Assembly: GCA_947490615.1 (NCBI GenBank)
Contig: CANLHK010000005.1
Span: 1-64,000, forward strand
DNA from: Planctomycetaceae bacterium
GTDB taxonomy: Bacteria; Planctomycetota; Phycisphaerae; Phycisphaerales; SM1A02
DNA: 64,000 bases
Direction: 5' to 3'
Shown: piece by piece, positions 1 to 64,000 of the stretch
How positions within the stretch are numbered: the first letter of the stretch is position 1
Layout: the number at the start of each line of letters is the position of its first letter
Notes under the pieces: generated by a model
What the model was told of the DNA's origin: nothing
Seen by the model: the letters and a program-made list of their open reading frames with translations, nothing else
The model's database searches: none
Position numbers and translations under genes: made by a program

Positions 1-388
1 ACCAACCGCAAGCAACCAAGGCGCGCAACACCGCAGGGACATTGGCGCCGGTCGTACCGAAACTGCTCCGCGCCAGCACGGGAAAGGGAATGCCGTACTT
101 GGTGCCAGGGTGCGCGTTGAGCAGGATGGGAATCAACACGATGATGTTGCCCAGACCGATCGTGAGCAGCGCTTGCCACCAGTTCATCCCGACAGCGATC
201 AGTCCGCCCGCGAGCATGTAGGTGGGAATGCAATGCGCCATGGCAATCCACAGCGCCGCAAAGTTGTAGGTGGTCCAGGTGCGACGCGCGAGGGGCGTCG
301 GCGCGAGATCGCCGTTGATGAGCGGGCTTCCTGCGACATCCGCTGGTAGTTCAGCAAGCGCCTCTTTCGTCAGAATCGGATCATGCAT
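1..388 (-). CDS. NCS1-family nucleobase/cation permease, N-terminal part (cut by window start)
   Basis: The reading frame opens at an ATG at 388 and runs off the left edge, giving about 129 residues. After a polar N-terminus of about 40 residues it reads LWIAMAHCIPTYMLAGGL, then a second hydrophobic helix, then GTKYGIPFPVLARSSFG, and breaks off in a helix ending LVACGW. These are hallmark segments of the NCS1 (cytosine, uracil, allantoin, hydantoin) secondary transporters, which import nucleobases with H+ or Na+ through 12 membrane helices. Only helices 1 to about 3 are present, so the substrate cannot be judged. It lies 81 bases downstream of the sensor kinase in the same direction and may be its target or the last gene of that operon. 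Family call is firm; substrate unknown. Confidence 0.85.
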   Translation of the reverse strand, partial: MHDPILTKEALAELPADVAGSPLINGDLAPTPLARRTWTTYNFAALWIAMAHCIPTYMLAGGLIAVGMNWWQALLTIGLGNIIVLIPILLNAHPGTKYGIPFPVLARSSFGTTGANVPAVLRALVACGW

Positions 389-469
389 CGACGCGGGTCC
401 TCCGCGCTGACTGTCGGCCCAACGCGCCCTGTCACGCGAAAAAGGAGCCGAAACACCGCGCCGCGCGAC

Positions 470-2464
470 TTAGCCCGCGACGATGCTGCGCGGCACACGC
501 AACTCGAAGCACGCACCAGGAGTGGCCGAAGTGTTCGGCACGAGTACGAGCGTTCCGCCCAGACCTTCGGCCAGGGCTCGTGACACCGACAGACCGAGCC
601 CAAGCCCAAACTGTGTGCCGCCTTCCTTACCCGCGCGATCAAATGGCCTCCAAATTGCCTCCTCGGCGCGGGCGGAGACGCCAGGACCATGATCGCGCAC
701 TCGAATCACCAGTGTGTCCGAGTCTGCGCGCGCAGAGACCTCGATGTCGACGGAGTTCTTCGCGACCGTGCTGGCGTCGCATCCGTACTTCGCAGCGTTC
801 TCGAGGAGGTTGGCCAAGATCTGCGTCAGTGCGTCACGGTCAATCCAGAGCGCTTGATCCTCGAGCGCGATCGAAACAGCGCAGCGTGCTCCCGCGGCGC
901 GCTCAACGGCGATGGCGTCCACAAGCCGTGCGAGATCGTCGCCGCTGAGTCCGCTCTCGACGCCCACGCGCGCGGCGCCACGCTCAAGTCGAGAGAGACT
1001 CAGCACATTTTCGACGAGGTGCGACAAGCGAATCGACTCACGGCAGAGCGTGTCAAGACACTCCTTGCGCCGCGCCTCGTCGGTGACCATGCCGTCACGG
1101 AGCATCTCGGCATAGAGCTGAAAGGTCGTAAGTGGCGTGCGCAGTTCGTGGGTGACGCTCGAAGCAAAGCGCGCCTGCCGCTCGCCGAAAGAAATGCTGG
1201 TCCACGCGGAGAACGCTGCGGCGATGAGCGCCAGCGCCGCGGCTCCCCACGCGAAGAACAACGCGGGAGTACTCGACGCCTGCAGCGGTGTCGCCGCGAC
1301 GAGGAACTCTCCATGAAGCTCTGCAGGAATCGTCGCTAGGCGCGCTGGGGCGAACGACTCGATCCCCATGGTCACAGGCATGAGACGAAGGTCACTCGCG
1401 AGATCGGAGACTTGCGCGAGAAGCAACGCACTGAGGCGCGTCCAATCAACGAGAAACCCTTGGACCCGCGACGCGCCACCTTCGCGCACCCGTCGGACAA
1501 ACGCCAACTCGGGCGGATCGGTCGAGAGCCAAGTGGCCACGAAGGGACCGACGGCATCGCTCAGCGCGCTTTCGTCGGCATCGTTGGTCAGCGCGCGGTT
1601 CTCTTTGGATGGCGCGAGCGTCTGATCGGGAAGCCCGTCCTTCGATTGCGCGCGCGTCTGCGACTCAACCTGCGACGCGGCGACTTCGCGCGCGCTCTCC
1701 TGCGCAGCGAGTGACTGCGTTGCCGTGCGGCCGACGCTGCGCGATGATTGAATTTGCTTCTCGTCAAACTGCTGCGCGGAGTTCGAGGCGCGCGCACGAC
1801 TGGCGTAATCGTCGATGGCGCCCTTCGAGGCGCCGCCTGCGAAACCGCCAGCAAGTTTCGAATTCGAGTCTGGCTCCTTCTCTCGCTGTGTCGAAGCCGC
1901 CGTCCACGCGGTGACGATCGCTTCGTTCGAGAGTTCCGCTGCGACGGCGCACGCTTCGAGCGTCTTCTCCGATTTGCCAAGCACGCCGCGCAATCGCTCG
2001 AGGGCCGCAGCGCGCTCGATGGGCACACCCTTCTCGAAGTACTGACCCTCGGCCAGATCAAGCAGATTGCCTTGCGGAACCTGCGGACTCGTCAGTGATC
2101 CGTCGGGGCGCAACTCGAAGTGGATCGGAATCCAGTCGGGCGAGGAGAACAACAGCGGGCTCGGCGAGAGCACTTCACCCTGCGGCACCGATTGCAGGAG
2201 TTTGTTCACCGCATCGACGGGCGAAAAGAACGCGGCGTACTCGTTGGTCGGTCGTGCGGCTTCACGCGCGAGGCGCGGCGCCATCCAACCATCCATCCGC
2301 CACAACGCCAGTCGCATCGCTTCAGCGCGAGCGATTCCAGCCTGCGACGCGCTCTGCTGCTGCTCGAGCGTGCGCACCGCATCGGTGACGAGCCACAATC
2401 CAAGGACGGTCGCGAGGAACGCGATGGCCAGCGCAGCGATCCAGGCGGGGCGTCGATGCTTCAC
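470..2464 (-). CDS. Membrane sensor histidine kinase
   Basis: Protein of 664 residues with a first membrane helix at about 9-29, a very long extracytoplasmic region rich in Ser, Ala and Gln (to about residue 395), a second helix (ALFFAWGAAALALIAAAF) and a cytoplasmic kinase core. The H-box reads SVTHELRTPL with the phospho-accepting His at about 439. The N-box is ILANLLENAAKYG (about 549-561), G1 is RDHGPGV (about 590-596) and G2 is FGLGLGLS (about 619-626), so all catalytic boxes are intact. It overlaps the response-regulator gene by 4 bases (ATGA), so the two are translationally coupled and form a cognate pair. The periplasmic sensor part matches no domain I recognise. Its place directly behind two VWA-domain genes suggests it monitors an envelope process. 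Confidence 0.93.
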   Translation of the reverse strand: MKHRRPAWIAALAIAFLATVLGLWLVTDAVRTLEQQQSASQAGIARAEAMRLALWRMDGWMAPRLAREAARPTNEYAAFFSPVDAVNKLLQSVPQGEVLSPSPLLFSSPDWIPIHFELRPDGSLTSPQVPQGNLLDLAEGQYFEKGVPIERAAALERLRGVLGKSEKTLEACAVAAELSNEAIVTAWTAASTQREKEPDSNSKLAGGFAGGASKGAIDDYASRARASNSAQQFDEKQIQSSRSVGRTATQSLAAQESAREVAASQVESQTRAQSKDGLPDQTLAPSKENRALTNDADESALSDAVGPFVATWLSTDPPELAFVRRVREGGASRVQGFLVDWTRLSALLLAQVSDLASDLRLMPVTMGIESFAPARLATIPAELHGEFLVAATPLQASSTPALFFAWGAAALALIAAAFSAWTSISFGERQARFASSVTHELRTPLTTFQLYAEMLRDGMVTDEARRKECLDTLCRESIRLSHLVENVLSLSRLERGAARVGVESGLSGDDLARLVDAIAVERAAGARCAVSIALEDQALWIDRDALTQILANLLENAAKYGCDASTVAKNSVDIEVSARADSDTLVIRVRDHGPGVSARAEEAIWRPFDRAGKEGGTQFGLGLGLSVSRALAEGLGGTLVLVPNTSATPGACFELRVPRSIVAG

Positions 2465-3171
2465 GCGCGAACCTCGGCATCAGCAGCCAGTCGGTAGCCC
2501 TTGCCGCGCACGGTTTCGACAAGCGCATCCATGCCCACCGTGGCCAACGACTCGCGCAGGCGCGCCATCTGCATGTCGACCGCGCGAGTCTCGGCGCCGC
2601 GCGGATCCACCGCCCATACAACGCGCAGCAGTTCCTCTCGCGAAATCACCCGCGCACGATTCGCTGCCAAAGAACGCAGCACACCTGCCTCACGCGGACT
2701 CAGTGTGACCGTGGCCTTTGCCCCGCGCGCCTCGCAGCGAGCGAGATCAACGACTCCCTCACCCAACGCGATCGTGCGCACATCGGCAGGCCGCTCGGCG
2801 CTGCGTCGTAACACAGCACCGACGCGGGCCAGCACTTCACGCGCACTGAACGGCTTCACCACATAGTCGTCCGCGCCGCGCTCGAGACCGTCGACTCGAT
2901 CGCGTTCGTCTCCCCGCGCGGTCACCATCACGACGGGAAGCGTCGCGCGCACCGCACGGATTTCCTGGAGGATCTCAAATCCGTTGCGACCAGGAAGCAT
3001 CACATCGAGCAAGACGAGGTCGGGCTCCGCTTCGAGGATCTCCTTCACCGCCAAGTCGCCTCTCGCACAGGAAAGTGGGATGTATCCGCCGAAGCGCAAC
3101 ACATCACACAGTCCTGCACGGATCGCTTGGTCGTCCTCGACGACCATGATCGTTGGCTTGGAAGCGGTCAT
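2461..3171 (-). CDS. OmpR/PhoB-type response regulator
   Basis: Protein of 236 residues. The receiver domain carries the acidic pair E12/D13/D14, the phospho-acceptor D56 in LLDVMLP, T84 and K106 in VVKPF. After a short linker comes a winged-helix trans_reg_C domain with LSPREAGVLRSLA, ISREELLRVVW and the recognition segment RAVDMQMARLRESL, ending GKGYRLAADAEVRA. It is a two-component transcription factor, phosphorylated by the kinase whose start codon overlaps its stop. The gene starts 51 bases after the VWA gene, so the regulator and kinase are probably expressed with the two VWA proteins. Targets are unknown; autoregulation of the operon starting near 6933 is an inference. Confidence 0.95.
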   Translation of the reverse strand: MTASKPTIMVVEDDQAIRAGLCDVLRFGGYIPLSCARGDLAVKEILEAEPDLVLLDVMLPGRNGFEILQEIRAVRATLPVVMVTARGDERDRVDGLERGADDYVVKPFSAREVLARVGAVLRRSAERPADVRTIALGEGVVDLARCEARGAKATVTLSPREAGVLRSLAANRARVISREELLRVVWAVDPRGAETRAVDMQMARLRESLATVGMDALVETVRGKGYRLAADAEVRA

Positions 3172-3222
3172 CTCGGAGAGTCCACGCGGAGATCGTACTT
3201 CGCATCAACCGCCTGTTTGCCC

Positions 3223-4449
3223 TTACGGCTTCGCAGGCGCGCTCGGAACAGCGGAGTCTTGTGGAGCCGGCACTGGCGCGGGCGCAGCAAACTGCATCCC
3301 CTTGGCCGTGGCTTGGTCGCGAATGGCCTGCTTGAGCGCGTCATCGAGGCTGGCGCCCTGTGTCGAGGCCTGCTTGCGCGCAGCCTCAGCGACAAACGCC
3401 TCGCGCTTCACTTGCAGCGCCTGCACTTGCTTGGAGATCTTCTCGCGCTCGACTTGCTTGCCTGCCACGATGGCCTTCTTCTCCTCAAGCGTCTTGCCGC
3501 GCATCTCTTCGGGCAGATCCGCGTCCTTGATCTCCTCGAGCTTCATGACGCCTTCCTTGCAGCCATCCACGAGATCCCACTGGCGATTGTCGTAAACAGC
3601 GCTGCCCTTCGAGACGGCGCGCTGTGCCGCGACGCCGCCGCCGAGTCCCGCAGCGTTGGAATCTTGCTCGGTTTGGTTGCGCGCAGCCTCACGACCCGCG
3701 GTTCCGCAGGCGAGATAGGTGGTGTTGATGGTGGCAGAGAGTTCCGCGAGCTCCTTATCGAAGGGAGTTTCCGCGACAAGCGCGCCCTGCGACTGGTCGA
3801 TGCAGAGGAACTTGCCATCCGCCAGTCGCGCGACATCGCCCCACGCGACGGCGATTGGATCAGTCGGCGCGCCGCAGAAGATGCTGTTCACGAGGATGCC
3901 ACGCTCGATGGCGGTCTTACTCGCGACTTGGTACTTGATCTCGGTGTCCTGATCCGCGCCTTCGTTGCCTGCGACGACGATCACCTTGAGCGCGTTGGAA
4001 TCGCTCGACCACGCCAGCGTGCGCGCGGCCTTGTCGACCACGCGGCCGACGAGTTCGGTGCCGCCGTTGGTCTTGAGCGCGAAGAGCTTCTGCGAGATGA
4101 GATCAAGGTCTTCGGTCAGGCCACTGTCGACCACGACCCAACCGCTCGCTGGGTCATAGGCATCGCAGCCGTAGGTGAGCAACGCCACGCGCAGCTCAGG
4201 AACGGGCTTCGCCGTGGCGAGGTCATTGACGATGCTCCACAAGCGCGCCTTGGCGCTGTCGATGAGCCCATCCATGCTGCCTGAGATATCGAGGCAGATC
4301 GCCAGATCGACATGAGGACGCTCGACGGCTGGCGGCGCGGGCGTGAGCGGTGGCGCGACGGGCTTGGCAAGATCATCGCTGGCGAATGCGCCGCACGCAG
4401 CGCTGAGCAGGATGGCGGAGGCGAGTTGATAGGAAGTGTTCGTTGTCAT
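3223..4449 (-). CDS. Secreted von Willebrand factor type A domain protein
   Basis: Protein of 408 residues with an N-terminal signal peptide (SAILLSAACGAFA, cleavage near residue 23) and a Pro-rich linker. A VWA domain begins HVDLAICLDISGSM, giving the MIDAS motif D-x-S-G-S, with the further MIDAS Thr in KTNGGTEL. Domain length (about 47-240) fits a full VWA fold, a metal-dependent protein-interaction module. Residues about 315-370 are highly charged and probably form a coiled coil; the tail is Ala/Pro-rich. An AAGGA Shine-Dalgarno-like stretch lies 11-13 bases upstream of the ATG. The gene follows the VIT/VWA gene by 36 bases in the same direction. Partner protein and precise role are unknown. 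Confidence 0.85.
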   Translation of the reverse strand: MTTNTSYQLASAILLSAACGAFASDDLAKPVAPPLTPAPPAVERPHVDLAICLDISGSMDGLIDSAKARLWSIVNDLATAKPVPELRVALLTYGCDAYDPASGWVVVDSGLTEDLDLISQKLFALKTNGGTELVGRVVDKAARTLAWSSDSNALKVIVVAGNEGADQDTEIKYQVASKTAIERGILVNSIFCGAPTDPIAVAWGDVARLADGKFLCIDQSQGALVAETPFDKELAELSATINTTYLACGTAGREAARNQTEQDSNAAGLGGGVAAQRAVSKGSAVYDNRQWDLVDGCKEGVMKLEEIKDADLPEEMRGKTLEEKKAIVAGKQVEREKISKQVQALQVKREAFVAEAARKQASTQGASLDDALKQAIRDQATAKGMQFAAPAPVPAPQDSAVPSAPAKP

Positions 4450-4485
4450 GGCGAGGAGTCCTTTGTAGGAGTCAGATGGTTCGAG

Positions 4486-6933
4486 TTAGAGCGTGGGTCG
4501 CTGGGGATTGCGGACAAGAATGTTGCGCGCCTTGTGGCGCACGAGAGTGTCACCAGGAAGTGAGAGCACCGACTGCCGGCCCTCGATGGAGAGTTCTTCG
4601 ATGAGTTGGAAGTGGCGATCGCTGCAGAACTCGACGGTCTCGTCGACTTGCATGGCCTCGCGCTGCGCGCCGAGATTGGCGCCGGACTGACCAGCGATCA
4701 ACTGCGAGTCGACCCAAGTTCCGCCGCTGTTGTAGAAGCAACGATCGGAGAGTTGTTGCACATTGGCGATGCGCGTCTCCTTCAAGGTCTCATCGACGAA
4801 GCGGTTGTCGTAGGCCAGCTGGGCCTTGCCCTTCATCTCGTTGTAGTTGATGCCTTGGTTCAACGCGCCTTCGCCGCTGCGTCGGCCAATCGCGCGGCTC
4901 TCCAGCAGATCGCGGCATCCACCAGCGAGCGCCGACCAGTCGTTCAGGTTGGTTCCTTCTGCAGCAAAGAACGCGGTGTACTCGGTCAGCACGCCAAAGC
5001 GCGCGCTCAGGCGCACGATTTCATCGACGAGTTCCTTCACGCGCGGATCGTTCATCGGCGAGGCTGCACCGACCGACTGCACGGGAAGATCCACGGCAAA
5101 CTGCCGTACTTCATCCACGAGCTCGGCGATGCGTCGCGTGGCCCACAGACGAGCGACATAGCCGTGCCGCGTGGTCGCAATCGCAGGATCAAACGGCACA
5201 CGCGCAGCGACAGGACCCGCGGGACTGCGCGCGGTGATCTCCAAGGTCGCTGCCTGTTCACCCGTGTACGCACCGAAGGCAACCAGCTGCTCGCCCGCAA
5301 ACACATCAGGAATGCGGCGCGGCGCGAGATCGCGGATGCGCTTGGTGTCTTCCACGCCCGCAGCGTCCCGCGCGGTGAGCGCGATGTCTGCGAGCACAGG
5401 ACCAAGCAGCTGACGAGCCACCTGCGCGACTTTGACCTCGACATTCTCGCCAGGCACGATGTAGGTGGCGCGTGCGCGCGTGATGTCCGCGACGCGATCG
5501 AGCAACGGCACATTGACATCGGCGCCAACGCCGATGGTGTAGATGCGGCGATGATGGGGATTGCCCTTCTCGACGATCTCACGAATGGCGCGCTCGGAGG
5601 TTTGCCCAACCGTCGGCAGTCCGTCGGTGAGGAAGAGCACGATGCCAAGAGTCCCGTCGGCGTGCGGCTGGCGCAGCGCCTCGACGAGTGCGTCAGAGAT
5701 GTTCGTGCCGCCGCTTGGACGCAACGCTGCGAGATGAGCGCGCGCATCACGCACGCTCTGCGCGTTGTAGGCCACGGGTTCGCGCGCGAAGACGCCGACG
5801 CCGTTGGAGTAATCGATGATGTTGAATCGCTCGCCCTCGGACATTCCCTCGATCACCTGAAGGACCGCGGCCTTGGCTTGATCAAGTTTGCCACCAGCCA
5901 TGCTGCCCGAGCGATCGAGCACGATGGTCACTTCGCGTGGCAGGGACTTCGCACTTGCGGTGGCGTTGGTCGTTGGCGCTGCCAGTCCGCCGAGCAACAT
6001 GAAGTACCCGCCGCCCGAACTCGGATCGGGATACGCGGCGATACTCGTGGCGGCGGTCGCCAGCGAGCCATCGCCCGCAGCGCTCAGCACGCTGAGGAGG
6101 AACGGTCCAGGCGCGCGCTGCGAAAGCGTGTCGAGTGCGAAGTGCCGCTCTGTCGAGGGCGAACCGCGCAACACTTCGACGACTCCGTGACTTGGCGAGT
6201 AGACCGCCGCAATCGGCGCGACCTGCGCCACGGCGACACGGACGGTCCACGGCACATTCTGACGCAGGTTCTCGCTGCGTGGCAGCGCGTAGTCGACGCG
6301 CCCGTCGATGCTCGGGAGCAACTCTTCCCACTCGATGCGCATCTTCTGACGCGCGTTGGGAGCAATCGGAAAGACGCTCGAACGGAGCATCGTCGAACCC
6401 GCAAACTCCAAGAGTCCTGGGTCACGACTGGCGCGCACGATCGAGTCGTACAACTTGCGTGCTTCGTCACGCGGCATGACGCGCGCGACACCTTCGCCAG
6501 CGCCTGCACCAACGGGCTGCGTCGACGACGCGCTGAACGAGAAACTGTTCACCGTCGCGCCAGCAGGAACAGGAACAAGCAGCACCGCTTCGGCCTGCGT
6601 GGGCGAAGGATTCTCGACGGTGAGGTCGAGGACGGTGCGCGCCACGCGCTCGCGGATGGTGATGCCCACATCGACGGAGACCAGCGCGATTTCCTGTGCG
6701 AAACCTGGTCGCAGCGGCACCACGCGGTGCTGAGGGATGACGACATGGGTGACTTCCACGGGGAATCCAACCGGGAATCCGCCTTGGTTCGAAGGAGGCG
6801 CGACCACTTGCGCGGAGGCGACCAACGCCAGCGCGTAGGGCGCGAGCAAGGCCGCGCCAGAGGCGGCAAGCGTCGAAAGAGCGCGGCGAACACGGGAAGT
6901 CGCGAAGGGGGACGAGTGAGTCAGGTGGTTCAT
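4486..6933 (-). CDS. VIT and VWA domain protein, exported
   Basis: The frame is open from 6975, but the second Met at 6933 begins a cleaner export signal (basic Thr/Arg stretch, then ALLAPYALALVASAQ), so I prefer an 815-residue product. After the signal comes a VIT (vault/inter-alpha-trypsin) domain, recognisable by YDSIVRASRDPGLLEF and an RQKMRIEWEELLP ending. A VWA domain follows with a complete MIDAS (IVLDRSGSMAGGKLDQAK, SGGTNISDAL, LFLTDGLPT). The C-terminal third is mixed helical and has a conserved-looking DRCFYNSGGTWVD patch. Planctomycete VIT/VWA proteins of this size are common, but their function is undefined. It is the first gene of the run toward the two-component genes, and its promoter must lie in the 93-base divergent gap to 7027. 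Confidence 0.85.
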   Translation of the reverse strand: MNHLTHSSPFATSRVRRALSTLAASGAALLAPYALALVASAQVVAPPSNQGGFPVGFPVEVTHVVIPQHRVVPLRPGFAQEIALVSVDVGITIRERVARTVLDLTVENPSPTQAEAVLLVPVPAGATVNSFSFSASSTQPVGAGAGEGVARVMPRDEARKLYDSIVRASRDPGLLEFAGSTMLRSSVFPIAPNARQKMRIEWEELLPSIDGRVDYALPRSENLRQNVPWTVRVAVAQVAPIAAVYSPSHGVVEVLRGSPSTERHFALDTLSQRAPGPFLLSVLSAAGDGSLATAATSIAAYPDPSSGGGYFMLLGGLAAPTTNATASAKSLPREVTIVLDRSGSMAGGKLDQAKAAVLQVIEGMSEGERFNIIDYSNGVGVFAREPVAYNAQSVRDARAHLAALRPSGGTNISDALVEALRQPHADGTLGIVLFLTDGLPTVGQTSERAIREIVEKGNPHHRRIYTIGVGADVNVPLLDRVADITRARATYIVPGENVEVKVAQVARQLLGPVLADIALTARDAAGVEDTKRIRDLAPRRIPDVFAGEQLVAFGAYTGEQAATLEITARSPAGPVAARVPFDPAIATTRHGYVARLWATRRIAELVDEVRQFAVDLPVQSVGAASPMNDPRVKELVDEIVRLSARFGVLTEYTAFFAAEGTNLNDWSALAGGCRDLLESRAIGRRSGEGALNQGINYNEMKGKAQLAYDNRFVDETLKETRIANVQQLSDRCFYNSGGTWVDSQLIAGQSGANLGAQREAMQVDETVEFCSDRHFQLIEELSIEGRQSVLSLPGDTLVRHKARNILVRNPQRPTL

Positions 6934-6979
6934 GGCAAAGGAACCATACGGTTGAGCAGCGACTCGGTCGATCACGCGT

Positions 6980-7009
6980 TTGTAACAACCGTCCGCGCGA
7001 AGCTATCTT
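6980..7009 (+). promoter_or_regulatory. Candidate sigma-70-type promoter for the PqqB-like gene
   Basis: TTGTAA at 6980-6985 and TATCTT at 7004-7009 are separated by 18 bases, close to the -35/-10 consensus. A start site about 7 bases downstream would leave a leader of roughly 11 bases before the ATG at 7027. The site lies in a 93-base gap between two divergent genes, which must hold promoters for both. Based on sequence resemblance only. Confidence 0.45.
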
Positions 7010-7026
7010 CGCGACCCGAGCACTCG

Positions 7027-8088
7027 ATGAACCTCGCACCGAATCCCGCTTCCCGCTTCCGTTCCTCCGCCTCGCGCGCCGCCATCCTCTCCTTGTTCCT
7101 GTTCCTGATTGCGTGCGCCACCAAGCCCACGGAACTTTCCTCAGGTGACAGGCCGGCTCGCATCAGAGAGATCATGCAAGACGGCCCCTCGATCGTCGTC
7201 CTCGGTATTGCGCAGGATGGTGGGGTTCCTCAAGCGGGAAACTTCGACGACGCGCGCTGGGATGATCTCTCGCTGCAGCGCTCGGTGGTTTCCTTGGGAA
7301 TCATCGACCCACGCAGCGGCAAGCGCTGGATGATCGATGCCACGCCCGACTTTCGAAGACAACTTCTCACGCTACAGCGGGTCGCGCACGGCGCGGCGCG
7401 ACCCGTCGTCGATGGCATCTTCCTCACCCACGCGCACATGGGTCACTACACGGGCCTGATGTTTCTCGGGCACGAATCGATCGGCGCCAAGTCCGTCCCC
7501 ACCTACGCCATGCCGAAGATGGCTGAGTTCCTTCGCACCAACGGACCATGGAGTCAGCTCGTCGCCTACAAGAACATCGAGCTCTTGCCGCTGACGGCAG
7601 GATCGCCCGTCGAACTCGCCCCCGACCTGCATGTCACACCGTTCCTCGTGCCGCATCGACAGGAGTTCAGCGAAGTCGTGGGGTTCAGGATCGCGGGTCC
7701 ATCGCGCTCAGCACTTTGGCTTCCCGACATCGACTCGTGGCGCGAATGGGATGCGATGGGCACGCGGCTCGAAGACGCCATTGCCAGCGTGGATATCGCC
7801 TATCTCGACGGCACCTTCTTCGCCAACGGTGAGATCCCCGGCCGCGACATGTCGGGCTTTCCGCATCCGTTCATCAGTCACACGATCGAACGACTCGCCC
7901 CGCTTCCTGCGTCGCAGCGCGCGAAAGTTCGGTTCATCCACTTCAACCACACCAACCCCGCGCTCGCGCCCAACAGCGCAGCGCGCCGCGCCATTGAGGC
8001 GGCGGGAATGCGTGTCGCCGAGGAAGGCGAGATTGAAGCGCTGTTCAGCAGCCGCGAAACTGGTCGCGCTGTTCGCGCTGGCCAGTAG
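7027..8088 (+). CDS. PqqB-like metallo-beta-lactamase-fold lipoprotein
   Basis: The frame is open far upstream (antisense to the VIT/VWA gene), but the gene proper starts at the ATG at 7027, where a lipoprotein signal follows (SLFLFLIAC, lipidated Cys30), giving 353 residues. The mature part begins VVLGIAQDGGVPQAG, the N-terminal signature of PqqB-type hydrolases. The metal-binding loop reads LTHAHMGHYTGL, where classical family members have HxHxDH; here Gly stands for Asp. Further candidate ligands are VPHRQE, WLPDID, YLDGTFF and the C-terminal FIHFNHTN. PqqB itself acts in PQQ maturation, but no other pqq genes are present and this protein is membrane-anchored, so I expect a related hydrolase of unknown substrate. 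It ends 9 bases from the convergent gene. Confidence 0.8.
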   Translation: MNLAPNPASRFRSSASRAAILSLFLFLIACATKPTELSSGDRPARIREIMQDGPSIVVLGIAQDGGVPQAGNFDDARWDDLSLQRSVVSLGIIDPRSGKRWMIDATPDFRRQLLTLQRVAHGAARPVVDGIFLTHAHMGHYTGLMFLGHESIGAKSVPTYAMPKMAEFLRTNGPWSQLVAYKNIELLPLTAGSPVELAPDLHVTPFLVPHRQEFSEVVGFRIAGPSRSALWLPDIDSWREWDAMGTRLEDAIASVDIAYLDGTFFANGEIPGRDMSGFPHPFISHTIERLAPLPASQRAKVRFIHFNHTNPALAPNSAARRAIEAAGMRVAEEGEIEALFSSRETGRAVRAGQ

Positions 8089-8097
8089 CTGTTTTGA

Positions 8098-8634
8098 TTA
8101 CTTCTTTCCGACGGCTGCCTGCAGCGGAGCCGAGAGATCGGTGTGGTGGTGAACCATCTTCCACGCGCCATCCTGAAGTCGGAAGATGTTCGTCGCGCGG
8201 AAGCGCACATCGACGGGCTTGCCGTCCACGGTCATGTGTTCGCCATGCTCGACGCACACGGTGTAGGCCATGTCGTCAGAGAAGCGCACCAGCACATCTT
8301 CGCTCGCGACCTTGCCGCCGAGCTTGAGCCCCGCCTCGTGCTTGAAGTGCGCGCCCACAGCGTCCCAGCCGACAGTGCGGCTGCCGAACGGTCCTTGGTC
8401 CGAGACATCCGCGTCGTGCGACCAGACCGCGTTCATCGGAGCGATGTCGCCGGTGAACATCGTGTTGAGCGCGGCATAGAAGCCGTCGTGCGCTGCACGG
8501 ACAGCGGTCTCGTTGCGCTCATCGCTCACCGCGTTTTTGATCCCCGACACGACGCGCCGAGCGGCGCAGCCCGATCCGAGGCCGAGGACAAGCGAAGCGA
8601 GAAGCACGGTGGTGGTCGAGCGGGTGGTGAGCAT
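8098..8634 (-). CDS. NTF2/SnoaL-like (DUF4440-type) lipoprotein
   Basis: Taken from the ATG at 8634, the product is 178 residues with a short lipoprotein signal (VLLASLVLGLGSGC). The rest is a single cone-shaped NTF2-like domain: helix RAAHDGFYAALNTMFTGD, then MNAVWSHDADVSDQGPFG, then GWDAVGAHFKHE, and a final strand pair RATNIFRLQDGAWKMVHHHTD. That last pattern is typical of the SnoaL/DUF4440 group, which includes ketosteroid-isomerase-like enzymes and many uncharacterised binding proteins. Ligand and reaction cannot be deduced. The gene is divergent from the deoxyhypusine-synthase-like gene (69-base gap) and convergent with the PqqB-like gene (9-base gap). Confidence 0.8.
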   Translation of the reverse strand: MLTTRSTTTVLLASLVLGLGSGCAARRVVSGIKNAVSDERNETAVRAAHDGFYAALNTMFTGDIAPMNAVWSHDADVSDQGPFGSRTVGWDAVGAHFKHEAGLKLGGKVASEDVLVRFSDDMAYTVCVEHGEHMTVDGKPVDVRFRATNIFRLQDGAWKMVHHHTDLSAPLQAAVGKK

Positions 8635-8703
8635 AGAAAGGCGATCGTACTGCATCAGACTCGGCCGCGTCGATCGGTCGGCTCCTCCTGTACATTTCGC
8701 GCC

Positions 8704-9795
8704 ATGTCCACGGCCTCGCTTCCGCTCCTTGACTTCGTCGCGCGCAACTACAAGAACTTCAACGCACGCTCCACGCGCGATGCGCTGTTCGGCTACTGGG
8801 ATCACATCGAAGCGGGCGGCGGGATGTACTGGGCGATCGCTGGAGCGATGAGTTCGGCGCAACTGGGAATCACGCTGGCACCCGCGATTCGCGCAGGGTT
8901 GATCCACGGCCTCTCGGTCACGGGCGCAAACCTTGAGGAGTCACTCTTTCGCCTTGTCGCCCATCATGGCTACAAGGACTTCCCCGACTACCGCTACTTC
9001 ACCAAGCAGGACGACACCCGCATCCTCGAACAGCGCATGCGACGCGTGACCGACACCAGCATCCCTGAAGATGAGGCGTTTCGGGCCGTCGAGAAGATCC
9101 TGGTCCCCATGTGGAAGAAGGCAACGAAGAACGGCGATCGCCGCTTCTGGCACGAGTACTTCTACGAGCTGATCCTCTCGATTCCCAAGTCGAAGTACCA
9201 AGGCAATCCTGAGGAGTGTTGGCTGCTTGCGGCCGCGAAGGCGAATCTTCCGATGGTCGTGCCTGGCCACGAAGACTCGACCTTCGGCAACATCTTCGCC
9301 TCGCATGTGAAGTTCGATGAATGCAACGCGAGCATCGTCAAGAGCGGCATCGAGTACATGGCTCGGCTCTACGACGATTACAAGCAACTCTCGAAGTGCA
9401 AGGCGGGCGTGGGCTTCTTCCAAATCGGCGGAGGCATCGCGGGCGACTTCCCGATCTGCGTCGTGCCGAGCATCAAGTACGACCTTCAACAGCCCGTGAA
9501 GCCGTGGGCGTACTTCTGCCAGATCAGCGACTCGACGACTTCCTACGGCTCCTACTCGGGCGCAACACCCAACGAGAAGATCACCTGGGACAAGCTCACG
9601 CAGGACACTCCGATGTTCGTCATCGAGAGCGACGCGACGATCGTGGCTCCGATGTTGCTTTCGGCGCTTCTGGAAGCGAAAGCGAATCCCAAGGCTGCGA
9701 ACGCAATCATCAAGGCTTCACGCGCCACGACCTTGAAGAGTCTGGCGAAGCCGCAATCGAGTTCGAAGTCGAAGGCCAGTTCGAAAGCAAAGTGA
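8704..9795 (+). CDS. Deoxyhypusine synthase family protein
   Basis: Starting at the ATG at 8704, the product is 363 residues. It resembles deoxyhypusine synthase throughout: an NAD-binding region with SVTGANLEESLFRLVAHHGYK (positions 71-91), EDSTFGN, GFFQIGGGIAGDFPICVVP near 237-255, and the segment EKITWDK ending at K297, which lines up with the catalytic Lys of the WGK motif in eukaryotic enzymes. The family moves the aminobutyl group of spermidine to a protein Lys (eIF5A) or, in some bacteria, to putrescine as homospermidine synthase. Bacteria lack eIF5A, so a polyamine role is more likely, but this is inference. The C-terminus is a Ser/Lys-rich tail. A TACATT -10-like box 8 bases before the ATG would imply an almost leaderless transcript. 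Confidence 0.85.
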   Translation: MSTASLPLLDFVARNYKNFNARSTRDALFGYWDHIEAGGGMYWAIAGAMSSAQLGITLAPAIRAGLIHGLSVTGANLEESLFRLVAHHGYKDFPDYRYFTKQDDTRILEQRMRRVTDTSIPEDEAFRAVEKILVPMWKKATKNGDRRFWHEYFYELILSIPKSKYQGNPEECWLLAAAKANLPMVVPGHEDSTFGNIFASHVKFDECNASIVKSGIEYMARLYDDYKQLSKCKAGVGFFQIGGGIAGDFPICVVPSIKYDLQQPVKPWAYFCQISDSTTSYGSYSGATPNEKITWDKLTQDTPMFVIESDATIVAPMLLSALLEAKANPKAANAIIKASRATTLKSLAKPQSSSKSKASSKAK

Positions 9796-9846
9796 CCGAG
9801 CTCGCTGGTTCGCGGCGCGTGCAGAGCGTTCGAAGAGGATTTACGG

Positions 9847-11328
9847 ATGGCGACGCGTGAAACTCCCGCAGAACAGATTGAGCGGCTGCTTCGCGTCGGA
9901 GACGCTGTGGGCGCCGAGCGCGCGGCGACCGCGTTTCTTGCGACCTCTCCTTCGAGTTTCCTTGCTCGTCTCGGCCGCTGCCGCGCGCTTTTGATGATGT
10001 CTCGCGTGATCGAGGCCGAGCGCGACCTCGACGCAGCGTTGCGCGCGTCACCCAAGGACGAGCACGCGCGCCTCCTGCGGGCGACCATCGACAACCGATA
10101 CGGCCGCGCCGACGAGGCGATGACATTGCTTCGCCCCATCGCCTGCGGCCGCGGTCCCCACGCTGCCGAAGCGATGGTGACGCTGCTCGACCTGCTGTTC
10201 CAAACCGGCAAGCGTGAAGAGATGCGCGAACTTTCCGCGACCAAAGGCGCGTGGAACACGCACCCGCGCGCGGCAATGCACCTGGCCCGCGTGCAGTCGT
10301 TTGATGATCCCGCTGCAGCCGTCGCGAGCATGCGCGCAGTTCTGCGTGGGAACTTCCCGCTGCAACAACGAAGGCTCGCGGGCTTTGAAGCCGCAGGACT
10401 CCTCGACAAACTCGGGCAGTACCGCGACGCCTTCGCGGCCGCTCGTGAAGCCCACGACACGACAGGCGATGACTTTGACCTCGATGTCTTTCTTCGTCCG
10501 ATCGTCGAGCAGGCCACGCGCATGGAGAAGGGCGACAACTGGATCGCTGCGGCAACCGCTGGCCGCAGCGTCGAGCGCGTGCAAGGCGTCGCACTTATGG
10601 TGGCGCAACCGCGCTCAGGGACCACGCTGCTTGAGCAGATGCTCGACCGACATCCGGCCATCAGTGGCATCGGTGAGTTCGATGGCATCCGCTGGATCTG
10701 CGAGGGACTCAAGGCTGATCCTGCCTGGCCGCGCAGGCCTGAACTCGTCCCGACTGCGCGCGCGGCGCAATTGCAGGCGCTCTACTTTGAGGGCGCAAAT
10801 CGCATTCGACGGCCAGGCGCGCAGTGGCTCTTTGACAAGACGCTGCGCACTTGGCGTTCGCTTCCTGAAGTCGCGGTCGTCCTGCCTGGCGCGCTGTGCA
10901 TCGATGTGCACCGCGATCCGCGCGACATGGCCACCAGCATCTTTCTCTCCTACTTCACGCCAGGCACGATGGGGTGGGTACGGAGCTTCGCGGGAATGCA
11001 GCGGGTCATTGAGATAGAGCGACGCCTGATCCCGCGCATGATGGAGGTCCTTGAGATCCCGCACCAAACTGTGGTGTACGAGGATCTCGTGGACGATCCC
11101 GCCACACATGCCGGGCGCTGCCTCTCTGCGATGGGGTTACCCATGGACGCGCGGGTGCTCAACCCCGAAGCGAATCCGCGCGCGGCGATCACGCTGTCGG
11201 CGCTGCAGGTGCGCCAACCGATCAACCGCTCTTCGATCGGACGATGGAAGAACTACGAGTGGGCGTTTGACGCGTCCTGGGACGCGCTCGTGTCCGCGCA
11301 CGAAGCTCGCCGCGGCGCGCCGCACTAA
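9847..11328 (+). CDS. Sulfotransferase with helical-repeat N-terminus (paralogue A)
   Basis: Protein of 493 residues. Residues 1-230 are alpha-helical repeats of TPR character. A sulfotransferase domain follows, with the PAPS 5'-phosphosulfate loop QPRSGTTLLEQMLDRHP (PRSGTT at 255-260) and the 3'-phosphate-binding segment HRDPRDMATSIFLSYF. The C-terminal signature is VYEDLVDDP, then INRSSIGRWKNYEWAFD. Such TPR-sulfotransferases move sulfate from PAPS to an acceptor; tyrosyl and glycan acceptors are known for relatives. There is no signal peptide, so it is probably cytoplasmic. Two paralogues lie at 13723-15210 and 16997-18463. It follows the deoxyhypusine-synthase-like gene by 51 bases and may share its transcript. 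Acceptor unknown. Confidence 0.9.
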   Translation: MATRETPAEQIERLLRVGDAVGAERAATAFLATSPSSFLARLGRCRALLMMSRVIEAERDLDAALRASPKDEHARLLRATIDNRYGRADEAMTLLRPIACGRGPHAAEAMVTLLDLLFQTGKREEMRELSATKGAWNTHPRAAMHLARVQSFDDPAAAVASMRAVLRGNFPLQQRRLAGFEAAGLLDKLGQYRDAFAAAREAHDTTGDDFDLDVFLRPIVEQATRMEKGDNWIAAATAGRSVERVQGVALMVAQPRSGTTLLEQMLDRHPAISGIGEFDGIRWICEGLKADPAWPRRPELVPTARAAQLQALYFEGANRIRRPGAQWLFDKTLRTWRSLPEVAVVLPGALCIDVHRDPRDMATSIFLSYFTPGTMGWVRSFAGMQRVIEIERRLIPRMMEVLEIPHQTVVYEDLVDDPATHAGRCLSAMGLPMDARVLNPEANPRAAITLSALQVRQPINRSSIGRWKNYEWAFDASWDALVSAHEARRGAPH

Positions 11329-11417
11329 CCGCGCTGCCTCGCACCGCCGAGAACCGCCCCGACCAGCGAGTCCAAACAATTGAGACATTCTCGAAGGCCT
11401 TCTGTCTTCGAAGTCGC

Positions 11418-11446
11418 TTGTCGCGCTCCATTGTCGTGCGTAGATT
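11418..11446 (+). promoter_or_regulatory. Candidate sigma-70-type promoter for the dockerin-tailed gene
   Basis: TTGTCG at 11418-11423 and TAGATT at 11441-11446 are spaced by 17 bases. Transcription would begin near 11453, leaving a leader of about 17 bases before the ATG at 11470. It lies in the 141-base gap after the sulfotransferase gene, which otherwise holds only a weak CGAAG/CTTCG inverted repeat. Confidence 0.4.
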
Positions 11447-11469
11447 GACCCCGCGACAGCGCCACTTCC

Positions 11470-12636
11470 ATGAACTCCCGCATGCATCCTCTTGCCGCTC
11501 CTCGCCTTCTGGCGGGATTCTTGTTGCTGGTCGCGAGCACCCACTCCGCCACAGCCGTCCCGCCACCCAACAAAGTGTTGTTTGACGCGACCAAAGCCGA
11601 GATGGCCGCCAACGCCGACTGGATCGTGGACGCGGATGTCTACAACATCGGAACTGGAGTCGGCGGTGCGATGACCGTCGGCGCGGGCAGCGAGGCGAAT
11701 CCCGCGCGCTTCCCGACTCCTGCTGCGTCAGGCATCACCGCCGCAACCCTCGAGACCTATTGGAAAGGCGCGATGTCCGCGTGGGCCGTCGCACTGGTCA
11801 AGCGCGGCTTCTCCGTCGAGACGCTGCCGCTCGGCTCGCGCATCACCTATGGCGACTCCACCAACGCGCAAGATCTCAACAACTACGGGATCTTCGTGAT
11901 GTGCGAGCCCAACATCCTGCTGACTCTTGCCGAGAAGAACGCCATCGTGCGCTTCGTCGCGGATGGCGGTGGGCTGTTCATGATCGGCGACCACAACGCT
12001 TCGGATCGCAACAGTGATGGCTCTGACTCGGTGGATGTCATCAACGACCTCGCCGCCACCAACGGCATCGCTGCGAATCCATTTGGGATCGTGAGCAACA
12101 TCAATAGCCTGAGCGTCATCAGCAGTTTCGTCGCCACGAGCGCGACCGATCCGCTCATTCATGGTCCTGTCGGCGCGGTGGCGCAGATGCAGTACAGCGC
12201 AGGTGCCACGCTCACCATCAGCGGTGCCAACGCGCACGGCGCGATCTGGCGCACCGCTGCGCGCGCGAGCAACGATGTCATGGTCGGCTACTCGACCTAC
12301 GGACTGGGCAAAGTGGTGATGTGCGGTGACTCTTCGCCGTTTGATGATGGCACGGGCGACACCAACGACAACCTCTTCTTCGGTTGGTCGGGCGAGGTCA
12401 ATGGCGATCATGCTGATCTCGCGATGAACGCATGCGTCTGGTTGAACCCAGTCGCCGCAGCTCCGCCGTGCCCTGCGGATGTGAATGACAGCGGCGCCGT
12501 GGATGGTGCCGATCTCGCTCAAGTGCTGCAGTCTTGGGGGCGATGCACGGGGTGCGCGGCGGACATTGATGGCAGCGGCGCCGTGAATGGCGCGGACCTT
12601 GCCACGATCTTGCAGTCGTGGGGCGCCTGCCCGTAA
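11470..12636 (+). CDS. Secreted protein with GATase-like core and C-terminal dockerin-like calcium repeats
   Basis: Protein of 388 residues with a signal peptide (LLAGFLLLVASTHSATA). The central part has the feel of a flavodoxin/GATase-like alpha-beta fold: YGIFVMCEPNILL, then IVRFVADGGGLFMIGDHNASD, and later GKVVMCGDSSPFDDGTGD. No catalytic triad is obvious. The last 60 residues hold two dockerin-type loops, DVNDSGAVDGADLAQVLQSW and DIDGSGAVNGADLATILQSW, each a 12-residue EF-like calcium loop followed by a helix. In Phycisphaerae such tails are frequent on exported proteins and may mediate surface attachment; no cohesin is visible here. Cell-surface or extracellular location is likely; enzymatic function unknown. 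Confidence 0.8.
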   Translation: MNSRMHPLAAPRLLAGFLLLVASTHSATAVPPPNKVLFDATKAEMAANADWIVDADVYNIGTGVGGAMTVGAGSEANPARFPTPAASGITAATLETYWKGAMSAWAVALVKRGFSVETLPLGSRITYGDSTNAQDLNNYGIFVMCEPNILLTLAEKNAIVRFVADGGGLFMIGDHNASDRNSDGSDSVDVINDLAATNGIAANPFGIVSNINSLSVISSFVATSATDPLIHGPVGAVAQMQYSAGATLTISGANAHGAIWRTAARASNDVMVGYSTYGLGKVVMCGDSSPFDDGTGDTNDNLFFGWSGEVNGDHADLAMNACVWLNPVAAAPPCPADVNDSGAVDGADLAQVLQSWGRCTGCAADIDGSGAVNGADLATILQSWGACP

Positions 12637-12836
12637 CTCGGGCGGGTGATCGGCGAGGCCAGCGCGGGTGCGGACCCGTCCGCGCGAATGAAGTCATTGA
12701 AGACACGGGAGTTGTGCCGCGAACGCTGTCGCCTCGCGATGCTGAATCGTCTCTGGCGCATTGCTCGGCGGTCTTGCCGCGCCCCCTGTCAATTGCTCAG
12801 AATGCGTGTGTTTCGCGACGGTTTTGCCCAGTCGCG

Positions 12837-12865
12837 TTGCAGTTGACTGGCAAGGTCGGTAGCCT
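12837..12865 (+). promoter_or_regulatory. Candidate promoter in the 325-base gap before a PEP-CTERM-like gene
   Basis: TTGCAG (12837-12842) and TAGCCT (12860-12865) are spaced by 17 bases, about 97 bases before the ATG at 12962. The leader downstream is strongly pyrimidine-rich (about 12915-12947). The rest of the 12637-12961 gap shows only a GC-rich hairpin at about 12663-12686 without a T-tract. I see no gene there. Confidence 0.35.
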
Positions 12866-12961
12866 CATCGGACGCGCTGAAGTCCCTCTCTGCGCGCGAC
12901 AGATCGTGTGTGTCCTTCCCTTGTCCTGTTCCCTGTCCTTCCGAACATCTAGGAGTTTGAG

Positions 12962-13648
12962 ATGATGAAGCAATTCATGGTCGCCGCGGCGATCGGTTTC
13001 GCGGTTTCTGCCAACGCATCAGCATCGCTGGTCGCTGGTTGGACCATTTCCACGGCTGTTCCCGCTGCCACCACTGGGAGCAACTACACCTACGGCGGCG
13101 CCGATCAAGGCGACGCCGCAGCTGGCACCGTCCTCAGTGGCTTTCACGCTGCTGCAGCCGCCACTTGGTCGTCGCCCTCGGGCAACGGCTCGACCTTCTC
13201 ACTCAGCAGCAACAACTGGGCAATCGGCGACTACTACCAAGTCTCGGTGTCCACCACTGGCTACTCCGACATCTCGCTGACCTTTGATCAGACCCGCTCG
13301 GGCACTGGTCCAGCGACCTTTGATGTGCTCATGAGCGTCGATGGTGGAGCGAACTTCACCACCCTGCTCGCTGGCTACAGCGTCATTCAGGCTGGTCTCG
13401 CTGGCAGCGGCACCCTCTCGTGGTCCGCGGCTGGCGCGTACCAGACTGCCTTTACCACGACGATCCTCAGCATCGCGGGCGCATCGGAGCAGAGCTCGGT
13501 GATCTTCCGCATCTCGTCGGCCGTGGCGACCGCCGCTGCGGGTACCAACCGCATCGACAACATCAATGTCTACAGCGGACCAGTGCCAGCCCCAGGCGCC
13601 ATCGCGCTCCTCGGCCTCGCGGGTCTCGCAGGCCGTCGTCGCCGCTAA
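12962..13648 (+). CDS. PEP-CTERM-like sorted exported protein
   Basis: Protein of 228 residues, preceded by an AGGAG Shine-Dalgarno sequence 7 bases before ATGATG. The signal peptide reads FMVAAAIGFAVSANASA. The mature domain is Ser/Thr/Gly-rich and predicted beta, with sandwich-like strands such as YSDISLTFDQTRSGTGPATF and SVIFRISSAVATAA. It has no Cys and no catalytic motif. The C-terminus is VPAPGAIALLGLAGLAGRRRR, a tripartite sorting tail (motif, membrane helix, Arg cluster) of PEP-CTERM type, but with Gly in place of Glu. Such proteins are cut and relocated by an exosortase; none is encoded in this window. Extracellular matrix or surface function is inferred. Confidence 0.8.
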   Translation: MMKQFMVAAAIGFAVSANASASLVAGWTISTAVPAATTGSNYTYGGADQGDAAAGTVLSGFHAAAAATWSSPSGNGSTFSLSSNNWAIGDYYQVSVSTTGYSDISLTFDQTRSGTGPATFDVLMSVDGGANFTTLLAGYSVIQAGLAGSGTLSWSAAGAYQTAFTTTILSIAGASEQSSVIFRISSAVATAAAGTNRIDNINVYSGPVPAPGAIALLGLAGLAGRRRR

Positions 13649-13678
13649 GCGACGAGCGTCAGCATTCGAAGGACTCCT

Positions 13679-13710
13679 GAGCCCCGGCCGCAAGGTCGGG
13701 GCTCTTTCGT
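13679..13710 (+). terminator. Rho-independent terminator of the PEP-CTERM-like gene
   Basis: GAGCCCCGGCC (13679-13689), a GCAA loop, then GGTCGGGGCTC (13694-13704) form an 11-bp stem with one G-T pair, followed by TTTCGTT. It lies 30 bases after the stop at 13648 and before the convergent sulfotransferase gene. Confidence 0.85.
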
Positions 13711-13722
13711 TGGTCGAGAGTT

Positions 13723-15210
13723 TCAGCGGGAGGCACGCCGAGCAGCATGCGCCGCGCCGAGCACATCCCAGCGCGCACGATCGTCAGCGTCGAAGGCAAA
13801 TTGGTAGTGCTCCCAACGCCCCACCGAGCTTCGATTGATCGGGCGACGCACCTGCTCATGCGAGAGCGTGAACACCGCGCGCTGGTTTGATTCGGGCGTG
13901 AGCACCCGCTCGTCCATCGCCAAACCCATGCGCGCCAGACAGCGCGCGGCGTGTCCACTTGGATCCTCGATCAAGTCCTCATAGATGATGGACTCGTGCG
14001 GCAGTCGCAATGCCTCGAGCGCTCGAGGAAGCAACGCGCGCTCGGCTTCGAGCACTGCGCGAATCGACGCGAGGCTTGACGCCCAGCCATCGGTGATCGG
14101 ATGAAAGTACGAAAGGAGAATGCTGATGGCGGTGTCGCGCGGATCACGCGCGACATGCAAGCAGACCATTTCTGGAAGCACTGCTGCGATCGCGGGCAGC
14201 CAGCGCCACGCGCGCAGCGTCTTGTCGAAGGTGTGCGTGGCGTCCGTGCGCTTGAGGCGATCGGCTCCAACCGTGTAGCGACCCTGCAAGGCTAGCAGTG
14301 CGTCACGCGGCATAGAACTCAGCCCGCGCGGCCAGCGGCCCATCGAGATGAGCTCGCCGCCAAGGACCTCAACGCCGTCGTACTCACCAATTCCGCTGAT
14401 CGACGGATGACGATCGAGCATCTGTTCCAGGAGCGTGGTGCCTGAGCGCGGAAGCCCCACGACCATCGCGCGACCCTTGACGGCGTCGACACGCGGAGTG
14501 ATCCAGCGTTCGTGGCTGGCCAAGGCGCGCTCCATCGGTGGAATCTGCTCACGAACGCCTTGCAGCATCCCCTCGAGATCAAACCGCGGCGTGAACTCCG
14601 CGTGGAGACGCATCGCCAAGTCGAACGCCTCTCGGTAGCGCCCCGCGCGATCGAGCATCCCGACCGCATCAAACCCAGCGACGCGTCGGAGAAGCGGATT
14701 GGTTCCAGCAGCAGACAATGCCACGAGATCCGCCAGCGCGGCGTCGGGCTCAGTCAGCGCACGGATCCGCGCCACGGCCAATCGTGCACGCGGATCACCA
14801 AGCCACGCGCCGCCCGCAGTGATGAAAGAGGCGAGCTCCGCGCGGCGATGCGCAAACCAATAGACCTCCGCAAGTGTCACGCCCGCTTCGACCGCCTGCG
14901 GCGTGTTGCTGCGCGCGAGTCGCGAGAGATGCTCCACAGCACGATCGATCCGCCCAAGTCGCTGATCGATCATTGCGCCGATGAGTTGGACCTGCGGGTC
15001 AGACGCCGCAAGCTTTCGCGCGACATCGATCGCCTCGTCCGCCTCGACGAGCCGTCCGAGATTCAGACACGCCACGGCGCGACCGAGCCAACCAGGGAAA
15101 CTTCGCTTTGACTGCGCGATCAACTCGTCGGCGATGCGAAGCGCGCCCGCGGCGTCGCCTTGGCGCATCATTCGCTCAAGAACAACAGGCAATGGTTCTG
15201 CTGGAGGCAC
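13723..15210 (-). CDS. Sulfotransferase with helical-repeat N-terminus (paralogue B)
   Basis: Protein of 495 residues with the same layout as paralogue A: about 235 residues of helical repeats, then a PAPS loop GLPRSGTTLLEQMLDRHP. The acceptor-side segment is ISGIGEYDGVEV, the 3'-phosphate site HVARDPRDTAISILLSYFHP, and the terminal signature INRSSVGRWEHYQFAFD. The regions DKTLRAWRWLP, YEDLIEDPSGHAARCL and RVLTPESNQRAVFTLS match the other two copies closely, so the three share a recent common ancestor. No signal peptide. It faces the PEP-CTERM-like gene at 12962 and is divergent from another at 15458 (247-base gap). The acceptor substrate is unknown; the context makes exported proteins or their glycans candidates. 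Confidence 0.9.
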   Translation of the reverse strand: MPPAEPLPVVLERMMRQGDAAGALRIADELIAQSKRSFPGWLGRAVACLNLGRLVEADEAIDVARKLAASDPQVQLIGAMIDQRLGRIDRAVEHLSRLARSNTPQAVEAGVTLAEVYWFAHRRAELASFITAGGAWLGDPRARLAVARIRALTEPDAALADLVALSAAGTNPLLRRVAGFDAVGMLDRAGRYREAFDLAMRLHAEFTPRFDLEGMLQGVREQIPPMERALASHERWITPRVDAVKGRAMVVGLPRSGTTLLEQMLDRHPSISGIGEYDGVEVLGGELISMGRWPRGLSSMPRDALLALQGRYTVGADRLKRTDATHTFDKTLRAWRWLPAIAAVLPEMVCLHVARDPRDTAISILLSYFHPITDGWASSLASIRAVLEAERALLPRALEALRLPHESIIYEDLIEDPSGHAARCLARMGLAMDERVLTPESNQRAVFTLSHEQVRRPINRSSVGRWEHYQFAFDADDRARWDVLGAAHAARRASR

Positions 15211-15302
15211 GAAGAGAATCTACCACCGCGCCTGCGCCGCTTCGCCTCAAGGAAGAACTCGGGTCCGTATTGCAAGCTTGAATGGTGCATGCGCAGCCCG
15301 AC

Positions 15303-15330
15303 TTGCACCTCGTGCAATTGCCGCTACCTT
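15303..15330 (+). promoter_or_regulatory. Promoter overlapped by an inverted repeat
   Basis: TTGCAC (15303-15308) and TACCTT (15325-15330) are 16 bases apart. The -35 box is the left arm of a perfect inverted repeat, TTGCAC-CTC-GTGCAA (15303-15317). A regulator bound there would block RNA polymerase. It lies 128 bases before the ATG of the PEP-CTERM-like gene at 15458. The rest of the 15211-15457 gap shows nothing else clear. Confidence 0.35.
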
Positions 15331-15457
15331 CTCTCGTAGCCTCATGCGTTTTTGGGGCTCGCGCTGTTTTCTCTGAGCTCCCAAGTGGCGCAGCTCGATT
15401 GAAACTCCATCAAAGCGCGCGGAGAATGGGTTCAGCACAATCAGGGGTGTCCGCGTC

Positions 15458-16153
15458 ATGTCTTCTTTTCCAATCGTGCCCGCCATCGCGGGTGTGTTCG
15501 TTCTTTCGTCTTCGCTCGTCTCCGTCGCTGCGGCTGACATCGTGGGGTTCTACGAGGGCTTCACCAGCAACAGCGCTTCGTGGCGCAACGCCAATGGCGC
15601 TGCCGACCTCGCGTGGCATGAGTTTGGCGGCCCGACGGGCGGCAGCTACGCCACCAGCGCCTTCAATCTCATCTCGACGACTGCAGGTGGTTTCCCACCA
15701 ACGGTCATTCGCGCGCAATCGGGCTACGGCTCCTCGGCTGGCGCCTACGCGGGCAATTGGATCGCGGCGGGCGTGACGGGTGTGTCGTTCAGCTTCCGTC
15801 ACGATCTCAGCGAAGCGATCAATGTCACGGGACGCTTCGCCTCGGCGAACAACTTCCCTGGCGCTGCGGTGGTCGCGTTCACTCCCGTCGCGTCGAATGT
15901 GTGGACGACGATCTTCATCGATCTCACCGCGTCGAGTCCGAACTTCGTCTCCTTTGAAGGCAGCAACCACGCGACGGTCTTCTCGAACATCGGCAACATG
16001 CAGTTCGGGTTCATGGTGCCCGCAGCGCTCGTTGGCCAGGATCTCGAGGGGCACTTCGACATCACAAACTTCTCGATCGTGCCCGCGCCAGGCGCGCTGG
16101 CGCTCATGGGATTTGCTGGTTGCCTCGGCGTCATCCGCCGTCGCGCACGCTGA
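15458..16153 (+). CDS. PEP-CTERM-like sorted exported protein
   Basis: Protein of 231 residues with a signal peptide (AIAGVFVLSSSLVSVAAA). The mature domain looks like an all-beta sandwich with aromatic-rich strands (FYEGFTSNSASWRN, GVSFSFRHDLSEAINVTG, VWTTIFIDLTAS), recalling carbohydrate-binding-like domains seen in other PEP-CTERM proteins; I do not assign a family. The C-terminus is IVPAPGALALMGFAGCLG then RRRAR, the sorting motif variant with P-x-P-G-A. The gene overlaps the convergent ATP-grasp gene by 23 bases. A promoter with an inverted repeat lies upstream at 15303. Confidence 0.75.
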   Translation: MSSFPIVPAIAGVFVLSSSLVSVAAADIVGFYEGFTSNSASWRNANGAADLAWHEFGGPTGGSYATSAFNLISTTAGGFPPTVIRAQSGYGSSAGAYAGNWIAAGVTGVSFSFRHDLSEAINVTGRFASANNFPGAAVVAFTPVASNVWTTIFIDLTASSPNFVSFEGSNHATVFSNIGNMQFGFMVPAALVGQDLEGHFDITNFSIVPAPGALALMGFAGCLGVIRRRAR

Positions 16154-17000
16154 GAAGCACCGCGTCCACCAAGGCCCGCGCACACTCAGGTGCGCGGTCG
16201 AGAAAGAGCGACGGCTCGACGATCTCCAGTTCCATGAGAAGCGGGCGCCCATCCAGTCCGCGGGCGATGTCGACACGCGCATAGGTCAGCGCCCCGAAGC
16301 CTCGCTGCCTCACCCACGCGAGGACTTCACTTGCGAGCACCACCATGTCGGGTGCTGGAGTGATGCGACCACCCGATTGTTCCGCGTCGCCCGCCCAGCG
16401 CGCACCCTTATGAATCGCGTGCGAGTACGCGCCGCCGAAGCAGACGAGGTTCTCCTCGCCGTGCGTGAGAATCGACTCGAGAAACGGCTGCACCAAGAGA
16501 TCGCGCGATTCGTGCAGAGCGCGGTGTGCGCGCGCCGCAGCGACATCACCAGACGCGACGCGCACCGTGCCAAACGATCCGGCGGAAATCGCAGGCTTGA
16601 TCACGAGCGCACCGAAGCGCGCGAAGAGCGACTCCCAATTGGGCTCGACCCCTCGAAGGACGAGTTCTGTCGGGACGACAGCGAGACCAGCGTACGCAAG
16701 CTCTACGAGGTAGCGCTTGTGCAGATTCCATCGCAACGCCTTCAGTGGATTCAAGAGCCGCGTCGCCGCGTCGACGCGCTCCAGCCAATGCAGGAACGCC
16801 GCATAGTGATCGAGGTAGTTCCAAGTGGAGCGCACGAGGACGCCATCAAACTCCTGCCACGCCACACTCGTGTCCTCCCACGCGACGACCTTCGCATGCG
16901 CTCCACGCGCGGCAAACCCCTCCACAAGTATGGGGAGGTCGCCATCCTCCCGCGGCATCTCAGTGCAAGTCACCAAGGCGATGCGAAGAGCGCTGCTCAA
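16131..17000 (-). CDS. ATP-grasp domain protein
   Basis: The frame is open from an ATG at 17045, but that start lies inside the upstream sulfotransferase gene. A TTG at 17000-16998 overlaps its TGA stop (16999-16997) as TTGA and places the first strand (LRIALVTC) right after the N-terminus, so I take TTG, giving 289 residues. The fold is a carboxylate-amine ligase: pre-ATP-grasp domain with DGVLVRSTWNY, ATP-grasp with VIKPAISAGSFGTVRV, LLVQPFLESILTHGEENLVCF, and metal-binding LLMELEIVEPSLFL. The sequence resembles uncharacterised prokaryotic glutathione-synthetase-like (RimK-type) proteins. It probably joins a carboxylate and an amine with ATP; the substrates are unknown. Third gene of the HglS-sulfotransferase run. 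Confidence 0.8.
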   Translation of the reverse strand: MSSALRIALVTCTEMPREDGDLPILVEGFAARGAHAKVVAWEDTSVAWQEFDGVLVRSTWNYLDHYAAFLHWLERVDAATRLLNPLKALRWNLHKRYLVELAYAGLAVVPTELVLRGVEPNWESLFARFGALVIKPAISAGSFGTVRVASGDVAAARAHRALHESRDLLVQPFLESILTHGEENLVCFGGAYSHAIHKGARWAGDAEQSGGRITPAPDMVVLASEVLAWVRQRGFGALTYARVDIARGLDGRPLLMELEIVEPSLFLDRAPECARALVDAVLLSVRDGG

Positions 17001-18463
17001 GAGATGGTCCGACGCGCGTGATGCGCTTCGACGACCATCTCCCACTTCGAGTCAAACGCCCACTCGTAGTTCTTCCAGCGACCAATGGAACCGCGGTTGA
17101 TCGGCTTGCGCACCTGCGCATGCGAGAGCGTGAACGCGCCGCGGGTGTTCTGCTCTGGGGTGAGCACGCGGTCGTCCATCTCAAGACCCATGCGCGTGAG
17201 GCAACGGCCCGCAAACAGACCAGGGTCCTCGATGAGGTCCTCGTAGATAAACGACTCGTAGGAAAGGCCAAGCGTGTCGAGCGCCAAGGGCACGACGATC
17301 CGCTCCATCTCCACGATCTGGCGAATGAGGTCGAAGCTCTGCGTCCACGAGTAGGAAAGCGGATTGAACGAGGAGAGGAACTGACTCGTCGCCATGTCGC
17401 GCGGATCGCGGTCGATGTTGATGCACACCGTTCCAGGCAACACCGCTGCAAGTTCAGGAAGCGCGCGCCAACTCAAGAGCGTCTTGTCGAAGGTCCAGCT
17501 CGCGCCAGCCTTGCGAATCTGCTTGGCGCCGTCGAGGTAACGACGCTGTGCCTCCGCGAGAACCGTGGGTGCAATGACCGCAGGCAAACGCGGCCAACCT
17601 TGCACTGAGTGCATGGTGCGACAGATGGTGTCGAGTCCGTCAAACTCGCCAATGCCGCCGATCTGCGGATGTCGATCGAGCATCTGCTCAAGCAGCGTCG
17701 TGCCTGAGCGAGGCATCGACACGACCATGGCAACTCCCTTGACTGGCTCGACGCGCGGAGTGATCCACGCGCGGCCTTTATTTTGCAAGAGCGACAACTG
17801 CAGGCGCAGGTGGCCGAGCCATTCTTCGGGCTCGCACGGCCCATCGGTCGCCTTGTGGACCTCGCGGGCGAGGTCGTACGCCTCGCGGTAGCGGCCTTGC
17901 TTATCGAGGTGCCCCACCGCTTCGAATCCAGCCACGCGACGCAGCAGTGACGGATGCGGTGCGCGAAGGATCTTGATCATGTCCTCAATCGCAGGATCGA
18001 GTTCGATGAGCGCTCGCGCGCGCGCACGAGCGAGGAGCGCGCGAGGATCACTGCTCCACGAGCCTCCCTCGCCGATGAAGGTCGTGAGCTCCTTGCGACG
18101 ACCCGCGAGGTGATAGAGCTCGGCCAGATTCATCGCCGCTTCGATGGCGTACGGACCGTGGCCTTTGGCGATCGGATAAAGCCGCGCGATGGCCGCATCG
18201 ATCTTGCCGAGTCGATGGTCCATGTTCGCGCGGACGACATTCGCGTGATCGTCTTTGGGCGAGATCTGCAGCGCGAGCTCAATGTCGCTCTCGGCTTCGA
18301 CATAGTTTCGAAGCCGAATGTTGGCGCGGCAACGGCCGAGTCGCGCGAGAAAACTCCCAGGTGACATCGCGAGGAACTCGTTGGCAGCTTGCAGCGCTCC
18401 CGCAGAGTCACCCGCAGCCATCACTCGTTCCATGCGCTGTATCGCTGTCTCGCGCTGAGCCAT
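16997..18463 (-). CDS. Sulfotransferase with helical-repeat N-terminus (paralogue C)
   Basis: Protein of 488 residues, closest in style to paralogue A. Helical repeats occupy residues 1-230. The PAPS loop is SMPRSGTTLLEQMLDRHP, followed by IGGIGEFDGLDT, DKTLLSWRALPELAAVLPG and NIDRDPRDMATSQFLSSF. The ending INRGSIGRWKNYEWAFD is almost identical to paralogue A. It starts 9 bases after the HglS gene and its stop overlaps the TTG start of the ATP-grasp gene, so these three genes are probably one transcript. Cytoplasmic, PAPS-dependent; acceptor unknown. An acceptor made by the ATP-grasp enzyme is conceivable but unproven. Confidence 0.9.
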   Translation of the reverse strand: MAQRETAIQRMERVMAAGDSAGALQAANEFLAMSPGSFLARLGRCRANIRLRNYVEAESDIELALQISPKDDHANVVRANMDHRLGKIDAAIARLYPIAKGHGPYAIEAAMNLAELYHLAGRRKELTTFIGEGGSWSSDPRALLARARARALIELDPAIEDMIKILRAPHPSLLRRVAGFEAVGHLDKQGRYREAYDLAREVHKATDGPCEPEEWLGHLRLQLSLLQNKGRAWITPRVEPVKGVAMVVSMPRSGTTLLEQMLDRHPQIGGIGEFDGLDTICRTMHSVQGWPRLPAVIAPTVLAEAQRRYLDGAKQIRKAGASWTFDKTLLSWRALPELAAVLPGTVCINIDRDPRDMATSQFLSSFNPLSYSWTQSFDLIRQIVEMERIVVPLALDTLGLSYESFIYEDLIEDPGLFAGRCLTRMGLEMDDRVLTPEQNTRGAFTLSHAQVRKPINRGSIGRWKNYEWAFDSKWEMVVEAHHARRTIS

Positions 18464-18472
18464 TTTGAGACT

Positions 18473-20239
18473 CTAACGCAGATGCCCCGTCGTCGCGACC
18501 CACGCTGTGACGGCCGCTTCCAGCGTGGCGCGCTCGGCGAGCGAGACGCGATCAAGCAACCCAAGCGCGCGATAGGTTGCCAGGCGCGATTGCGCATCGA
18601 TCCCTGCGTCCACCGCCGTCGCATCGATGATCGTGCGACCTAGCACCTCTTCGAGTTGCCGCTGCGAGTAACTCGGCTTGACCGCCGCCGTCGACTTGGT
18701 GCCGTATTGCTGCAGATTCGATGCGAAGATCCCCGCAGCACTCACAGGAAGGAAGTCTTCGTAGCGCAGCCCTTCGTAACTGACCAAGCCCGCGTCGGCG
18801 AGAGACATCAGGTCGGTGTCGGTGATGGTGCCTGCCTCGCGCGCAGCAAGACCCGCGCGCGTTGGCGCGAAGCGCGCATAGACGAACTTCTTGGCCAACA
18901 GACCAGCCAGTGTCTTGGGCAACGGAGCAAAGGGCCGCGCGTAGAGCGCCTCGGACTCTGCGATGCCGTGAGGATCGCGATGATGGTTTGCTGGATTGTG
19001 TCCGGGAAGCCCGTCGTCTACTTCGCGCGCAGCGTCGGCTTTCGCGAGGCACTCGTCGTAGAGCGCGCGACCTGCGGGCGTGCAGGCGTAGAAGCGTTCC
19101 TCGACTTCACCAAAGCGCGCGGTGTGCGTGCTGTGCACGGTGGAACCATCGTTCTCGGTAAACACGACGGGCTCGGTCAACGCCTTGTACGCATCCTGGC
19201 GCAGGAAAACGGGCGTGTCCTCGCTCGGGCCTTCGGTGCAGTCCTTGAAGCCAGCGTGCTTGAGATGCGTGAGGGCAAACTCAGGCTTCGCCAGCGTCGC
19301 CGTGAGATCGGCGGCCAGACGCCCGATCTCTGCCGCGCCAACAGTGCCGAGGCGGTAGCGAGCGACCTCATCCGCCGAGAGATGCTTGAAGCGCAACTTC
19401 AGACCGTCGCGGTTCGAATCGTTCTCCGCGTGCGTGACGAGCCGCGACAGCACGGTGCGCGCGCGCGCCTCAAACCACGAAGCGCCTGCTTCACCCATGC
19501 AGTGCTTCATCGCTGCGGTGTAGAGATCCATGCACAGCGTGTTGGGCGTGAGGTGGTTGAGGTGATGCGAGTGAAAGCAGGCGATGTCCGCAGCGATCTT
19601 GAAGCCGCTGGCGGAGAGCTCGCTGTACAGGGCGTAGTCACTGGCCTTGCCTGTCCACTTGAAGATGCGCTCGGTGCATTCGCGGATGAGCGCGTCGCCA
19701 TCGGCGTTGGAGAGCCCGCCGTCGCGTTCGGACTTCTCGACCAACTCCTTGGCGCGCTGTGAGAAGACGGTGCGCTTGGCCAACAGCGCGTCGATGCGCG
19801 CTTTCGTCGGCGCATCAAAGTAGTCGGTCATCAACAGCGAAGTGAAGATCCGATGCTCAGGGCTCATCGTCGAACGAAACGCGGTCGCGATGATCGGCTG
19901 GCTCTTGCTGCCGACTTCGGTCATGCCGTAGTAGTTGTGCGGCTCCATCGCAAAACAGCCGAAGAGGCGGCCGATCCAGCGGTATTCATCGGGGCGACCG
20001 ATGCGAATCGCACCGTGCCGCTCGCCGCCCGTGAGTTCGAGTTCCGCATCGGAGATGGTGAAGCCAAGATAGAGTCGCGAGAGCAGCGTGCACACCAAAC
20101 GGTTGCACGCGCGATTCACCAGTTGCGACTTGTCGTAGAGCGGCACCTCGCGTCCAAACATCGCGGAGAGTTCGGAGAACAAGCGGTGCTGGAGTTCGAG
20201 CTTCGGAGCGAACGCGGTCGCGGCGGTCAGCGTGGTCAT
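18473..20239 (-). CDS. hglS: 2-oxoadipate dioxygenase/decarboxylase family (HglS/YdcJ, DUF1338)
   Basis: The frame is open from 20422, but the family begins at the ATG at 20239, giving 588 residues. Signature segments in order: ERHGAIRIGRPDEYRWIGRL, AFRSTMSPEHRIFTSLL, ACFHSHHLNHLTPNTLCMDL, EDTPVFLRQDAYKAL, HTARFGEVEERFYA and YEDFLPVSAAGIFASNL. These match E. coli YdcJ and Pseudomonas HglS, a non-heme Fe(II) enzyme that turns 2-oxoadipate into D-2-hydroxyglutarate in lysine breakdown. The histidines in HSHHLNHLT are likely metal ligands. Typical members are about 450-470 residues; this one has roughly 100 extra residues after HHLNHLTP. No other lysine-catabolism gene is in the window. It leads a probable operon with the sulfotransferase and ATP-grasp genes. 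Confidence 0.85.
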   Translation of the reverse strand: MTTLTAATAFAPKLELQHRLFSELSAMFGREVPLYDKSQLVNRACNRLVCTLLSRLYLGFTISDAELELTGGERHGAIRIGRPDEYRWIGRLFGCFAMEPHNYYGMTEVGSKSQPIIATAFRSTMSPEHRIFTSLLMTDYFDAPTKARIDALLAKRTVFSQRAKELVEKSERDGGLSNADGDALIRECTERIFKWTGKASDYALYSELSASGFKIAADIACFHSHHLNHLTPNTLCMDLYTAAMKHCMGEAGASWFEARARTVLSRLVTHAENDSNRDGLKLRFKHLSADEVARYRLGTVGAAEIGRLAADLTATLAKPEFALTHLKHAGFKDCTEGPSEDTPVFLRQDAYKALTEPVVFTENDGSTVHSTHTARFGEVEERFYACTPAGRALYDECLAKADAAREVDDGLPGHNPANHHRDPHGIAESEALYARPFAPLPKTLAGLLAKKFVYARFAPTRAGLAAREAGTITDTDLMSLADAGLVSYEGLRYEDFLPVSAAGIFASNLQQYGTKSTAAVKPSYSQRQLEEVLGRTIIDATAVDAGIDAQSRLATYRALGLLDRVSLAERATLEAAVTAWVATTGHLR

Positions 20240-20358
20240 GATTGTTGGCGTGCGGTGCATCGTCCGCATCGCATCGTGCAGGCATCCTTGCCTGACACGA
20301 CGGGTGCGTCTGGATTGGGCGGAAAGACTACCCGTGCACCGACCGTCGCGGAGGCAGG

Positions 20359-20379
20359 AAAAACTCCGCACACGGCGGA
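20359..20379 (-). terminator. Weak candidate terminator after the dockerin-tailed gene
   Basis: Read on the minus strand, TCCGC-CGTGT-GCGGA is followed by GTTTTT. The stem is only 5 bp. It lies about 40 bases after the stop at 20419. The same gap holds a direct repeat GCCCCGTGG at 20396-20404 and 20409-20417. Confidence 0.35.
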
Positions 20380-20418
20380 TTCTTCTGCTCGAGGCGCCCC
20401 GTGGTTTAGCCCCGTGGC

Positions 20419-22332
20419 TCATCCCCAGGCGTTCAGGAGCAAGGCGAGATCGGCACCGTCGACGATGCCACTGCCGTCCACATCACCACGGCCCGCGCCG
20501 AGCCAGTTGCCGAGGAGCACCGCGAGGTCCGCGCCACCGACAACCCCGTCCTGATCGAAGTCGGCTGGATTGCTTGGCGGCACGGGCGCCTCGATCACCA
20601 CATGGAGCGGACCCGTTACGAACTCGTCAAAGCCACCGACAGCGATGTAGTAGGTCTGCGCCGCGAACGCTTGGAAGGTCAGTCGCGCGGTGTAGGGCGC
20701 GACACCCGCGGTGCAACCGTCATCGTCACACGCGAGAACCGTCGCGGCGCTGCCACAGTCGGCAAGCACAGCCAGTCGTGCATCAACGCTGCCGATTCCG
20801 CTTGGATCGGTGTCACCACAGTTACTCACGGTGTAGACACCCGATGTCGGAGCGGTGAAGCGAATGAACCGCGCGCAGGCGATCGCGTCGTTCCCAGCGG
20901 GTCCAGGATTGCAGAACCCCGCGAGGTCGAGCGCGCGATAGGTGAGGCTCATCGCGACCGTGTTCGATCCGACGAAACCCTCCACCATGTTCGGCGTCGC
21001 GCACGGATCCGACGGACTCGCCACAAAGGTGAGCGACAGCGCGGTGGAGGCAGGAAGCGCGTCAATCTCCGACCACGCGCCGATGCCGAAAATCGTCATG
21101 GCGCCTCCCTCACTGAAGAAGCGCAACTTCGATGGTCCACCAACCACACCGCACCCATCGTCGTCGATGGCCACCACGGCCGCGCCATTGCCGCACTCGG
21201 TGGTCCGCACCAGCATGCTGTCAAAGCCCGCGCTGCTGCAGTTCGACAGTTGGTAGACGCCCGCTTGCGGCGCGATGAAACTGGCGTAGTTCACGCTGTA
21301 CACCACGGTCGCCTGTTGCCCAGGAATCACGAGGTCGGGCAGCGCAGCATTGAGCGGCATCACGGTTGAACCGACAGCGAGTTGCGTGATGGTCGCGCAG
21401 GGATCTTGTGGCGGAGTTTCCTCACCGATCTCAACGGTGAGCGTCGAGGGAGGGAGTTTCGTTGGGCTGTAGAGGCCAACACCGATCGAGACAGTCTGCC
21501 CCGCATTCGCGGCGAAACTCACGCTCGACGCGCTGCCGCAGGTGTCATCGTCGCACGCGATCACTGTCGCGCCATCGCCACAGGTTGTCAGGACCGCAAG
21601 GATGGTGTCGGTGGTCTGCGCGCAGGTGTTGGCAGTGAAGACGCCCGTGTAAGGCGCTGTGAAACGCAGATAGTTGGTGCGGGCAATCTCGCTGAGCACG
21701 CCGCCACACTCCACGGTCAGCGTCGGAGCCGAGGCATCCATCGAGAGCGTGTTGGCGCCAAGCGTGCCAACCTGAAGCACCGCGCACGCATCGATCGGCG
21801 GCGGAACCAAGTCCACCGACAACGAGCCCACGATGGGAAGCGTCGAGAAGGAGTAACCGCCGACGGCGATGAGGTAGGTGTGCCCCGCGAGAAGTTCAGC
21901 GTTGAGCGGGCGCCCCGCATTGCCTGGATAGAGCTTGCTCGCCCACAAGCCAGTACCACCGGCGTAGGCGCAGGAATCGTCGTTGTAGCCAAGCACATCC
22001 CACGGGCTGTCGACGGCGAGCGGACAGGCTTCACCAAGCGCGAGCTTTGAATCGTCGTTCACGCCGCAGAGTCCAAAGGTGTACTGCGCCGTGATGCTCG
22101 GAGTAAAGGAGAACCACCCGACGCTGTACAGAAACGCCTCGCCGAACCCTGAGGTCGATTGCGAGAGTTGAACATCGAACGATGCCTGGTTGGCGAACGG
22201 GTTCTCGCCGAGCGTGATGGGCTGCGGCTTTCCGCACGCTGCGCCTTGCGCCAACGCACTCGTGGTGGTGAGCGAAGCGATCGCAGCGGCAGCAAGGCTC
22301 GCGCCAACGCACAGACAATTCCGATGACTCAT
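20419..22332 (-). CDS. Large secreted repeat protein with dockerin-like C-terminus
   Basis: The start is set at the Met at 22332, which opens a clear signal peptide (SLAAAAIASLTTTSALA), giving 637 residues. The protein is built from four or so similar beta modules, each ending with a pattern like LAVLADCGSAATVLACDDDGC, then YYIAVGGF. These CDDD(D)C units recall pre-peptidase C-terminal-like beta domains found on exported proteins. The last 50 residues hold two calcium loops, DFDQDGVVGGADLAVLLGNW and DVDGSGIVDGADLALLLNAW. No enzymatic motif is seen. It is probably a cell-surface or extracellular adhesin or structural protein. Confidence 0.8.
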   Translation of the reverse strand: MSHRNCLCVGASLAAAAIASLTTTSALAQGAACGKPQPITLGENPFANQASFDVQLSQSTSGFGEAFLYSVGWFSFTPSITAQYTFGLCGVNDDSKLALGEACPLAVDSPWDVLGYNDDSCAYAGGTGLWASKLYPGNAGRPLNAELLAGHTYLIAVGGYSFSTLPIVGSLSVDLVPPPIDACAVLQVGTLGANTLSMDASAPTLTVECGGVLSEIARTNYLRFTAPYTGVFTANTCAQTTDTILAVLTTCGDGATVIACDDDTCGSASSVSFAANAGQTVSIGVGLYSPTKLPPSTLTVEIGEETPPQDPCATITQLAVGSTVMPLNAALPDLVIPGQQATVVYSVNYASFIAPQAGVYQLSNCSSAGFDSMLVRTTECGNGAAVVAIDDDGCGVVGGPSKLRFFSEGGAMTIFGIGAWSEIDALPASTALSLTFVASPSDPCATPNMVEGFVGSNTVAMSLTYRALDLAGFCNPGPAGNDAIACARFIRFTAPTSGVYTVSNCGDTDPSGIGSVDARLAVLADCGSAATVLACDDDGCTAGVAPYTARLTFQAFAAQTYYIAVGGFDEFVTGPLHVVIEAPVPPSNPADFDQDGVVGGADLAVLLGNWLGAGRGDVDGSGIVDGADLALLLNAWG

Positions 22333-22601
22333 GGTGGCAACCTCTGCGCGCACGCGGGCAACGCGAGCGCGACGCAGCATGGATCAACCATGCAGAAAAT
22401 CCGTGACGGTCACGCTCGACGGACCCACGGACGACGGGGGCCAATCAAACGCATCCTCAAGACGACACTCCACCATGCCTCAAGTTGGAGCGACGGTCGA
22501 CTCCACAGACTCTCCTCCATGCGGATTGAAAACGCACGCGCTGCGCAGCGGCTTCGCGGACCTCGCCACAGAGAACGAGACGCACCGCTCGTCCGAGAGC
22601 G
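22333..22601. other. Intergenic region with two inverted repeats
   Basis: This 269-base gap lies upstream of the secreted repeat protein and downstream of the next minus-strand gene. It contains GCATGG-ATCAA-CCATGC (22377-22393) and the tighter CGTGAC-G-GTCACG (22402-22414), which could be operators or hairpins in the leader of the 22332 gene. I see no coding sequence and no convincing promoter. Confidence 0.3.
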
Positions 22602-24002
22602 TCAGTTCCAGCTGGCCAAGACCATGGTGAGATCGACCGCGCCAACGACTTGGTCGCCGTCAAAGTCCTCGGCATATCGACGACCCGCAGGCACCGCGCC
22701 CCACTCGGAGAGCACCGCGCCGAGATCGCGCGCGTCGACGATTGCGTCGCCGTTGGTGTCGCCAGGACCAAGACGCGTGAGCGTGAAGGGCGTCTGTGCA
22801 CTTCCCGCGTTGACGAGAATCGTCCCCATCACATTGGCATCGACGGCGATGAGGAAGTCATTCGGTCCTGTCGTGATCGGATTCACGATCACGCTGTCGA
22901 GGCGTCGCAACGAATCGCCAAGCGTCCAGATGAAACTCACGGGCTGGTAGACGACGGTGTGCGCCGACGCGACTGCGAAATCAGGTCGCGGCGCGGCCAC
23001 GATGTCGAAGGACTGGTACTGCGCGCTGGCATCGAGCGGCCCGAGGTCAACCCAAAGCGGCGAGCCATTCGAGCGGAAGATCCGCGTCCCATTGGTGTGG
23101 CTTCCAAAGATCGCGTAGCCAAGCGGATTGGCCGACGCGGGATGTCCCGCCATCGCCAGCGACACGCTGGTCGAACCAGCAGGCATGAGTGGAATCACCA
23201 CACTTGAGCCGAGTGGCCACCGAACCGCGCGTCCGTCACTTTGTCCGACGACGCTGCCGTCGATTCCCATGGCTTGGCCGCGCGAGGTGGCGCCAGCGGT
23301 GATCGGCGTAAGCAGTTCAGCGGCTCCCGCTTCATCCCAACGCACAGCGCGCTGAAGCCCACCAATGAACGCCGATCCGCAGGCGATACCCGCAGGCGCG
23401 ACTCCCGTGACAGAGATTCCCGTTGCCTTCGCCGCAGCGAGTTCCTTGAGGACGCCATCTGGGCGAACTCGCCACGCGCCGCTCGTGACGATGGGACCTT
23501 GACCCACGGCCCAGCCTGTCTCTTGCGCATCGGCAACGGAGGACGCAGCGAGCGCGGACGATCCGATGATCGTCGGTTCACTCGCGTTCGGAGGCGCGAC
23601 TGCAATCGCAGTCGTGCACGCACCATTCACAGGCGGACACCAGTCGCCCACGAGAAGCAGACGGCCATCGTTGAGAAACGCCGCGGGCGTCGTGAAGGTG
23701 AAAGTCCCGTGCGGATACTCGACCACCGATCCATCGGGAAGTACGACGAACGGCCGCGAGCCACCAACGGTGCTTCCACAATCCGACACGCAGGCGATGC
23801 GCCCGTCGGCCGCCAGAGCGATCCCGCGCGCTGGCGCGATCGTCTGCGGGTTCGATGGGTTGCAGACATGCGCCAACACAGGCACGGGACGCGCGAAGTA
23901 ACGCGGCGCATCGGCGCACACGGAGGAAGATGCGACAAGCGTCAGACAGGCCGACGCGACGGTACGCAGGCGAAGCTCAATGGACCGAGGCGCGTGACTC
24001 AT
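22602..24002 (-). CDS. Secreted HAF-repeat-like protein with dockerin-like C-terminus
   Basis: The start is placed at 24002, giving 466 residues with a signal peptide (TVASACLTLVASSSVCA). The body repeats units such as ARGIALAADGRIACVSDCG, ATGISVTGVAPAGIACGSAF and RGQAMGIDGSVVGQSDGRAVRW, reminiscent of extracellular HAF repeats that form propeller-like structures. The C-terminus has two dockerin-like loops, DTNGDAIVDARDLGAVLSEW and DFDGDQVVGAVDLTMVLASW, ending WN. No catalytic residues are evident. It is transcribed toward, and probably separately from, the other dockerin-tailed gene. A TTGACT box about 40 bases upstream may be part of its promoter. Surface or extracellular location inferred. 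Confidence 0.75.
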   Translation of the reverse strand: MSHAPRSIELRLRTVASACLTLVASSSVCADAPRYFARPVPVLAHVCNPSNPQTIAPARGIALAADGRIACVSDCGSTVGGSRPFVVLPDGSVVEYPHGTFTFTTPAAFLNDGRLLLVGDWCPPVNGACTTAIAVAPPNASEPTIIGSSALAASSVADAQETGWAVGQGPIVTSGAWRVRPDGVLKELAAAKATGISVTGVAPAGIACGSAFIGGLQRAVRWDEAGAAELLTPITAGATSRGQAMGIDGSVVGQSDGRAVRWPLGSSVVIPLMPAGSTSVSLAMAGHPASANPLGYAIFGSHTNGTRIFRSNGSPLWVDLGPLDASAQYQSFDIVAAPRPDFAVASAHTVVYQPVSFIWTLGDSLRRLDSVIVNPITTGPNDFLIAVDANVMGTILVNAGSAQTPFTLTRLGPGDTNGDAIVDARDLGAVLSEWGAVPAGRRYAEDFDGDQVVGAVDLTMVLASWN

Positions 24003-24087
24003 CCTCTCAGCGTGAGGCCGCGGCTCTGCAAAGTCAACCTGCATTGGCGCAATCCGCGCGGTTGGGCCGAATTTCCGCAGCCAAACC

Positions 24088-25905
24088 CTATTCCGCGGAG
24101 CCCGTCATCTGCACATCTTGAGGCTTCGACAAGATGACCGTCCACGAAATGCTCTTGGCGGCGGGCTTGCCTGCGTCCACGCGTGCGGGGAGTTGCACGA
24201 GCCACTTGAGAATGCCTTGCGGCTTCTCGTCGGCGACGAACTTCGCGTCGGTCGAGAGTGGTTGGGAAAGATCCTTGAGGTCAATGCGGATCTGTTCGTT
24301 GCGCGACACGGGCATGCGATCGACGAGTTCAATGGTGACGGGCTTGGTGTCGGTGCTCGTGAGATCGACGCGGTACTCCCAACGCGTCTCGTCGGCCTTG
24401 TCGAACACGCCCTTCTCGACCGTGCCCTTCTTCACCAACACGCGCTTGACTTCGATGCGACGATCGGTGCCGAGCCAGAAAGTCATCTCCGCTCCAGGCG
24501 AGAGATCGGGCAATTCCGCAGTTCCCACCGAGTCGCCACCGAGGAAGACCGTCGCTGGTCCCGCGAGGAACTGGTACGCCGATGCATTCGCGACCACAGC
24601 CTTCAAGTAGACGGGCGTCTCGACGAGCGGACGCGCGACATGCACGAACGATGGCTTGGTCTCAATCGTGGCGATGCGCTGCTTGCGCGAACGCTGTGCA
24701 TCGGATGGAATCGAAATCGCGCGCGCCAAAGGGAACGACGCGACGGTGCCTGATTGGACGGCGTACGCGTCCTCGAACTTGAGCGCGAGTGATTTGTTCT
24801 TGTACAAGTCATGTGACGCGTCCATCGGAGCGCCAGACCCTGGATCGCTCCCGGGCCGACCAGGCGCGCGTCGGTACTCCGCCGCGGACGCAGGCGCAGG
24901 CATATCGCTGGCCACCAACCCGCCCGTGACCATTGGTGGCGGCGGGATGAACACATCGACATAGGTCGGCGGCACATCACTCGGCGCGGCCTTCTGCGTG
25001 GGCTGCGCAGTCGACAGCGTGAGCTTGACATCGATCCAATCCTCACCCGTGGACTGGCGGATGTCGGCGTCGTACTCGATGACGAGCGCGCTCTGTTCAA
25101 CATCCGCGCGCACCGCGTAGCGCGGACGCCATCCAGCGTTCACCACGAGGTAGCGCAGCGTGACCTCTGCCGATTGCGCGATCGATTGCCCCACGGTGAC
25201 GATGGCGGTGCGCTCGACTTTCGACTGTCCACCAAGCGCGTTGACCTGCGCCTGCAGCGCATTGAGTTCGTCGGTGTTGGCGCGCACTTCGGCCTCACGC
25301 TTCACGCGATCGGCAATGAGCTGCGCCTGCGCGCTGTCGAGGAAGGCCATCTGTTTGGCGAGCGCCTCTGGATCGAGCGACTTCGAACCAAAGTCCTTCG
25401 CGCTCTCCGTCGCGGTCTTGGTGCGCATGGAAGTGATGAGCGTGTAGCGATCGGTGATCGCCGCCATCTGCATCACGAGCTCTTCGGCGCGATGGCGCGC
25501 AACTTCGAGTTTGACGATGGCTTCACGAAGCTCGGCGTTGTTACTGGTGTCCGTCGGCGTGACGACCTCTTCGTAGCGCACATCAAGCAACTTGGCGCCG
25601 CCTTGCGCGCTAGTGACCGTCGCCTGCAGCGTCGAGGCGTCGAGTGTTGGCGGAAGGTTTTCGAATCGAAGTTCGAAGAGCCCCTCGCGGTTGGGTGAGG
25701 CGGCGTTGCGCGAGATCATCGCGCGCCCTTGGTAGAGCGTGACCTCACCGATCGGCGCGTCGGTGGCAACGGACTCCGCGACGAGCACATCGTCCTGCAT
25801 GGCGAGAGCCCACGCGGTCGGCGCGCCGAGCAGCGAGGCTGCTGGCATGGTGACGCTGACGAGAGAGAGACCAAGGGTGAGCAACCGCGGATGCATGGAG
25901 CGCAT
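24088..25905 (-). CDS. DUF4139 (mucoidy-inhibitor MuiA-type) exported protein
   Basis: Protein of 605 residues with a signal peptide ending near ALAMQ. The N-terminal domain (about 48-150) begins IGEVTLYQGRAMISR and has RFENLPPTLDASTLQATV, the DUF4140 pattern. A charged helical segment (about 155-235) looks like a coiled coil. A DUF4139 domain follows: LRYLVVNAGWRPRYAVRAD, QSTGEDWIDVKLTLSTAQP, later ETPVYLKAVVANAS and WEYRVDLTSTDTKPVTIELV. Between these halves is a Pro-rich insert (VDVFIPPPPM). The family occurs widely as secreted proteins of unknown function; the MuiA name comes from an effect on colony mucoidy. It is 85 bases upstream of the HAF-like gene, same strand. Confidence 0.85.
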   Translation of the reverse strand: MRSMHPRLLTLGLSLVSVTMPAASLLGAPTAWALAMQDDVLVAESVATDAPIGEVTLYQGRAMISRNAASPNREGLFELRFENLPPTLDASTLQATVTSAQGGAKLLDVRYEEVVTPTDTSNNAELREAIVKLEVARHRAEELVMQMAAITDRYTLITSMRTKTATESAKDFGSKSLDPEALAKQMAFLDSAQAQLIADRVKREAEVRANTDELNALQAQVNALGGQSKVERTAIVTVGQSIAQSAEVTLRYLVVNAGWRPRYAVRADVEQSALVIEYDADIRQSTGEDWIDVKLTLSTAQPTQKAAPSDVPPTYVDVFIPPPPMVTGGLVASDMPAPASAAEYRRAPGRPGSDPGSGAPMDASHDLYKNKSLALKFEDAYAVQSGTVASFPLARAISIPSDAQRSRKQRIATIETKPSFVHVARPLVETPVYLKAVVANASAYQFLAGPATVFLGGDSVGTAELPDLSPGAEMTFWLGTDRRIEVKRVLVKKGTVEKGVFDKADETRWEYRVDLTSTDTKPVTIELVDRMPVSRNEQIRIDLKDLSQPLSTDAKFVADEKPQGILKWLVQLPARVDAGKPAAKSISWTVILSKPQDVQMTGSAE

Positions 25906-26001
25906 GGTGGGCCAATCGAGAAAGGAGTGAGCGAAAACGCCTGAAGACCGAACGGGGCGCAGAGTATGAGCAAGTCGGAGCGCTGTCTCAGGATCTCGTG
26001 C

Positions 26002-26994
26002 TTAGCTTCCGTACATGCCGGAAGTCGCATCGTCAGCCTCGGTGCCGTTCCCTGACCCACGCCAGGCTTGCACGGCGAGGACCATGCTCAGCAGCAACAC
26101 ACCGGCCAACGCGACGCCGAGCCATGTCCAAAATGTCTTGGCCGCAGGACGCGCGGCCGCGCGGGAGCGATCACGAAACAGGCTCGTGGCCAGTGGAATC
26201 AGCGCCGCCGCCGTCCACAAGCTTGGTGAAACCCCCAGCGTGTCGTAGGCCATCGCGCAGCGCGCGATCAGTGCGGTCATGACTGCAAGAACCAGCGTGA
26301 TCGCGCTTGCTGCCACATGCCGATCCGCGCTCTCGACCGCATCACCACCAACGGACTCACGCGCGACAGCGCCAAGGAGACGAATCCCCACCGCGCGCAG
26401 TGCTCCAATCAGAAACGCAGCCGCGCTCATCGCGCCGCACATCACCGCCAGCGAAGCAAACCCGCCGAGACCAGCGAGGACAGCGAAGACCCCAAGTACG
26501 ACCCACGCGGTCCAGAACAGCGCACCCGCAGCAAGCGACCACGCGCCGAAACACGCAAGGACCAACGCTCCCTGCCCCACCTGCACACCGAATGAGGTGC
26601 CTGGAAAGCGCACGAACCATCCTGCGAGACACGCCGCAAGCACCGCGACGGCACCTGCAGAAAGTGTGCGGCGCGCCTGACGAAATCGTTTCGTCCAGAG
26701 CGTGAACAGGCACGCCGTGGGAATCAAGAGCGCCGCGACCAACCCAAGCCGATGCCAGCGTTCGATGGGTGCGCTGTCGCCCTCGATCGTGCAGACCTGC
26801 CGCACCACCGCGCGCCAGTCGAGTTCGTTGAGAAAGCTCACGAGAAACGCGAGCAACACCGCGCTGGCTAAACCCGCTTCGACCGCGCGTGGATGTCGCC
26901 GCCAAGGTCCCACGGTGAATGGCGCAGCAAGCGCACCCGCGAGCACTGCAGGAATCGCAACCACGCTGATGAGGTAGGCGAGCATGTCATCCAT
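26002..26994 (-). CDS. Multi-pass membrane protein of unknown function
   Basis: Protein of 330 residues with about eight hydrophobic segments: AYLISVVAIPAVLAGALAAP, GLASAVLLAFLVSFL, LGLVAALLIPTACLFTLW, SAGAVAVLAACLAGWFV and others to the C-terminal VALAGVLLLSMVLAV. A soluble loop between helices 2 and 3 contains ELDWRAVVRQVCTIEGD. I do not recognise the family and see no conserved charged motif that would suggest a channel or enzyme. It sits 50 bases downstream of the YceI gene and 96 bases upstream of the DUF4139 gene, all on the minus strand, so these may form one transcript. Confidence 0.7.
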   Translation of the reverse strand: MDDMLAYLISVVAIPAVLAGALAAPFTVGPWRRHPRAVEAGLASAVLLAFLVSFLNELDWRAVVRQVCTIEGDSAPIERWHRLGLVAALLIPTACLFTLWTKRFRQARRTLSAGAVAVLAACLAGWFVRFPGTSFGVQVGQGALVLACFGAWSLAAGALFWTAWVVLGVFAVLAGLGGFASLAVMCGAMSAAAFLIGALRAVGIRLLGAVARESVGGDAVESADRHVAASAITLVLAVMTALIARCAMAYDTLGVSPSLWTAAALIPLATSLFRDRSRAAARPAAKTFWTWLGVALAGVLLLSMVLAVQAWRGSGNGTEADDATSGMYGS

Positions 26995-27044
26995 GCGAGC
27001 GAGTTCCTTGCTTGATCTCGATGCGACCTCTGCGATGCGCGCGC

Positions 27045-27701
27045 TTACGGAGTCGCTGCGGCCTTGGCCACATCACCCTCAAGCGAGACGATCAACTTCA
27101 CTTCACCACCGAGCGCACCCTTGGGCGCGTCGATCCCCCACTTCATGCCGTAGTCCGCGCGCAACACGGTAAACGAGCACTCGAAACCAACCTTCTGTCC
27201 CGCGGGCGACTTGCCGATGCCCGTGACCGTGCAATCGGTCTCGATGGACTTGGTCACGCCGCGCAGCGTGAGATCTCCAGTGATGGTGTAGTGACGATCG
27301 CCGAGCTTCTTGGCCGAAGTCGACTTGAAGGTCATTGTGGGGAACTCAGCCTGGTTGAAGAAGTTTGGTCCCTGCAAGTTGCCGTCGAGCTTCTCGCTGC
27401 CCGTGTCGACCTTGTTCACCTGCACCGTGACATCAAAGCTCGGCGCCGCGCTGTCATCGAGCGGCCAAGTCGCGGTGCCTGCGGCCTCGTTGAAGCGTCC
27501 CCAGAAGTAGCCCGCGCCAAGGTGCTGGATGCGGAAGACCGCCATCGAGTGGACGGGGTCAAGCGTGATCGTTGCGCCGGACGCAGCAACACTCGTCGTC
27601 GCAGCGGGCGCAGGCGCATTCTGCCCACGCGGTGCGGCGGCAAGGAGCGCCGCGAAAGCCGCAGCAAGAACGGTCGAAACAACGAGGGTCGGAGTCTTCA
27701 T
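27045..27701 (-). CDS. YceI-family periplasmic protein
   Basis: Protein of 218 residues with a signal peptide (VVSTVLAAAFAALLAAAP) and an Ala-rich linker. A lipocalin-like YceI barrel follows: ITLDPVHSMAVFRIQHLG, FWGRFNEAAGTATW, VNKVDTGSEKLDGNLQGPNF, FPTMTFKSTSAKKLG, YTITGDLTLRGVTKSIE and FECSFTVLRADYGMKWG. Relatives bind long polyisoprenoids in a hydrophobic barrel and are induced by stress or high pH. Length after the signal (about 175) fits the family. The ligand here is unknown. First gene of a possible short operon reading into the membrane protein. Confidence 0.92.
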   Translation of the reverse strand: MKTPTLVVSTVLAAAFAALLAAAPRGQNAPAPAATTSVAASGATITLDPVHSMAVFRIQHLGAGYFWGRFNEAAGTATWPLDDSAAPSFDVTVQVNKVDTGSEKLDGNLQGPNFFNQAEFPTMTFKSTSAKKLGDRHYTITGDLTLRGVTKSIETDCTVTGIGKSPAGQKVGFECSFTVLRADYGMKWGIDAPKGALGGEVKLIVSLEGDVAKAAATP

Positions 27702-27818
27702 GGCGTGATCTCACAGAGGGCGTGTCGGCGCAGATGCACTCGTGCTCTGCGAGGCGCATCCTACGAAGAGTTCATGCCGCTTGACGGCAACGACGAGGCG
27801 CGAGCGCGGAGAACTCGA

Positions 27819-29057
27819 CTACCGCGTGCTGGTCGGCGCCTTCACGGCCGGCGCGGCTGGAACAACCCATCGCGCGAACCGAATCCGCGCATAGCCCGCG
27901 GCTTCATAGAGCACGCCGATGGTTGTGGCGCCTCGATCGCCGACGGTGGACGCAACCAGAACGGGAACGCTGTAGGCGAATCCGCCTTCTTCGATGCGAT
28001 GCTTCTCACCCCAAGTACGCCCGTCGTCACGAGAAATCCACACTGTCCCGAGTGCGCGACGCGACTCACTGTCGCATCCTGTGAAGAGGACCGTCGAACC
28101 TCCCACCGCCAGCACGCCGCCCATACAAGTTGGGTCGGGAAGCTCAGGCACATCGACCAACGCATTCCAGGTCGCGCCACCATCGAGAGAGGTCGCAGTC
28201 TTGCGCCGCTTCGCGCCGTGATGCTGTCGCGTGTTGAGGACGACGCTGCCATCGGCGCGCTCAAAAATCTGCACTTCGTTCCCCATCCCTTTGGCGTCGT
28301 TGGGCGCGTTCTCTCCGATGCGCCATGAATCGCCGCCATCGTCGCTGAAGGCCGCATAGACGCGCCAGTGATCGGCAGGACCTTCATTGAACGGCATGAT
28401 CACGCGACCCTGGTGCGCGCCGTGAGCAAGTTGAATACCGATGCCAGGGCCAACGGCGGTACTCGTCGCGCCCGTCGCGCGCTTGACCTCGCGGGTGATC
28501 TCGCGCGGCGCACTCCAAGTGGCGCCAGCGTCATCCGTGTGCATCAGGAGCGTGCGGCAGACCCGATCGCTCGGCGACGACTCATAGCCCACGACGACGC
28601 ACCCCTCGCCGCAGCCAACGGGGTACGACTGAAACATCAACAGCACGCGGCCCGCATGCGCACCCCGAGTGACCTCGACGACACATGGATTGTTGAGCGA
28701 ACGCTCGGGCACATCGCAGAGAAGATGCACAGGCGTCCAACTCGCACCCCGATCATCACTGAGGCGCAACACGATGTCGTTGAGACCGTTGTCACTCAGT
28801 GTGTCGCGACCCTCCGCGAAGGCCAGCAAGCGCCCCGAATGCTGCGCGCTCTCAATCCGTGTGATCGCTGGAATGCGATACGCGGGGTAGCCGCCCTCGC
28901 CGCCGACGAAGACATCAACGATCTCCTCCGCCTTGGCGAAGGATGCGGCGAAGATGAGGAGCGCACTGAGCTGTGCCAGCGTGGCACTCGCGCAGCGAAG
29001 CTGCCAGAACAACTGGATGTTCGTCACACGACGACTCGTCATCGGGCGCCCACTCAC
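27819..29057 (-). CDS. Secreted exo-sialidase (GH33-like, BNR repeats)
   Basis: Protein of 412 residues with a hydrophobic export segment (LAQLSALLIFAASFAKA). The catalytic N-terminus has AYRIPAITRIE, the YRIP/FRIP arginine motif of sialidases, then GRLLAFAEGRDTL and DNGLNDIVLRLSDDRG. Five Asp-box/BNR repeats are visible: SDDRGASW, TDDAGATW, SDDGGDSW, SLDGGATW and SRDDGRTW. Together these indicate a six-bladed propeller that releases terminal sialic acids. It overlaps the Gfo/Idh/MocA gene by 4 bases (ATGA), so the two are co-translated. No sialic-acid lyase or transporter is in the window, so full catabolism cannot be claimed; other nonulosonic-acid or glycan substrates are possible. Confidence 0.88.
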   Translation of the reverse strand: MSGRPMTSRRVTNIQLFWQLRCASATLAQLSALLIFAASFAKAEEIVDVFVGGEGGYPAYRIPAITRIESAQHSGRLLAFAEGRDTLSDNGLNDIVLRLSDDRGASWTPVHLLCDVPERSLNNPCVVEVTRGAHAGRVLLMFQSYPVGCGEGCVVVGYESSPSDRVCRTLLMHTDDAGATWSAPREITREVKRATGATSTAVGPGIGIQLAHGAHQGRVIMPFNEGPADHWRVYAAFSDDGGDSWRIGENAPNDAKGMGNEVQIFERADGSVVLNTRQHHGAKRRKTATSLDGGATWNALVDVPELPDPTCMGGVLAVGGSTVLFTGCDSESRRALGTVWISRDDGRTWGEKHRIEEGGFAYSVPVLVASTVGDRGATTIGVLYEAAGYARIRFARWVVPAAPAVKAPTSTR

Positions 29058-30376
29058 TGCAACCGATACTCCCCGGGCTTGCGCACGAATGGCTTGGGCG
29101 CTTCACCAGGAATCGTCACGACCTTGGGCATCAAGTCGAGCTTCGACTTCGTGGTCATGAATTCCCAGGTTGCGGTCTGGCCTGAGTACGCGGCCTCGCG
29201 CGCCATCACGGCCATGAGCGAACTCTCGGCGGTTTGTCGCGCTTCCACAATCGGCTTGCCCGCGACCACGGCGTCGACGAGCTCCTTGTGCTCCTGTCGA
29301 TAGGCCGCGCCAATGCTGCCCTTCATGCTGAAGAGTTCCTTGCCGCTGCGGTCGGTGATCTGCGTGCCCGCGTCAAACGCGCGGAGGTACGCGATGCCCT
29401 TCGATCCATAGACAATGTTGTCGAACTGGTTGTCGGCGTTGCCCCAGTGGCGACCAGTGAACGAGCAGATGCGCCCATCGGCGTACTCAAAGTCGCAGGA
29501 GACGCTGTCCCACATTTCGCTGTCTGCAGGCCGATTCCAGCGACTTCCTGAGGCAAATGCGCGCACAGGAGGTCCGCCCATGACCCAGTGCACGACATCG
29601 ATGTTGTGCACCGCCTGCTCGCCAGCCTGGTCACCCGACAGCCAGATGAAGTGCATCCAGTTGTAGATTTGATACTCCATGTCGCTCATGCCGGGCTTGC
29701 GCTCGCGGTACCAGATGCCGTTGGAGCAATAGCGCGCCGTCATGCCGACGACCTCGCCGATCATCCCCTCCCGAATGCGCTTCATGCCTTCAAGGAAACT
29801 CGTCTGCCTGCGGTATTGCGTACCCGTCACGATCGAGGTCCCTTGCGCGAGCGCCTTGTCGTGCGCCGCGCAGACCGCGTGGTAGCCAGCGACATCCACG
29901 CAGAGTGGCTTCTCCGCAAAGATGTGCTTGCGTGCCGCAACCGCGGCGACCAAGTGCACAGGACGGAAACCTGGCGCGGTCGCGAGAATGACGAGGTCGA
30001 CATCCTTGAGATCGAGGACCTTTTGGTAGCCGTCGATTCCGCCGAAGATCCGCTCGTCAGGGACAGCGATCCGAGTCGCGCCCTCTTTGTTGTGCGCCTC
30101 AGCGAGCGCATCGCGCACGCCCTTGGCCTTCTCCACATCAAGATCCGCAATGGCCACGACGCGCACATTGGGATTGGCGCTCAACGAGTCGTTCGCTGCG
30201 CCCGAGCCGCGGCCGCCCGCGCCGATGAGACCGATGTTGATGACCCTTCCTGGCGCTGCTGGCTTCGTCGTTTGCCACGCACCGAATCCTTCAGGCACGA
30301 GGAAGGCCGCTGCGCCGATGGCGGCAGTCGCAGAGGCGGTGTTGGCGATGAAGTCACGGCGGGTTGGGTTCGACAT
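29054..30376 (-). CDS. Twin-arginine exported Gfo/Idh/MocA oxidoreductase
   Basis: The start is set at the ATG at 30376, which gives a Tat signal (TRRDFIANTASATAA) and 440 residues. The Rossmann domain reads VINIGLIGAGGRGSG (about 41-55). Further segments are VVAIADLDVEKAKG, the catalytic-dyad region FAEKPLCVDVAGYHAV and the C-terminal (alpha/beta) domain with NWMHFIWLSGDQAGEQAVHN, WVMGGPP, CDFEYADGRICSFTGRHW. Such enzymes are NAD(P)-dependent sugar oxidoreductases; Tat-exported relatives include NAD-dependent glycosidases (GH109-like), a plausible alternative here. It is 33 bases downstream of the RND gene and overlaps the sialidase start. Joint action with the sialidase on glycans is inferred from overlap. 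Confidence 0.9.
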   Translation of the reverse strand: MSNPTRRDFIANTASATAAIGAAAFLVPEGFGAWQTTKPAAPGRVINIGLIGAGGRGSGAANDSLSANPNVRVVAIADLDVEKAKGVRDALAEAHNKEGATRIAVPDERIFGGIDGYQKVLDLKDVDLVILATAPGFRPVHLVAAVAARKHIFAEKPLCVDVAGYHAVCAAHDKALAQGTSIVTGTQYRRQTSFLEGMKRIREGMIGEVVGMTARYCSNGIWYRERKPGMSDMEYQIYNWMHFIWLSGDQAGEQAVHNIDVVHWVMGGPPVRAFASGSRWNRPADSEMWDSVSCDFEYADGRICSFTGRHWGNADNQFDNIVYGSKGIAYLRAFDAGTQITDRSGKELFSMKGSIGAAYRQEHKELVDAVVAGKPIVEARQTAESSLMAVMAREAAYSGQTATWEFMTTKSKLDLMPKVVTIPGEAPKPFVRKPGEYRLQ

Positions 30377-30409
30377 CACAGACTCCAGAAAGAAACAAGT
30401 AGCAGGCAC

Positions 30410-33400
30410 TCACGAGTGCCGAACTGGTCGGCCGAAGAGTTTTTCGCGCAGACCCATGATCATCACGAACAAAGTCGGCACCACGATCTGGTCGACGACC
30501 ACGGCGCCGAGCATACCGCCGAGCACGACGGTGCCGATGGAACGGCGGCTCTGCGCGCCCGCGCCCGTGGCAACCACGAGCGGCAAGATGCCGAGGATGA
30601 ACGCGAAGCTCGTCATCAAGATCGGACGCAAGCGCGCCTTCGATGCATGGACCGCAGCATCGAGTACCGAGAGGCCTTGGTAGTAATGCTCGGCCGCGAA
30701 CTCGGTGATCATGATCGCGTTCTTGGCGGACAAGCCGACAAGCATGACCAGACCGATCTGCGCGTAGGTGTCGAGCGGACGACCCGCGATCGCGAGCGCC
30801 GTAAGCGCGCCGAGCACGGCGAAGGCCACGGCCAACAACACATTGAACGGCAACGCCCACGACTCATACTGCGCCGCCAGCAACAAGAACACGGCAATGA
30901 GTGCGAGGCCAAAGATGATCCCTGCGTAGCCGCCCGATTCGATTTCCTGCAGCGTGGTCCCTGTCCATTCGTAGGTGAACCCCGTGGGCAGCGATGTCTG
31001 TGCCACTTCGGCAATGGCGCGAATCGAATCACCTGAGCTAAACCCAGGTGCCGAGTTGCCGTTGACCTGCACGGTGTTGAAGAGGTTGTAGTGCGTGGCA
31101 TTGTCCGTCGCGATGCCCAGCGAAATCGTCGCGATCGCCGCCATCGGCACCATCCCGCCCTGTGCGTTGCGCACATAGACATTCAGGATGTCCGTCGCGC
31201 GCATGCGGCTCGAGGCGTCGTCCTGAATCATCACGTTGTAGACCTGACCATACAAGTTGAAGTTGTTCACGAACGCTTGGCCGAGGTTCTGCCCAAGCGC
31301 TGCGAACACATCGCTCATCGACAACCCGAGCATCTGCGCCTTGGTGCGGTCAATGGCGAGGCGCACGACGGGCACCGAGTCGGTGAACGGCGAGTTGATG
31401 CCGCTGAGCTCAGGCCTCTTCTTCGCTGCTTCCATGAAGGCGCGGGCGACTGCGGAAAATTGCGCGAGCTTGACCCCTTGGGTGTCTTCGAGTTGCAACT
31501 GCCAGCCGCCCATCGCGCCGAGTCCTGCAATCGGTGGCGGAGCCGCGACGATGACCTTGGCCTCGGGAATCACGATGAGCCGCGGATAGGCACGCAGAAG
31601 AATCGCGCGCACATTCTCCGTGCGCACATCCCGCTCGTCCCAGGGTTTCAGGGTCACGATCAGGAAGGCTGCGTTGGTCTGCTGCGTGCCGGTGAGGAAG
31701 TTGAATCCCTCGATCTGCAGCACATTGGTGACGGCGGAATCCTCCGACACGATCTTGCGCACTTGCTCCGACACCTCAAGGGTGCGTGGCAAGCTCGCGC
31801 CTGGTGGAAGCTGGATGCCGACGAAGTACGCACCTTGATCTTCGTTGGGGATGAACGCCGTCGGCGTCCGTTCGAGCATGAAGACGATGGTGCCCGCTGC
31901 ACAGACAAAGAGCCCCGCCACCACCCACCAATGCACACCAAACCAATGGATGATCGAGCCGTAGAGCTCGCGCAGCCAATCGAAGAAGCGGTTGAAGAGT
32001 ACGAACGGCGGGAACTTCGTCGGCGCGTGGCCAGGCTTGAGGAACACCGCGGCCAACGCTGGTGAGAGCGAGAGCGAGTTGATCGCGGAAAGCGCGATCG
32101 AGAATGCGATGGTCAGCGCGAACTGGTTGTAGAGCCGTCCCGTGATGCCCGGCATGAGCGCCGCAGGAATGAACACCGCCAACAACACCAGGCTCGTGGC
32201 GATGATCGGCCCCGTGACCTGCGCCATCGCCTTCTCAGCAGCCTCGTGCATGTCGGTGACGCCGTTCTCGAGCTGGTGGTAGACATTCTCGACGACGATG
32301 ATCGCGTCATCGACAACCAGTCCAATGGCGAGCACCAATCCAAGCAGGGTCAATGAGTTGATGGAGAACCCGAACGCGGCCATCGCCGCGAAGGTTCCCA
32401 CGATCGAGACAGGGATCGCGATCATCGGGATGAGCGTCGCCCGCCAGTCCTGCAGGAAGATGAAGATCACGATGAGCACGAGCACTGCCGCTTCGACGAG
32501 CGTCTTGACCAGCTCATCGAGAGATGCCGAGACAAACAGCGTGGTGTCGTAGGCGACTTCGTGGGTGATTCCCGCGGGAAGCAGCGGCGTGAGGCGATCG
32601 AGTTCCTCACGCACCCGCTGCGCCACATCGAAGGCGTTGGCGTCGGGCAACTGGTAGATACCAATGAGCGCCGCGCCCTTGCCGTTGAAGTGCGAGGTGC
32701 TCGAGTAGAGATACGACCCGAGTTCGGCGCGACCAACATCCTTGATGCGCACCACCGCGCCGCGCGAGTCCGCGCGCAGGACGATGTCCTCGAACTCCTC
32801 GACACTCGTCAACCGACCCTCGGTCATGAGGCTCACGGTGAATGCGGGATGCTCGATCGAAGGCTGGGCGCCGATTGAACCGATCGCTGCCTGCTTGTTC
32901 TGTGCCTGCACCGCGCGCATCACATCGCTCGCGGTCATTCCGATCGCCCCGAGTCTGCCTGGATCGAGCCAGACCCGCATGGAGTACTGCTCGAGGCCGA
33001 AGATCGTCACCTGACCGACACCAGGAAGACGCTGCAACGCAGGCGCGACGGAGATGTCGGCAAGGTTGGTGAGCGTGCGGGTGTCGTAGGCGCCATCGGC
33101 TGACCGCAGCGCGGCAACGAGCGTCATGTTCGTCGACTGCTTGGTGACGGTGATGCCGAGTTGCTGCACTTCCGAGGGCAACTGACTGAAGGCTTGTTGC
33201 GCACGGTTCTGCACATCGACCGCCGCGATGTTGAGGTCGTAGCCAACCTCGAAGGTGCAAGTGATGACGCTCTGACCTGTGCTCGTGGAGTTCGAGCTCA
33301 TGTAGAGCATGCCCTGCACGCCGTTGATCTGCTGCTCAATCGGTGTCGTGACCGCTGCGGCAACCGTGGCGGCGTCGGCGCCGTTGTACATCGCAGTCAC

Positions 33401-33532
33401 TTGCACGGTCGGAGGCACGATGACGGGGAACTGCGCAATTGGCAGGGTGAACATCGTCGCCACGCCCGACAAGAGCATGATGAGCGCGAGCACCGTCGCA
33501 AAGACTGGTCGGCGGATGAAGAATCGTGACAT
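30410..33532 (-). CDS. RND multidrug efflux pump, inner-membrane subunit (AcrB/MexB type)
   Basis: Protein of 1040 residues, the standard length for HAE1-family RND pumps. It begins MSRFFIRRPVFATVLALIML, has the N-terminal porter domain (NGVQGMLYMSSNSTSTGQS), and transmembrane helix 4 with the proton-relay Asp pair in GLVVDDAIIVVENVYHQLE. The central helix block is IATSLVLLAVFIPAALMPG, followed by the second porter half and a C-terminal helix bundle (GRPLDTYAQIGLVMLVGLSAKNA). It works as a trimer, exporting hydrophobic compounds with proton influx through the adaptor and outer-membrane channel encoded just upstream (9-base gap to the adaptor gene). Strong family call; substrates unknown. Confidence 0.97.
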   Translation of the reverse strand: MSRFFIRRPVFATVLALIMLLSGVATMFTLPIAQFPVIVPPTVQVTAMYNGADAATVAAAVTTPIEQQINGVQGMLYMSSNSTSTGQSVITCTFEVGYDLNIAAVDVQNRAQQAFSQLPSEVQQLGITVTKQSTNMTLVAALRSADGAYDTRTLTNLADISVAPALQRLPGVGQVTIFGLEQYSMRVWLDPGRLGAIGMTASDVMRAVQAQNKQAAIGSIGAQPSIEHPAFTVSLMTEGRLTSVEEFEDIVLRADSRGAVVRIKDVGRAELGSYLYSSTSHFNGKGAALIGIYQLPDANAFDVAQRVREELDRLTPLLPAGITHEVAYDTTLFVSASLDELVKTLVEAAVLVLIVIFIFLQDWRATLIPMIAIPVSIVGTFAAMAAFGFSINSLTLLGLVLAIGLVVDDAIIVVENVYHQLENGVTDMHEAAEKAMAQVTGPIIATSLVLLAVFIPAALMPGITGRLYNQFALTIAFSIALSAINSLSLSPALAAVFLKPGHAPTKFPPFVLFNRFFDWLRELYGSIIHWFGVHWWVVAGLFVCAAGTIVFMLERTPTAFIPNEDQGAYFVGIQLPPGASLPRTLEVSEQVRKIVSEDSAVTNVLQIEGFNFLTGTQQTNAAFLIVTLKPWDERDVRTENVRAILLRAYPRLIVIPEAKVIVAAPPPIAGLGAMGGWQLQLEDTQGVKLAQFSAVARAFMEAAKKRPELSGINSPFTDSVPVVRLAIDRTKAQMLGLSMSDVFAALGQNLGQAFVNNFNLYGQVYNVMIQDDASSRMRATDILNVYVRNAQGGMVPMAAIATISLGIATDNATHYNLFNTVQVNGNSAPGFSSGDSIRAIAEVAQTSLPTGFTYEWTGTTLQEIESGGYAGIIFGLALIAVFLLLAAQYESWALPFNVLLAVAFAVLGALTALAIAGRPLDTYAQIGLVMLVGLSAKNAIMITEFAAEHYYQGLSVLDAAVHASKARLRPILMTSFAFILGILPLVVATGAGAQSRRSIGTVVLGGMLGAVVVDQIVVPTLFVMIMGLREKLFGRPVRHS

Positions 33533-33541
33533 CGCGTTTCC

Positions 33542-34747
33542 TTACTTCCCCGCCGTCGGTATCGAAGCGGGCGCTGCCGTCGCCGACTCCTCGAGGATGG
33601 TCGTACCCTCCACGAGTTTCTGCGAGCCCGCAGCCACAATGCGATCTCCCGCAGAGATGCCCGCGATGATGCCGACATCCTCACCCTCGCGCGCGCCCAC
33701 TTGAACGGCGACGGCCGACACGGTGTTGTTGGCGCCCACCCGCCAGACCACGAACTCCGCCTCGCGTGCGACCAACGCCTGCATCGGAATCATGAGGACA
33801 TCAGGAATCACGCCAAGATCGAGCGACACCGTCGCGTAGGTCCCCGGCCGAAACTCGCCCTTAGGATTGGGGAAGGTCACGCGCATCGCCAGCGTGGAGG
33901 TCGACGCTTCAACCGAGTTCGAGGTGTAGCTCAGCGTTCCCTGCGCGACGACCGAATCGTTGCCGCCGTAGATCACCAAGGCGTTCACTGGGCCAAGTGC
34001 GAGTTGCTCGCGCACCAACGGCCACTCTGTGGCGCTTGGTGCAAAGTCGAGCCACATCGGATCGAGTTCCATGAGCTCGTTGAGTTGCACGGTGTAGCCA
34101 GGGCCGACCATTTGCCCTTCGAAGGCTTGGGTGGCTCCGAGCGCGCCATCCATCGGCGCCTTGATCGTGCAGTAGGAGACATTGAGTTCAGCGAGTTCCA
34201 ATTGCGCCGACGCGGAGTCGACCGCCGCCATCGCGCTGGCGAGTTGCGCATCGCTCGTCGCGAGTTTGGTCTCGAGCTGATCAAACGACTGCTTGGAGAT
34301 CGCACCGCTTGAGGCGAGCGGACGGTTGCGGTCGACATCGCGCGCAGCAAGATCGCGCGCCGACTTGGCGCCTGGCACTTGTGCTTGTGCCTGTTGCAGC
34401 GTGCCGCGCGCCTGCTTGGCCGACGCCACGAAGGGACGCTGATCGATGGAGTAGAGCAGGTCGCCTGCTTTCACCATCGCGCCATCAGGAGCATGCTGCT
34501 TCTCAAGGAACCCCGTCACGCGCGCGCTCACCACGACGGGCCGCACGCTGGCCGTCACGCCAGGGAAACTGTGGATGCGCTTGACCGACTTGGTCGCGGC
34601 GACCACGGTGCGCACCGTGACTTCTTTGGGAGGCGTGGGCATTCCCGGCGGCTTGGCGCAGGAGGAAGCTCCGAACACGAGACAGGCTCCGAGGAAGAAC
34701 CGTCGAAGGACGAAACCGCGGTGGATAGATCGTTGCATGGCACTCAT
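33542..34747 (-). CDS. RND efflux periplasmic adaptor lipoprotein
   Basis: Protein of 401 residues with a lipoprotein signal (LGACLVFGASSC). The body is a typical membrane-fusion protein: barrel-sandwich half VVVSARVTGFLEKQHAPDGA and VKAGDLLYSIDQRPF, and an alpha-hairpin rich in Ala/Gln (about 105-185). The return strand is YCTIKAPMDGALGATQAFEG, and the beta-barrel segments include VTFPNPKGEFRPGTYATVSL. It bridges the RND pump and the outer-membrane channel. The start ATG overlaps the stop of the channel gene as ATGA and the pump gene begins 9 bases after its stop, so channel, adaptor and pump are translated from one message. Confidence 0.95.
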   Translation of the reverse strand: MSAMQRSIHRGFVLRRFFLGACLVFGASSCAKPPGMPTPPKEVTVRTVVAATKSVKRIHSFPGVTASVRPVVVSARVTGFLEKQHAPDGAMVKAGDLLYSIDQRPFVASAKQARGTLQQAQAQVPGAKSARDLAARDVDRNRPLASSGAISKQSFDQLETKLATSDAQLASAMAAVDSASAQLELAELNVSYCTIKAPMDGALGATQAFEGQMVGPGYTVQLNELMELDPMWLDFAPSATEWPLVREQLALGPVNALVIYGGNDSVVAQGTLSYTSNSVEASTSTLAMRVTFPNPKGEFRPGTYATVSLDLGVIPDVLMIPMQALVAREAEFVVWRVGANNTVSAVAVQVGAREGEDVGIIAGISAGDRIVAAGSQKLVEGTTILEESATAAPASIPTAGK

Positions 34748-36261
34748 CGTGAACCCTCACTCTTGCGACTCTCGCTGCTCGATGTTTCGTTCGCTTGGTT
34801 CTCACTCGACTCCGCGGAACGCAGGACCGTGTCGGAGTCGCTCCATCCCGCGCCAAGAGCGCGTTGCAGCGACACGAAGCCCTGCGCGACACCCGCTTGC
34901 GCATCGACGGCACCCGTCTGCGCATCCAGCGCGGCACGCTGCACATCCAGAAGCGTTGAGTAGTCCGTGACCCCAGCGTCAAATTGTTGTTGCGCGAGCA
35001 CAAGCGCCGCCTCGGCACTCGCCAAGGCCGCATCGGCGCGCGCACGAGTTTCTCTCGCGTAGACAAAGTCGCCGACGCTTGCCGAGAGATCACCAATGGC
35101 GGAGATCACTGTGCCGCGATACTGCGCCAACGCTGCCTCGGCCTCGGCGCGCGCTTGACGCACCGCGCTGTCGATGCGTCCTGCGGTAAAGATCGGCAGC
35201 GAGAGCGATGGTCCGAAGGAATAGGCCTTGTTCGAGAGATCGCCGAGCCCGGACACATCATTCGCGGCGATGTAGAAGTTGCCCGACAGTGAAAGCGTCG
35301 GCAGCCGTTGCGCCTCGGTCGCGCCGATGGCAGCGGTCGCTGCAAGGAGCCGCTGATGGGCAGCGCGCACATCGGGCCTGCGCTCGATGAGTTGCGCAGG
35401 AAGTCCGATGCCCGCAATCTCAGGTGCTGCAGGAAGTGGAGCAACTGCGACGACCAGCGGCGCCAGTTGCGATGGAGTCATGCCGCAAAGCACCGCGAGC
35501 GAAGCGATCGCGGAACTCAGTCCGCCGTCGATTTGTGGAACCTGTGCGTCCATCGCGTCAAGGTCGGCCTGCGCACGCGCCACATCGAGGCCATTGGTGG
35601 TCCCTGCGTCAAAGCGCGCTTGGATGAGATCGCGCGTCTTGACCAGCGTTTCCCGAGTGTCCAAAAGTACCGCGCGTTGCGTCTGCAGCGTGCGCACTTG
35701 CAAGTACGACGCCGCGACTTGCGCGCGCACCGAAACCAACGCGTCGCGCAGGGTGTCGACCGTGGATTCCGCGGAAGCCTTCGACGCTTCAACCTGCCGC
35801 CGCACGCCACCCCAGAGATCAATCTCCCACGCCGACATGCCAACTCCATAGGCGTAGGAGTTGTAGGGCTCGACGCGAACGCCCGCGGCGGCCAGTTGCG
35901 CGATGTTGGTCAGCGTGCGGGTGTACTGCGCGCCTGTGCCAACCGTCGGCCAGAGATCCGCCTCACTCACTCCAACCGACGCATACGCCGCGCGCACATT
36001 GGCCATCGCAGCCATGAGTGTCTGGTTGCCTTCGTCGGACTTGGCGATCAGCGCATCAAGAGTTGGATCGCGAAACGCCGTCCACCACTGCGCGACGGGT
36101 TGCTGTTGCGCTGAGACAACGCCAGCACTGGCTCCTGCGGGAGCCAACAACGCGTCAGCCTGTGGTGGTTCTGTCACAGGCGGAGCGTCGGGACCAACCT
36201 TGCAGGCAGCAAGAGTGAGACAAAGCGCGGCCGTCAACGACGGGCGAAGGGAAGTGAGCAT
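34744..36261 (-). CDS. Outer-membrane efflux lipoprotein (NodT/OprM type)
   Basis: The start is set at the ATG at 36261, which gives a lipoprotein signal (LTAALCLTLAAC, Cys at about 20) and 505 residues. The two outer-membrane efflux repeats are present: WWTAFRDPTLDALIAKS, SYLQVRTLQTQRAVLLDTR and LIQARFDAGTTNGLDVARAQ in the first; RRPDVRAAHQRLLAATAAIG, FGPSLSLPIFTAGR and LVLAQQQFDAGVTDYSTLLD in the second. Members form a trimeric TolC-like duct through the outer membrane. It is the first gene of the channel-adaptor-pump run, so the operon promoter should be in 36262-36333. The Ser/Glu-rich tail is unusual but not unique. Confidence 0.95.
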   Translation of the reverse strand: MLTSLRPSLTAALCLTLAACKVGPDAPPVTEPPQADALLAPAGASAGVVSAQQQPVAQWWTAFRDPTLDALIAKSDEGNQTLMAAMANVRAAYASVGVSEADLWPTVGTGAQYTRTLTNIAQLAAAGVRVEPYNSYAYGVGMSAWEIDLWGGVRRQVEASKASAESTVDTLRDALVSVRAQVAASYLQVRTLQTQRAVLLDTRETLVKTRDLIQARFDAGTTNGLDVARAQADLDAMDAQVPQIDGGLSSAIASLAVLCGMTPSQLAPLVVAVAPLPAAPEIAGIGLPAQLIERRPDVRAAHQRLLAATAAIGATEAQRLPTLSLSGNFYIAANDVSGLGDLSNKAYSFGPSLSLPIFTAGRIDSAVRQARAEAEAALAQYRGTVISAIGDLSASVGDFVYARETRARADAALASAEAALVLAQQQFDAGVTDYSTLLDVQRAALDAQTGAVDAQAGVAQGFVSLQRALGAGWSDSDTVLRSAESSENQANETSSSESRKSEGSR

Positions 36262-36333
36262 CTTGCAAGAGTTCAATTGGCGCGGGATCGAGCGCATCGA
36301 CCCATGCTAACTCAGACGCTGCGTTGCTGCGCC

Positions 36334-36897
36334 TCACTCGACATCATCGAGGTTCTTATAGCGAACATTGGCCAGCGCAATGCTGATTCCCGCCATGAGT
36401 CCCGCTTGGTCGCCGACATAGACCACGACGCCTTCGCTGAACTGCCCCGCTGCAGCCATGCCCTCGTTGGCAGCCACCGCGGTGGCACTCACATCACCCG
36501 TCCACTTGCCTTCCTTGAACTTGTTCAGCGTGCCCTCGTCTTGCAGCACGATGGTCATCTTGTAGGCCTGCGCACCGAGTTGCAGACCGAGCGAGGCGCG
36601 GCTCAGCGCCGCCCAACCGATCTGCTGACCCGATGCGTTGTGCACCGCGCCGCGACCGAAGGTGCCGCCCGTAAACATCAGACCAGCTTGACCGACACTC
36701 GGGAAGACGATGTAGCCACCGCTGCCGTCGACTTGCTTGGTGAAGCCCTTCACATTCGTGTCGAACCACTGCTTGGCGATCTTCGCCTCGCTGGTGAAAG
36801 TCGCACGATCCTCCGCCTTTGGAGCCACATGGCAGGCAGTGAGTGAGAGCGTGACAAAGAGCGCGACAAACAAGTTGGAGAAGAGTGTTCGGTTCAT
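36334..36897 (-). CDS. SYLF/Ysc84-type lipid-binding lipoprotein
   Basis: Start at 36897; the product is 187 residues with a lipoprotein signal (LFVALFVTLSLTAC). The remainder is a SYLF domain: GYIVFPSVGQAGLMFTGGTF, GRGAVHNASGQQIGWAALSR, ASLGLQLGAQAYKMTIVLQD, later VYVGDQAGLMAGISIALANV and RYKNLDD. Bacterial SYLF (YSC84-related) proteins bind membrane lipids and are usually exported. Length is ordinary for the family. It is divergent from the radical SAM gene with only 67 bases between starts, so both promoters must be compact and may interfere. Its stop lies 72 bases upstream of the efflux operon start, same strand, so read-through into the pump genes is possible. Confidence 0.9.
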   Translation of the reverse strand: MNRTLFSNLFVALFVTLSLTACHVAPKAEDRATFTSEAKIAKQWFDTNVKGFTKQVDGSGGYIVFPSVGQAGLMFTGGTFGRGAVHNASGQQIGWAALSRASLGLQLGAQAYKMTIVLQDEGTLNKFKEGKWTGDVSATAVAANEGMAAAGQFSEGVVVYVGDQAGLMAGISIALANVRYKNLDDVE

Positions 36898-36964
36898 GGT
36901 GGTGCTCGAATGGAGGTCGGGGCGAGTGTACCGCGGCGTGCAGCGCGCGGAGGAGCTCGAAACG

Positions 36965-38449
36965 ATGCACCTTGCGGGAGCAACGCGACTCTGTTTCAGT
37001 GCCCTCATGCCAGTGGACTCCTCGCCACTCAAGGTGACCTCCAGCCGATGCCCCGTCTGCCTACGGCCGATCTCAGCACGCGTCGTGCAGCGCGGCGACA
37101 GCATCGTGATGGCCAAAAGTTGCGCGGAACACGGCGACTTCGAGACGCTCCTTTCCGCCAGCGCTGCGCACTACCACCTCGCGCATGGAAGATCCGACTG
37201 CTGCAGCGACGGCGCGACCTCAAGTTGCGACCGCAACGGTGCGAATTCCTGTTGCGCGGGAGGCAACCCCAACGCCGTCGATCCCTTCGAGCGGCTCTCC
37301 ACCTGTGTGGCGCTCATCGAAATCGTCGAGAGCTGCAATCTCAGCTGCCCCACTTGCTTTGCGTCGAGTCCGCTGGGAACGAACGAGGCGCTGAAGTACA
37401 CGACCTCGTCCGAGGTTCGCGCGCGCATCGCGGGCGTCGTGGCGCGCAAGGGGTTCATCGACATCATCCAACTCTCGGGTGGCGAGCCGACGCTCCATCC
37501 CGACTTCTTTGAGATCCTTGAGTGGTGTCTGCAGCACGCCAAGATTGGCTATGTGCTGGTGAACACGAACGCCGTGCGCGTCGCGACCGACGAGGGGTTT
37601 CGCGAGCGGCTCGGAGCACTGCGTCGTCAACGCGGGAAGTTCGAGCTCTATGTGCAGTTTGATGGAGTACAGGAGCGCGGGCAACGCGAGTTGCGTGGCG
37701 CGGATCTTCGAAAGATTCGCGAGCAGGCGATCGACAGTGCGGGTGCGCTCGGTGTGCCATCGACACTCGCGATGACCGTCACCGAGGAGACCATCGACGC
37801 ACTCGGTGACACCGTGCGATTCGCGGTGCCTCGCCGTCATGTCCGCGGCATCGCCTTTCAACCGCGCTTTACTTCAGGACGACTCGACGGCAGCGCGCCG
37901 ATGATTGAGAGCACCACGCTTCCAATCGCGCGGTGCATGACACGAACCATGGCACGACCGATTTCGGTAGGCGACATCGTGCAGGCACTCGCCAAGCAAG
38001 CCAGCGAGTTTGTCAGCGCAGAGGACTTCACGCCGCTTCCCTGTGGTGATCCCAACTGCCACACCATTGGCTACATCCTGCGCACCAAGGATGGAACGGT
38101 GCCGCTCTCGCGACTGATCTCGCTTGAGGCACTCCAGGGGTTTCTCTCCAATCGCGTCGACTACCGACTGGAAGATCTCGTGCAATGCGGCTGCGAGACG
38201 GAGCCCTTAGGAGAAGTGCTGCGCGCACTCGAGACTTCGCACGGAACGCTCGGTGCCGACGCGCCGTTTCGCTTCTTCATCAAGCCCTTCATGGACGCGT
38301 CGACCTTCGACCAAGACCGCATTGATCGCTGCTGCACCCATGTGATTCGCCCCGATGGATCGCTCGAGAGTTTCTGCCGCTACTACCTTGAGGGTGGCGA
38401 GCCTGGGTTTCGCGAGCGCCAACAGACGCGCGAGGAAGTCCGAACATGA
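36965..38449 (+). CDS. Radical SAM enzyme of the tetraether-synthase (Tes)/MJ0619 type
   Basis: Start at the ATG at 36965, 9 bases after a strong GGAGGAG; the next in-frame ATG is 37007. The product is 494 residues. A zinc-type Cys pair CPVC (29-32) pairs with SCAEHG (52-57), then a Cys cluster at 79-97 (DCC, SSC, SCC). The radical SAM core has CNLSCPTC (124-131, binding the SAM [4Fe-4S] cluster), GGEPT (172-176), and FQPRFTSGR near 300. A C-terminal FTPLPCGDPNCHTIGYIL and further Cys (CGCETEP, RCCTHV, FCRYYL) could bind extra clusters. The order matches archaeal Tes, which joins lipid chains, and the related MJ0619 methylase. The actual reaction is unknown. Its stop overlaps the next gene as ATGA. 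Confidence 0.85.
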   Translation: MHLAGATRLCFSALMPVDSSPLKVTSSRCPVCLRPISARVVQRGDSIVMAKSCAEHGDFETLLSASAAHYHLAHGRSDCCSDGATSSCDRNGANSCCAGGNPNAVDPFERLSTCVALIEIVESCNLSCPTCFASSPLGTNEALKYTTSSEVRARIAGVVARKGFIDIIQLSGGEPTLHPDFFEILEWCLQHAKIGYVLVNTNAVRVATDEGFRERLGALRRQRGKFELYVQFDGVQERGQRELRGADLRKIREQAIDSAGALGVPSTLAMTVTEETIDALGDTVRFAVPRRHVRGIAFQPRFTSGRLDGSAPMIESTTLPIARCMTRTMARPISVGDIVQALAKQASEFVSAEDFTPLPCGDPNCHTIGYILRTKDGTVPLSRLISLEALQGFLSNRVDYRLEDLVQCGCETEPLGEVLRALETSHGTLGADAPFRFFIKPFMDASTFDQDRIDRCCTHVIRPDGSLESFCRYYLEGGEPGFRERQQTREEVRT

Positions 38450-38613
38450 CGCCAACACCCTCAGGCTACTTTGAGCCGCGCATTGAGCCGCATTGCGACC
38501 ACTGCGGGTTCCCCCTTCGAGGACTTCCCGAGGAAGGCGTCTGTCCCGAGTGCGGCACGGCCTACACGCCGACCAGTGCGTCGCGCCTGCAGACGCCACC
38601 AAGCGTGGGCGAG
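38446..38613 (+). repeat. Near-identical 168-base module, copy 1
   Basis: These 168 bases (zinc-ribbon part of copy 1) match 39111-39278 with 3 mismatches. Four identical bases (GAAC) precede the ATG in both. Similarity falls sharply after the GAG at 38611-38613. Confidence 0.9.
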
Positions 38614-38958
38614 GCGCTCACCACGCTCCTCGCGCCATGGTTCGTCCTTGGCGGCGTCGCACTCGTGGCGATGATCAGTGGTGGTGCGCGCCTGCGTTGG
38701 GGCGGGATCATCTTTGGCGCGGTGCTCCCCCCACTCTGTGCGATCTGGGCGGGATACCGCACGAGGCGCTACGCCCGCGCCCTCCTCAACGAAGTCTTCT
38801 CGCAACGAGCCGTGAAGCGGCGACCGATTGGATTTGTCCTCACGCTGCTCGTCTGGTTCGGCACCGCAGTCTTGGCGGCAGGCCTCCTGGTCACCGTCGC
38901 AGGGCTCTTGCTCTACGGAGCCTGGCTCGTCGACCGGCCGTTGTTCCTGATGCTCTAG
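38446..38958 (+). CDS. Zinc-ribbon membrane protein, copy 1
   Basis: Protein of 170 residues. A rubredoxin-like zinc ribbon near the N-terminus reads HCDHCGFPLRGLPEEGVCPECG (two CxxC knuckles). A linker and then three hydrophobic helices follow: APWFVLGGVALVAMISGG, GGIIFGAVLPPLCAIWAG and FVLTLLVWFGTAVLAAGLLV, with a further hydrophobic end. The zinc ribbon faces the cytoplasm if the N-terminus is inside. The ATG overlaps the stop of the radical SAM gene (ATGA), so the two are translated together. The first 168 bases are nearly identical to those of copy 2 at 39111. Function unknown; a membrane partner of the radical SAM enzyme or a regulator is possible. Confidence 0.75.
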   Translation: MTPTPSGYFEPRIEPHCDHCGFPLRGLPEEGVCPECGTAYTPTSASRLQTPPSVGEALTTLLAPWFVLGGVALVAMISGGARLRWGGIIFGAVLPPLCAIWAGYRTRRYARALLNEVFSQRAVKRRPIGFVLTLLVWFGTAVLAAGLLVTVAGLLLYGAWLVDRPLFLML

Positions 38959-39003
38959 ACCTTCATGCCACCGACGACGCTCTGCGCTCATTCGCTCTGC
39001 CTC

Positions 39004-39108
39004 ATGTCTCGCTCCCACACACCACCGTCCGCTCACGAGCTGTTTGCGCCTCTCAGCCGTGAGCATGACGACCCGCTACTTCCCGCAACTCGCGAAGGAA
39101 CACTGTGA
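39004..39108 (+). pseudogene. Decayed 5' fragment of a duplicated ECF sigma-factor gene
   Basis: An ATG at 39004 opens a 34-codon frame whose product begins MSRSHTPPSAHELF and continues LSREHDDPLL. The intact sigma factor at 39671 begins MSPSHTPPSAKDLF and continues LIRENGDALL, so about half of the first 32 residues agree without gaps. The frame then stops at a TGA (39106-39108), two bases before the ATG of the second zinc-ribbon gene. Both copies follow a zinc-ribbon gene, so this is most simply the truncated sigma gene from a tandem duplication of a zinc-ribbon/sigma pair. It might still act as a short coupling ORF. The fragment lacks all DNA- and polymerase-binding regions. Confidence 0.7.
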
Positions 39109-39110
39109 AC

Positions 39111-39278
39111 ATGACGCCAACACCCTCAGGCTACTTTGAGCCGCGCATCGAGCCGCATTGCGACCACTGCGGGTTCCCCCTTCGAGGACTTCCCGAGGAA
39201 GGCACCTGTCCCGAGTGCGGCACGGCCTACACGCCGACCAGTGCGTCGCGCCTGCAGACGCCACCAAGCGTGGGCGAG
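39111..39278 (+). repeat. Near-identical 168-base module, copy 2
   Basis: Partner of 38446-38613, 3 mismatches in 168 bases (one C/T, then a G/A and T/C pair that change one codon). The downstream part of the two genes is far less similar, so either the module was recently homogenised by gene conversion or only this part is under strong constraint. Confidence 0.9.
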
Positions 39279-39626
39279 GTGCTGACCTCACTCAGCGTGC
39301 CGTGGCTGGTCTTCGTGGGAGTCGTGCTCTTGGGCATCGCCGGTGCCAACAGCCGAGGCGGCACGGTTGGAGCCATCTTCTTCCTCGGCATCGCGGCCCC
39401 GCTCTGCGTGATATGGAGCGGTGTTCGGACCTATCGCTATGCCCGTGCTTACAGGAACGAAATCCTGACCCGAGAGGACACACAACGGCCCAGCATGCGG
39501 ACGGGACGCGTCCTCGTCGGCCTGATCGCCGCGCTCCTCCTCTTGGTCGGTATCGCGGCAACCGTGCTCGGGGTGGTGATCTTCGCAGCGTGCTTCACCC
39601 CAGGAGTTTCCACGATCGGACTCTAG
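39111..39626 (+). CDS. Zinc-ribbon membrane protein, copy 2
   Basis: Protein of 171 residues from the ATG at 39111, the same start as copy 1; a GTG two codons upstream is also in frame. The zinc ribbon (CDHCG, CPECG) and linker differ from copy 1 at one residue in the first 56. The membrane part has diverged: VPWLVFVGVVLLGIAGANS, GGTVGAIFFLGIAAPLCVIW and VLVGLIAALLLLVGIAATVL. The topology is kept. It follows the sigma-gene fragment by two bases and precedes the intact sigma factor by 44. Function unknown; being paired with a sigma factor, a sensory or regulatory membrane role is plausible. Confidence 0.75.
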   Translation: MTPTPSGYFEPRIEPHCDHCGFPLRGLPEEGTCPECGTAYTPTSASRLQTPPSVGEVLTSLSVPWLVFVGVVLLGIAGANSRGGTVGAIFFLGIAAPLCVIWSGVRTYRYARAYRNEILTREDTQRPSMRTGRVLVGLIAALLLLVGIAATVLGVVIFAACFTPGVSTIGL

Positions 39627-39670
39627 ACTTTGCTGTCCCCTGCGATGCACTGCTCTCAAGACCCTTGCGC

Positions 39671-40258
39671 ATGTCCCCTTCTCACACGCCGCCCTCCGCC
39701 AAGGACCTCTTCGAGATTCTCATTCGTGAGAACGGCGACGCGCTCTTGGCCTCGATTCGCGCCCACGCGGGTCCGCAGTTCGCCGACGACATCTTTCAGG
39801 ACACCGTGCTCGTCGCGTGGCGCCGCTTGAGCGACTACGACCGCACGCGGCCGTTCGGACCGTGGTTGCGCGGCATCGCGCGGATGATTGCCTTGGAGTA
39901 CGGCGCGCGGAGTGCGCGCGTCCGCCTCACTGAGCCCGCACTCCTTGATGCGATGGAGCGCGAGCTGCGCGCCTTCGAGCGCTCCCACATCGACGAACCA
40001 GAGGGCGCGATGAGTTTCCGCGAACGACTCGCCGCACTCGACGAGTGCCTCTCACGACTTCCCGCGCTCTACGCCGACACGGTGCAGTCGGTCTATCGCG
40101 ACTCGCACACGCTTGCACAGATCGCGCTCTCGCATGGTGAAACCACCGAGGCCATCAAGAAGCGACTGCAGCGGGCGCGGGCGCTCCTCGAAGCGTGCCT
40201 TGTCGCCAAAGGCCTGTTTGGACCAGATCCCGACATGCTCGAAGGAGCCGCGTCATGA
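39671..40258 (+). CDS. ECF sigma factor, Rhodopirellula/Verrucomicrobium type
   Basis: The frame is open upstream through the zinc-ribbon gene, but the family starts at the ATG at 39671, giving 195 residues. Region 2 is GPQFADDIFQDTVLVAWRRL followed by the typical RPFGPWLRGIARM; region 4 is LPALYADTVQSVYRDSHTLA then IALSHGETTEAIKKRLQRAR (helix-turn-helix). It has no sigma region 3. Sigma factors of this subgroup direct polymerase to a small set of promoters and are held by a membrane anti-sigma factor. The next gene, overlapping by 4 bases (ATGA), has the right topology for that. Target promoters might include the operon itself; no repeated promoter motif was proven by eye. Confidence 0.92.
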   Translation: MSPSHTPPSAKDLFEILIRENGDALLASIRAHAGPQFADDIFQDTVLVAWRRLSDYDRTRPFGPWLRGIARMIALEYGARSARVRLTEPALLDAMERELRAFERSHIDEPEGAMSFRERLAALDECLSRLPALYADTVQSVYRDSHTLAQIALSHGETTEAIKKRLQRARALLEACLVAKGLFGPDPDMLEGAAS

Positions 40259-41211
40259 ACGAGGCTCGCACTCGCGTGGTGCAGACCTTGCTTGAGCAGC
40301 ACCTCGGTGAATCTCCCGCGCGCATGGAGGAACGCTACGCCCGCGCGCTTGCGGCGCTTCACACCGATGAGTGCACAGTGGCGCACGCCGCGAAAGGTCA
40401 CCGAGCGATACGGTGGGCACGCGCGGCACTCATCGTGGTCACTGCTGGCGCGTTGTTCTTTCTGCTTCCGCTTGAGACACGCGCCGCGAGCGTCTTGGCT
40501 CACACCGTCAGGAACGAGTCGCGCACGCAGACGAGTGCCGCCGAGCGCCGCTATGAGGTCGAGGTCCTCATGCCTCCGCGGTTGGGAGAGGCGCGCCCGA
40601 GTGCTGAAGTCTGGTTGCGCGGGCAGTGGGACATGCGCGGCAACGAGAGCCGACTTGAGATCGCCGTCGAGGGTCGACCGAGCGTGATTCGCGCCGATGC
40701 GGTGGGCGGCGCGTGGGAACGCGATGTCGTTGGGACCGTTCGACCGCTCGAGTCGCGCGCGCTCTGGCCACGGTGGATCGAAGACCGCGATGGCTCTGTC
40801 GCCATTGAACGCATGGACGGACTCTTGCGGCTCGTGCAGCGTTCCTACGCCGTGGCCTTTGCGCGCGCAGGCGCCGAGTCACGCACGGAACTTCGCGGCG
40901 CCTTGCATCTCGTGGCCTCACGACGCGAGCGCGCGCAGGGTCCCGACGAAATCGATCTCTGGATCGACACAACACGCGAAGTCGTTCTCGAAGCGCGACT
41001 GCGTTGGACCGCGCCACCGCGACGCGGCGCGCCGCCGCCTTTCCCTCCACCGCCGCCCAATCACGAAGAGTACCGCCCGTCCCGCGGCGCACTTCCTCCG
41101 TTTCCGCCCTCAGAGCTGCGACTTCGCCGCGTGGAGCCTGTGAGCTTTCCTGCTGATCACTTCAGCATGCCTCTGCGCGAACCTCGCAACACGCAGCGCC
41201 CAAGCCGCTGA
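40255..41211 (+). CDS. Anti-sigma-like single-span membrane protein
   Basis: Start at the ATG at 40255, overlapping the sigma-factor stop; 318 residues. Residues 1-54 are helical and cytoplasmic (LLEQHLGESPARMEERYARA). One membrane helix lies at about 55-73 (ARAALIVVTAGALFFLLPL). The outer part (74-318) looks like a beta-rich LolA/RseB-like domain: RRYEVEVLMPPRLGE, AEVWLRGQWDMRGNE and SRLEIAVEGRPSVIRADAVG. It ends in a Pro-rich stretch (PPPFPPPPPNH). It lacks the HxxxCxxC zinc motif of ZAS anti-sigma factors. Translational coupling and topology suggest it restrains the sigma factor and senses an envelope signal, but sequence alone does not prove this. Confidence 0.65.
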   Translation: MNEARTRVVQTLLEQHLGESPARMEERYARALAALHTDECTVAHAAKGHRAIRWARAALIVVTAGALFFLLPLETRAASVLAHTVRNESRTQTSAAERRYEVEVLMPPRLGEARPSAEVWLRGQWDMRGNESRLEIAVEGRPSVIRADAVGGAWERDVVGTVRPLESRALWPRWIEDRDGSVAIERMDGLLRLVQRSYAVAFARAGAESRTELRGALHLVASRRERAQGPDEIDLWIDTTREVVLEARLRWTAPPRRGAPPPFPPPPPNHEEYRPSRGALPPFPPSELRLRRVEPVSFPADHFSMPLREPRNTQRPSR

Positions 41212-41289
41212 TTCGCTGCTCGACATCGCGACGAACCTCGCTGTGATTGTGGGTAGTCTGCGCGACGCACCATCGACTTGGTTCGCCCA

Positions 41290-42396
41290 ATGCAGCTGCA
41301 GCACGCCATCAATCTCGCCGACCTCGCGGCCATCGCCTCGACCACGATCGAACCCACCGCGTGGGACTACTACCGCTCGGGCGCGTGGGACGAAACCACA
41401 CTCGCGCGCAGCGAGGCGGCGTGGCGCGAGTTGGAGATTCACGCGCGCGCGATGGTGGATGTCTCAACGCGCAGCACCGCGACCACGCTCTTAGGTCGCG
41501 CGATCTCCGCGCCGCTTCTCGCAGCTCCGACCGCGATGCAGAAGATGGCGCACGCCGATGGTGAAGTCGCCACAGCACGCGCGTGCTCGGCGGCGGGCCT
41601 CCCGATGTGCCTCTCAAGTCTGTCGACGACGGCCCTTGAAGAGGTTCGCGCTGCGACGACGGCGCCGTTGTGGATGCAGATCTACATCTCACAAGATCGC
41701 GGCTTTACCAAGAGCCTCGTGGAACGCGCTGATCTCGCGGGGATCGAGGCGTTTGTCGTCACCGCCGACACGCCCGTCTGGGGAATCCGCGAGCGCGACA
41801 TGCGCAACGGTTTCCGCGTCCCTGACGGACTGCGCATCGTGAACCTCGAACGCGACGCGGGTCCGACAGGCCACAGCGGCGTCGGCATCGGCGGCGCGCT
41901 CAGTTGGACCATTGATGCCTCGCTCAGTTGGAAGGACCTCGAGGCACTCGCCACTGCGACCAAACGCCCGATTCTGGTGAAGGGACTCTGCCGTCCCGAC
42001 GATTGCCGCGCTGCACTGAACTCGGGAGCGCGTGGCGTGTGGATCTCCAATCACGGCGGCCGCCAACTTGACGGCGCGCCCGCCACGGCCGATGTGTTGG
42101 CCGCCTGCGCCGCGGCCACGCGCAGCACCAAGACGGACGCGCTCTGCATCGTCGACGGCGGGATCCGTCGCGGCATCGACATCCTGCGCGCCGTGGCACT
42201 CGGCGCGGACGCCGTTGCGGTTGGTCGCCCGATCTTGTGGGGACTCGGCGCTGGCGGAGAACGCGGCGTCCAACGCGCACTCTCGATCTTGCGTGATGAG
42301 TTGGATCTCGCCATGGCGCTCGCAGGTGTGCGCAGCGCCGAGGAGCTTCGAACGCTCGGTTGCGATCTCGTGAGACGACGCCCGAGCGGCGGCTAA
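41290..42396 (+). CDS. FMN-dependent alpha-hydroxy-acid oxidase/dehydrogenase
   Basis: From the ATG at 41290, the product is 368 residues, a typical length. Active-site residues match glycolate oxidase: Y27/Y28 in WDYYRSGA, QIYIS (Y132), TADTP (D160), KGL (K231), and SNHGGRQLDG with catalytic H255 and substrate-binding R258. FMN phosphate-binding segments are VDGGIRRGIDILRA and GADAVAVGRPILWG. The enzyme takes a hydride from an L-2-hydroxyacid (glycolate, lactate, mandelate or longer) to FMN and then to oxygen or a quinone. There is no membrane insert as in membrane-bound lactate dehydrogenases. It follows the anti-sigma-like gene by 78 bases and may be independent. Substrate not predictable from sequence. 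Confidence 0.92.
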   Translation: MQLQHAINLADLAAIASTTIEPTAWDYYRSGAWDETTLARSEAAWRELEIHARAMVDVSTRSTATTLLGRAISAPLLAAPTAMQKMAHADGEVATARACSAAGLPMCLSSLSTTALEEVRAATTAPLWMQIYISQDRGFTKSLVERADLAGIEAFVVTADTPVWGIRERDMRNGFRVPDGLRIVNLERDAGPTGHSGVGIGGALSWTIDASLSWKDLEALATATKRPILVKGLCRPDDCRAALNSGARGVWISNHGGRQLDGAPATADVLAACAAATRSTKTDALCIVDGGIRRGIDILRAVALGADAVAVGRPILWGLGAGGERGVQRALSILRDELDLAMALAGVRSAEELRTLGCDLVRRRPSGG

Positions 42397-42431
42397 ACCT
42401 CTTCCCAACACAATCCGATTACGCTGCGGGA

Positions 42432-43481
42432 ATGCTCGCTGTCCTGTTGGTTGCTGCACTCTCACTCGCGCCTCTCGTGGCGGAGCCGCGCGCCGTTGCG
42501 CCGTTTGATCATGTGGTCGTCATCAGCGTGGACGGTCTGCGTCCCGACATCCTCGAGGGGCCGTCGCTTGCGAGCCTTCCCAATTTCGCGCGCCTGCTTC
42601 GCGGTCCGCACACACTGAACGCGCGCACCGACTCGCAGCACACCAACACGCTCCCCAATCACATTTCCATGGCGACGGGCCGACCCGTGCACGGCCCCTA
42701 TGGACACTGTTGGACTGGCAACACCGATCCGCCAAGTGCGGCGGCTGGCGGAACGCTCCACATCAACAAAGGCGCGTACATCACGAGCATGTTCGATGTG
42801 GCGCACGACGCTGGACTCTCCACCGCACTCGCCACCACGAAGACCAAGTTCTGGATCTTCGAGCAGAGCTACTGCTGGGCTGCGGGAGCTCCCGACACGA
42901 CGCCGCCCGACAACGGCAACGCCAAGATCGATTTCGTGACCTTCTCGGAACAAACCCGTGAGCTTGCGGGCGCCGTCGCGGATCGGCTGCGTCGCGCCTC
43001 GACCCGCACCCTCGACTTCGTGCATCTCGCCGCGCCCGATGTCGCGGGGCATGGATACGACTGGACGCTCGCGCCAGGCTCGCCCTATGTGGCGTCGGTG
43101 GGTGAGGTCGACCGCGCGCTCGGGACGCTCTTTCAGGCGATTGACGCCGACGCCGAGCTGCGCGGCCATACCGCGATCATCCTGACCAGCGACCACGGCG
43201 GCGGCGTCCCTCGAAAGACCCACACCGACATCACCTGCCCGCTCAACTTCCGAATCCCCTTCATCGTTTGGCTCGGTGATCAAGCCGCGTCGACCGATCT
43301 CTACGCGATCAATCCGACGCGCGCGCGACTTGAAAGCGAGCAAATCGGCGAGCGCGACGCGGAATTCCAGCCGATTCGTAATGGTGATGCGGCCAACGCT
43401 GCGCTGCAGTTGTTGGGCCTGCCGACGATCGCAGGATCGTTTTATGGGGTGAAGGCGCCTCTGCAGATTGTGGCGCCGTGA
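42432..43481 (+). CDS. Exported alkaline-phosphatase-superfamily phosphodiesterase
   Basis: Start at the ATG at 42432, giving 349 residues with a signal peptide (AVLLVAALSLAPLVA). Superfamily metal-site motifs are all visible: VVVISVDGLRPD, HTNTLPNHISMATGRP (nucleophilic Thr), HLAAPDVAGHGYDW and ILTSDHGGG, then a His in RKTHTD. The pattern is that of type I phosphodiesterase/nucleotide pyrophosphatase-like enzymes, which cleave phosphodiesters or phosphonates outside the cytoplasm with two zinc ions. It starts 35 bases after the hydroxyacid oxidase stop on the same strand. A strong terminator lies about 100 bases downstream. Confidence 0.88.
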   Translation: MLAVLLVAALSLAPLVAEPRAVAPFDHVVVISVDGLRPDILEGPSLASLPNFARLLRGPHTLNARTDSQHTNTLPNHISMATGRPVHGPYGHCWTGNTDPPSAAAGGTLHINKGAYITSMFDVAHDAGLSTALATTKTKFWIFEQSYCWAAGAPDTTPPDNGNAKIDFVTFSEQTRELAGAVADRLRRASTRTLDFVHLAAPDVAGHGYDWTLAPGSPYVASVGEVDRALGTLFQAIDADAELRGHTAIILTSDHGGGVPRKTHTDITCPLNFRIPFIVWLGDQAASTDLYAINPTRARLESEQIGERDAEFQPIRNGDAANAALQLLGLPTIAGSFYGVKAPLQIVAP

Positions 43482-43519
43482 GCCCTCCAAACCAATCAGA
43501 GATTTCTTTGCGCGTGATG

Positions 43520-43640
43520 TATCTCACGCTTGAGCAACGGTTTCCTTGAACTGAGCACTCGCACCTCTGGTGCTCCAAGACGCGACAGGCCGCTGGCTTG
43601 GCCCTTCAAAGGACTATGCCAGCGGCCTGCGTCTTTTTTC
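43520..43640 (+). ncRNA. Candidate small RNA / structured element, copy 1
   Basis: In the 521-base gap after the phosphodiesterase, this element has TATCT (43520-43524, possible -10), exactly 25 bases, then ACTGAGCA (43550-43557). A 6-bp hairpin GAGCAC...GTGCTC follows (43553-43575). It ends in a long GC-rich hairpin with a 20-base loop and six T's. The same order and the same 25-base spacing recur at 43689-43838, with a similar hairpin loop. The TATCT lies in a further inverted repeat, GCGTGA-TGTATC-TCACGC (43512-43529). A processed 3' UTR of the upstream gene is the main alternative. No -35 box is convincing. Confidence 0.4.
43579..43639 (+). terminator. Strong Rho-independent terminator
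   Basis: GACGC-(GAC bulge)-AGGCCGCTGGC (43579-43597) pairs with GCCAGCGGCCTGCGTC (43618-43633) and is followed by TTTTTT. It ends the phosphodiesterase transcript and/or the candidate RNA. The loop TTGGCCCTTCAAAGGACTAT resembles the loop of the hairpin at 43779-43833. Confidence 0.88.
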
Positions 43641-43688
43641 CCTCGCGTGCGGGGTCCGACCTCCTGCGGGCGAATGCAGTCCATCTCG

Positions 43689-43838
43689 TATCTGGAGCCA
43701 CTGTTCCGACTCCTAGGCACTGAGCATGCGTGCTCGCCATGAGACTCGGACCTGCGACACGCCACGAGATTCAGTAACGCGCGCGGGCCGTAGGCTAGGA
43801 CCCCGGAAGGACTTACGCCAACGGCCCGCGCGCTTCTT
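43689..43838 (+). ncRNA. Candidate small RNA / structured element, copy 2
   Basis: It repeats the plan of copy 1: TATCT (43689-43693), 25 bases, ACTGAGCA (43719-43726), and a small hairpin GAGCA-TGCG-TGCTC (43722-43735). After an extra 27 bases or so comes a 13-bp perfect stem GCGCGCGGGCCGT/ACGGCCCGCGCGC (43779-43791, 43821-43833) ending TTCTT. Inside the loop, TAGGACCCCGGAAGGACTTAC parallels copy 1 (shared pattern T-GG-CCC...AAGGACT), and a GGC/GCC pair extends the helix past an A-A mismatch. The similarity points to duplicated RNA genes rather than two unrelated terminators. Expression is unproven. Confidence 0.4.
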
Positions 43839-43892
43839 ATCGCGTCCGCTGTTTCCATCGACCCGCAAACGCGGAAAGACCGTGTGGTCGAC

Positions 43893-43920
43893 TTGGACAC
43901 CTTGAAAGCCGTGCTACATT
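43893..43920 (+). promoter_or_regulatory. Sigma-70-type promoter for a PEP-CTERM-like gene
   Basis: TTGGAC (43893-43898) and TACATT (43915-43920) are 16 bases apart. Transcription would begin near 43927, giving a leader of about 75 bases that carries two hairpins before the ATG at 44003. Confidence 0.5.
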
Positions 43921-43926
43921 TGCGGC

Positions 43927-44002
43927 CTAAGGGGATGGTCGCGAGACCATCGAGGTAGGGACGACGAGCGGGAACTCGTCGGGAAAAAAGGGAGTCTTCA
44001 AA
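43927..44002 (+). promoter_or_regulatory. Structured 5' leader with two hairpins
   Basis: Hairpin 1 is GATGGTC-GCGA-GACCATC (43934-43951), a perfect 7-bp stem with a GNRA tetraloop. Hairpin 2 is CGACGAG-CGGGAA-CTCGTCG (43962-43981), a perfect 7-bp stem. They are joined by AGGTAGGGA, and the region up to the ATG holds an A6 tract and a GGGAG ribosome-binding site. The layout could stabilise the mRNA or act as a cis-regulatory element. It matches no riboswitch class I know. Confidence 0.45.
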
Positions 44003-44650
44003 ATGCGTTCTTTCTTTTGCGCAGCCGCGCTGACGGCTGTGGTGCTTGCATCTGCACAGGATGCGAGCGCGGGGTTTGTTCTTCAGTCGTCCTCGCGAGA
44101 GGTCAGCGTTACTGCTGGCGGCTCGGTCGTCGACTCCGAGTCCAATGCGGGCTTCGGTCCTTGGTTCGGTTCTGCGAGCAGCAACACTGCCTCGTACACC
44201 GCACTTGCCACGCAAGGCTCTGGCCTCTCCTACTCGGAGATGACCTTTGTCGGTGCCGCGCAGCTTGAGGTCCTTGCCGTCGCAGGGATCGCAGCGCAAA
44301 GCAGTGCGTCGGTCTCGTTCCTTGCGGACTCGAATGAGTCCATCGCTTGGATCGCTGATCTGTGGCGCGAATCACTGGGCGCGGGCAACACCGCGGCCAT
44401 CGCGCTCTCAGTGTTCGATGTCACCGCCAACAGCGTGGTGCTCGCCTTCACTGGCCCGTCGCTCGGTTCAGGTTCGTTCGACATCGTCGCTGGTCACGCG
44501 TACCGCCTCGACCTCGCTGCGCTGACGACTGCCAATGGGCCAGTCAACGCGCTTGCGAATTACAACGTTGGTTTCTTCTCGACGGTCCCGACTCCGGGCG
44601 CCGTTGCTCTGCTCGGACTCGTGGGCCTGACTGCCCGCCGTCGCCGCTGA
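44003..44650 (+). CDS. PEP-CTERM-like sorted exported protein
   Basis: Protein of 215 residues, with a GGGAG ribosome-binding site about 8 bases before the ATG. The signal peptide is FFCAAALTAVVLASAQDASA. The mature part is an all-beta, Ser/Ala-rich domain (SVTAGGSVVDSESNAGFG, SASVSFLADSNESIAWIADL, NTAAIALSVFDVTANSVVL) with no Cys and no catalytic motif. The C-terminus is TVPTPGAVALLGLVGLTARRRR, the same sorting-tail variant as the genes at 12962 and 15458. It is probably highly transcribed: it has the best promoter and leader in the window and a strong terminator at 44719. Extracellular-matrix role inferred. Confidence 0.8.
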   Translation: MRSFFCAAALTAVVLASAQDASAGFVLQSSSREVSVTAGGSVVDSESNAGFGPWFGSASSNTASYTALATQGSGLSYSEMTFVGAAQLEVLAVAGIAAQSSASVSFLADSNESIAWIADLWRESLGAGNTAAIALSVFDVTANSVVLAFTGPSLGSGSFDIVAGHAYRLDLAALTTANGPVNALANYNVGFFSTVPTPGAVALLGLVGLTARRRR

Positions 44651-44718
44651 TTGCACAACACAACTTCGCGTCGAGCGTCCGCCGAAACGTGGTCGGACCC
44701 CTTGGCGCTACGAAAACA

Positions 44719-44752
44719 GACACGCGCGCGGTCCATCGGCCGCGCGCGTGTC
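44719..44752. terminator. Bidirectional terminator between convergent genes
   Basis: GACACGCGCGCGG (44719-44731) and CCGCGCGCGTGTC (44740-44752) form a perfect 13-bp stem with an 8-base loop. Plus-strand tail: GTTGTTTC; minus-strand tail: TGTTTTCG. It sits between the stops at 44650 (+) and 44770 (-) and can serve both. Confidence 0.85.
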
Positions 44753-44769
44753 GTTGTTTCAGGCACAGA

Positions 44770-45978
44770 TCATCCGGGACCGTTGGCGCGGAAGCGATGG
44801 ACCATCGAGTGCGAGTAGGTCTCGCCAGGCTTCAACACGACATTCGGCCAGCCCGCCTTGCCCTGCTTGTTGATCGAGTCAGGAAACGCCTGCGTCTCAA
44901 GGCAGAGCGCGCCGTTCTTCTGATAGACCGCGCCGTCCTTTCCAGGGATGCCGTCGAGGAAGTTCCCTGTGTAGAACTGAATGCCTGGCTGGTTCGACCA
45001 GACCTCCATGGTGCGGCCTGACTTCGGCTCGTGCAGAATCGCGGAGAGCCACATCCGATCGCCGACAGGCGTCTTGTCGAGGACAAAGTTGTGGTCGTAG
45101 CCGCCTGGATCGTCTTTGGTGGCGGGCAACTTCGCGAAGTCCTGGCCAATCGCCTTCATGATGGTGAAGTCGAGTGGAGTGCCTGCAACGGGCGCGATGG
45201 CACCTGTGGTGATCAGCGTCGCGTCGACGGGCGTGTAGTTCCTCGCGTTGATCTGCAACATGTGCCCGAGGATGTCGCCCGAGCCGTGGCCCGCGAGATT
45301 CCAGTAGGTGTGGTGCGCGAGATTCACGCAGGTCGGCGCGTCGGTGGTGGCCGACATCTGCACGACGAGTTCATCCATCTGGCTCAGCGTGTAGACGACC
45401 TTCACATCGACATTGCCGGGGTAGCCTTCTTCGCCGTCCTTGGAGCGATAGGTAAAGGTGACTGAAGGGCCGCGCGCGGTCATCGCCGACTCGCCATTCC
45501 AAACCACCTTGTCGAATCCCTTGGTGCCGCCGTGCAGATGGTTGGGCGCGTTGTTGGTCGCGAGCGTGTACTCCTTGCCGTCGAGTGTGAACTTGCCCAA
45601 CGCGATGCGATTGGCGCAGCGACCCGCGGTGCAACCGAAGTACTGGGTGCGCTCGACATACTCCTTCACGCTCGATCGACCAAGCACGACATCCGAGTAG
45701 ACGCTCTTGGCATCAGCGACCTTGAGCGAGACCACGATCGTGCCGTAGTCGGTGATCTCCGCTTCCATCCCCTTGCCGTTGCGAAGCGTCCAGAGATGCA
45801 CGGGCTTGCCGTCCACCTCGCCCCACTCCTTCTTGGTGATGGTGCCGAGCGGCAGCTTTTCATCGGCCTTTCCCTGTGCAGTGGGAGGAGGCACAATCGA
45901 ACTGGCGAACGCGACCGCCGCGAGTGCCAGCGGAACAGCGAGTGAGAGTGTCGAGGGGAAGTGCAAGATGGACTCCAA
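44770..45978 (-). CDS. galM: Exported aldose 1-epimerase (galactose mutarotase)
   Basis: Protein of 402 residues with a signal peptide (LSLAVPLALAAVAFASS), so it acts outside the cytoplasm. Family segments: ITDYGTIVVSLKVAD, DVVLGRSSVKEY, GRCANRIALGKFTLDGKEY, ATNNAPNHLHGGTKGFDKV (the catalytic His in NHLHGG), LAHHTYWNLAGHGSGDILGH and GYDHNFVLDK with an acidic region near the end (LCLETQAFPDSINK, catalytic Glu). It interconverts alpha and beta anomers of aldoses such as galactose or glucose. As the last gene of the ABC-transporter run (27-base gap), it probably prepares the correct anomer of the sugar taken up. Confidence 0.93.
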   Translation of the reverse strand: MESILHFPSTLSLAVPLALAAVAFASSIVPPPTAQGKADEKLPLGTITKKEWGEVDGKPVHLWTLRNGKGMEAEITDYGTIVVSLKVADAKSVYSDVVLGRSSVKEYVERTQYFGCTAGRCANRIALGKFTLDGKEYTLATNNAPNHLHGGTKGFDKVVWNGESAMTARGPSVTFTYRSKDGEEGYPGNVDVKVVYTLSQMDELVVQMSATTDAPTCVNLAHHTYWNLAGHGSGDILGHMLQINARNYTPVDATLITTGAIAPVAGTPLDFTIMKAIGQDFAKLPATKDDPGGYDHNFVLDKTPVGDRMWLSAILHEPKSGRTMEVWSNQPGIQFYTGNFLDGIPGKDGAVYQKNGALCLETQAFPDSINKQGKAGWPNVVLKPGETYSHSMVHRFRANGPG

Positions 45979-46005
45979 AAGAACGGTGCGAAAAACGAGA
46001 TCAGA

Positions 46006-46995
46006 TCAATGAGACGCCGCTGCCCCGACGCGTTCAAGCCGACGCGCAGCGAAGCGTCGGATCAATTCGTCCGCGGCGACTCCAATCAGGAGGACCGCGC
46101 CAACGACGGCGAACTCGATCTGTGACGAGAACCCCGCAAGCGTGATGGTGTTCTGCAAGACACGCAGTGTCGCGACGCCAAACAGGACACCGACGATGCT
46201 TGCTTCGCCGCCGCGCAAACTGCAACCACCAAGGACCGCGGCGGCAATCGCGTAGAGCTCGTAGAAGTTTCCGAAGTCCGATGGCTGCGCGCTGCCGATG
46301 TCAAAGATAAAGAGCATCCCGCCAAAGCCTGCGAGCAGACTGCACGCGACATACGAGAGCGTGATGAGCCGCGCGGTCGGCACACCCGAGTAGCGCGCGG
46401 CGCTTTCGTTCCGTCCTGTTGCCAAGAGCCAGCGTCCCCACACGGTGCGCGAAAGAAAAAGCCCGATCACCGTGGCAAGCACAACCATGGGAATCACCGT
46501 CGCAGGGAGGCGATAGTCGGTGAGTCCAGGAATGGTGAACTTCGCCAACGCGATGGCGCGCACATCATCGAACTCACCTGCGAAACCCTGCGACTGGTCG
46601 CCCGTCATCCACCGCGCGATGCCGCGATAGAGCAGCAATCCGCAGAGCGTCACGAGGAACGGTTGCAGCTTGAGGCGCGTAATGAGAAGTCCATGGCAGA
46701 GTCCGATGAACGCGGCAATCGCGAGCACCGTCGGGATCGCCTGCCACGGCGTCCACTCTTTCTCGATGAGCAACCACGGCGTCATGATGCCTGAGAGACA
46801 GACAACCGAACCAATCGAGAGATCGATGCCGCCCGTCACGATGACTAAGGTCGCGCCGAGAGCGAGAATCGAATAGAGCGCCGTCCGCGTCGTGAGCTGC
46901 ATCAGATTGATGCCCGACAGGAAGTTCTCCGCGAAGAACGCGCTGTAGATCAGGATCACCACGAAGATGCCAATGATGCCAAGCGCGCGCTTCAT
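46006..46995 (-). CDS. Sugar ABC transporter permease (RbsC type)
   Basis: Protein of 329 residues with eight to ten membrane helices and the family hallmarks ILALGATLVIVTGGIDLSIG and LCHGLLITRLKLQPFLVTL. Further segments are GVPTARLITLSYVACSLLAG and, near the end, AVLGGCSLRGGEASIVGVLF followed by LGGxS-type loops. It forms the membrane channel of a CUT2-type (ribose, xylose, galactose, autoinducer-2) importer with the ATPase upstream, whose stop overlaps this start (ATGA). Only one permease gene is present, as expected for a homodimeric channel. Strong family call; sugar unknown. Confidence 0.93.
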   Translation of the reverse strand: MKRALGIIGIFVVILIYSAFFAENFLSGINLMQLTTRTALYSILALGATLVIVTGGIDLSIGSVVCLSGIMTPWLLIEKEWTPWQAIPTVLAIAAFIGLCHGLLITRLKLQPFLVTLCGLLLYRGIARWMTGDQSQGFAGEFDDVRAIALAKFTIPGLTDYRLPATVIPMVVLATVIGLFLSRTVWGRWLLATGRNESAARYSGVPTARLITLSYVACSLLAGFGGMLFIFDIGSAQPSDFGNFYELYAIAAAVLGGCSLRGGEASIVGVLFGVATLRVLQNTITLAGFSSQIEFAVVGAVLLIGVAADELIRRFAARRLERVGAAASH

Positions 46996-48521
46996 GCGTG
47001 GGTTCCTTCGACGGCTCGACCGCCCGTCGCGAGGTGCATGATGGCAAGTTCAGTGGCCTCATGTGCCAACAACTCGCCCACGATCGCGCCCTCATGCATG
47101 ACGAGGATCCGATCGGCCAGCAGCAGCACCTCTTCGAGCTCACTCGACGCGAAGAGGACGGCACTTCCTGTGTCGGCGAGTCGACGCACCTCGGCGTGAA
47201 TCTCCGCGCGCGCTCCGACATCGACGCCGCGCGTTGGCTCATCGAGTAACAAGACCGACGGATCCACCGCAAGCCATCGCCCGATCACCGCCTTCTGCTG
47301 GTTGCCGCCCGAGAGCGTCTGCACGCGGCGCGACGGTTGCGCAGGACGCAACTGCATCCGCGCCACCAGGCGTCCGACCAGCCCTGTTTCGCCGCGGGTA
47401 TCGACGAGCCGCGAGCGGCTGTTTCGATCAATCCACGCCAGCGACAGGTTCATCGCCACAGGATCTTCGAGAAAGAGCCCGTGCCGCGCGCGATCCTCAG
47501 GAACCACCGAAACGCCGCGTCGAACTCGCGCAAACGCATCGCCGACGAGTTCGGCGCCGTCGAGTTGCACGCGACCTTCGTGGCGCGTCACGCCCGCGAT
47601 CGCCTCGAGTAACTCCGTACGGCCCGCACCGACGAGTCCCGCGAGGCCAACGATTTCGCCCGCGCGCACCTGCAACGACACCGCTCTGCGCCGTCGATGC
47701 GCTCCGACCACGCCGTCGACCGCAAGTCGAACTTGCGCCGACTCGCGCCTCTCACGGCGCTCTGCCGTCGCGAGCGAACGACCGACCATCAGTTGCTCGA
47801 GCAGCGCGCGGTCAAAGGCACCGCGCTTGAGTTCGCCAGTCTTTCGACCGTCGCGCAACACCACGACCGAGTCTGCGATGCGCAAGACCTCGTCAAGGTG
47901 ATGCGACACAAACACCACGGCCACACCGTCGCGGCGCAGCTCATCCATGATCTCAAGGAGTCGATCGGTCTCCCGAGCGGTGAGGCTCGAAGTCGGCTCG
48001 TCGAGAATCACCACGCGCGACTGCGTTGAGAGCGCTTTGGCGATCTCGACGAGTTGCCGTTGCGCAATGGGAAGCGTTCCGCAGAGCGTCGAAGGATCGA
48101 TGGAAAGTCCGACGCGCGTGAGCCACTGCCGCGCCTCGTCTCGCATCCGCGTGCGGTCAAGCCAACCAAAGCGTGAGGGTTCACGACCAAGAAAGATCGA
48201 GCCCGCGACATCGAGGTTTTCAGCCAGGTTCAGTTCCTGGTGCACCAGCGCGATGCCCGCGCGCGTCGCGTCGCGCGCGCCATCGAGCTCCACCGCGTGC
48301 AGCGCGCCCTTGGCGTCCGCGACTTCGAGCCTGCCTTCGCTTGGCTGCACGACTCCCGAAAGAATCTTGAGCAGCGTCGACTTGCCCGCGCCGTTTTCAC
48401 CCACGATCGCCAGCACTTCGCCGCCGCGCACTTCCACATCGATCTCCGCAAGCGCCGTGACGCCTGCGTATCGACGACCGACGCCGCACACGCGCAGAAG
48501 AGTTGGGTGTTCAGAACGCAT
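46992..48521 (-). CDS. Sugar ABC transporter ATPase with two nucleotide-binding domains (RbsA type)
   Basis: Protein of 509 residues, the usual length for the double-ATPase of CUT2 importers. Domain 1 has Walker A GENGAGKST, signature LPIAQRQLVEIAKAL (degenerate, as in RbsA) and Walker B VVILDEPTSSLT. Domain 2 has the characteristic substituted Walker A GLVGAGRTE, then signature LSGGNQQKAVIGRWL and Walker B VLLLDEPTRGVDVGA. One of the two sites is thus expected to be weakly hydrolytic, as in relatives. It powers import through the permease encoded by the overlapping next gene. The start is 27 bases after the binding-protein gene. Confidence 0.95.
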   Translation of the reverse strand: MRSEHPTLLRVCGVGRRYAGVTALAEIDVEVRGGEVLAIVGENGAGKSTLLKILSGVVQPSEGRLEVADAKGALHAVELDGARDATRAGIALVHQELNLAENLDVAGSIFLGREPSRFGWLDRTRMRDEARQWLTRVGLSIDPSTLCGTLPIAQRQLVEIAKALSTQSRVVILDEPTSSLTARETDRLLEIMDELRRDGVAVVFVSHHLDEVLRIADSVVVLRDGRKTGELKRGAFDRALLEQLMVGRSLATAERRERRESAQVRLAVDGVVGAHRRRRAVSLQVRAGEIVGLAGLVGAGRTELLEAIAGVTRHEGRVQLDGAELVGDAFARVRRGVSVVPEDRARHGLFLEDPVAMNLSLAWIDRNSRSRLVDTRGETGLVGRLVARMQLRPAQPSRRVQTLSGGNQQKAVIGRWLAVDPSVLLLDEPTRGVDVGARAEIHAEVRRLADTGSAVLFASSELEEVLLLADRILVMHEGAIVGELLAHEATELAIMHLATGGRAVEGTHA

Positions 48522-48548
48522 GCGGAGGAGGCGAGGTTGGCTAGAGCC

Positions 48549-49640
48549 TTACTTCGCGTCCTTGCCCGCCTTGATCTTGGCCTTGAGGTCCTTCCAGAAC
48601 GCCTCGGCGTTCTCCTTTTTGATGACCTTCGCGGGGATGCTGATGATGCCGTTGGCAGGCACCAACGACATGTCACCCTTGCAGAAAGCATTGAGGACCT
48701 TGACGCTCTCGAAGCCGTAGCCGTAAGGGTCTTGGACGACCGTGCCGAGCACGAAGCCTTCCTTGATCGCGGCGATGACATCCGCACCTTCATCAAAGGC
48801 CGCGAGCTGCACCTTGCCCTGCTTGTTGTTCTGCTTGATGACCTCGACGGCGAGCGTCGAGTTGTATTCAAACAACCCAGTCACCAGCGCGAGGTCGGGA
48901 TTCTTGATCATCACATCTTCGATGTTCGCCTTGGCCTTGGCGCGGTCGAACGAATCCGTCCAGGTTCCGACGATGGTGTAGCCCGCCTCATTGATGACGG
49001 TGTTGGGCTCGTCGTAACGGGTCGCATCGGGTGTGCGACCGAGCAAGCCGTCGATGAACCCCTGACGGCGACGCTTGGCGTTGTCCTGCTCGAGGCGACC
49101 GATGAAGATCGCCACCTTGCCGCCCTTGCAGCCTTCGCGACCGAGCTTGCCGCAGAGCAGGCCCGCGTCGTAGTTGTCCATGCCGATGTAGCACAGGCGT
49201 GGAGCCTTCGGCGCATCCGAGTCGTTGGTGATGAGCAACGCCTTCTCCGCCACCATGCTGAGCACTTCAGCCTGGTTGGTCGGATCAATCGGGCTCACCG
49301 AGATGCCGTCGATCCCCTTGATGACAAGATCTTCGAGCATGCGCTTCTGATCACCGAGTCCGCCGCCAGGAAACTCGACGGTGACATCGCAGTCGATCTC
49401 CTTCGACTTGCCCGCGGCGATCGCGCCCGCCTTGGCGATGGTCCAGAAGTCGGCGACACCGTTGGAAACAAACGCAACATGCGGGCGCTTCTTGGGCGCG
49501 GCTTTGTACGCAGCGATGCGCTCCTTCTGCAACGCGATGAGATCGCCCGCGACCGGGTTTGTGGCGGAACTCGCGGCGAACCCAAATCCAAGAGTCGAAC
49601 CAAGCACGGTGAGCGCGGCGAGAGAAATCAGCTTGTTCAT
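48549..49640 (-). CDS. Periplasmic sugar-binding protein (RbsB type)
   Basis: Protein of 363 residues with a signal peptide (LISLAALTVLGSTLGFGFAA). It has the two-lobe periplasmic binding fold of the LacI/RbsB group: HVAFVSNGVADFWTIAKAGA, GDQKRMLEDLVIKGIDGISV and SPIDPTNQAEVLSMVAEKAL. Further segments are LITNDSDAPKAPRLCYIGMD, GKVAIFIGRLEQDNAKRRRQ, ALVTGLFEYNSTLAVEVIKQ and FDEGADVIAAIKEGFVLGTV. It captures a sugar and delivers it to the transporter encoded downstream. Ligand-contact aromatics (FW) and Asp/Asn residues (NDSD, FDEG) are in the usual places but do not identify the sugar. Gene order (binding protein, ATPase, permease) is classical. Confidence 0.93.
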   Translation of the reverse strand: MNKLISLAALTVLGSTLGFGFAASSATNPVAGDLIALQKERIAAYKAAPKKRPHVAFVSNGVADFWTIAKAGAIAAGKSKEIDCDVTVEFPGGGLGDQKRMLEDLVIKGIDGISVSPIDPTNQAEVLSMVAEKALLITNDSDAPKAPRLCYIGMDNYDAGLLCGKLGREGCKGGKVAIFIGRLEQDNAKRRRQGFIDGLLGRTPDATRYDEPNTVINEAGYTIVGTWTDSFDRAKAKANIEDVMIKNPDLALVTGLFEYNSTLAVEVIKQNNKQGKVQLAAFDEGADVIAAIKEGFVLGTVVQDPYGYGFESVKVLNAFCKGDMSLVPANGIISIPAKVIKKENAEAFWKDLKAKIKAGKDAK

Positions 49641-49670
49641 AGTGGGTTCCTATCGATTCGTGCGACTCGG

Positions 49671-50435
49671 TCAACCGACCGTCATGCCGCCGTTCACATG
49701 GATGTCCTGACCAGTCACGAAAGACGATGCATCGCTCGCGAGGTAGACGATCGTTCCCGCGACATCCCCAGGCACGCCCCAGCGATCCATGGGAATGAGA
49801 CGGCGATACGCCTCCTTCTCGTGCTCGGGATCGTTGGCGTGTCGCTCGACAGGGATCCAACCTGGCGCGAGCATGTTCACGGTGATGCCATACGGCGCGA
49901 GCTCGCCAGCCATGGAGCGCGACCAACCGATCTGCGCACCCTTGGCCGCGACATACGCCGAGAAGGGCGAGACGCCGCGGTTGAAGACTTCACTCGTGAG
50001 ATTGATGATGCGTCCCCAGCGCTGCTTCTTCATGTGCGGCAAGGCTGCACGAGTGAGCAGGTACGGACTGCGCACGAAGTAGTCGAGCATCGACTGGTAG
50101 AACGCCCAGTCGTACTCCTCGATGGTGCGCAGCGGTTGGTCGGGTGTTGCGCTCACTACGACGATGTCGACAGGACCAAGTTGCGCAGCGATCTCCGCGT
50201 TCATGCGGTTGACCTCGGCCTCGTCGATGACGCTGGCGCGGAAGAGTCCGCCTTCGAATCCCTCAGCCTTGTACTCGGCAAAGGTCCGCTCGGCAGTCTC
50301 TTGACTGTTGCGATAGTTGAAGGCGACTTTCGCGCCCGCAGAACCAAGCGCGAACGCCATGGCTCGGCCGAGTCCTCGTGAAGAACCTGTGACGAGCGCC
50401 ACCTTGCCATCGAGTCGGAAATTCGGAGCGTGCAT
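49671..50435 (-). CDS. Short-chain dehydrogenase/reductase (SDR)
   Basis: Protein of 254 residues, a classical SDR: cofactor loop TGSSRGLGRA (16-25), NxxQ-like VSATPDQ in place of NNAG, the catalytic region LTSEVFNRGVSPFSAYVAAK (Ser, then Tyr-x-x-x-Lys), and the C-terminal DHIHVNGG-like DIHVNGGMTVG. It reduces or oxidises an alcohol/ketone with NAD(P)H in the cytoplasm. In the operon it sits directly before the sugar transporter (30-base gap), suggesting oxidation or reduction of the imported sugar or its acid. The specific substrate is unknown; similar proteins are often called gluconate or glucose dehydrogenase-like without proof. Confidence 0.92.
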   Translation of the reverse strand: MHAPNFRLDGKVALVTGSSRGLGRAMAFALGSAGAKVAFNYRNSQETAERTFAEYKAEGFEGGLFRASVIDEAEVNRMNAEIAAQLGPVDIVVVSATPDQPLRTIEEYDWAFYQSMLDYFVRSPYLLTRAALPHMKKQRWGRIINLTSEVFNRGVSPFSAYVAAKGAQIGWSRSMAGELAPYGITVNMLAPGWIPVERHANDPEHEKEAYRRLIPMDRWGVPGDVAGTIVYLASDASSFVTGQDIHVNGGMTVG

Positions 50436-50460
50436 GGGCGGGGCATCCTACAGGGAGGCC

Positions 50461-51792
50461 TTACTCCGAGCGCGCTGCGTAGGAGACGCGTCTCCACATG
50501 CGCTCCATCGGACCAACCCCAAACCGCGCGATCCAGAGATTGGCTCCGACCACCAGCGCACTCCACACTGCCAGGGCAATGCAGGAGAACTTGAGGTCGA
50601 GCATCGAACCGAACCAGCCGAATCCCCACCACGAGGCGAGCGTGACGCACACGAGTGATTCGCAGAGATAGACGGTGAGCGCCATGCGGCCCGCGCGCTC
50701 GATTGCCCGTGCGATGACGCCCGTCCTGTGTGGGCCAGTCTCGACAAGCAGCATCGCGTAACCCAATGGAAGCGTGAGCCCGCCCAACTCCAGTCCAATG
50801 ACATGGAGCGATGCGGTGATCGGTGCTTCGACGCCAAACACCCAGTAGGGCGCGACCGCGAGAAGCGCCATCGGCACACCGATGAGAAACGCCACGCGCG
50901 CGATCCGATGCCGTCGCGCTGAGGCATCAGGCAAGAAGAGCCCAGTTCGAAAGGCGTACACACCACAGAGCATCATCGCGAAAGCATGCCAGCCGTAGCC
51001 GAAGAACGCTGCGAGCACGGAGAACCCGAAGGAGACGACGCGGAACACCAGCGCGTCAAGCGCAGGACCATCGCGATACGCAGCCGTTTCGGCGTCGAGC
51101 CAGATTGGATTGCCGATCTCGAAACCTGTTGCAAGCATGGCGGCGAATCCGCGCGGCGGAGGCGAAGTTGCAGGCGGCGACTCCGCTGCTGGCTCCATGG
51201 CAGACTCCGGCGAACCCGCCTCGCTCTGCACAACCTCACGCGTCAGCGTGCCCTGCGTCCACTCAGGATGCGCACGCAGCGCCCACTGCACCGTCGCGAA
51301 GAAGAGCGTGAGGACCGTCAGCGCCACCATGATCCACAGCAAGACCCGCGCGATCCACTTGATCGAGAGACGCGCCATCGCGAGCACCGCCACGCCAAGA
51401 ATCGAATAGAGCGTGAGAATGTCGCCGTACCACACCAGTGTTCCGTGCACGAGACCGATCGCAGCGAGCGTTCCCAGTCGGCGCATGCCGAAAGCCACGC
51501 GCGAACCGCCCGAGTTCACCACGCGCTCCGCCTGCATCGCCAACCCAAACCCAAACAGGATCGAGAAGAGCGAAATGCACTTGTAGGTGCAGAAGAACTC
51601 AACCAACGACCACGCAATCCAATCGCCCTCGTGCGGAGTCAAGCCCATTGGGACGATCGACGGATCCAATGCGACACCGAGCGGAAGAAAGAACATCCGC
51701 ACATTCACCAGCAGAATCCCTAAGAGCGCGACACCGCGGGCAAGGTCGACTCCGCGCAGGCGCTCGGATGGCGTGATCGGCGCGAGCGTCAT
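50461..51792 (-). CDS. DUF418 (YeiB-like) membrane protein
   Basis: Protein of 443 residues with about ten membrane helices. It opens with RGVDLARGVALLGILLVNVR, the signature of the DUF418/YeiB group, which is related to acyltransferase-3-type membrane proteins. The C-terminal DUF418 region holds GRMALTVYLCESLVCVTLAS and WWGFGWFGSMLDL, ending in FGVGPMERMWRRVSY. A Ser/Pro/Glu-rich cytoplasmic or periplasmic loop (residues about 180-225) is an insertion. The function of the family is unsettled. Its ATG overlaps the stop of the PQQ-propeller gene (ATGA), so the two are coupled. Confidence 0.88.
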   Translation of the reverse strand: MTLAPITPSERLRGVDLARGVALLGILLVNVRMFFLPLGVALDPSIVPMGLTPHEGDWIAWSLVEFFCTYKCISLFSILFGFGLAMQAERVVNSGGSRVAFGMRRLGTLAAIGLVHGTLVWYGDILTLYSILGVAVLAMARLSIKWIARVLLWIMVALTVLTLFFATVQWALRAHPEWTQGTLTREVVQSEAGSPESAMEPAAESPPATSPPPRGFAAMLATGFEIGNPIWLDAETAAYRDGPALDALVFRVVSFGFSVLAAFFGYGWHAFAMMLCGVYAFRTGLFLPDASARRHRIARVAFLIGVPMALLAVAPYWVFGVEAPITASLHVIGLELGGLTLPLGYAMLLVETGPHRTGVIARAIERAGRMALTVYLCESLVCVTLASWWGFGWFGSMLDLKFSCIALAVWSALVVGANLWIARFGVGPMERMWRRVSYAARSE

Positions 51793-53423
51793 CGGCGCAC
51801 TCTCCCCGCGGCCGTCGATGACGATCCTTCACCGATCGCTACGACCTCGCGCGCGGTGCGGTGATAGAGCACGCCATCTTCCGCAGCCGAGGGTGTGCTC
51901 ATCGACCAGCAGTCGCCAAGTTCACCAAGGTCATTCACCGCCGTCAACGCGCGCGCGTCGAGCACGGAAGCTGTCGTGTCAACAACCGCCACGGTGCCGA
52001 GCGTCGTGGTGAGATAGAGATGCTTCCCGATGACGACAGGCGTGGGGAAGAACGCATCGATCTCCCAACCATCGGTGCGCGAGCGATCCTCGTCGGCGAT
52101 CTCGACGCCGCGCGCGTCGAGCGTCTTGGTGCGCAAGGGTGCTCCATACTTCCGCGCGCCATCGACGGCGACACCGACAGGAAGTTCGAGGTACTCGACC
52201 TTGCCCGTGGCGATGTGCACGCGCCCGAGTGAGAAGGCGGGGCCGCTGTGACCTGCTCGAGCGAGCGCATTGCGGCGGTTGTTGGTCGTGCAGAGAAACC
52301 AGTGGTATCCGTTGGCCACGATGTTGGTGTGCCACTGCGGATGGACATGCAACACTTCGCCCTGCTGCAACGGGAACGCGTGATCGGCGAGCGTGCGAAT
52401 CTCTACATGATCGCGCGTGCTGTACTGCGCCTTGGATGCATCCCACGAGGTCACGCGCGCATCACGAACCAGTGACTGCTCGCGCAGCAGTGCTCCCGTC
52501 GTGGCGTCGAGCACCAGATGCGACTCTTCGGGCGCGTTCTTGAACCAGTAGGCGTGCTGGGCATCGGCGTGCATCGCATAGAGCGCCTCCCAACCATCGC
52601 CCGCACTCGGTTCAAACGACCAGACGCTCTTGCCTGTCGCCACATCGATCATGCTCAAGCCAATCGGCTTCTCAGGAACATCGTGCGGCCCACCGCGACC
52701 GACCAACACGCCGTGTGGACCAAGCACGGGCGTGCAGTAGAAGGTGCAGGGATCTTTGGCGATCCACACGAGACTTCCCGTACTGCGATCGACCGCATGG
52801 AGGTAGTTCCAGTGCGCGCGCTCGGGTTCAAATCGCTTGTGGGTGATTGCGATCGGCTCGATGGTGAGAATCAACTCACCCGCGAGAATCGGCTCGCACT
52901 GTCGATTGAAGGGGAACGCATCGGGCTGCGACCGAATCACGCGCTCCCAGATCGGATTGCCCGCGTGGTCGTAGCACGCCATCACGCCCGAGGAGTTGAA
53001 GAACCAGACGCGCGTCTCGTCACACACAGGCGACCACGAGGTCGAGTCGCTGAACGCGTACATCTGCGGGCTCGGCCGACCTCCTTGAAGTTCGACCGAC
53101 CAGAGCAGCGCGCCAGTCGCGCGATCGATGCAATGGCCGAGGACGCGATTCGATTGACGCACTCCTTCGCGCGCTTGCTCAGGAAAAGTCTCGACGAAGA
53201 GCTTGTCCCGCGACAACGCGAGTCCGCCTTGTCCAGCATTGGGAAGTGGGCAACGCCAAAGAATGTGTTCGTCGCGCGCCACCGACCACGAGGTGGGCGC
53301 GTGCACTTCAGGAACACTCCAGTTCGCGTGCGGACCAGAGGCCTGCGGCCACACACCGCCAGACTGCGGCGCGCATGAGGGAACAACGGACAGCACGAGG
53401 ATCAGAAGCCGCGCAATCGACAT
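51789..53423 (-). CDS. Secreted PQQ-like beta-propeller protein
   Basis: Protein of 544 residues with an export signal (ARLLILVLSVVPSCAPQSG, which could also be a lipoprotein signal with Cys17). Propeller blades show the PQQ-repeat pattern: DRATGALLWSVELQGG, HAGNPIWERVIRSQ, DRSTGSLVWIAKDPCTF, DVATGKSVWSFEPSAGD, DATTGALLREQSLVRD and HIATGKVEYLELPVGV, enough for a seven- or eight-bladed structure. Planctomycete proteins of this kind are usually scaffolds or BamB-like rather than true quinoproteins; no Cys-Cys or metal site of alcohol dehydrogenases is seen. It starts 30 bases after the DUF1501 gene. Confidence 0.85.
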   Translation of the reverse strand: MSIARLLILVLSVVPSCAPQSGGVWPQASGPHANWSVPEVHAPTSWSVARDEHILWRCPLPNAGQGGLALSRDKLFVETFPEQAREGVRQSNRVLGHCIDRATGALLWSVELQGGRPSPQMYAFSDSTSWSPVCDETRVWFFNSSGVMACYDHAGNPIWERVIRSQPDAFPFNRQCEPILAGELILTIEPIAITHKRFEPERAHWNYLHAVDRSTGSLVWIAKDPCTFYCTPVLGPHGVLVGRGGPHDVPEKPIGLSMIDVATGKSVWSFEPSAGDGWEALYAMHADAQHAYWFKNAPEESHLVLDATTGALLREQSLVRDARVTSWDASKAQYSTRDHVEIRTLADHAFPLQQGEVLHVHPQWHTNIVANGYHWFLCTTNNRRNALARAGHSGPAFSLGRVHIATGKVEYLELPVGVAVDGARKYGAPLRTKTLDARGVEIADEDRSRTDGWEIDAFFPTPVVIGKHLYLTTTLGTVAVVDTTASVLDARALTAVNDLGELGDCWSMSTPSAAEDGVLYHRTAREVVAIGEGSSSTAAGRVRR

Positions 53424-53453
53424 GCGCCAAGCGTAACGCGACTCCCTTCGTCG

Positions 53454-54932
53454 CTACGCCATGATCTGCCGAATCGGCTGCGCACCTTCCACGCCAACCA
53501 GCTTCTGGTCGAGGCCCGCGTAGAAGTAGGTGAGATGATTGGGATCAAGTCCCATGCACGCGAGCACCGTCGCATGGAGATGCTTCACATGGAAGCGCTC
53601 GCCGACGCCGATGGAACCAAGCTCGTCGGTTTCGCCCACGCTCACGCCACCTTTGAGGCCACCGCCCGCCATCCACATGGTGAAGCCGTAGGAGTTGTGG
53701 TCGCGTCCCGTGCCCTTGGCGTACTCCGCGGTGGGTTGACGACCAAACTCGCCGCCCCAGATCACCAGCGTTTCTTCGAGCAATCCGCGGCGCTTGAGGT
53801 CCTTGAGCAAGCCAGCGACAGGCTTGTCGGTGCGCCCCGCGTGGAACTCATGGTTGGTCTTGAGATCACCATGCGCATCCCACGATTCATCGTTGTGACC
53901 GCCACCCGAGTAGACCTGCACAAAGCGCACGCCGCGCTCAACGAGGCGACGCGCGAGAAGAAGTTTGTTGCCGAACTCTTCGGTGCGCGCCTCGTCGCAA
54001 CCGTAGAGCTCTTTGGTCTCCTTCGATTCTTGCGCGAGTTCCACCGCCTCGGGCGCAGTCGACTGCATGCGGTAGGCGAGCTCGTAACTTTCGATGCGAC
54101 TCTCAAGCTCGGAGTTCCCTGAGCGCAGCAAGGCGTGGCGTGTGTTCCACATCTTCAATCGATCGAGCATCGAGCGCTGCATCGTGTCGCTGCGTCCCTC
54201 GGGATTGGCAAGGTCAAGAATCGGCGGACCCTCGCCGCGCAAGACCGTCCCTTGATAGATCGCAGGCATGTAGCCGCTCGACCAGTTCTTCGCGCCTGAA
54301 ATCGGTCCGCCCGCGCTGTCGAGCATCACGACAAAGCCAGGGAGATTCTGGTTCACCGTGCCGAGGCCGTAATTCACCCACGATCCGATCGACGGCCCGC
54401 CGAGCAACTTGCCCGAGTTCATCATCAACATCGCGCTGCCGTGAATCGGACTGTCGGCGTACATGCTCTTGATGAACGCGATGTCGTCGACGCACTGCGC
54501 CGTGTGCGGGAAGAGATCACTCACCCATTGCCCACACTGTCCGTACTGGCGGAACTTCCACTTGGGACCGACGACGCGTCCTTCGTTCTTCTCGCCGCCG
54601 CGGCCTTTGGTCTTGACCTGAATCGTCTTGCCGTCGTGCTTGAAGAGCTCGGGCTTGTAGTCGTAGGTGTCGATGTGGCTCGGTCCGCCGTAACAGAAGA
54701 TGAAGATCACACTCTTGGCTTTGCCAGGAAGCATCGCGGGCTTTGCACCGAGCGGATTCACCGAGAGCGGTGTCGCACCATCAAACGCCAGCGCCTGCTT
54801 CTGGAGGAACCCATCGCGCGCCAACACATCCGCGAGCGCCACAGAGGTGAACGCACCGCCTGCTTGCCAGAGGAACTCGCGGCGGGTCTGCCCGCAGAAG
54901 GTGTTGAGTGGTCGGTTCATCGCGTCAGACAT
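53454..54932 (-). CDS. DUF1501 protein, twin-arginine exported (sulfatase-fold type)
   Basis: Protein of 492 residues with a Tat signal near the N-terminus (TRREFLWQAGGAFTSVALAD). Family segments in order: KSVIFIFCYGGPSHIDTYDY, KWKFRQYGQCGQWVSDLFPH, DDIAFIKSMYADSPIHGSAM, GSWVNYGLGTVNQNLPGFVV, RLVERGVRFVQVYSGGGHND, SWDAHGDLKTNHEFHAG and LVIWGGEFGRQPTAEYAKGT. DUF1501 shares the alkaline-phosphatase/sulfatase fold, but its activity is unknown. In planctomycetes it is almost always encoded next to a DUF1549/DUF1553 protein, as here (14-base gap), and the two are thought to work together outside the cytoplasm. Confidence 0.95.
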   Translation of the reverse strand: MSDAMNRPLNTFCGQTRREFLWQAGGAFTSVALADVLARDGFLQKQALAFDGATPLSVNPLGAKPAMLPGKAKSVIFIFCYGGPSHIDTYDYKPELFKHDGKTIQVKTKGRGGEKNEGRVVGPKWKFRQYGQCGQWVSDLFPHTAQCVDDIAFIKSMYADSPIHGSAMLMMNSGKLLGGPSIGSWVNYGLGTVNQNLPGFVVMLDSAGGPISGAKNWSSGYMPAIYQGTVLRGEGPPILDLANPEGRSDTMQRSMLDRLKMWNTRHALLRSGNSELESRIESYELAYRMQSTAPEAVELAQESKETKELYGCDEARTEEFGNKLLLARRLVERGVRFVQVYSGGGHNDESWDAHGDLKTNHEFHAGRTDKPVAGLLKDLKRRGLLEETLVIWGGEFGRQPTAEYAKGTGRDHNSYGFTMWMAGGGLKGGVSVGETDELGSIGVGERFHVKHLHATVLACMGLDPNHLTYFYAGLDQKLVGVEGAQPIRQIMA

Positions 54933-54946
54933 AGTGCGGCCTGCGG

Positions 54947-57781
54947 TCAGTCGATGTAGAGAAACTCATTCAGGTTCAGGAACACGAGGCAGAGGCTGTC
55001 GAGGGCGTGTGCTTCGGTGAGTCCGTCGCGCTGCTGCAATTCATCGAGGAAGGCGCAGGCTTCATCGACCTCGCGCGCGCTCGGCGCCACACCGCTCACG
55101 AGTTCGCGCGCACGAGCAACCTGCGCGCGCCGATCGTTGGGACGCTCGAATTCCACGCGGCGCGCGAGCTTGGCAGCCTCTTCGTTGACGAGGTCGCCGT
55201 TGATCATCGAGAGCGCCTGCGTCGGCACGACGGTCGCAAAGCGCACGGGGCAAGGGCTGTCGAGATCCGCGAGGTCAAAGGCCGACAACAGCGGATGCTG
55301 CAGTGAACGCTTGAGCTTGATGTAGAGCGTGCGACGCGTCCACGACTCCGTGGGCGTGAGCGGCCAGACTTCACCAGGTCGCGAAGAGGTCTGCAGCACC
55401 TCATCAGGAAGCGGCGGAAGGACGGGTGGCCCACCCACGGCGTCGTTCAGTGTGCCGTTGGCCGACAGCATCGAGTCACGCAGCTCTTCGGCGGTGAGAC
55501 GCCGCATGCGGAACCGCGAGAACAACTCGTTGGGCGCGTCCTTCTCGAGTGCATCAGAACCAGGAACGCTCGACATCCGATACGCAGCGCTCTGCATGAC
55601 GAGGCGATGCATCGCCTTGAGGCTCCCACCTTGTTCGACCATCGTCGCAGCGAGCCAATCGAGAAGCTCTGGGTGCGTCGGTGGCTCACCGAGCCGACCA
55701 AGATCACTGGACATCGGCGTGATGCCCGCGCCAAAGTGATGCTGCCAGATTCGATTGGAAATGGTGCGCCACGCCATGCCGTTGCGCGGATCGACAATCC
55801 AATTGGCCAGCGCGAGTCGACGGCCTGCGCTCTCGCCGTGTGCGGGCTTCACCGCTGCTTCAGGCGTAAAGCGCGCGGCGATGACAGGAACGCCAGGCTC
55901 TACGAGCTCGCCAAGCGAGTGCGGGCTGCCGCGCAAGTGCACATGGGTCTCGCGCGGCACGGGGTCTTCACGCACGGCCAACACGGTCTCGCCTTTCCAG
56001 TCGGGCGCGGGAAGTGACGCGAGTTCAGCATGGAGCGCGTCAAAACGCTTCGCCGCGTCCTCGCCGAGTTTCACAGCGATTTCGGCGCGCAACGGCTCTT
56101 GTGCCGCGAGGCCAAACGCGATGGAGCCGATCGTCGTCGCATCGAGCACGCGGTCGTAGAGCCGCACCTCGTCGATGTCGCCACTGAACGCGCCGCCACC
56201 AGGATGCATCGCACCGATGGAGAGTTCGCGCGCGGAGTCGAGCCTCGCCTTCGAGCCGCGACCGCGATCAACAGCGACGCCGTCCACAAAGAGCGCGAGG
56301 TCGCCCGTCGTACGACTGCGCGTCAACGCCACATGGTGCCAACGCCCATCGTTGTGGCCAGGACCCGACGAGAGGAAGGTCTCCGGATCACCCGTGCCCG
56401 CACACACAAAGCCGTTGCCCACCGACGAGACGCCAAAGTCCCGCACGATGCCAGGAACTTCCGCGTCGACCAACCCCTTGCCGAGAAACCAGCGGCGATC
56501 TCCGTCGGATCCGCCGCCCACATCGGTGGTGCGGTAGAAGAAGGAGATGGTGAAGTCGTCACCGATTGGTCGTTCGAGTTCGACGCGATCATCGCCGCCA
56601 TCAAAGTGAAAGCACGAACCAATGATGCCGGGCGCTTCAAAGCCCGCATCGCGCACCGTGGCGGTCGCGCCGTTTGGAACAGTGTTTCGCGCCGTCACAC
56701 CCTTGGGGTCAGAGAGAGGCAAGTGCGCGACGAGTCCTTCGCCTGGAGCCGTGTCGGGAAACGCGTCGAAGACCACGCGGCCCGTCCGAGCCTCCAATGA
56801 GCGCAACTCACCGACGATTGCGTCACGCCGCGCGACAAACGCACTGCGCTCACGCTCGGGATCGGAGCCGCCGAAGTCGCGTCGCACCATGCGCAGCACA
56901 TTGTCGGCCTCGATCGAATTGAACGGGCTCTCCTTGTATTGCGCGACGCCCGCGAAATACGCCGCAAACGCGTAGTACTCCTTCTGCTGAATCGGATCGC
57001 CCTTGTGATCGTGACAGCGCGCGCATCCAAGACTGATGCCAAGAAAGGTTCGCGCCGTCGTGTCGACCATGGAGTCCATGTCGTCGGCGACCGCTTGCTT
57101 GAGATCGGGAACCTCGTCGTCCCACAATCCGAGACGGAAGAACCCCGTCGCCACGAGGGTGTTGAAGTCGCGATCAGGAAGCTCGTCGCCCGCGAGTTGC
57201 GCGCGCACAAAGCGCGCGTACGGCATGTCGTCGTTGAGCGCCTGCACCACGAAGTCGCGGTACTTCCACGCCGCTTCCTTGTCGCTGTCGCGCTCAAATC
57301 CGTTGGTGTCGGCGTAGCGCACGAGGTCGAGCCAGTGTCGCGCCCACTTCTCGCCGTACTGCTTACTTGCGAGCAGGCCATCAAGAAGTCGGTCGTAGGC
57401 GTCGGGCGATGTGTCCGCGACAAACGCCGCCACCACTTCGGGTGTCGCAGGAAGTCCCGTGAGGTCGTAGGTCGCGCGACGCACCAAGGCCGCGCCACTC
57501 GCTTCAGGTGCAGGCTTCACGCCACGCGCTTCAAGACGCGCCAAGATGAATCGATCGATCTCGTTGCGGCACCACGCGCCATCGACGACTTGTGGAGCCG
57601 CGGGCTTGGCCAGGACGGTGTAGGCCCACCAAGCATCGCGCGCCGAGAGGGCCTTCTGCGCCACGACATCCTGCGACACGCTGGGCACTTGACCTAAGAC
57701 TTGCTCCATCGAGCGCATGGGCATGGCCAGCGCCACAAGCGCACCCGCGACAGGAATCGAAAGAAGAGCGCGGCAGAACAT
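54947..57781 (-). CDS. DUF1549/DUF1553 (PSCyt2-PSD1) protein with LamG insert
   Basis: Protein of 944 residues with a signal peptide (LSIPVAGALVALAM). DUF1549 covers about 68-290, with RWA-like RHWLDLVRYADTNGFERD and LGCARCHDHKGDPI (CxxCH at 253-257, a possible heme or metal site). A LamG/concanavalin-like domain (about 348-560) is inserted: VRDAGFEAPGIIGSCFHFDG, FTISFFYRTTDVGG, WHHVALTRSRTTGDLALFVD and DIDEVRLYDRVLD. DUF1553 follows from about 650 (RRLALANWIVDPRNGMAWRT, NRIWQHHFG, MRRLTAEELRDSMLSANGTL). The separate N-terminal PSCyt1 heme domain common in this family is absent. LamG suggests carbohydrate binding. First gene of the nine-gene run. Confidence 0.93.
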   Translation of the reverse strand: MFCRALLSIPVAGALVALAMPMRSMEQVLGQVPSVSQDVVAQKALSARDAWWAYTVLAKPAAPQVVDGAWCRNEIDRFILARLEARGVKPAPEASGAALVRRATYDLTGLPATPEVVAAFVADTSPDAYDRLLDGLLASKQYGEKWARHWLDLVRYADTNGFERDSDKEAAWKYRDFVVQALNDDMPYARFVRAQLAGDELPDRDFNTLVATGFFRLGLWDDEVPDLKQAVADDMDSMVDTTARTFLGISLGCARCHDHKGDPIQQKEYYAFAAYFAGVAQYKESPFNSIEADNVLRMVRRDFGGSDPERERSAFVARRDAIVGELRSLEARTGRVVFDAFPDTAPGEGLVAHLPLSDPKGVTARNTVPNGATATVRDAGFEAPGIIGSCFHFDGGDDRVELERPIGDDFTISFFYRTTDVGGGSDGDRRWFLGKGLVDAEVPGIVRDFGVSSVGNGFVCAGTGDPETFLSSGPGHNDGRWHHVALTRSRTTGDLALFVDGVAVDRGRGSKARLDSARELSIGAMHPGGGAFSGDIDEVRLYDRVLDATTIGSIAFGLAAQEPLRAEIAVKLGEDAAKRFDALHAELASLPAPDWKGETVLAVREDPVPRETHVHLRGSPHSLGELVEPGVPVIAARFTPEAAVKPAHGESAGRRLALANWIVDPRNGMAWRTISNRIWQHHFGAGITPMSSDLGRLGEPPTHPELLDWLAATMVEQGGSLKAMHRLVMQSAAYRMSSVPGSDALEKDAPNELFSRFRMRRLTAEELRDSMLSANGTLNDAVGGPPVLPPLPDEVLQTSSRPGEVWPLTPTESWTRRTLYIKLKRSLQHPLLSAFDLADLDSPCPVRFATVVPTQALSMINGDLVNEEAAKLARRVEFERPNDRRAQVARARELVSGVAPSAREVDEACAFLDELQQRDGLTEAHALDSLCLVFLNLNEFLYID

Positions 57782-57888
57782 CGGCGCAAAGGGTACCCGT
57801 CACCCACCGCACCCACTCCGCAGATTCGTGCGAGGCCAGACATTTCGCCTTTAGCAAGACATCGCGCTGAACCTCCCGATATCTCTGC

Positions 57889-58176
57889 ATGGCGCATGAC
57901 TGGCTCTTCGAAGTCCTCGGCTGGATCCCCGCGATCATCTTTCCTGCAGCGTCAGGGATGCAGCTCTTGACCATCATCCATCGCCGATGCTCTGCAGGCG
58001 TTTCTATCCCCGCTTGGGCCCTCTTTGCCTGCGCGAACCTCTGCCTCTTTGTCTACACCGAGAAGTACAGCGAGCTTGAGTCGATCATCGGCGCGCTTGG
58101 CACGGCGGTCCTCAACCTGTGCATCGTGGTGACGGCCATGAAGTACCGCCAAAAACCTGTCGGGAATACGGAGTGA
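57889..58176 (+). CDS. SemiSWEET/PQ-loop-like small membrane protein
   Basis: Protein of 95 residues with three membrane helices: VLGWIPAIIFPAASGMQLL, VSIPAWALFACANLCLFVY and SIIGALGTAVLNLCIVVTAM. The layout GW...FPAASGMQLLTIIHRRCSAGVS, then a Trp and Asn-containing helix 2 (ACAN) and an Asn in helix 3 (LNLC), follows SemiSWEET proteins, which dimerise to form a sugar uniporter. The diagnostic PQ pair is altered. It is divergent from the carbohydrate operon starting at 57781, so a transport link is attractive but inferred. No convincing ribosome-binding site is seen. Confidence 0.65.
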   Translation: MAHDWLFEVLGWIPAIIFPAASGMQLLTIIHRRCSAGVSIPAWALFACANLCLFVYTEKYSELESIIGALGTAVLNLCIVVTAMKYRQKPVGNTE

Positions 58177-58276
58177 TCGATTCCCGTCGATGCGCGCGCC
58201 GCCATACTGAGGCCGCAATCGCTGCGTGACTCCGAAGGCACAGTGCACAACCCTCCAAAGAAAGACAAGGAAAGAC

Positions 58277-58549
58277 ATGGACTCCTCGATCGTTCACATC
58301 ACGAATCGTCTCGCCTCCTCGATGCCCCTTCCCACGCGGTTCCCCGCGAAACGCGCCTTTGGGTGCTTGGCCGTGCTTGCTGCGGTCGCCGCGCTTGCAG
58401 GCTGTGTTGGCATCGGCGGACAGTCTCGCACCGAGCCACCCACGCTCGGTAAGCAGCTCACCGACCTGAAGTGCGCGCTCGATGCGCAGGCGATCACCCC
58501 CGAAGAGTACGCCCGCACCAAGCAGCGACTTCTTGACGGCAAGCCGTAA
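58277..58549 (+). CDS. Small SHOCT-like lipoprotein
   Basis: Start set at the ATG at 58277, which has AAGGA 6 bases upstream; the frame is open from 58226. The product is 90 residues. After a basic stretch comes a lipoprotein signal (LAVLAAVAALAGC), a short spacer, and a C-terminal helix pair TLGKQLTDLKCALDAQAITP then EEYARTKQRLLDGK. This is the pattern of a SHOCT domain (short C-terminal oligomerisation helix). Such proteins are common small envelope lipoproteins of unknown function. Preceded by the SemiSWEET-like gene on the same strand (100-base gap). Confidence 0.7.
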   Translation: MDSSIVHITNRLASSMPLPTRFPAKRAFGCLAVLAAVAALAGCVGIGGQSRTEPPTLGKQLTDLKCALDAQAITPEEYARTKQRLLDGKP

Positions 58550-58580
58550 GCGGCGCGCGGCATCAGTGGTCGCCCCGCGC

Positions 58581-61067
58581 TCAGCGCTTCGCGACGCCAT
58601 CAATGGCGGAGCGAATCGTCGAAGCGAAGTGGTCAAAGTCGATGGGCTTGCGGATAAACGCCGCGACGCCAATCTCATGGGCGGTTCGCTCGGCGCGCGC
58701 GTCACCGAAGCCTGTGCAACAGACGACGGGCAGTGTTGGCCGCAGTCGCTTGGACTCGCGCGCGAGGGTGAGTCCGTCCATCTCGGGCATCGCGAGATCG
58801 GTCAGCAACAGCGAGAGCACCGTCGACGGATCCTCGAGGACCTTGAGCGCGAGGGTCGGGTTCGCGCAGGCGAGGACCTCGTAGCCGATGCTCTCGAGGA
58901 TCTGGCGCGCGACCGCGAGCACCGCCTCGTCGTCATCGACAAGGAGCACGCGCTCTGCGTCAGGCGATTGGGAAGGGAGCGGTTGTGTCGATCGCACGAC
59001 CTCCGCGATCGGACGGCTCGTCGGTTCGCGCAGCGCAATGGGCAGGAGAATCTCCCGCACGGTTCCGCCTGAACCGCCCGCGCGGATCTGGAGTTTTCCG
59101 CCGTGTTCCGCGGCGGCGCGCTGCACGGCGTTCAACGCCACAAGATCGGTGCGGGGCGTCGGACCATCATCGGCGATGGCGATGAGAATCCAGCTTCCGC
59201 GGTCGCGTTCGACGCGCTCGACATCGATGCGCACGGCGCCGCGCTGCTCCGACAACGAGTTCAGCGCATGCGCGAAGGTGTTCACCAGCATCTGGCGGAC
59301 CGCGTCTTCATCGCCGATGACTTGGCCCGCATCAGAATCGATGTGTGCAAACACGCTCGTCGTGGCGGGAACGGCGCGGCGCAAGGTCGTGGAGACCTCG
59401 ATGGCGAGTTCCGCGACATCGACCACCTGAAGCGCCCGATCACGGTGACGCGAAATCGCAAAGACCTGCTGCACGAGCTCGCTCGCGCGCACCGCCGAGC
59501 GCCGCATGTCCCGCAGCATCTGCCGCGACTTGTCGTCGAGACCCGCGCCACGCTCGAGCGTCTCGCTGTAGAGAAGTACGGGCCAGAGCAGGTTGTTGAA
59601 GTCGTGGGCGATTCCTGCCGCGAGCTTGTTCACCGCATCCACGCTCTGACGCTCGCGCAGCTCCCGATCCATCTGCTCGCGACTGATCGCCGAAGAAAAT
59701 CCACTCGCAACGGCGCGCATGGCAGCGCGCTCGGGTCGGCCGATTTCTGGGATCGCGCCGTTGCGCGCCTCAAGGACGAGCACCCCCCACAACGCGCCCG
59801 ACACAATGATGGGCTTGACGAGAAACGCGGGGTGGTTGGGCGCTTCCGCGCGTTCCAATGCATCGCCCCGAGTGAGCGAAGCGACTTCCGTGGGCGTGGG
59901 ATGCGCGAAGCGATCGCGATTGGGCCAGGGCGCGCCAAAGCTCGGCTGCCACACAAAGTCCATCTGCTCACTCATCGCGCTGGTCTCGCGCCGCACCACG
60001 GCCAGCGTTCCCGCTGCGAGCGCGCTGCCGACGAGTCCCAGCGCCGCGGTGGCGGCCTGTCGCCAATCCATCGCCATAAGCAGGCGTTCGTTGGCGGTCG
60101 ATGTTGCCTCGATGAGCTCACCGCGTCGCTCGAGTTCCATCTGTCCGCGCAAGCGCGCGTAGGCGATGCCCGCGAGATCGCAGAGAAACGAGAGGACGAG
60201 TCGATGCCGCTGGCCGAAGTGCGCGGGCTCTGAGCTGGCAAACCCAATGGTTCCCACGACGGTGCCGTCGACGCGCACAGGCAAATACATGCGCGAGCGA
60301 ATATGCCGACCGTGACTTGGCGGCTGCGATGGATCCGCCGCCACTCCGAGATCATCGACCTCAACCGTGCGACCGGTGCGCAGCACTTCGCCAGGATGTC
60401 GTGCCCCTGCGGTGCGCTCGGCGCGCAGGCGCTCTGACTCGGTAAGACCCTTGGCGGAAACCAAACGCAAGCGTCCCGTCAATGGATCCACAAAGTAGAT
60501 CCCTGCATACTCAAGGCGGAAGAGCTCTCCTGTCAGCGACTCCACGAGTTCCGCGAGATCTTCCACCGACTTCACCGCCGCGAAGGACTTCGCCGCCCTC
60601 CGATCGAGTGCATTGCGCCGCAACAACCATCGATTGCTGAACTGCAGCTCCTCGCGCGGGAGGAACTCAAAAAGGCGCTCGCCAAGCGCGCGCGCTTCGT
60701 GCGCGAGTTGATCGAGGGCCGCGGGATCGAACCCCGTCACCCGCGCCACGCTCACGAATCCATGGGGACCCAACGCGCAGTGCGCGATGCTTCCGCGACG
60801 GGCGTCGTGATCCACATGGACTGGCACTGGAAACGCCCATTCACCATCGGCGGTCACGACACCCGCGGGCGTGCAGCGCGGTCCAAACGAAGCGATCAGT
60901 TCAAGGCGCCGATCGCCTTCAATCGCGCTCCGCCAGAGCCAGATCTCCGAGGATGGACTGCCGTACTCCGCGGCCACGGCCGCGGCGCAGCGGACCGCAA
61001 ACTCCCGCAATTCGCCCACCGCCATGCGTCGGTCGCCGAGAATGGCCTTGAGATCGGACAGCGGCAT
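58581..61067 (-). CDS. Cytoplasmic GAF-GAF-histidine-kinase-receiver protein with degenerate ATPase domain
   Basis: Start chosen at the ATG at 61067 (frame open from 61289), giving 828 residues and no membrane helix. GAF 1 spans about 166-301 (YAGIYFVDPLTGRLRLVSAK, RSRMYLPVRVDGTVVGTIGF); GAF 2 spans about 336-456 (LVKPIIVSGALWGVLVLEAR). The dimerisation helix has AAGIAHDFNNLLWPVLL with phospho-acceptor His488. The ATPase domain keeps an N-box remnant (LVNTFAHALNSL) and an ADDG, but the second Gly box and ATP lid are missing. A C-terminal receiver domain (707-826) has D711-D713, phospho-acceptor D757 in LLTDLAMPEMDG, and K807 in IRKPID. It may be a phosphatase, phosphotransfer or scaffold protein rather than an active kinase. 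Confidence 0.85.
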   Translation of the reverse strand: MPLSDLKAILGDRRMAVGELREFAVRCAAAVAAEYGSPSSEIWLWRSAIEGDRRLELIASFGPRCTPAGVVTADGEWAFPVPVHVDHDARRGSIAHCALGPHGFVSVARVTGFDPAALDQLAHEARALGERLFEFLPREELQFSNRWLLRRNALDRRAAKSFAAVKSVEDLAELVESLTGELFRLEYAGIYFVDPLTGRLRLVSAKGLTESERLRAERTAGARHPGEVLRTGRTVEVDDLGVAADPSQPPSHGRHIRSRMYLPVRVDGTVVGTIGFASSEPAHFGQRHRLVLSFLCDLAGIAYARLRGQMELERRGELIEATSTANERLLMAMDWRQAATAALGLVGSALAAGTLAVVRRETSAMSEQMDFVWQPSFGAPWPNRDRFAHPTPTEVASLTRGDALERAEAPNHPAFLVKPIIVSGALWGVLVLEARNGAIPEIGRPERAAMRAVASGFSSAISREQMDRELRERQSVDAVNKLAAGIAHDFNNLLWPVLLYSETLERGAGLDDKSRQMLRDMRRSAVRASELVQQVFAISRHRDRALQVVDVAELAIEVSTTLRRAVPATTSVFAHIDSDAGQVIGDEDAVRQMLVNTFAHALNSLSEQRGAVRIDVERVERDRGSWILIAIADDGPTPRTDLVALNAVQRAAAEHGGKLQIRAGGSGGTVREILLPIALREPTSRPIAEVVRSTQPLPSQSPDAERVLLVDDDEAVLAVARQILESIGYEVLACANPTLALKVLEDPSTVLSLLLTDLAMPEMDGLTLARESKRLRPTLPVVCCTGFGDARAERTAHEIGVAAFIRKPIDFDHFASTIRSAIDGVAKR

Positions 61068-61132
61068 CTCCGCAGAGCGTACGACTGCGCTGCACGCGGA
61101 GCAAACCACCCGCACGCCTTGACAGGCCGTCG

Positions 61133-62029
61133 ATGCAAGGCGACCCTCACCACATGCTCCACGCGCTGCTTGCCGCTCGTCCCACCCGCACGCACGCGCT
61201 CGTCGGCGCCATGCTCTTCTGCGGGGCCATCGGACTTGCCGCTGGACAGTCTTCTGCGCCAAGCAAAGTGCCCGCGAATGCGCCAGCACCCGCCGCAGCC
61301 AAGCCGCGACTCCTGATCTTCAGCAAGACTGCAGGCTTCCGCCATCTTTCGATTCCCGATGGCATTGCGGCGATCCGTGAGCTCCTCTCCGATCGTTACG
61401 AGATCGACGCGAGCGAGGATTCGTCGGTGTTCAACGAGGAGAACTTGAAGCGCTACAGCGCCGTGATCTTCCTCTCCACTACGGGCGACATCCTCAACGA
61501 AGTGCAGCAAGCGGCGTTTGAGAAGTACATTCAGAATGGCGGCGGCTACGCGGGAGTCCACGCTGCGGCGGACACGGAGCAGAGTTGGCCGTGGTATGGC
61601 GAGCTCGTTGGCGCGTACTTCAAGACGCACCCACCGGTCCAACCCGCGTTGGTGCGCGTCGAAGATCGCACGCATCGCTCGACACTGATGCTCCCCGCCG
61701 AGTGGCGGCGCACCGATGAGTGGTACTCCTACACCAGCAACCCCCGCGGAAAGGTCAAGGTGTTGGCCAACCTCGATACGACGACCTTCACAGGACCGTC
61801 CATGGGCGCCGATCACCCGATCGCGTGGTACCACGAGTTCCAAAGTGGTCGCGCGTGGTACACGGGCGGCGGGCACACGACTGAGAGTTTCAAAGAGCCC
61901 GAGTTCCGCCAGCACCTCGAAGGCGGGATCTTGTGGGCCGCGAATGCTCCCGATTCGCCCAAGACCCCTGCCGCGACGCCGACCCCCGTTGACTCCAAAG
62001 GCGATTCCACCTCCCCAAAGAAGAGTTAG
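61133..62029 (+). CDS. ThuA-domain exported protein
   Basis: Protein of 298 residues from the ATG at 61133; an alternative ATG at 61154 gives a tighter signal peptide (HALVGAMLFCGAIGLAAG). The ThuA domain, a GATase-like fold, begins KPRLLIFSKTAGFRHLSIPD, with DRYEIDASEDSSVFNEENLK, YSAVIFLSTTGDILNEVQQA, YIQNGGGYAGVHAAADTEQS and YHEFQSGRAWYTGGGHTTES near the end. Family members are linked to trehalose and other sugar metabolism and to keto-glycoside enzymes; many exported planctomycete homologues are uncharacterised. It is divergent from the GAF-kinase gene (65-base gap). Confidence 0.9.
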   Translation: MQGDPHHMLHALLAARPTRTHALVGAMLFCGAIGLAAGQSSAPSKVPANAPAPAAAKPRLLIFSKTAGFRHLSIPDGIAAIRELLSDRYEIDASEDSSVFNEENLKRYSAVIFLSTTGDILNEVQQAAFEKYIQNGGGYAGVHAAADTEQSWPWYGELVGAYFKTHPPVQPALVRVEDRTHRSTLMLPAEWRRTDEWYSYTSNPRGKVKVLANLDTTTFTGPSMGADHPIAWYHEFQSGRAWYTGGGHTTESFKEPEFRQHLEGGILWAANAPDSPKTPAATPTPVDSKGDSTSPKKS

Positions 62030-62236
62030 GGCGGCAGTAACGCACGACTGCCGAGGCCACTTCGGAGGCGAGGTCTTGGGATGGACGGGCAGCCGAACCC
62101 CGAAGAACTCTGCGGGAACCGCCCATCCGCTGGCTCGACGGGAAACAGGTCGCCGCAGCGGGAGTTCACAACCGAAAAATTTGCAGATTCTTGAGGCGTT
62201 GCGATTGTGCGTGCGAGAACAACAACAGACTCGCCG

Positions 62237-62331
62237 TATAGTTCCGTCGTCGTGCAATGCACGATGACTCACTTTGATCTTTTCCCCCATGGGGCTACTG
62301 CGAAGCCGATCTCGCAGTGGCCCTTTTACTT
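62237..62331 (+). ncRNA. Candidate short transcript ending in a terminator
   Basis: The 384-base gap 62030-62413 has no gene. A TATAGT (62237-62242) could be a -10 box, though the -35 region is poor. Downstream are TCGTGC-AAT-GCACGA (about 62248-62264), the palindrome CCCCATGGGG, and a 12-bp stem GGGCTACTGCGA/TCGCAGTGGCCC (62292-62303, 62312-62323) followed by TTTTACTTT. The last hairpin is a convincing Rho-independent terminator. It lies 263 bases after the ThuA stop, far for that gene, so a transcript of about 80-90 bases is possible. The rest of the gap shows only a GGCAGT/ACTGCC hairpin near 62034-62053. Confidence 0.35.
62292..62331 (+). terminator. Rho-independent terminator
   Basis: Stem of 12 bp with one T-G pair (62292-62303 with 62312-62323), 8-base loop AGCCGATC, then TTTTACTT. 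Terminates plus-strand transcription from ThuA or from a start near 62249. Confidence 0.75.
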
Positions 62332-62413
62332 TGGCCGTGGCATTTCTCGTGGGTGGGAACCGCGAGTGAGTCGTGCCGCGATACCGCGCGCTCGCGGACT
62401 CGAAGGTTCTGAG

Positions 62414-63577
62414 TTAGCCGAATCGTCGCGCCGACAAGAACTCGATCGGAAGCCCGGTCTTTCCGTGCAGCGCGAGATCCGCCAACGCCTCACCGACGAC
62501 GGGGGCGAACTTGAAACCGTGCCCACTGAATCCGCCGGCGATCGCCACGCGCGGTTGCGTTGGGTGCATCCCGAGGACGAAGTCCGTATCGGGTGACATG
62601 GTGTAGAGGCAGTGCTTCGCGCCGCACACCGCGCGCCGCTCTGCGCCAACGATGCGCTCCGCCGTTGCAGCGACGGTCTCGGCAACAATCGCAGGGACAG
62701 GCGGATCTTGCGCCTGCTCAGGCTGCACGGTTGGACCCCGTCCATGCAATCCGACCTTCAATCCGCGCGGTGTTCCCATCCCTGAAAACGCGGGGATTCC
62801 GTAGATTGCGGGCTCTTCGCCGCGATCGAACAACCAGACCGGCATCGCCGTGGACTGCCACGCTGGGTCGCCCGCGTCATCAAGCCAGACGATCGTCTCA
62901 CGGGTCGCATGCAGCTTGGGCGCTCCACTTCCTAGGAGCCCCGGCATCCACGCGCCACCTGCGAGGATGAGGGACTCGGCTTCAAATCGTGCGCTTGCCG
63001 TTTCGACCCAGACTCCACGCGAGTCGGAGCCCCATTGTGCGACGGGAGCGTTGAGTTCCATCGACGCGCCCTGGCGTTTCGCGGCGCCGAGCGCTGCACG
63101 AATCGTCGCCTCAGGACGCACGAATCCACCGCGACGCTCGACGACGATCTCCCAGTTACTTGGCACAGTGAACTGCGGGAAGCGACGCATCAACTCGCGT
63201 CCATCGATCGCTTCGACATCAAGATCATGTTCGCGCGCGCTGCGGAGCATTCCCGACGAGACGATGTTTCCGCGCACGCCGCCAGCGACAAGTCCGATCT
63301 CATGACGAAGCACTTCGCCCGCCTCACGACTGAGTCGATCGAAGCCTTCGTAGGCGCGCCGAAGCAAGGGGACATAGCCCGAGTGCTCGAAGTACGAGAG
63401 TCGAATGACACGGCTCCCGCCGTGCGACGAACCAAAGGAGTGTGGCGGCTCGAATCGATCCACGCCGATCACGCGTTTCCCGCGGCGCGCGAGCACTTCG
63501 AGCGCGCAGGAACCCATGGCACCGAGTCCAACCACGATGACATCAAACCTGCGAGAGCGACCGATCAGACTTCCCAT
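62414..63577 (-). CDS. Monomeric sarcosine oxidase / N-methyl-tryptophan oxidase-type flavoprotein
   Basis: Protein of 387 residues, the normal family length. The FAD-binding Rossmann motif is VIVVGLGAMGSCALEVLARR with the following acidic residue in VIGVDRFEPPHSFGSSHGGS. SRVIRLSYFEHSGYVPLLRR corresponds to the substrate-side Arg/Tyr segment. GAKHCLYTMSPDTDFVLGMH contains the Cys that binds FAD covalently in sarcosine oxidases, and GFSGHGFKFAPVVGEALADL is the C-terminal flavin contact. It oxidises a secondary amine (sarcosine, N-methyl amino acid or similar), producing an imine and H2O2. No neighbouring gene defines the substrate. A choice between SoxA-like and SolA-like is not possible by eye. 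Confidence 0.9.
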   Translation of the reverse strand: MGSLIGRSRRFDVIVVGLGAMGSCALEVLARRGKRVIGVDRFEPPHSFGSSHGGSRVIRLSYFEHSGYVPLLRRAYEGFDRLSREAGEVLRHEIGLVAGGVRGNIVSSGMLRSAREHDLDVEAIDGRELMRRFPQFTVPSNWEIVVERRGGFVRPEATIRAALGAAKRQGASMELNAPVAQWGSDSRGVWVETASARFEAESLILAGGAWMPGLLGSGAPKLHATRETIVWLDDAGDPAWQSTAMPVWLFDRGEEPAIYGIPAFSGMGTPRGLKVGLHGRGPTVQPEQAQDPPVPAIVAETVAATAERIVGAERRAVCGAKHCLYTMSPDTDFVLGMHPTQPRVAIAGGFSGHGFKFAPVVGEALADLALHGKTGLPIEFLSARRFG

Positions 63578-63610
63578 GATGGTGCCTTCATCGGCAGCAC
63601 GCGGGAAGAA

Positions 63611-64000
63611 TCAGTAGCCCCATACCCAAAGCAGGATCGCGAGGTCCCCTGCACCAACGGTTCCGTCGAGGTCGATGTCGGCAATGCCGCCCTCACCCCA
63701 GGTCGAAAGCAGGATCATCAGGTCAAAGGCGTTCACCACGCTGGTTCCGTCGAGATTCGCGTTATTGCAGACGCGCGGCGTGATCGTGACCGTGACGGAT
63801 CGCTCGCTGTACAGGCCGCCCGAGTCGGTGCCGCGCACGGTGAGCACATGGGTACCGACCGTGAGATTGCGGCGCACCAACAGGCGTCCAACGCCGATGG
63901 CTCCGTCGAGCGAACTCTCCCAGGTCACGCTCGACTCAGGCAGCAACTGGTCATCGATGTCCCACGCGGAGCCGTGCAGTACGACCGACGCGCCGAAGGG
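63611..64000 (-). CDS. C-terminus of a secreted protein with dockerin-like repeats (cut by window end)
   Basis: The frame is open from the right edge to a stop at 63611, giving 129 residues; the N-terminal part lies outside the window. The visible part begins with an Ig/cadherin-like segment (VLHGSAWDIDDQLLPESSVT, LTVGTHVLTVRGTDSGGLYS, SVTVTITPRV). It ends with two dockerin-type loops: NANLDGTSVVNAFDLMILLS and DIDLDGTVGAGDLAILLWVW, terminating GY. This is the same tail plan as in the genes ending at 12636, 20419 and 22602. The protein is most likely a large extracellular or surface protein. Confidence 0.8.
   Translation of the reverse strand, partial: PFGASVVLHGSAWDIDDQLLPESSVTWESSLDGAIGVGRLLVRRNLTVGTHVLTVRGTDSGGLYSERSVTVTITPRVCNNANLDGTSVVNAFDLMILLSTWGEGGIADIDLDGTVGAGDLAILLWVWGY

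Follow-up and report, generated by a model that had tools for sequence, protein, structure and literature searches.

The archaeal radical SAM protein MJ0619 is the tetraether synthase Tes, or GDGT-MAS (PMC9433317). Homologues of this enzyme have already been reported from bacteria, including Phycisphaerae, with their function unproven, and they serve to guess which bacteria make the membrane-spanning and branched tetraether lipids that form the basis of climate proxies (PMC8941075, PMC11868695). A related profile, TrsS (NF045646), was found in the literature we searched only as a listing in a selenoprotein review. In the field of protein lipidation, the C-terminal region of MYXO-CTERM proteins holds an invariant Cys, to which an enzyme resembling Lgt (prolipoprotein diacylglyceryl transferase) is believed to attach a lipid (PMC11980579), and DAG-RiPPs are a ribosomal peptide pathway that borrows Lgt-type lipidation (PMC12636315).

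These last two are the nearest published ideas to the system described here, and both differ from it in topology or enzymes. In the MYXO-CTERM/myxosortase system the Cys precedes the helix (an inverted topology) and dozens of proteins are tagged, whereas here the Cys follows the last helix, the candidate substrates have their genes at the locus, and there is always a radical SAM enzyme. DAG-RiPPs use an N-terminal lipoprotein signal, an MNIO enzyme and the ordinary lipoprotein pathway, in contrast to the putative C-terminal signal, dedicated Lgt paralogue and Tes-like radical SAM enzyme found here. Searches of the literature for radical SAM enzymes with Lgt, for tetraethers with diacylglyceryl transferase and for a C-terminal lipobox returned no description of the Lgt partnership or of the tail signal.

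The locus lies in a window of 64,000 nucleotides, the whole stretch of DNA that was analysed, from a Planctomycetaceae bacterium (positions 1 to 64,000 of contig CANLHK010000005.1). Its central open reading frame, 494 aa as called, was confirmed as real (Table 1): full-length orthologues with 52-78% identity are present in the genus, family and order, Pfam returns the HMPTM zinc ribbon (E 3.5e-16) and Radical_SAM (E 5.3e-16), and the best match among solved structures is PDB 7tol (E 5.2e-37), a structure of MJ0619 (7TOL/7TOM). Judged from these sequence matches, the frame is far beyond chance. In congeners the protein begins at a Met that corresponds to residue 15, so translation probably starts from ATG 37007, giving 480 aa.

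All motifs named in the preliminary description of this DNA were located in the frame, namely CPVC...SCAEHG (C29, C32, C53 and H56), CNLSCPTC (124-131), GGEPT (172-176), FQPRFTSGR (298-306), PCGDPNCHTIGY (359-370), CGC (408/410), CC (456/457) and C471, together with the Cys group at 79-97 (C79, C80, C88, C96 and C97). The neighbouring genes also proved to be as described there, with two zinc-ribbon membrane proteins, an ECF sigma factor and an anti-sigma-like protein. Elsewhere in the window, at 30410-36297 on the minus strand, the sequence reads as an apparently complete RND efflux set of inner membrane pump, membrane fusion protein and TolC-like outer membrane protein.

Table 1. Features of the radical SAM locus, in window coordinates
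Feature	Position	Strand	Basis or remark
Tes-like radical SAM enzyme	36965..38449	+	Pfam, PDB, orthologue alignment, structure model
Rubredoxin-type Fe site C29-x2-C32-x20-C53-x2-H56	37049..37132	+	MJ0619 alignment, PMC9433317
Cys-rich loop replacing the N-terminal Tes cluster set	37199..37306	+	Alignment; predicted disordered
Radical SAM CX3CX2C, C124-C128-C131	37334..37357	+	Sequence, MJ0619 alignment
C-terminal cluster Cys C360, C365, C408, C410, C456, C457, C471	38042..38377	+	Alignment, PMC9433317
P0002, zinc-ribbon three-TM protein	38446..38958	+	Overlaps radical SAM stop by 4 bases; tail position Trp
P0003, zinc-ribbon three-TM protein	39111..39626	+	Tail Cys FAAC; presumed cassette substrate
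P0004, ECF sigma factor	39671..40258	+	sigma70-ECF 62.7 bits, cut-off 42.9; flanking, not cassette
Anti-sigma-like single-TM protein	40255..41211	+	No family match; flanking, not cassette

Short gaps and overlaps among these five genes in the source genome are consistent with the operon first proposed, in which a lipid-modifying enzyme would be controlled by its own envelope-stress sigma factor, and the sigma gene is also found at the radical SAM locus of two congeners, G009 and G013. However, orthologues of the sigma factor are present in at least nine congeners without the radical SAM gene, and none was found in G005, which has the radical SAM gene. In radical SAM-negative congeners the same syntenic slot holds the flanking genes and the sigma/anti-sigma pair. 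Across the radical SAM family, a sigma gene of the P0004 cluster stands at only 4 of 81 loci. The pair is part of a block that keeps its synteny together with the genes downstream, and we place it outside the cassette described below because of its presence at the same slot in the radical SAM-negative congeners and its absence from G005. On synteny and co-occurrence we rejected sigma-factor control of the enzyme; the operon reading is largely refuted by synteny, and we give it hardly any credence.

The radical SAM enzyme resembles Tes over its whole length. An AlphaFold2 model (pLDDT 82.6, pTM 0.85) aligned to 7tom over 403 residues with Z 36.1 and 24% identity, the next entries, among them the peptide maturases SkfB and SuiB, reaching Z of about 18-19. 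In 80 family members the rubredoxin-type site of MJ0619 (C9x2C12x20C33x2H36) is aligned at all four positions with identical spacing (Cys in 80/80; the last ligand His in 72 and Cys in 8), CX3CX2C, Gln268 and Arg275 are kept throughout, and the three Cys of the MJ0619 C-terminal cluster are kept in 80, 80 and 79 members. The likeness in fold and domain order noted in the preliminary description therefore stands, with the correction that the "Tes" and the "MJ0619 methylase" compared there are one protein, since MJ0619 is Tes (PMC9433317).

Several features nevertheless set the enzyme apart from Tes. It scores 160.2 bits with the Tes profile (NF045702), below the curated cut-off of 450, and its best family-model score, 211.2 bits with TrsS over residues 25-379, is below the cut-off of 490; plain membership of either family was rejected on these scores. 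From the N-terminal [4Fe-4S] set of MJ0619 (C73, C77, C80 and a His), C80 and H83 are replaced throughout the family; a variable Cys-rich loop, often of the form CC-xn-C[C/x]C and predicted in our model to be disordered at residues 78-98, stands in place of the set and is followed by an invariant C114. The labile Met439 ligand of Tes is replaced by an invariant Lys (K440, 80/80) and Ser271 by Phe (79/80). As the M439A variant of MJ0619 retains activity (PMC9433317), the missing Met439 is by itself no proof against function. In a maximum-likelihood tree of 87 sequences, built by a quick method with a single archaeal sequence (two pieces from PDB alignments) and several long branches, all family members fall in a single clade (support 99), made up of Phycisphaerae and Verrucomicrobiota, and MJ0619 groups outside it with three planctomycete sequences (L048, L061 and L204). 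Two other planctomycete clades in this tree carry a CPxDCGLC motif. By these sequence comparisons the enzyme is not Tes, and membership of that family, for which profile search and phylogeny had been named as the check, fails on both, with the cut-off missed and a separate clade.

Other assignments were also considered. SPASM peptide maturases had been named as an example of an unrelated family whose best match would overturn the initial reading; the best match is the Tes structure, no SPASM match was found in Pfam, and SkfB in the PDB reached E 6.9e-5. A selenoprotein, as the TrsS match might suggest, was rejected, the gene having no in-frame TGA, and the TGA at one further locus (L012) lying upstream of the start. 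TrsS and the planctomycete CPxDCGLC homologues retain CPxDCGLC, in contrast to our gene, which has no in-frame stop or selenocysteine.

To find the partners of the enzyme, we scanned 84,980 species genomes, which yielded 141 relatives, and kept 80 loci; the cultured carriers among them include Chthoniobacter flavus, Roseibacillus and Haloferula. Clustering of the neighbours gave one Lgt-family partner (PF01790, 2.9e-27) at 63 of the 80 loci. It shares the strand of the radical SAM gene in every case, nearly always sits directly downstream of it, and is within two genes of it in 57 of the 63. Gene calls at the loci were mechanical, and the 17 loci without a linked Lgt-like call include some at contig ends or affected by ORF calling and some in which the gene is unlinked. 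In the genus of the source organism the two genes are not linked; the paralogue of the source genome lies on another contig (G000:C9:100208-100939, minus strand) and scores 86.3 bits for PF01790 against a cut-off of 24.9.

The distribution of the two genes points in the same direction as their linkage. The radical SAM-positive members of the genus that were compared (G000, G005, G009 and G013) have a second Lgt-family gene of the paralogue type, whereas the radical SAM-negative ones (G001, G004, G008 and G015) have canonical Lgt only. With the reservation that the genomes are related by descent and that radical SAM-linked genes contributed to the Lgt-like profile (A4), both genes co-occur in the same 13 of 61 relatives (Fisher 1.5e-13), and among 392 Planctomycetota a Tes/TrsS-like radical SAM gene is carried by 40 of the 41 genomes with the Lgt-like subfamily and lies within 1.5 kb of 38 of the 42 Lgt-like genes. 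The one discordant relative, G007, has a 38-residue radical SAM fragment at a contig end and no Lgt-like gene, in a genome that is 82% complete.

An alignment with 14 canonical Lgt sequences indicated that the active site of the paralogue is partly kept and partly changed. Arg143 (64/64) and Arg239 (63/64), both essential in E. coli Lgt (PMC4728403), are retained, as are the Glu and Arg that follow Arg239. Compared with Lgt of E. coli (PDB 5AZB/5AZC), the paralogue is shorter and lacks His103, a residue found in 14/14 canonical sequences and mostly replaced by Thr, Leu or Val here; no tested His103 mutant of the E. coli enzyme complemented, and the residue is reported as essential (PMC4728403). 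All paralogues have Cys at the position of Asn146; the core family also has it, without exception, at the position of Glu151 and at the residue after that. A separate canonical Lgt is also present in the genomes. Given the loss of His103 and the new invariant Cys, the paralogue may do other chemistry.

The third component is a small membrane protein with a Cys in its tail; across the loci, the genes for such proteins stand ahead of the two enzyme genes or between them. P0002 and P0003 are tandem duplicates, near-identical over the first ~56 residues, which form the zinc ribbon, and diverged in their membrane halves (tail Trp versus tail Cys). The tail Cys of P0003 is residue 163 counted from the GTG at 39105 (codon 39591-39593), and in an AlphaFold2 model with a pTM of only 0.49 it lies at the end of the third of three helices (56-80, 86-124 and 129-164). 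Proteins of this type cluster at 22 loci, and this neighbour clustering bears out the view of the zinc-ribbon proteins as true conserved partners of the radical SAM enzyme. When 21 members were aligned, all shared the four zinc ligands and more than 90% had the tail Cys, P0002 being the sole exception among linked copies; by this alignment, the tail Cys appears about as conserved as the Cys of the zinc ribbon.

A tail Cys is also common among the other small proteins of these loci. A Cys falls within the last 16 residues in 92 of the 106 small TM-ended proteins that lie nearby (within 2.5 kb and on the same strand), compared with 12 of 45 farther off (p 1e-12), and the strict motif [FLIVMWY][GA][GAST]C is found in 47 of the 106 and in 0 of 31 comparable proteins from ~800 kb of two genomes. 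Chance hydrophobic ends, tested against the far neighbours and the genome samples, were rejected as the source of this signal, and the 0 of 31 also led us to reject a genome-wide sorting tag, which suggests that the genes for the substrates lie at the locus itself. The tail motif is missing from zinc-ribbon paralogues that are unlinked. From single-Cys tails, with one weight per homology cluster, we derived the consensus F(-3) G/A(-2) G(-1) C. The residues around the Cys are conserved and the extreme C-terminus is not, often only 2-5 residues following the Cys. The tail proteins fall into 35-45 homology clusters, most proteins of which are three-helix proteins; these clusters may be remote relatives, and we therefore do not claim convergence of the tag.

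Of 72 of these proteins, 52 have three TM helices and 65 a positively charged loop ahead of the last one; this topology predicts that the tail Cys faces outwards, as it does in prolipoprotein signals. Compared with the lipobox [LVI][ASTVI][GAS]C, the tail agrees at -1 (G/A/S) and in topology, and is mostly F at -3 and mostly G or A at -2. The tail Cys also follows the enzymes among congeners. Five radical SAM-negative genomes (G002, G003, G006, G011 and G012) have the zinc-ribbon protein and no tail Cys, and each radical SAM-positive genome with a linked zinc-ribbon protein has at least one copy with it, from which we conclude that the tail Cys tracks the enzymes.

Adjacency, co-occurrence and the correlated loss of the tail Cys show that the radical SAM enzyme, the Lgt paralogue and the tail-Cys proteins belong together. 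They form one cassette across Phycisphaerae and Verrucomicrobiota, made up of a Tes-like radical SAM enzyme, an Lgt-family membrane enzyme with a changed active site and at least one small three-helix protein, in many cases with a zinc ribbon at its N-terminus. The best explanation we can offer for its function, in which belief and doubt weigh equally, is that the C-terminal Cys receives a lipid from the Lgt paralogue and that an alkyl chain is remodelled by the radical SAM enzyme. The last helix and its Cys would mimic a prolipoprotein signal, with a positive loop inside, a hydrophobic helix, small residues and the Cys outside. The Lgt paralogue would move a lipid, probably diacylglyceryl, onto the thiol of the tail Cys, and the Tes-like enzyme would use its radical chemistry on the alkyl chain, either in the donor lipid or in the lipid once bound to the protein, comparable to Tes at chain ends. 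The outcome would be a small protein with an unusual lipid at its C-terminus.

The steps of this proposal differ in strength. We lean towards the tail being a lipobox-like signal at the C-terminus, to which the Lgt paralogue attaches the lipid, as the retained Arg143 and Arg239, the linkage of the Lgt-like gene, its presence in the same 13 genomes, the tail-Cys enrichment and the three-TM topology suggest. The departure from the classical lipobox at -3 and -2 speaks against it, as do the lost His103 and the new Cys of the paralogue. From the Tes fold it is plausible, though a shade short of even, that the radical SAM enzyme has an alkyl chain as its target, like its closest relative. More tentative still is the fuller version, in which this enzyme makes a new bond on the lipid chain, whether attached or donated, possibly linking it to a second lipid or back onto the protein. 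The cassette is known from its genes, and the exceptions given above (P0002, the G007 fragment and the 17 loci) count against the lipidation reading as a whole. Radical SAM enzymes work in the cytoplasm, and a Tes-like one is expected to act from that side of the membrane; the tail Cys, in contrast, is predicted to lie outside. This conflict could be solved if the chemistry took place on the donor lipid before transfer or, as Tes takes chain ends, if the end of the chain reached the inner leaflet.

The same sidedness problem confronts a RiPP-like pathway, in which the small protein would be a precursor and the radical SAM enzyme would tailor its C-terminal peptide, for instance by crosslinking the Cys or residues next to it through a thioether or C-C bond. 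The order of precursor then maturase, the several tandem substrates per locus, the F-G-G-C conserved around the Cys next to a variable C-terminus, and the presence of SkfB and SuiB among the next structural neighbours all fit such a pathway. Yet the Cys is often followed by just 2-5 unconserved residues, and the nearest structure by far is a lipid enzyme. We regard this pathway as unlikely, action of the radical SAM enzyme on peptide instead of lipid as having roughly one chance in four, and, equally doubtful, the role the Lgt paralogue would then have, adding a lipid or only presenting the substrate.

The new invariant Cys and missing catalytic His of the Lgt paralogue could also mean that lipid is not involved, its Cys and the tail Cys forming a metal, disulfide or persulfide site in a redox or metal-handling membrane complex. 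The Cys-rich disordered loop of the radical SAM enzyme and the zinc ribbons of many partners would suit such a complex. A mere scaffold, however, would not need Arg143 and Arg239, and the topology of the tail mirrors that of a lipoprotein signal; we judge this reading quite improbable.

Bulk-lipid synthesis, by a bacterial Tes-like synthase that couples or modifies membrane acyl chains (to membrane-spanning or branched tetraether-like lipids, for example) with the partners as accessories or sensors, would account for the Tes fold and for the Cys conserved at the rubredoxin-type site and at the radical SAM and C-terminal clusters. It has been suggested in print that the Tes homologues of bacteria, Phycisphaerae among them, make such lipids (PMC8941075, PMC11868695), although these published homologues are not experimentally confirmed. 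The family forms a clade apart from archaeal Tes and its planctomycete neighbours, which show no Lgt-like partner; Met439 and Ser271 are replaced and the N-terminal cluster set is lost; and the pairing with the Lgt paralogue and tail-Cys proteins is strict. Bulk synthesis is thus improbable to us, if less so than a complex without lipid. The preliminary description had left open membrane lipids or another hydrophobic substrate; the likeness to a lipid enzyme survives in the fold, and the bulk-lipid part is disfavoured, for the partners in Phycisphaerae and Verrucomicrobiota, as read from their sequences, point to C-terminal protein lipidation over bulk membrane-lipid synthesis.

Protein lipidation, our preferred reading, may extend beyond this family, as the trio recurs with further planctomycete enzymes of the Tes/TrsS-like kind. 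The CPxDCGLC homologues, which have higher TrsS scores than our family, have an Lgt-like neighbour at 25 of the 32 short loci matched (L021 and L034 among them; 11 labelled), and a three-helix protein with a Cys near its C-terminus often accompanies them. No Lgt-like gene was found in the neighbourhoods of L048, L061 and L204, nearer archaeal Tes, or at the loci of four fatty-acid-synthase-like clusters (L195, L197, L198 and L203).

If the inferred chemistry holds, the whole system would be of a new kind, built from known kinds of enzyme, and C-terminal protein lipidation with radical chemistry may exist. If many bacterial Tes homologues are tied to an Lgt paralogue and tail-Cys proteins, many candidate brGDGT synthases would belong to protein lipidation instead, and assignments of lipid producers would need revision. 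The cultured carriers Chthoniobacter flavus, Roseibacillus and Haloferula make the lipidation idea testable now.

Three further observations were made along the way. The source genome encodes a third Lgt-family protein of 416 aa (L180:4322-5572, on G000:C6), Lgt-like in its C-terminal half and, by eye, PAP2-type phosphatase-like in its N-terminal half; G435 has a similar partial match. At five loci (L069, L130, L142, L143 and L096) the organism names, such as Candidatus Kuenenia stuttgartiensis, Akkermansia muciniphila and delta proteobacterium, misfit the placement of the radical SAM protein, and these may be mislabelled MAGs. At L195, L197, L198 and L203, Tes-like radical SAM genes, some in tandem, stand beside FabF-, FabG- and FabZ-like genes, with an aminotransferase at L195 and L198, and these clusters possibly represent a fatty-acid or ladderane-like pathway.
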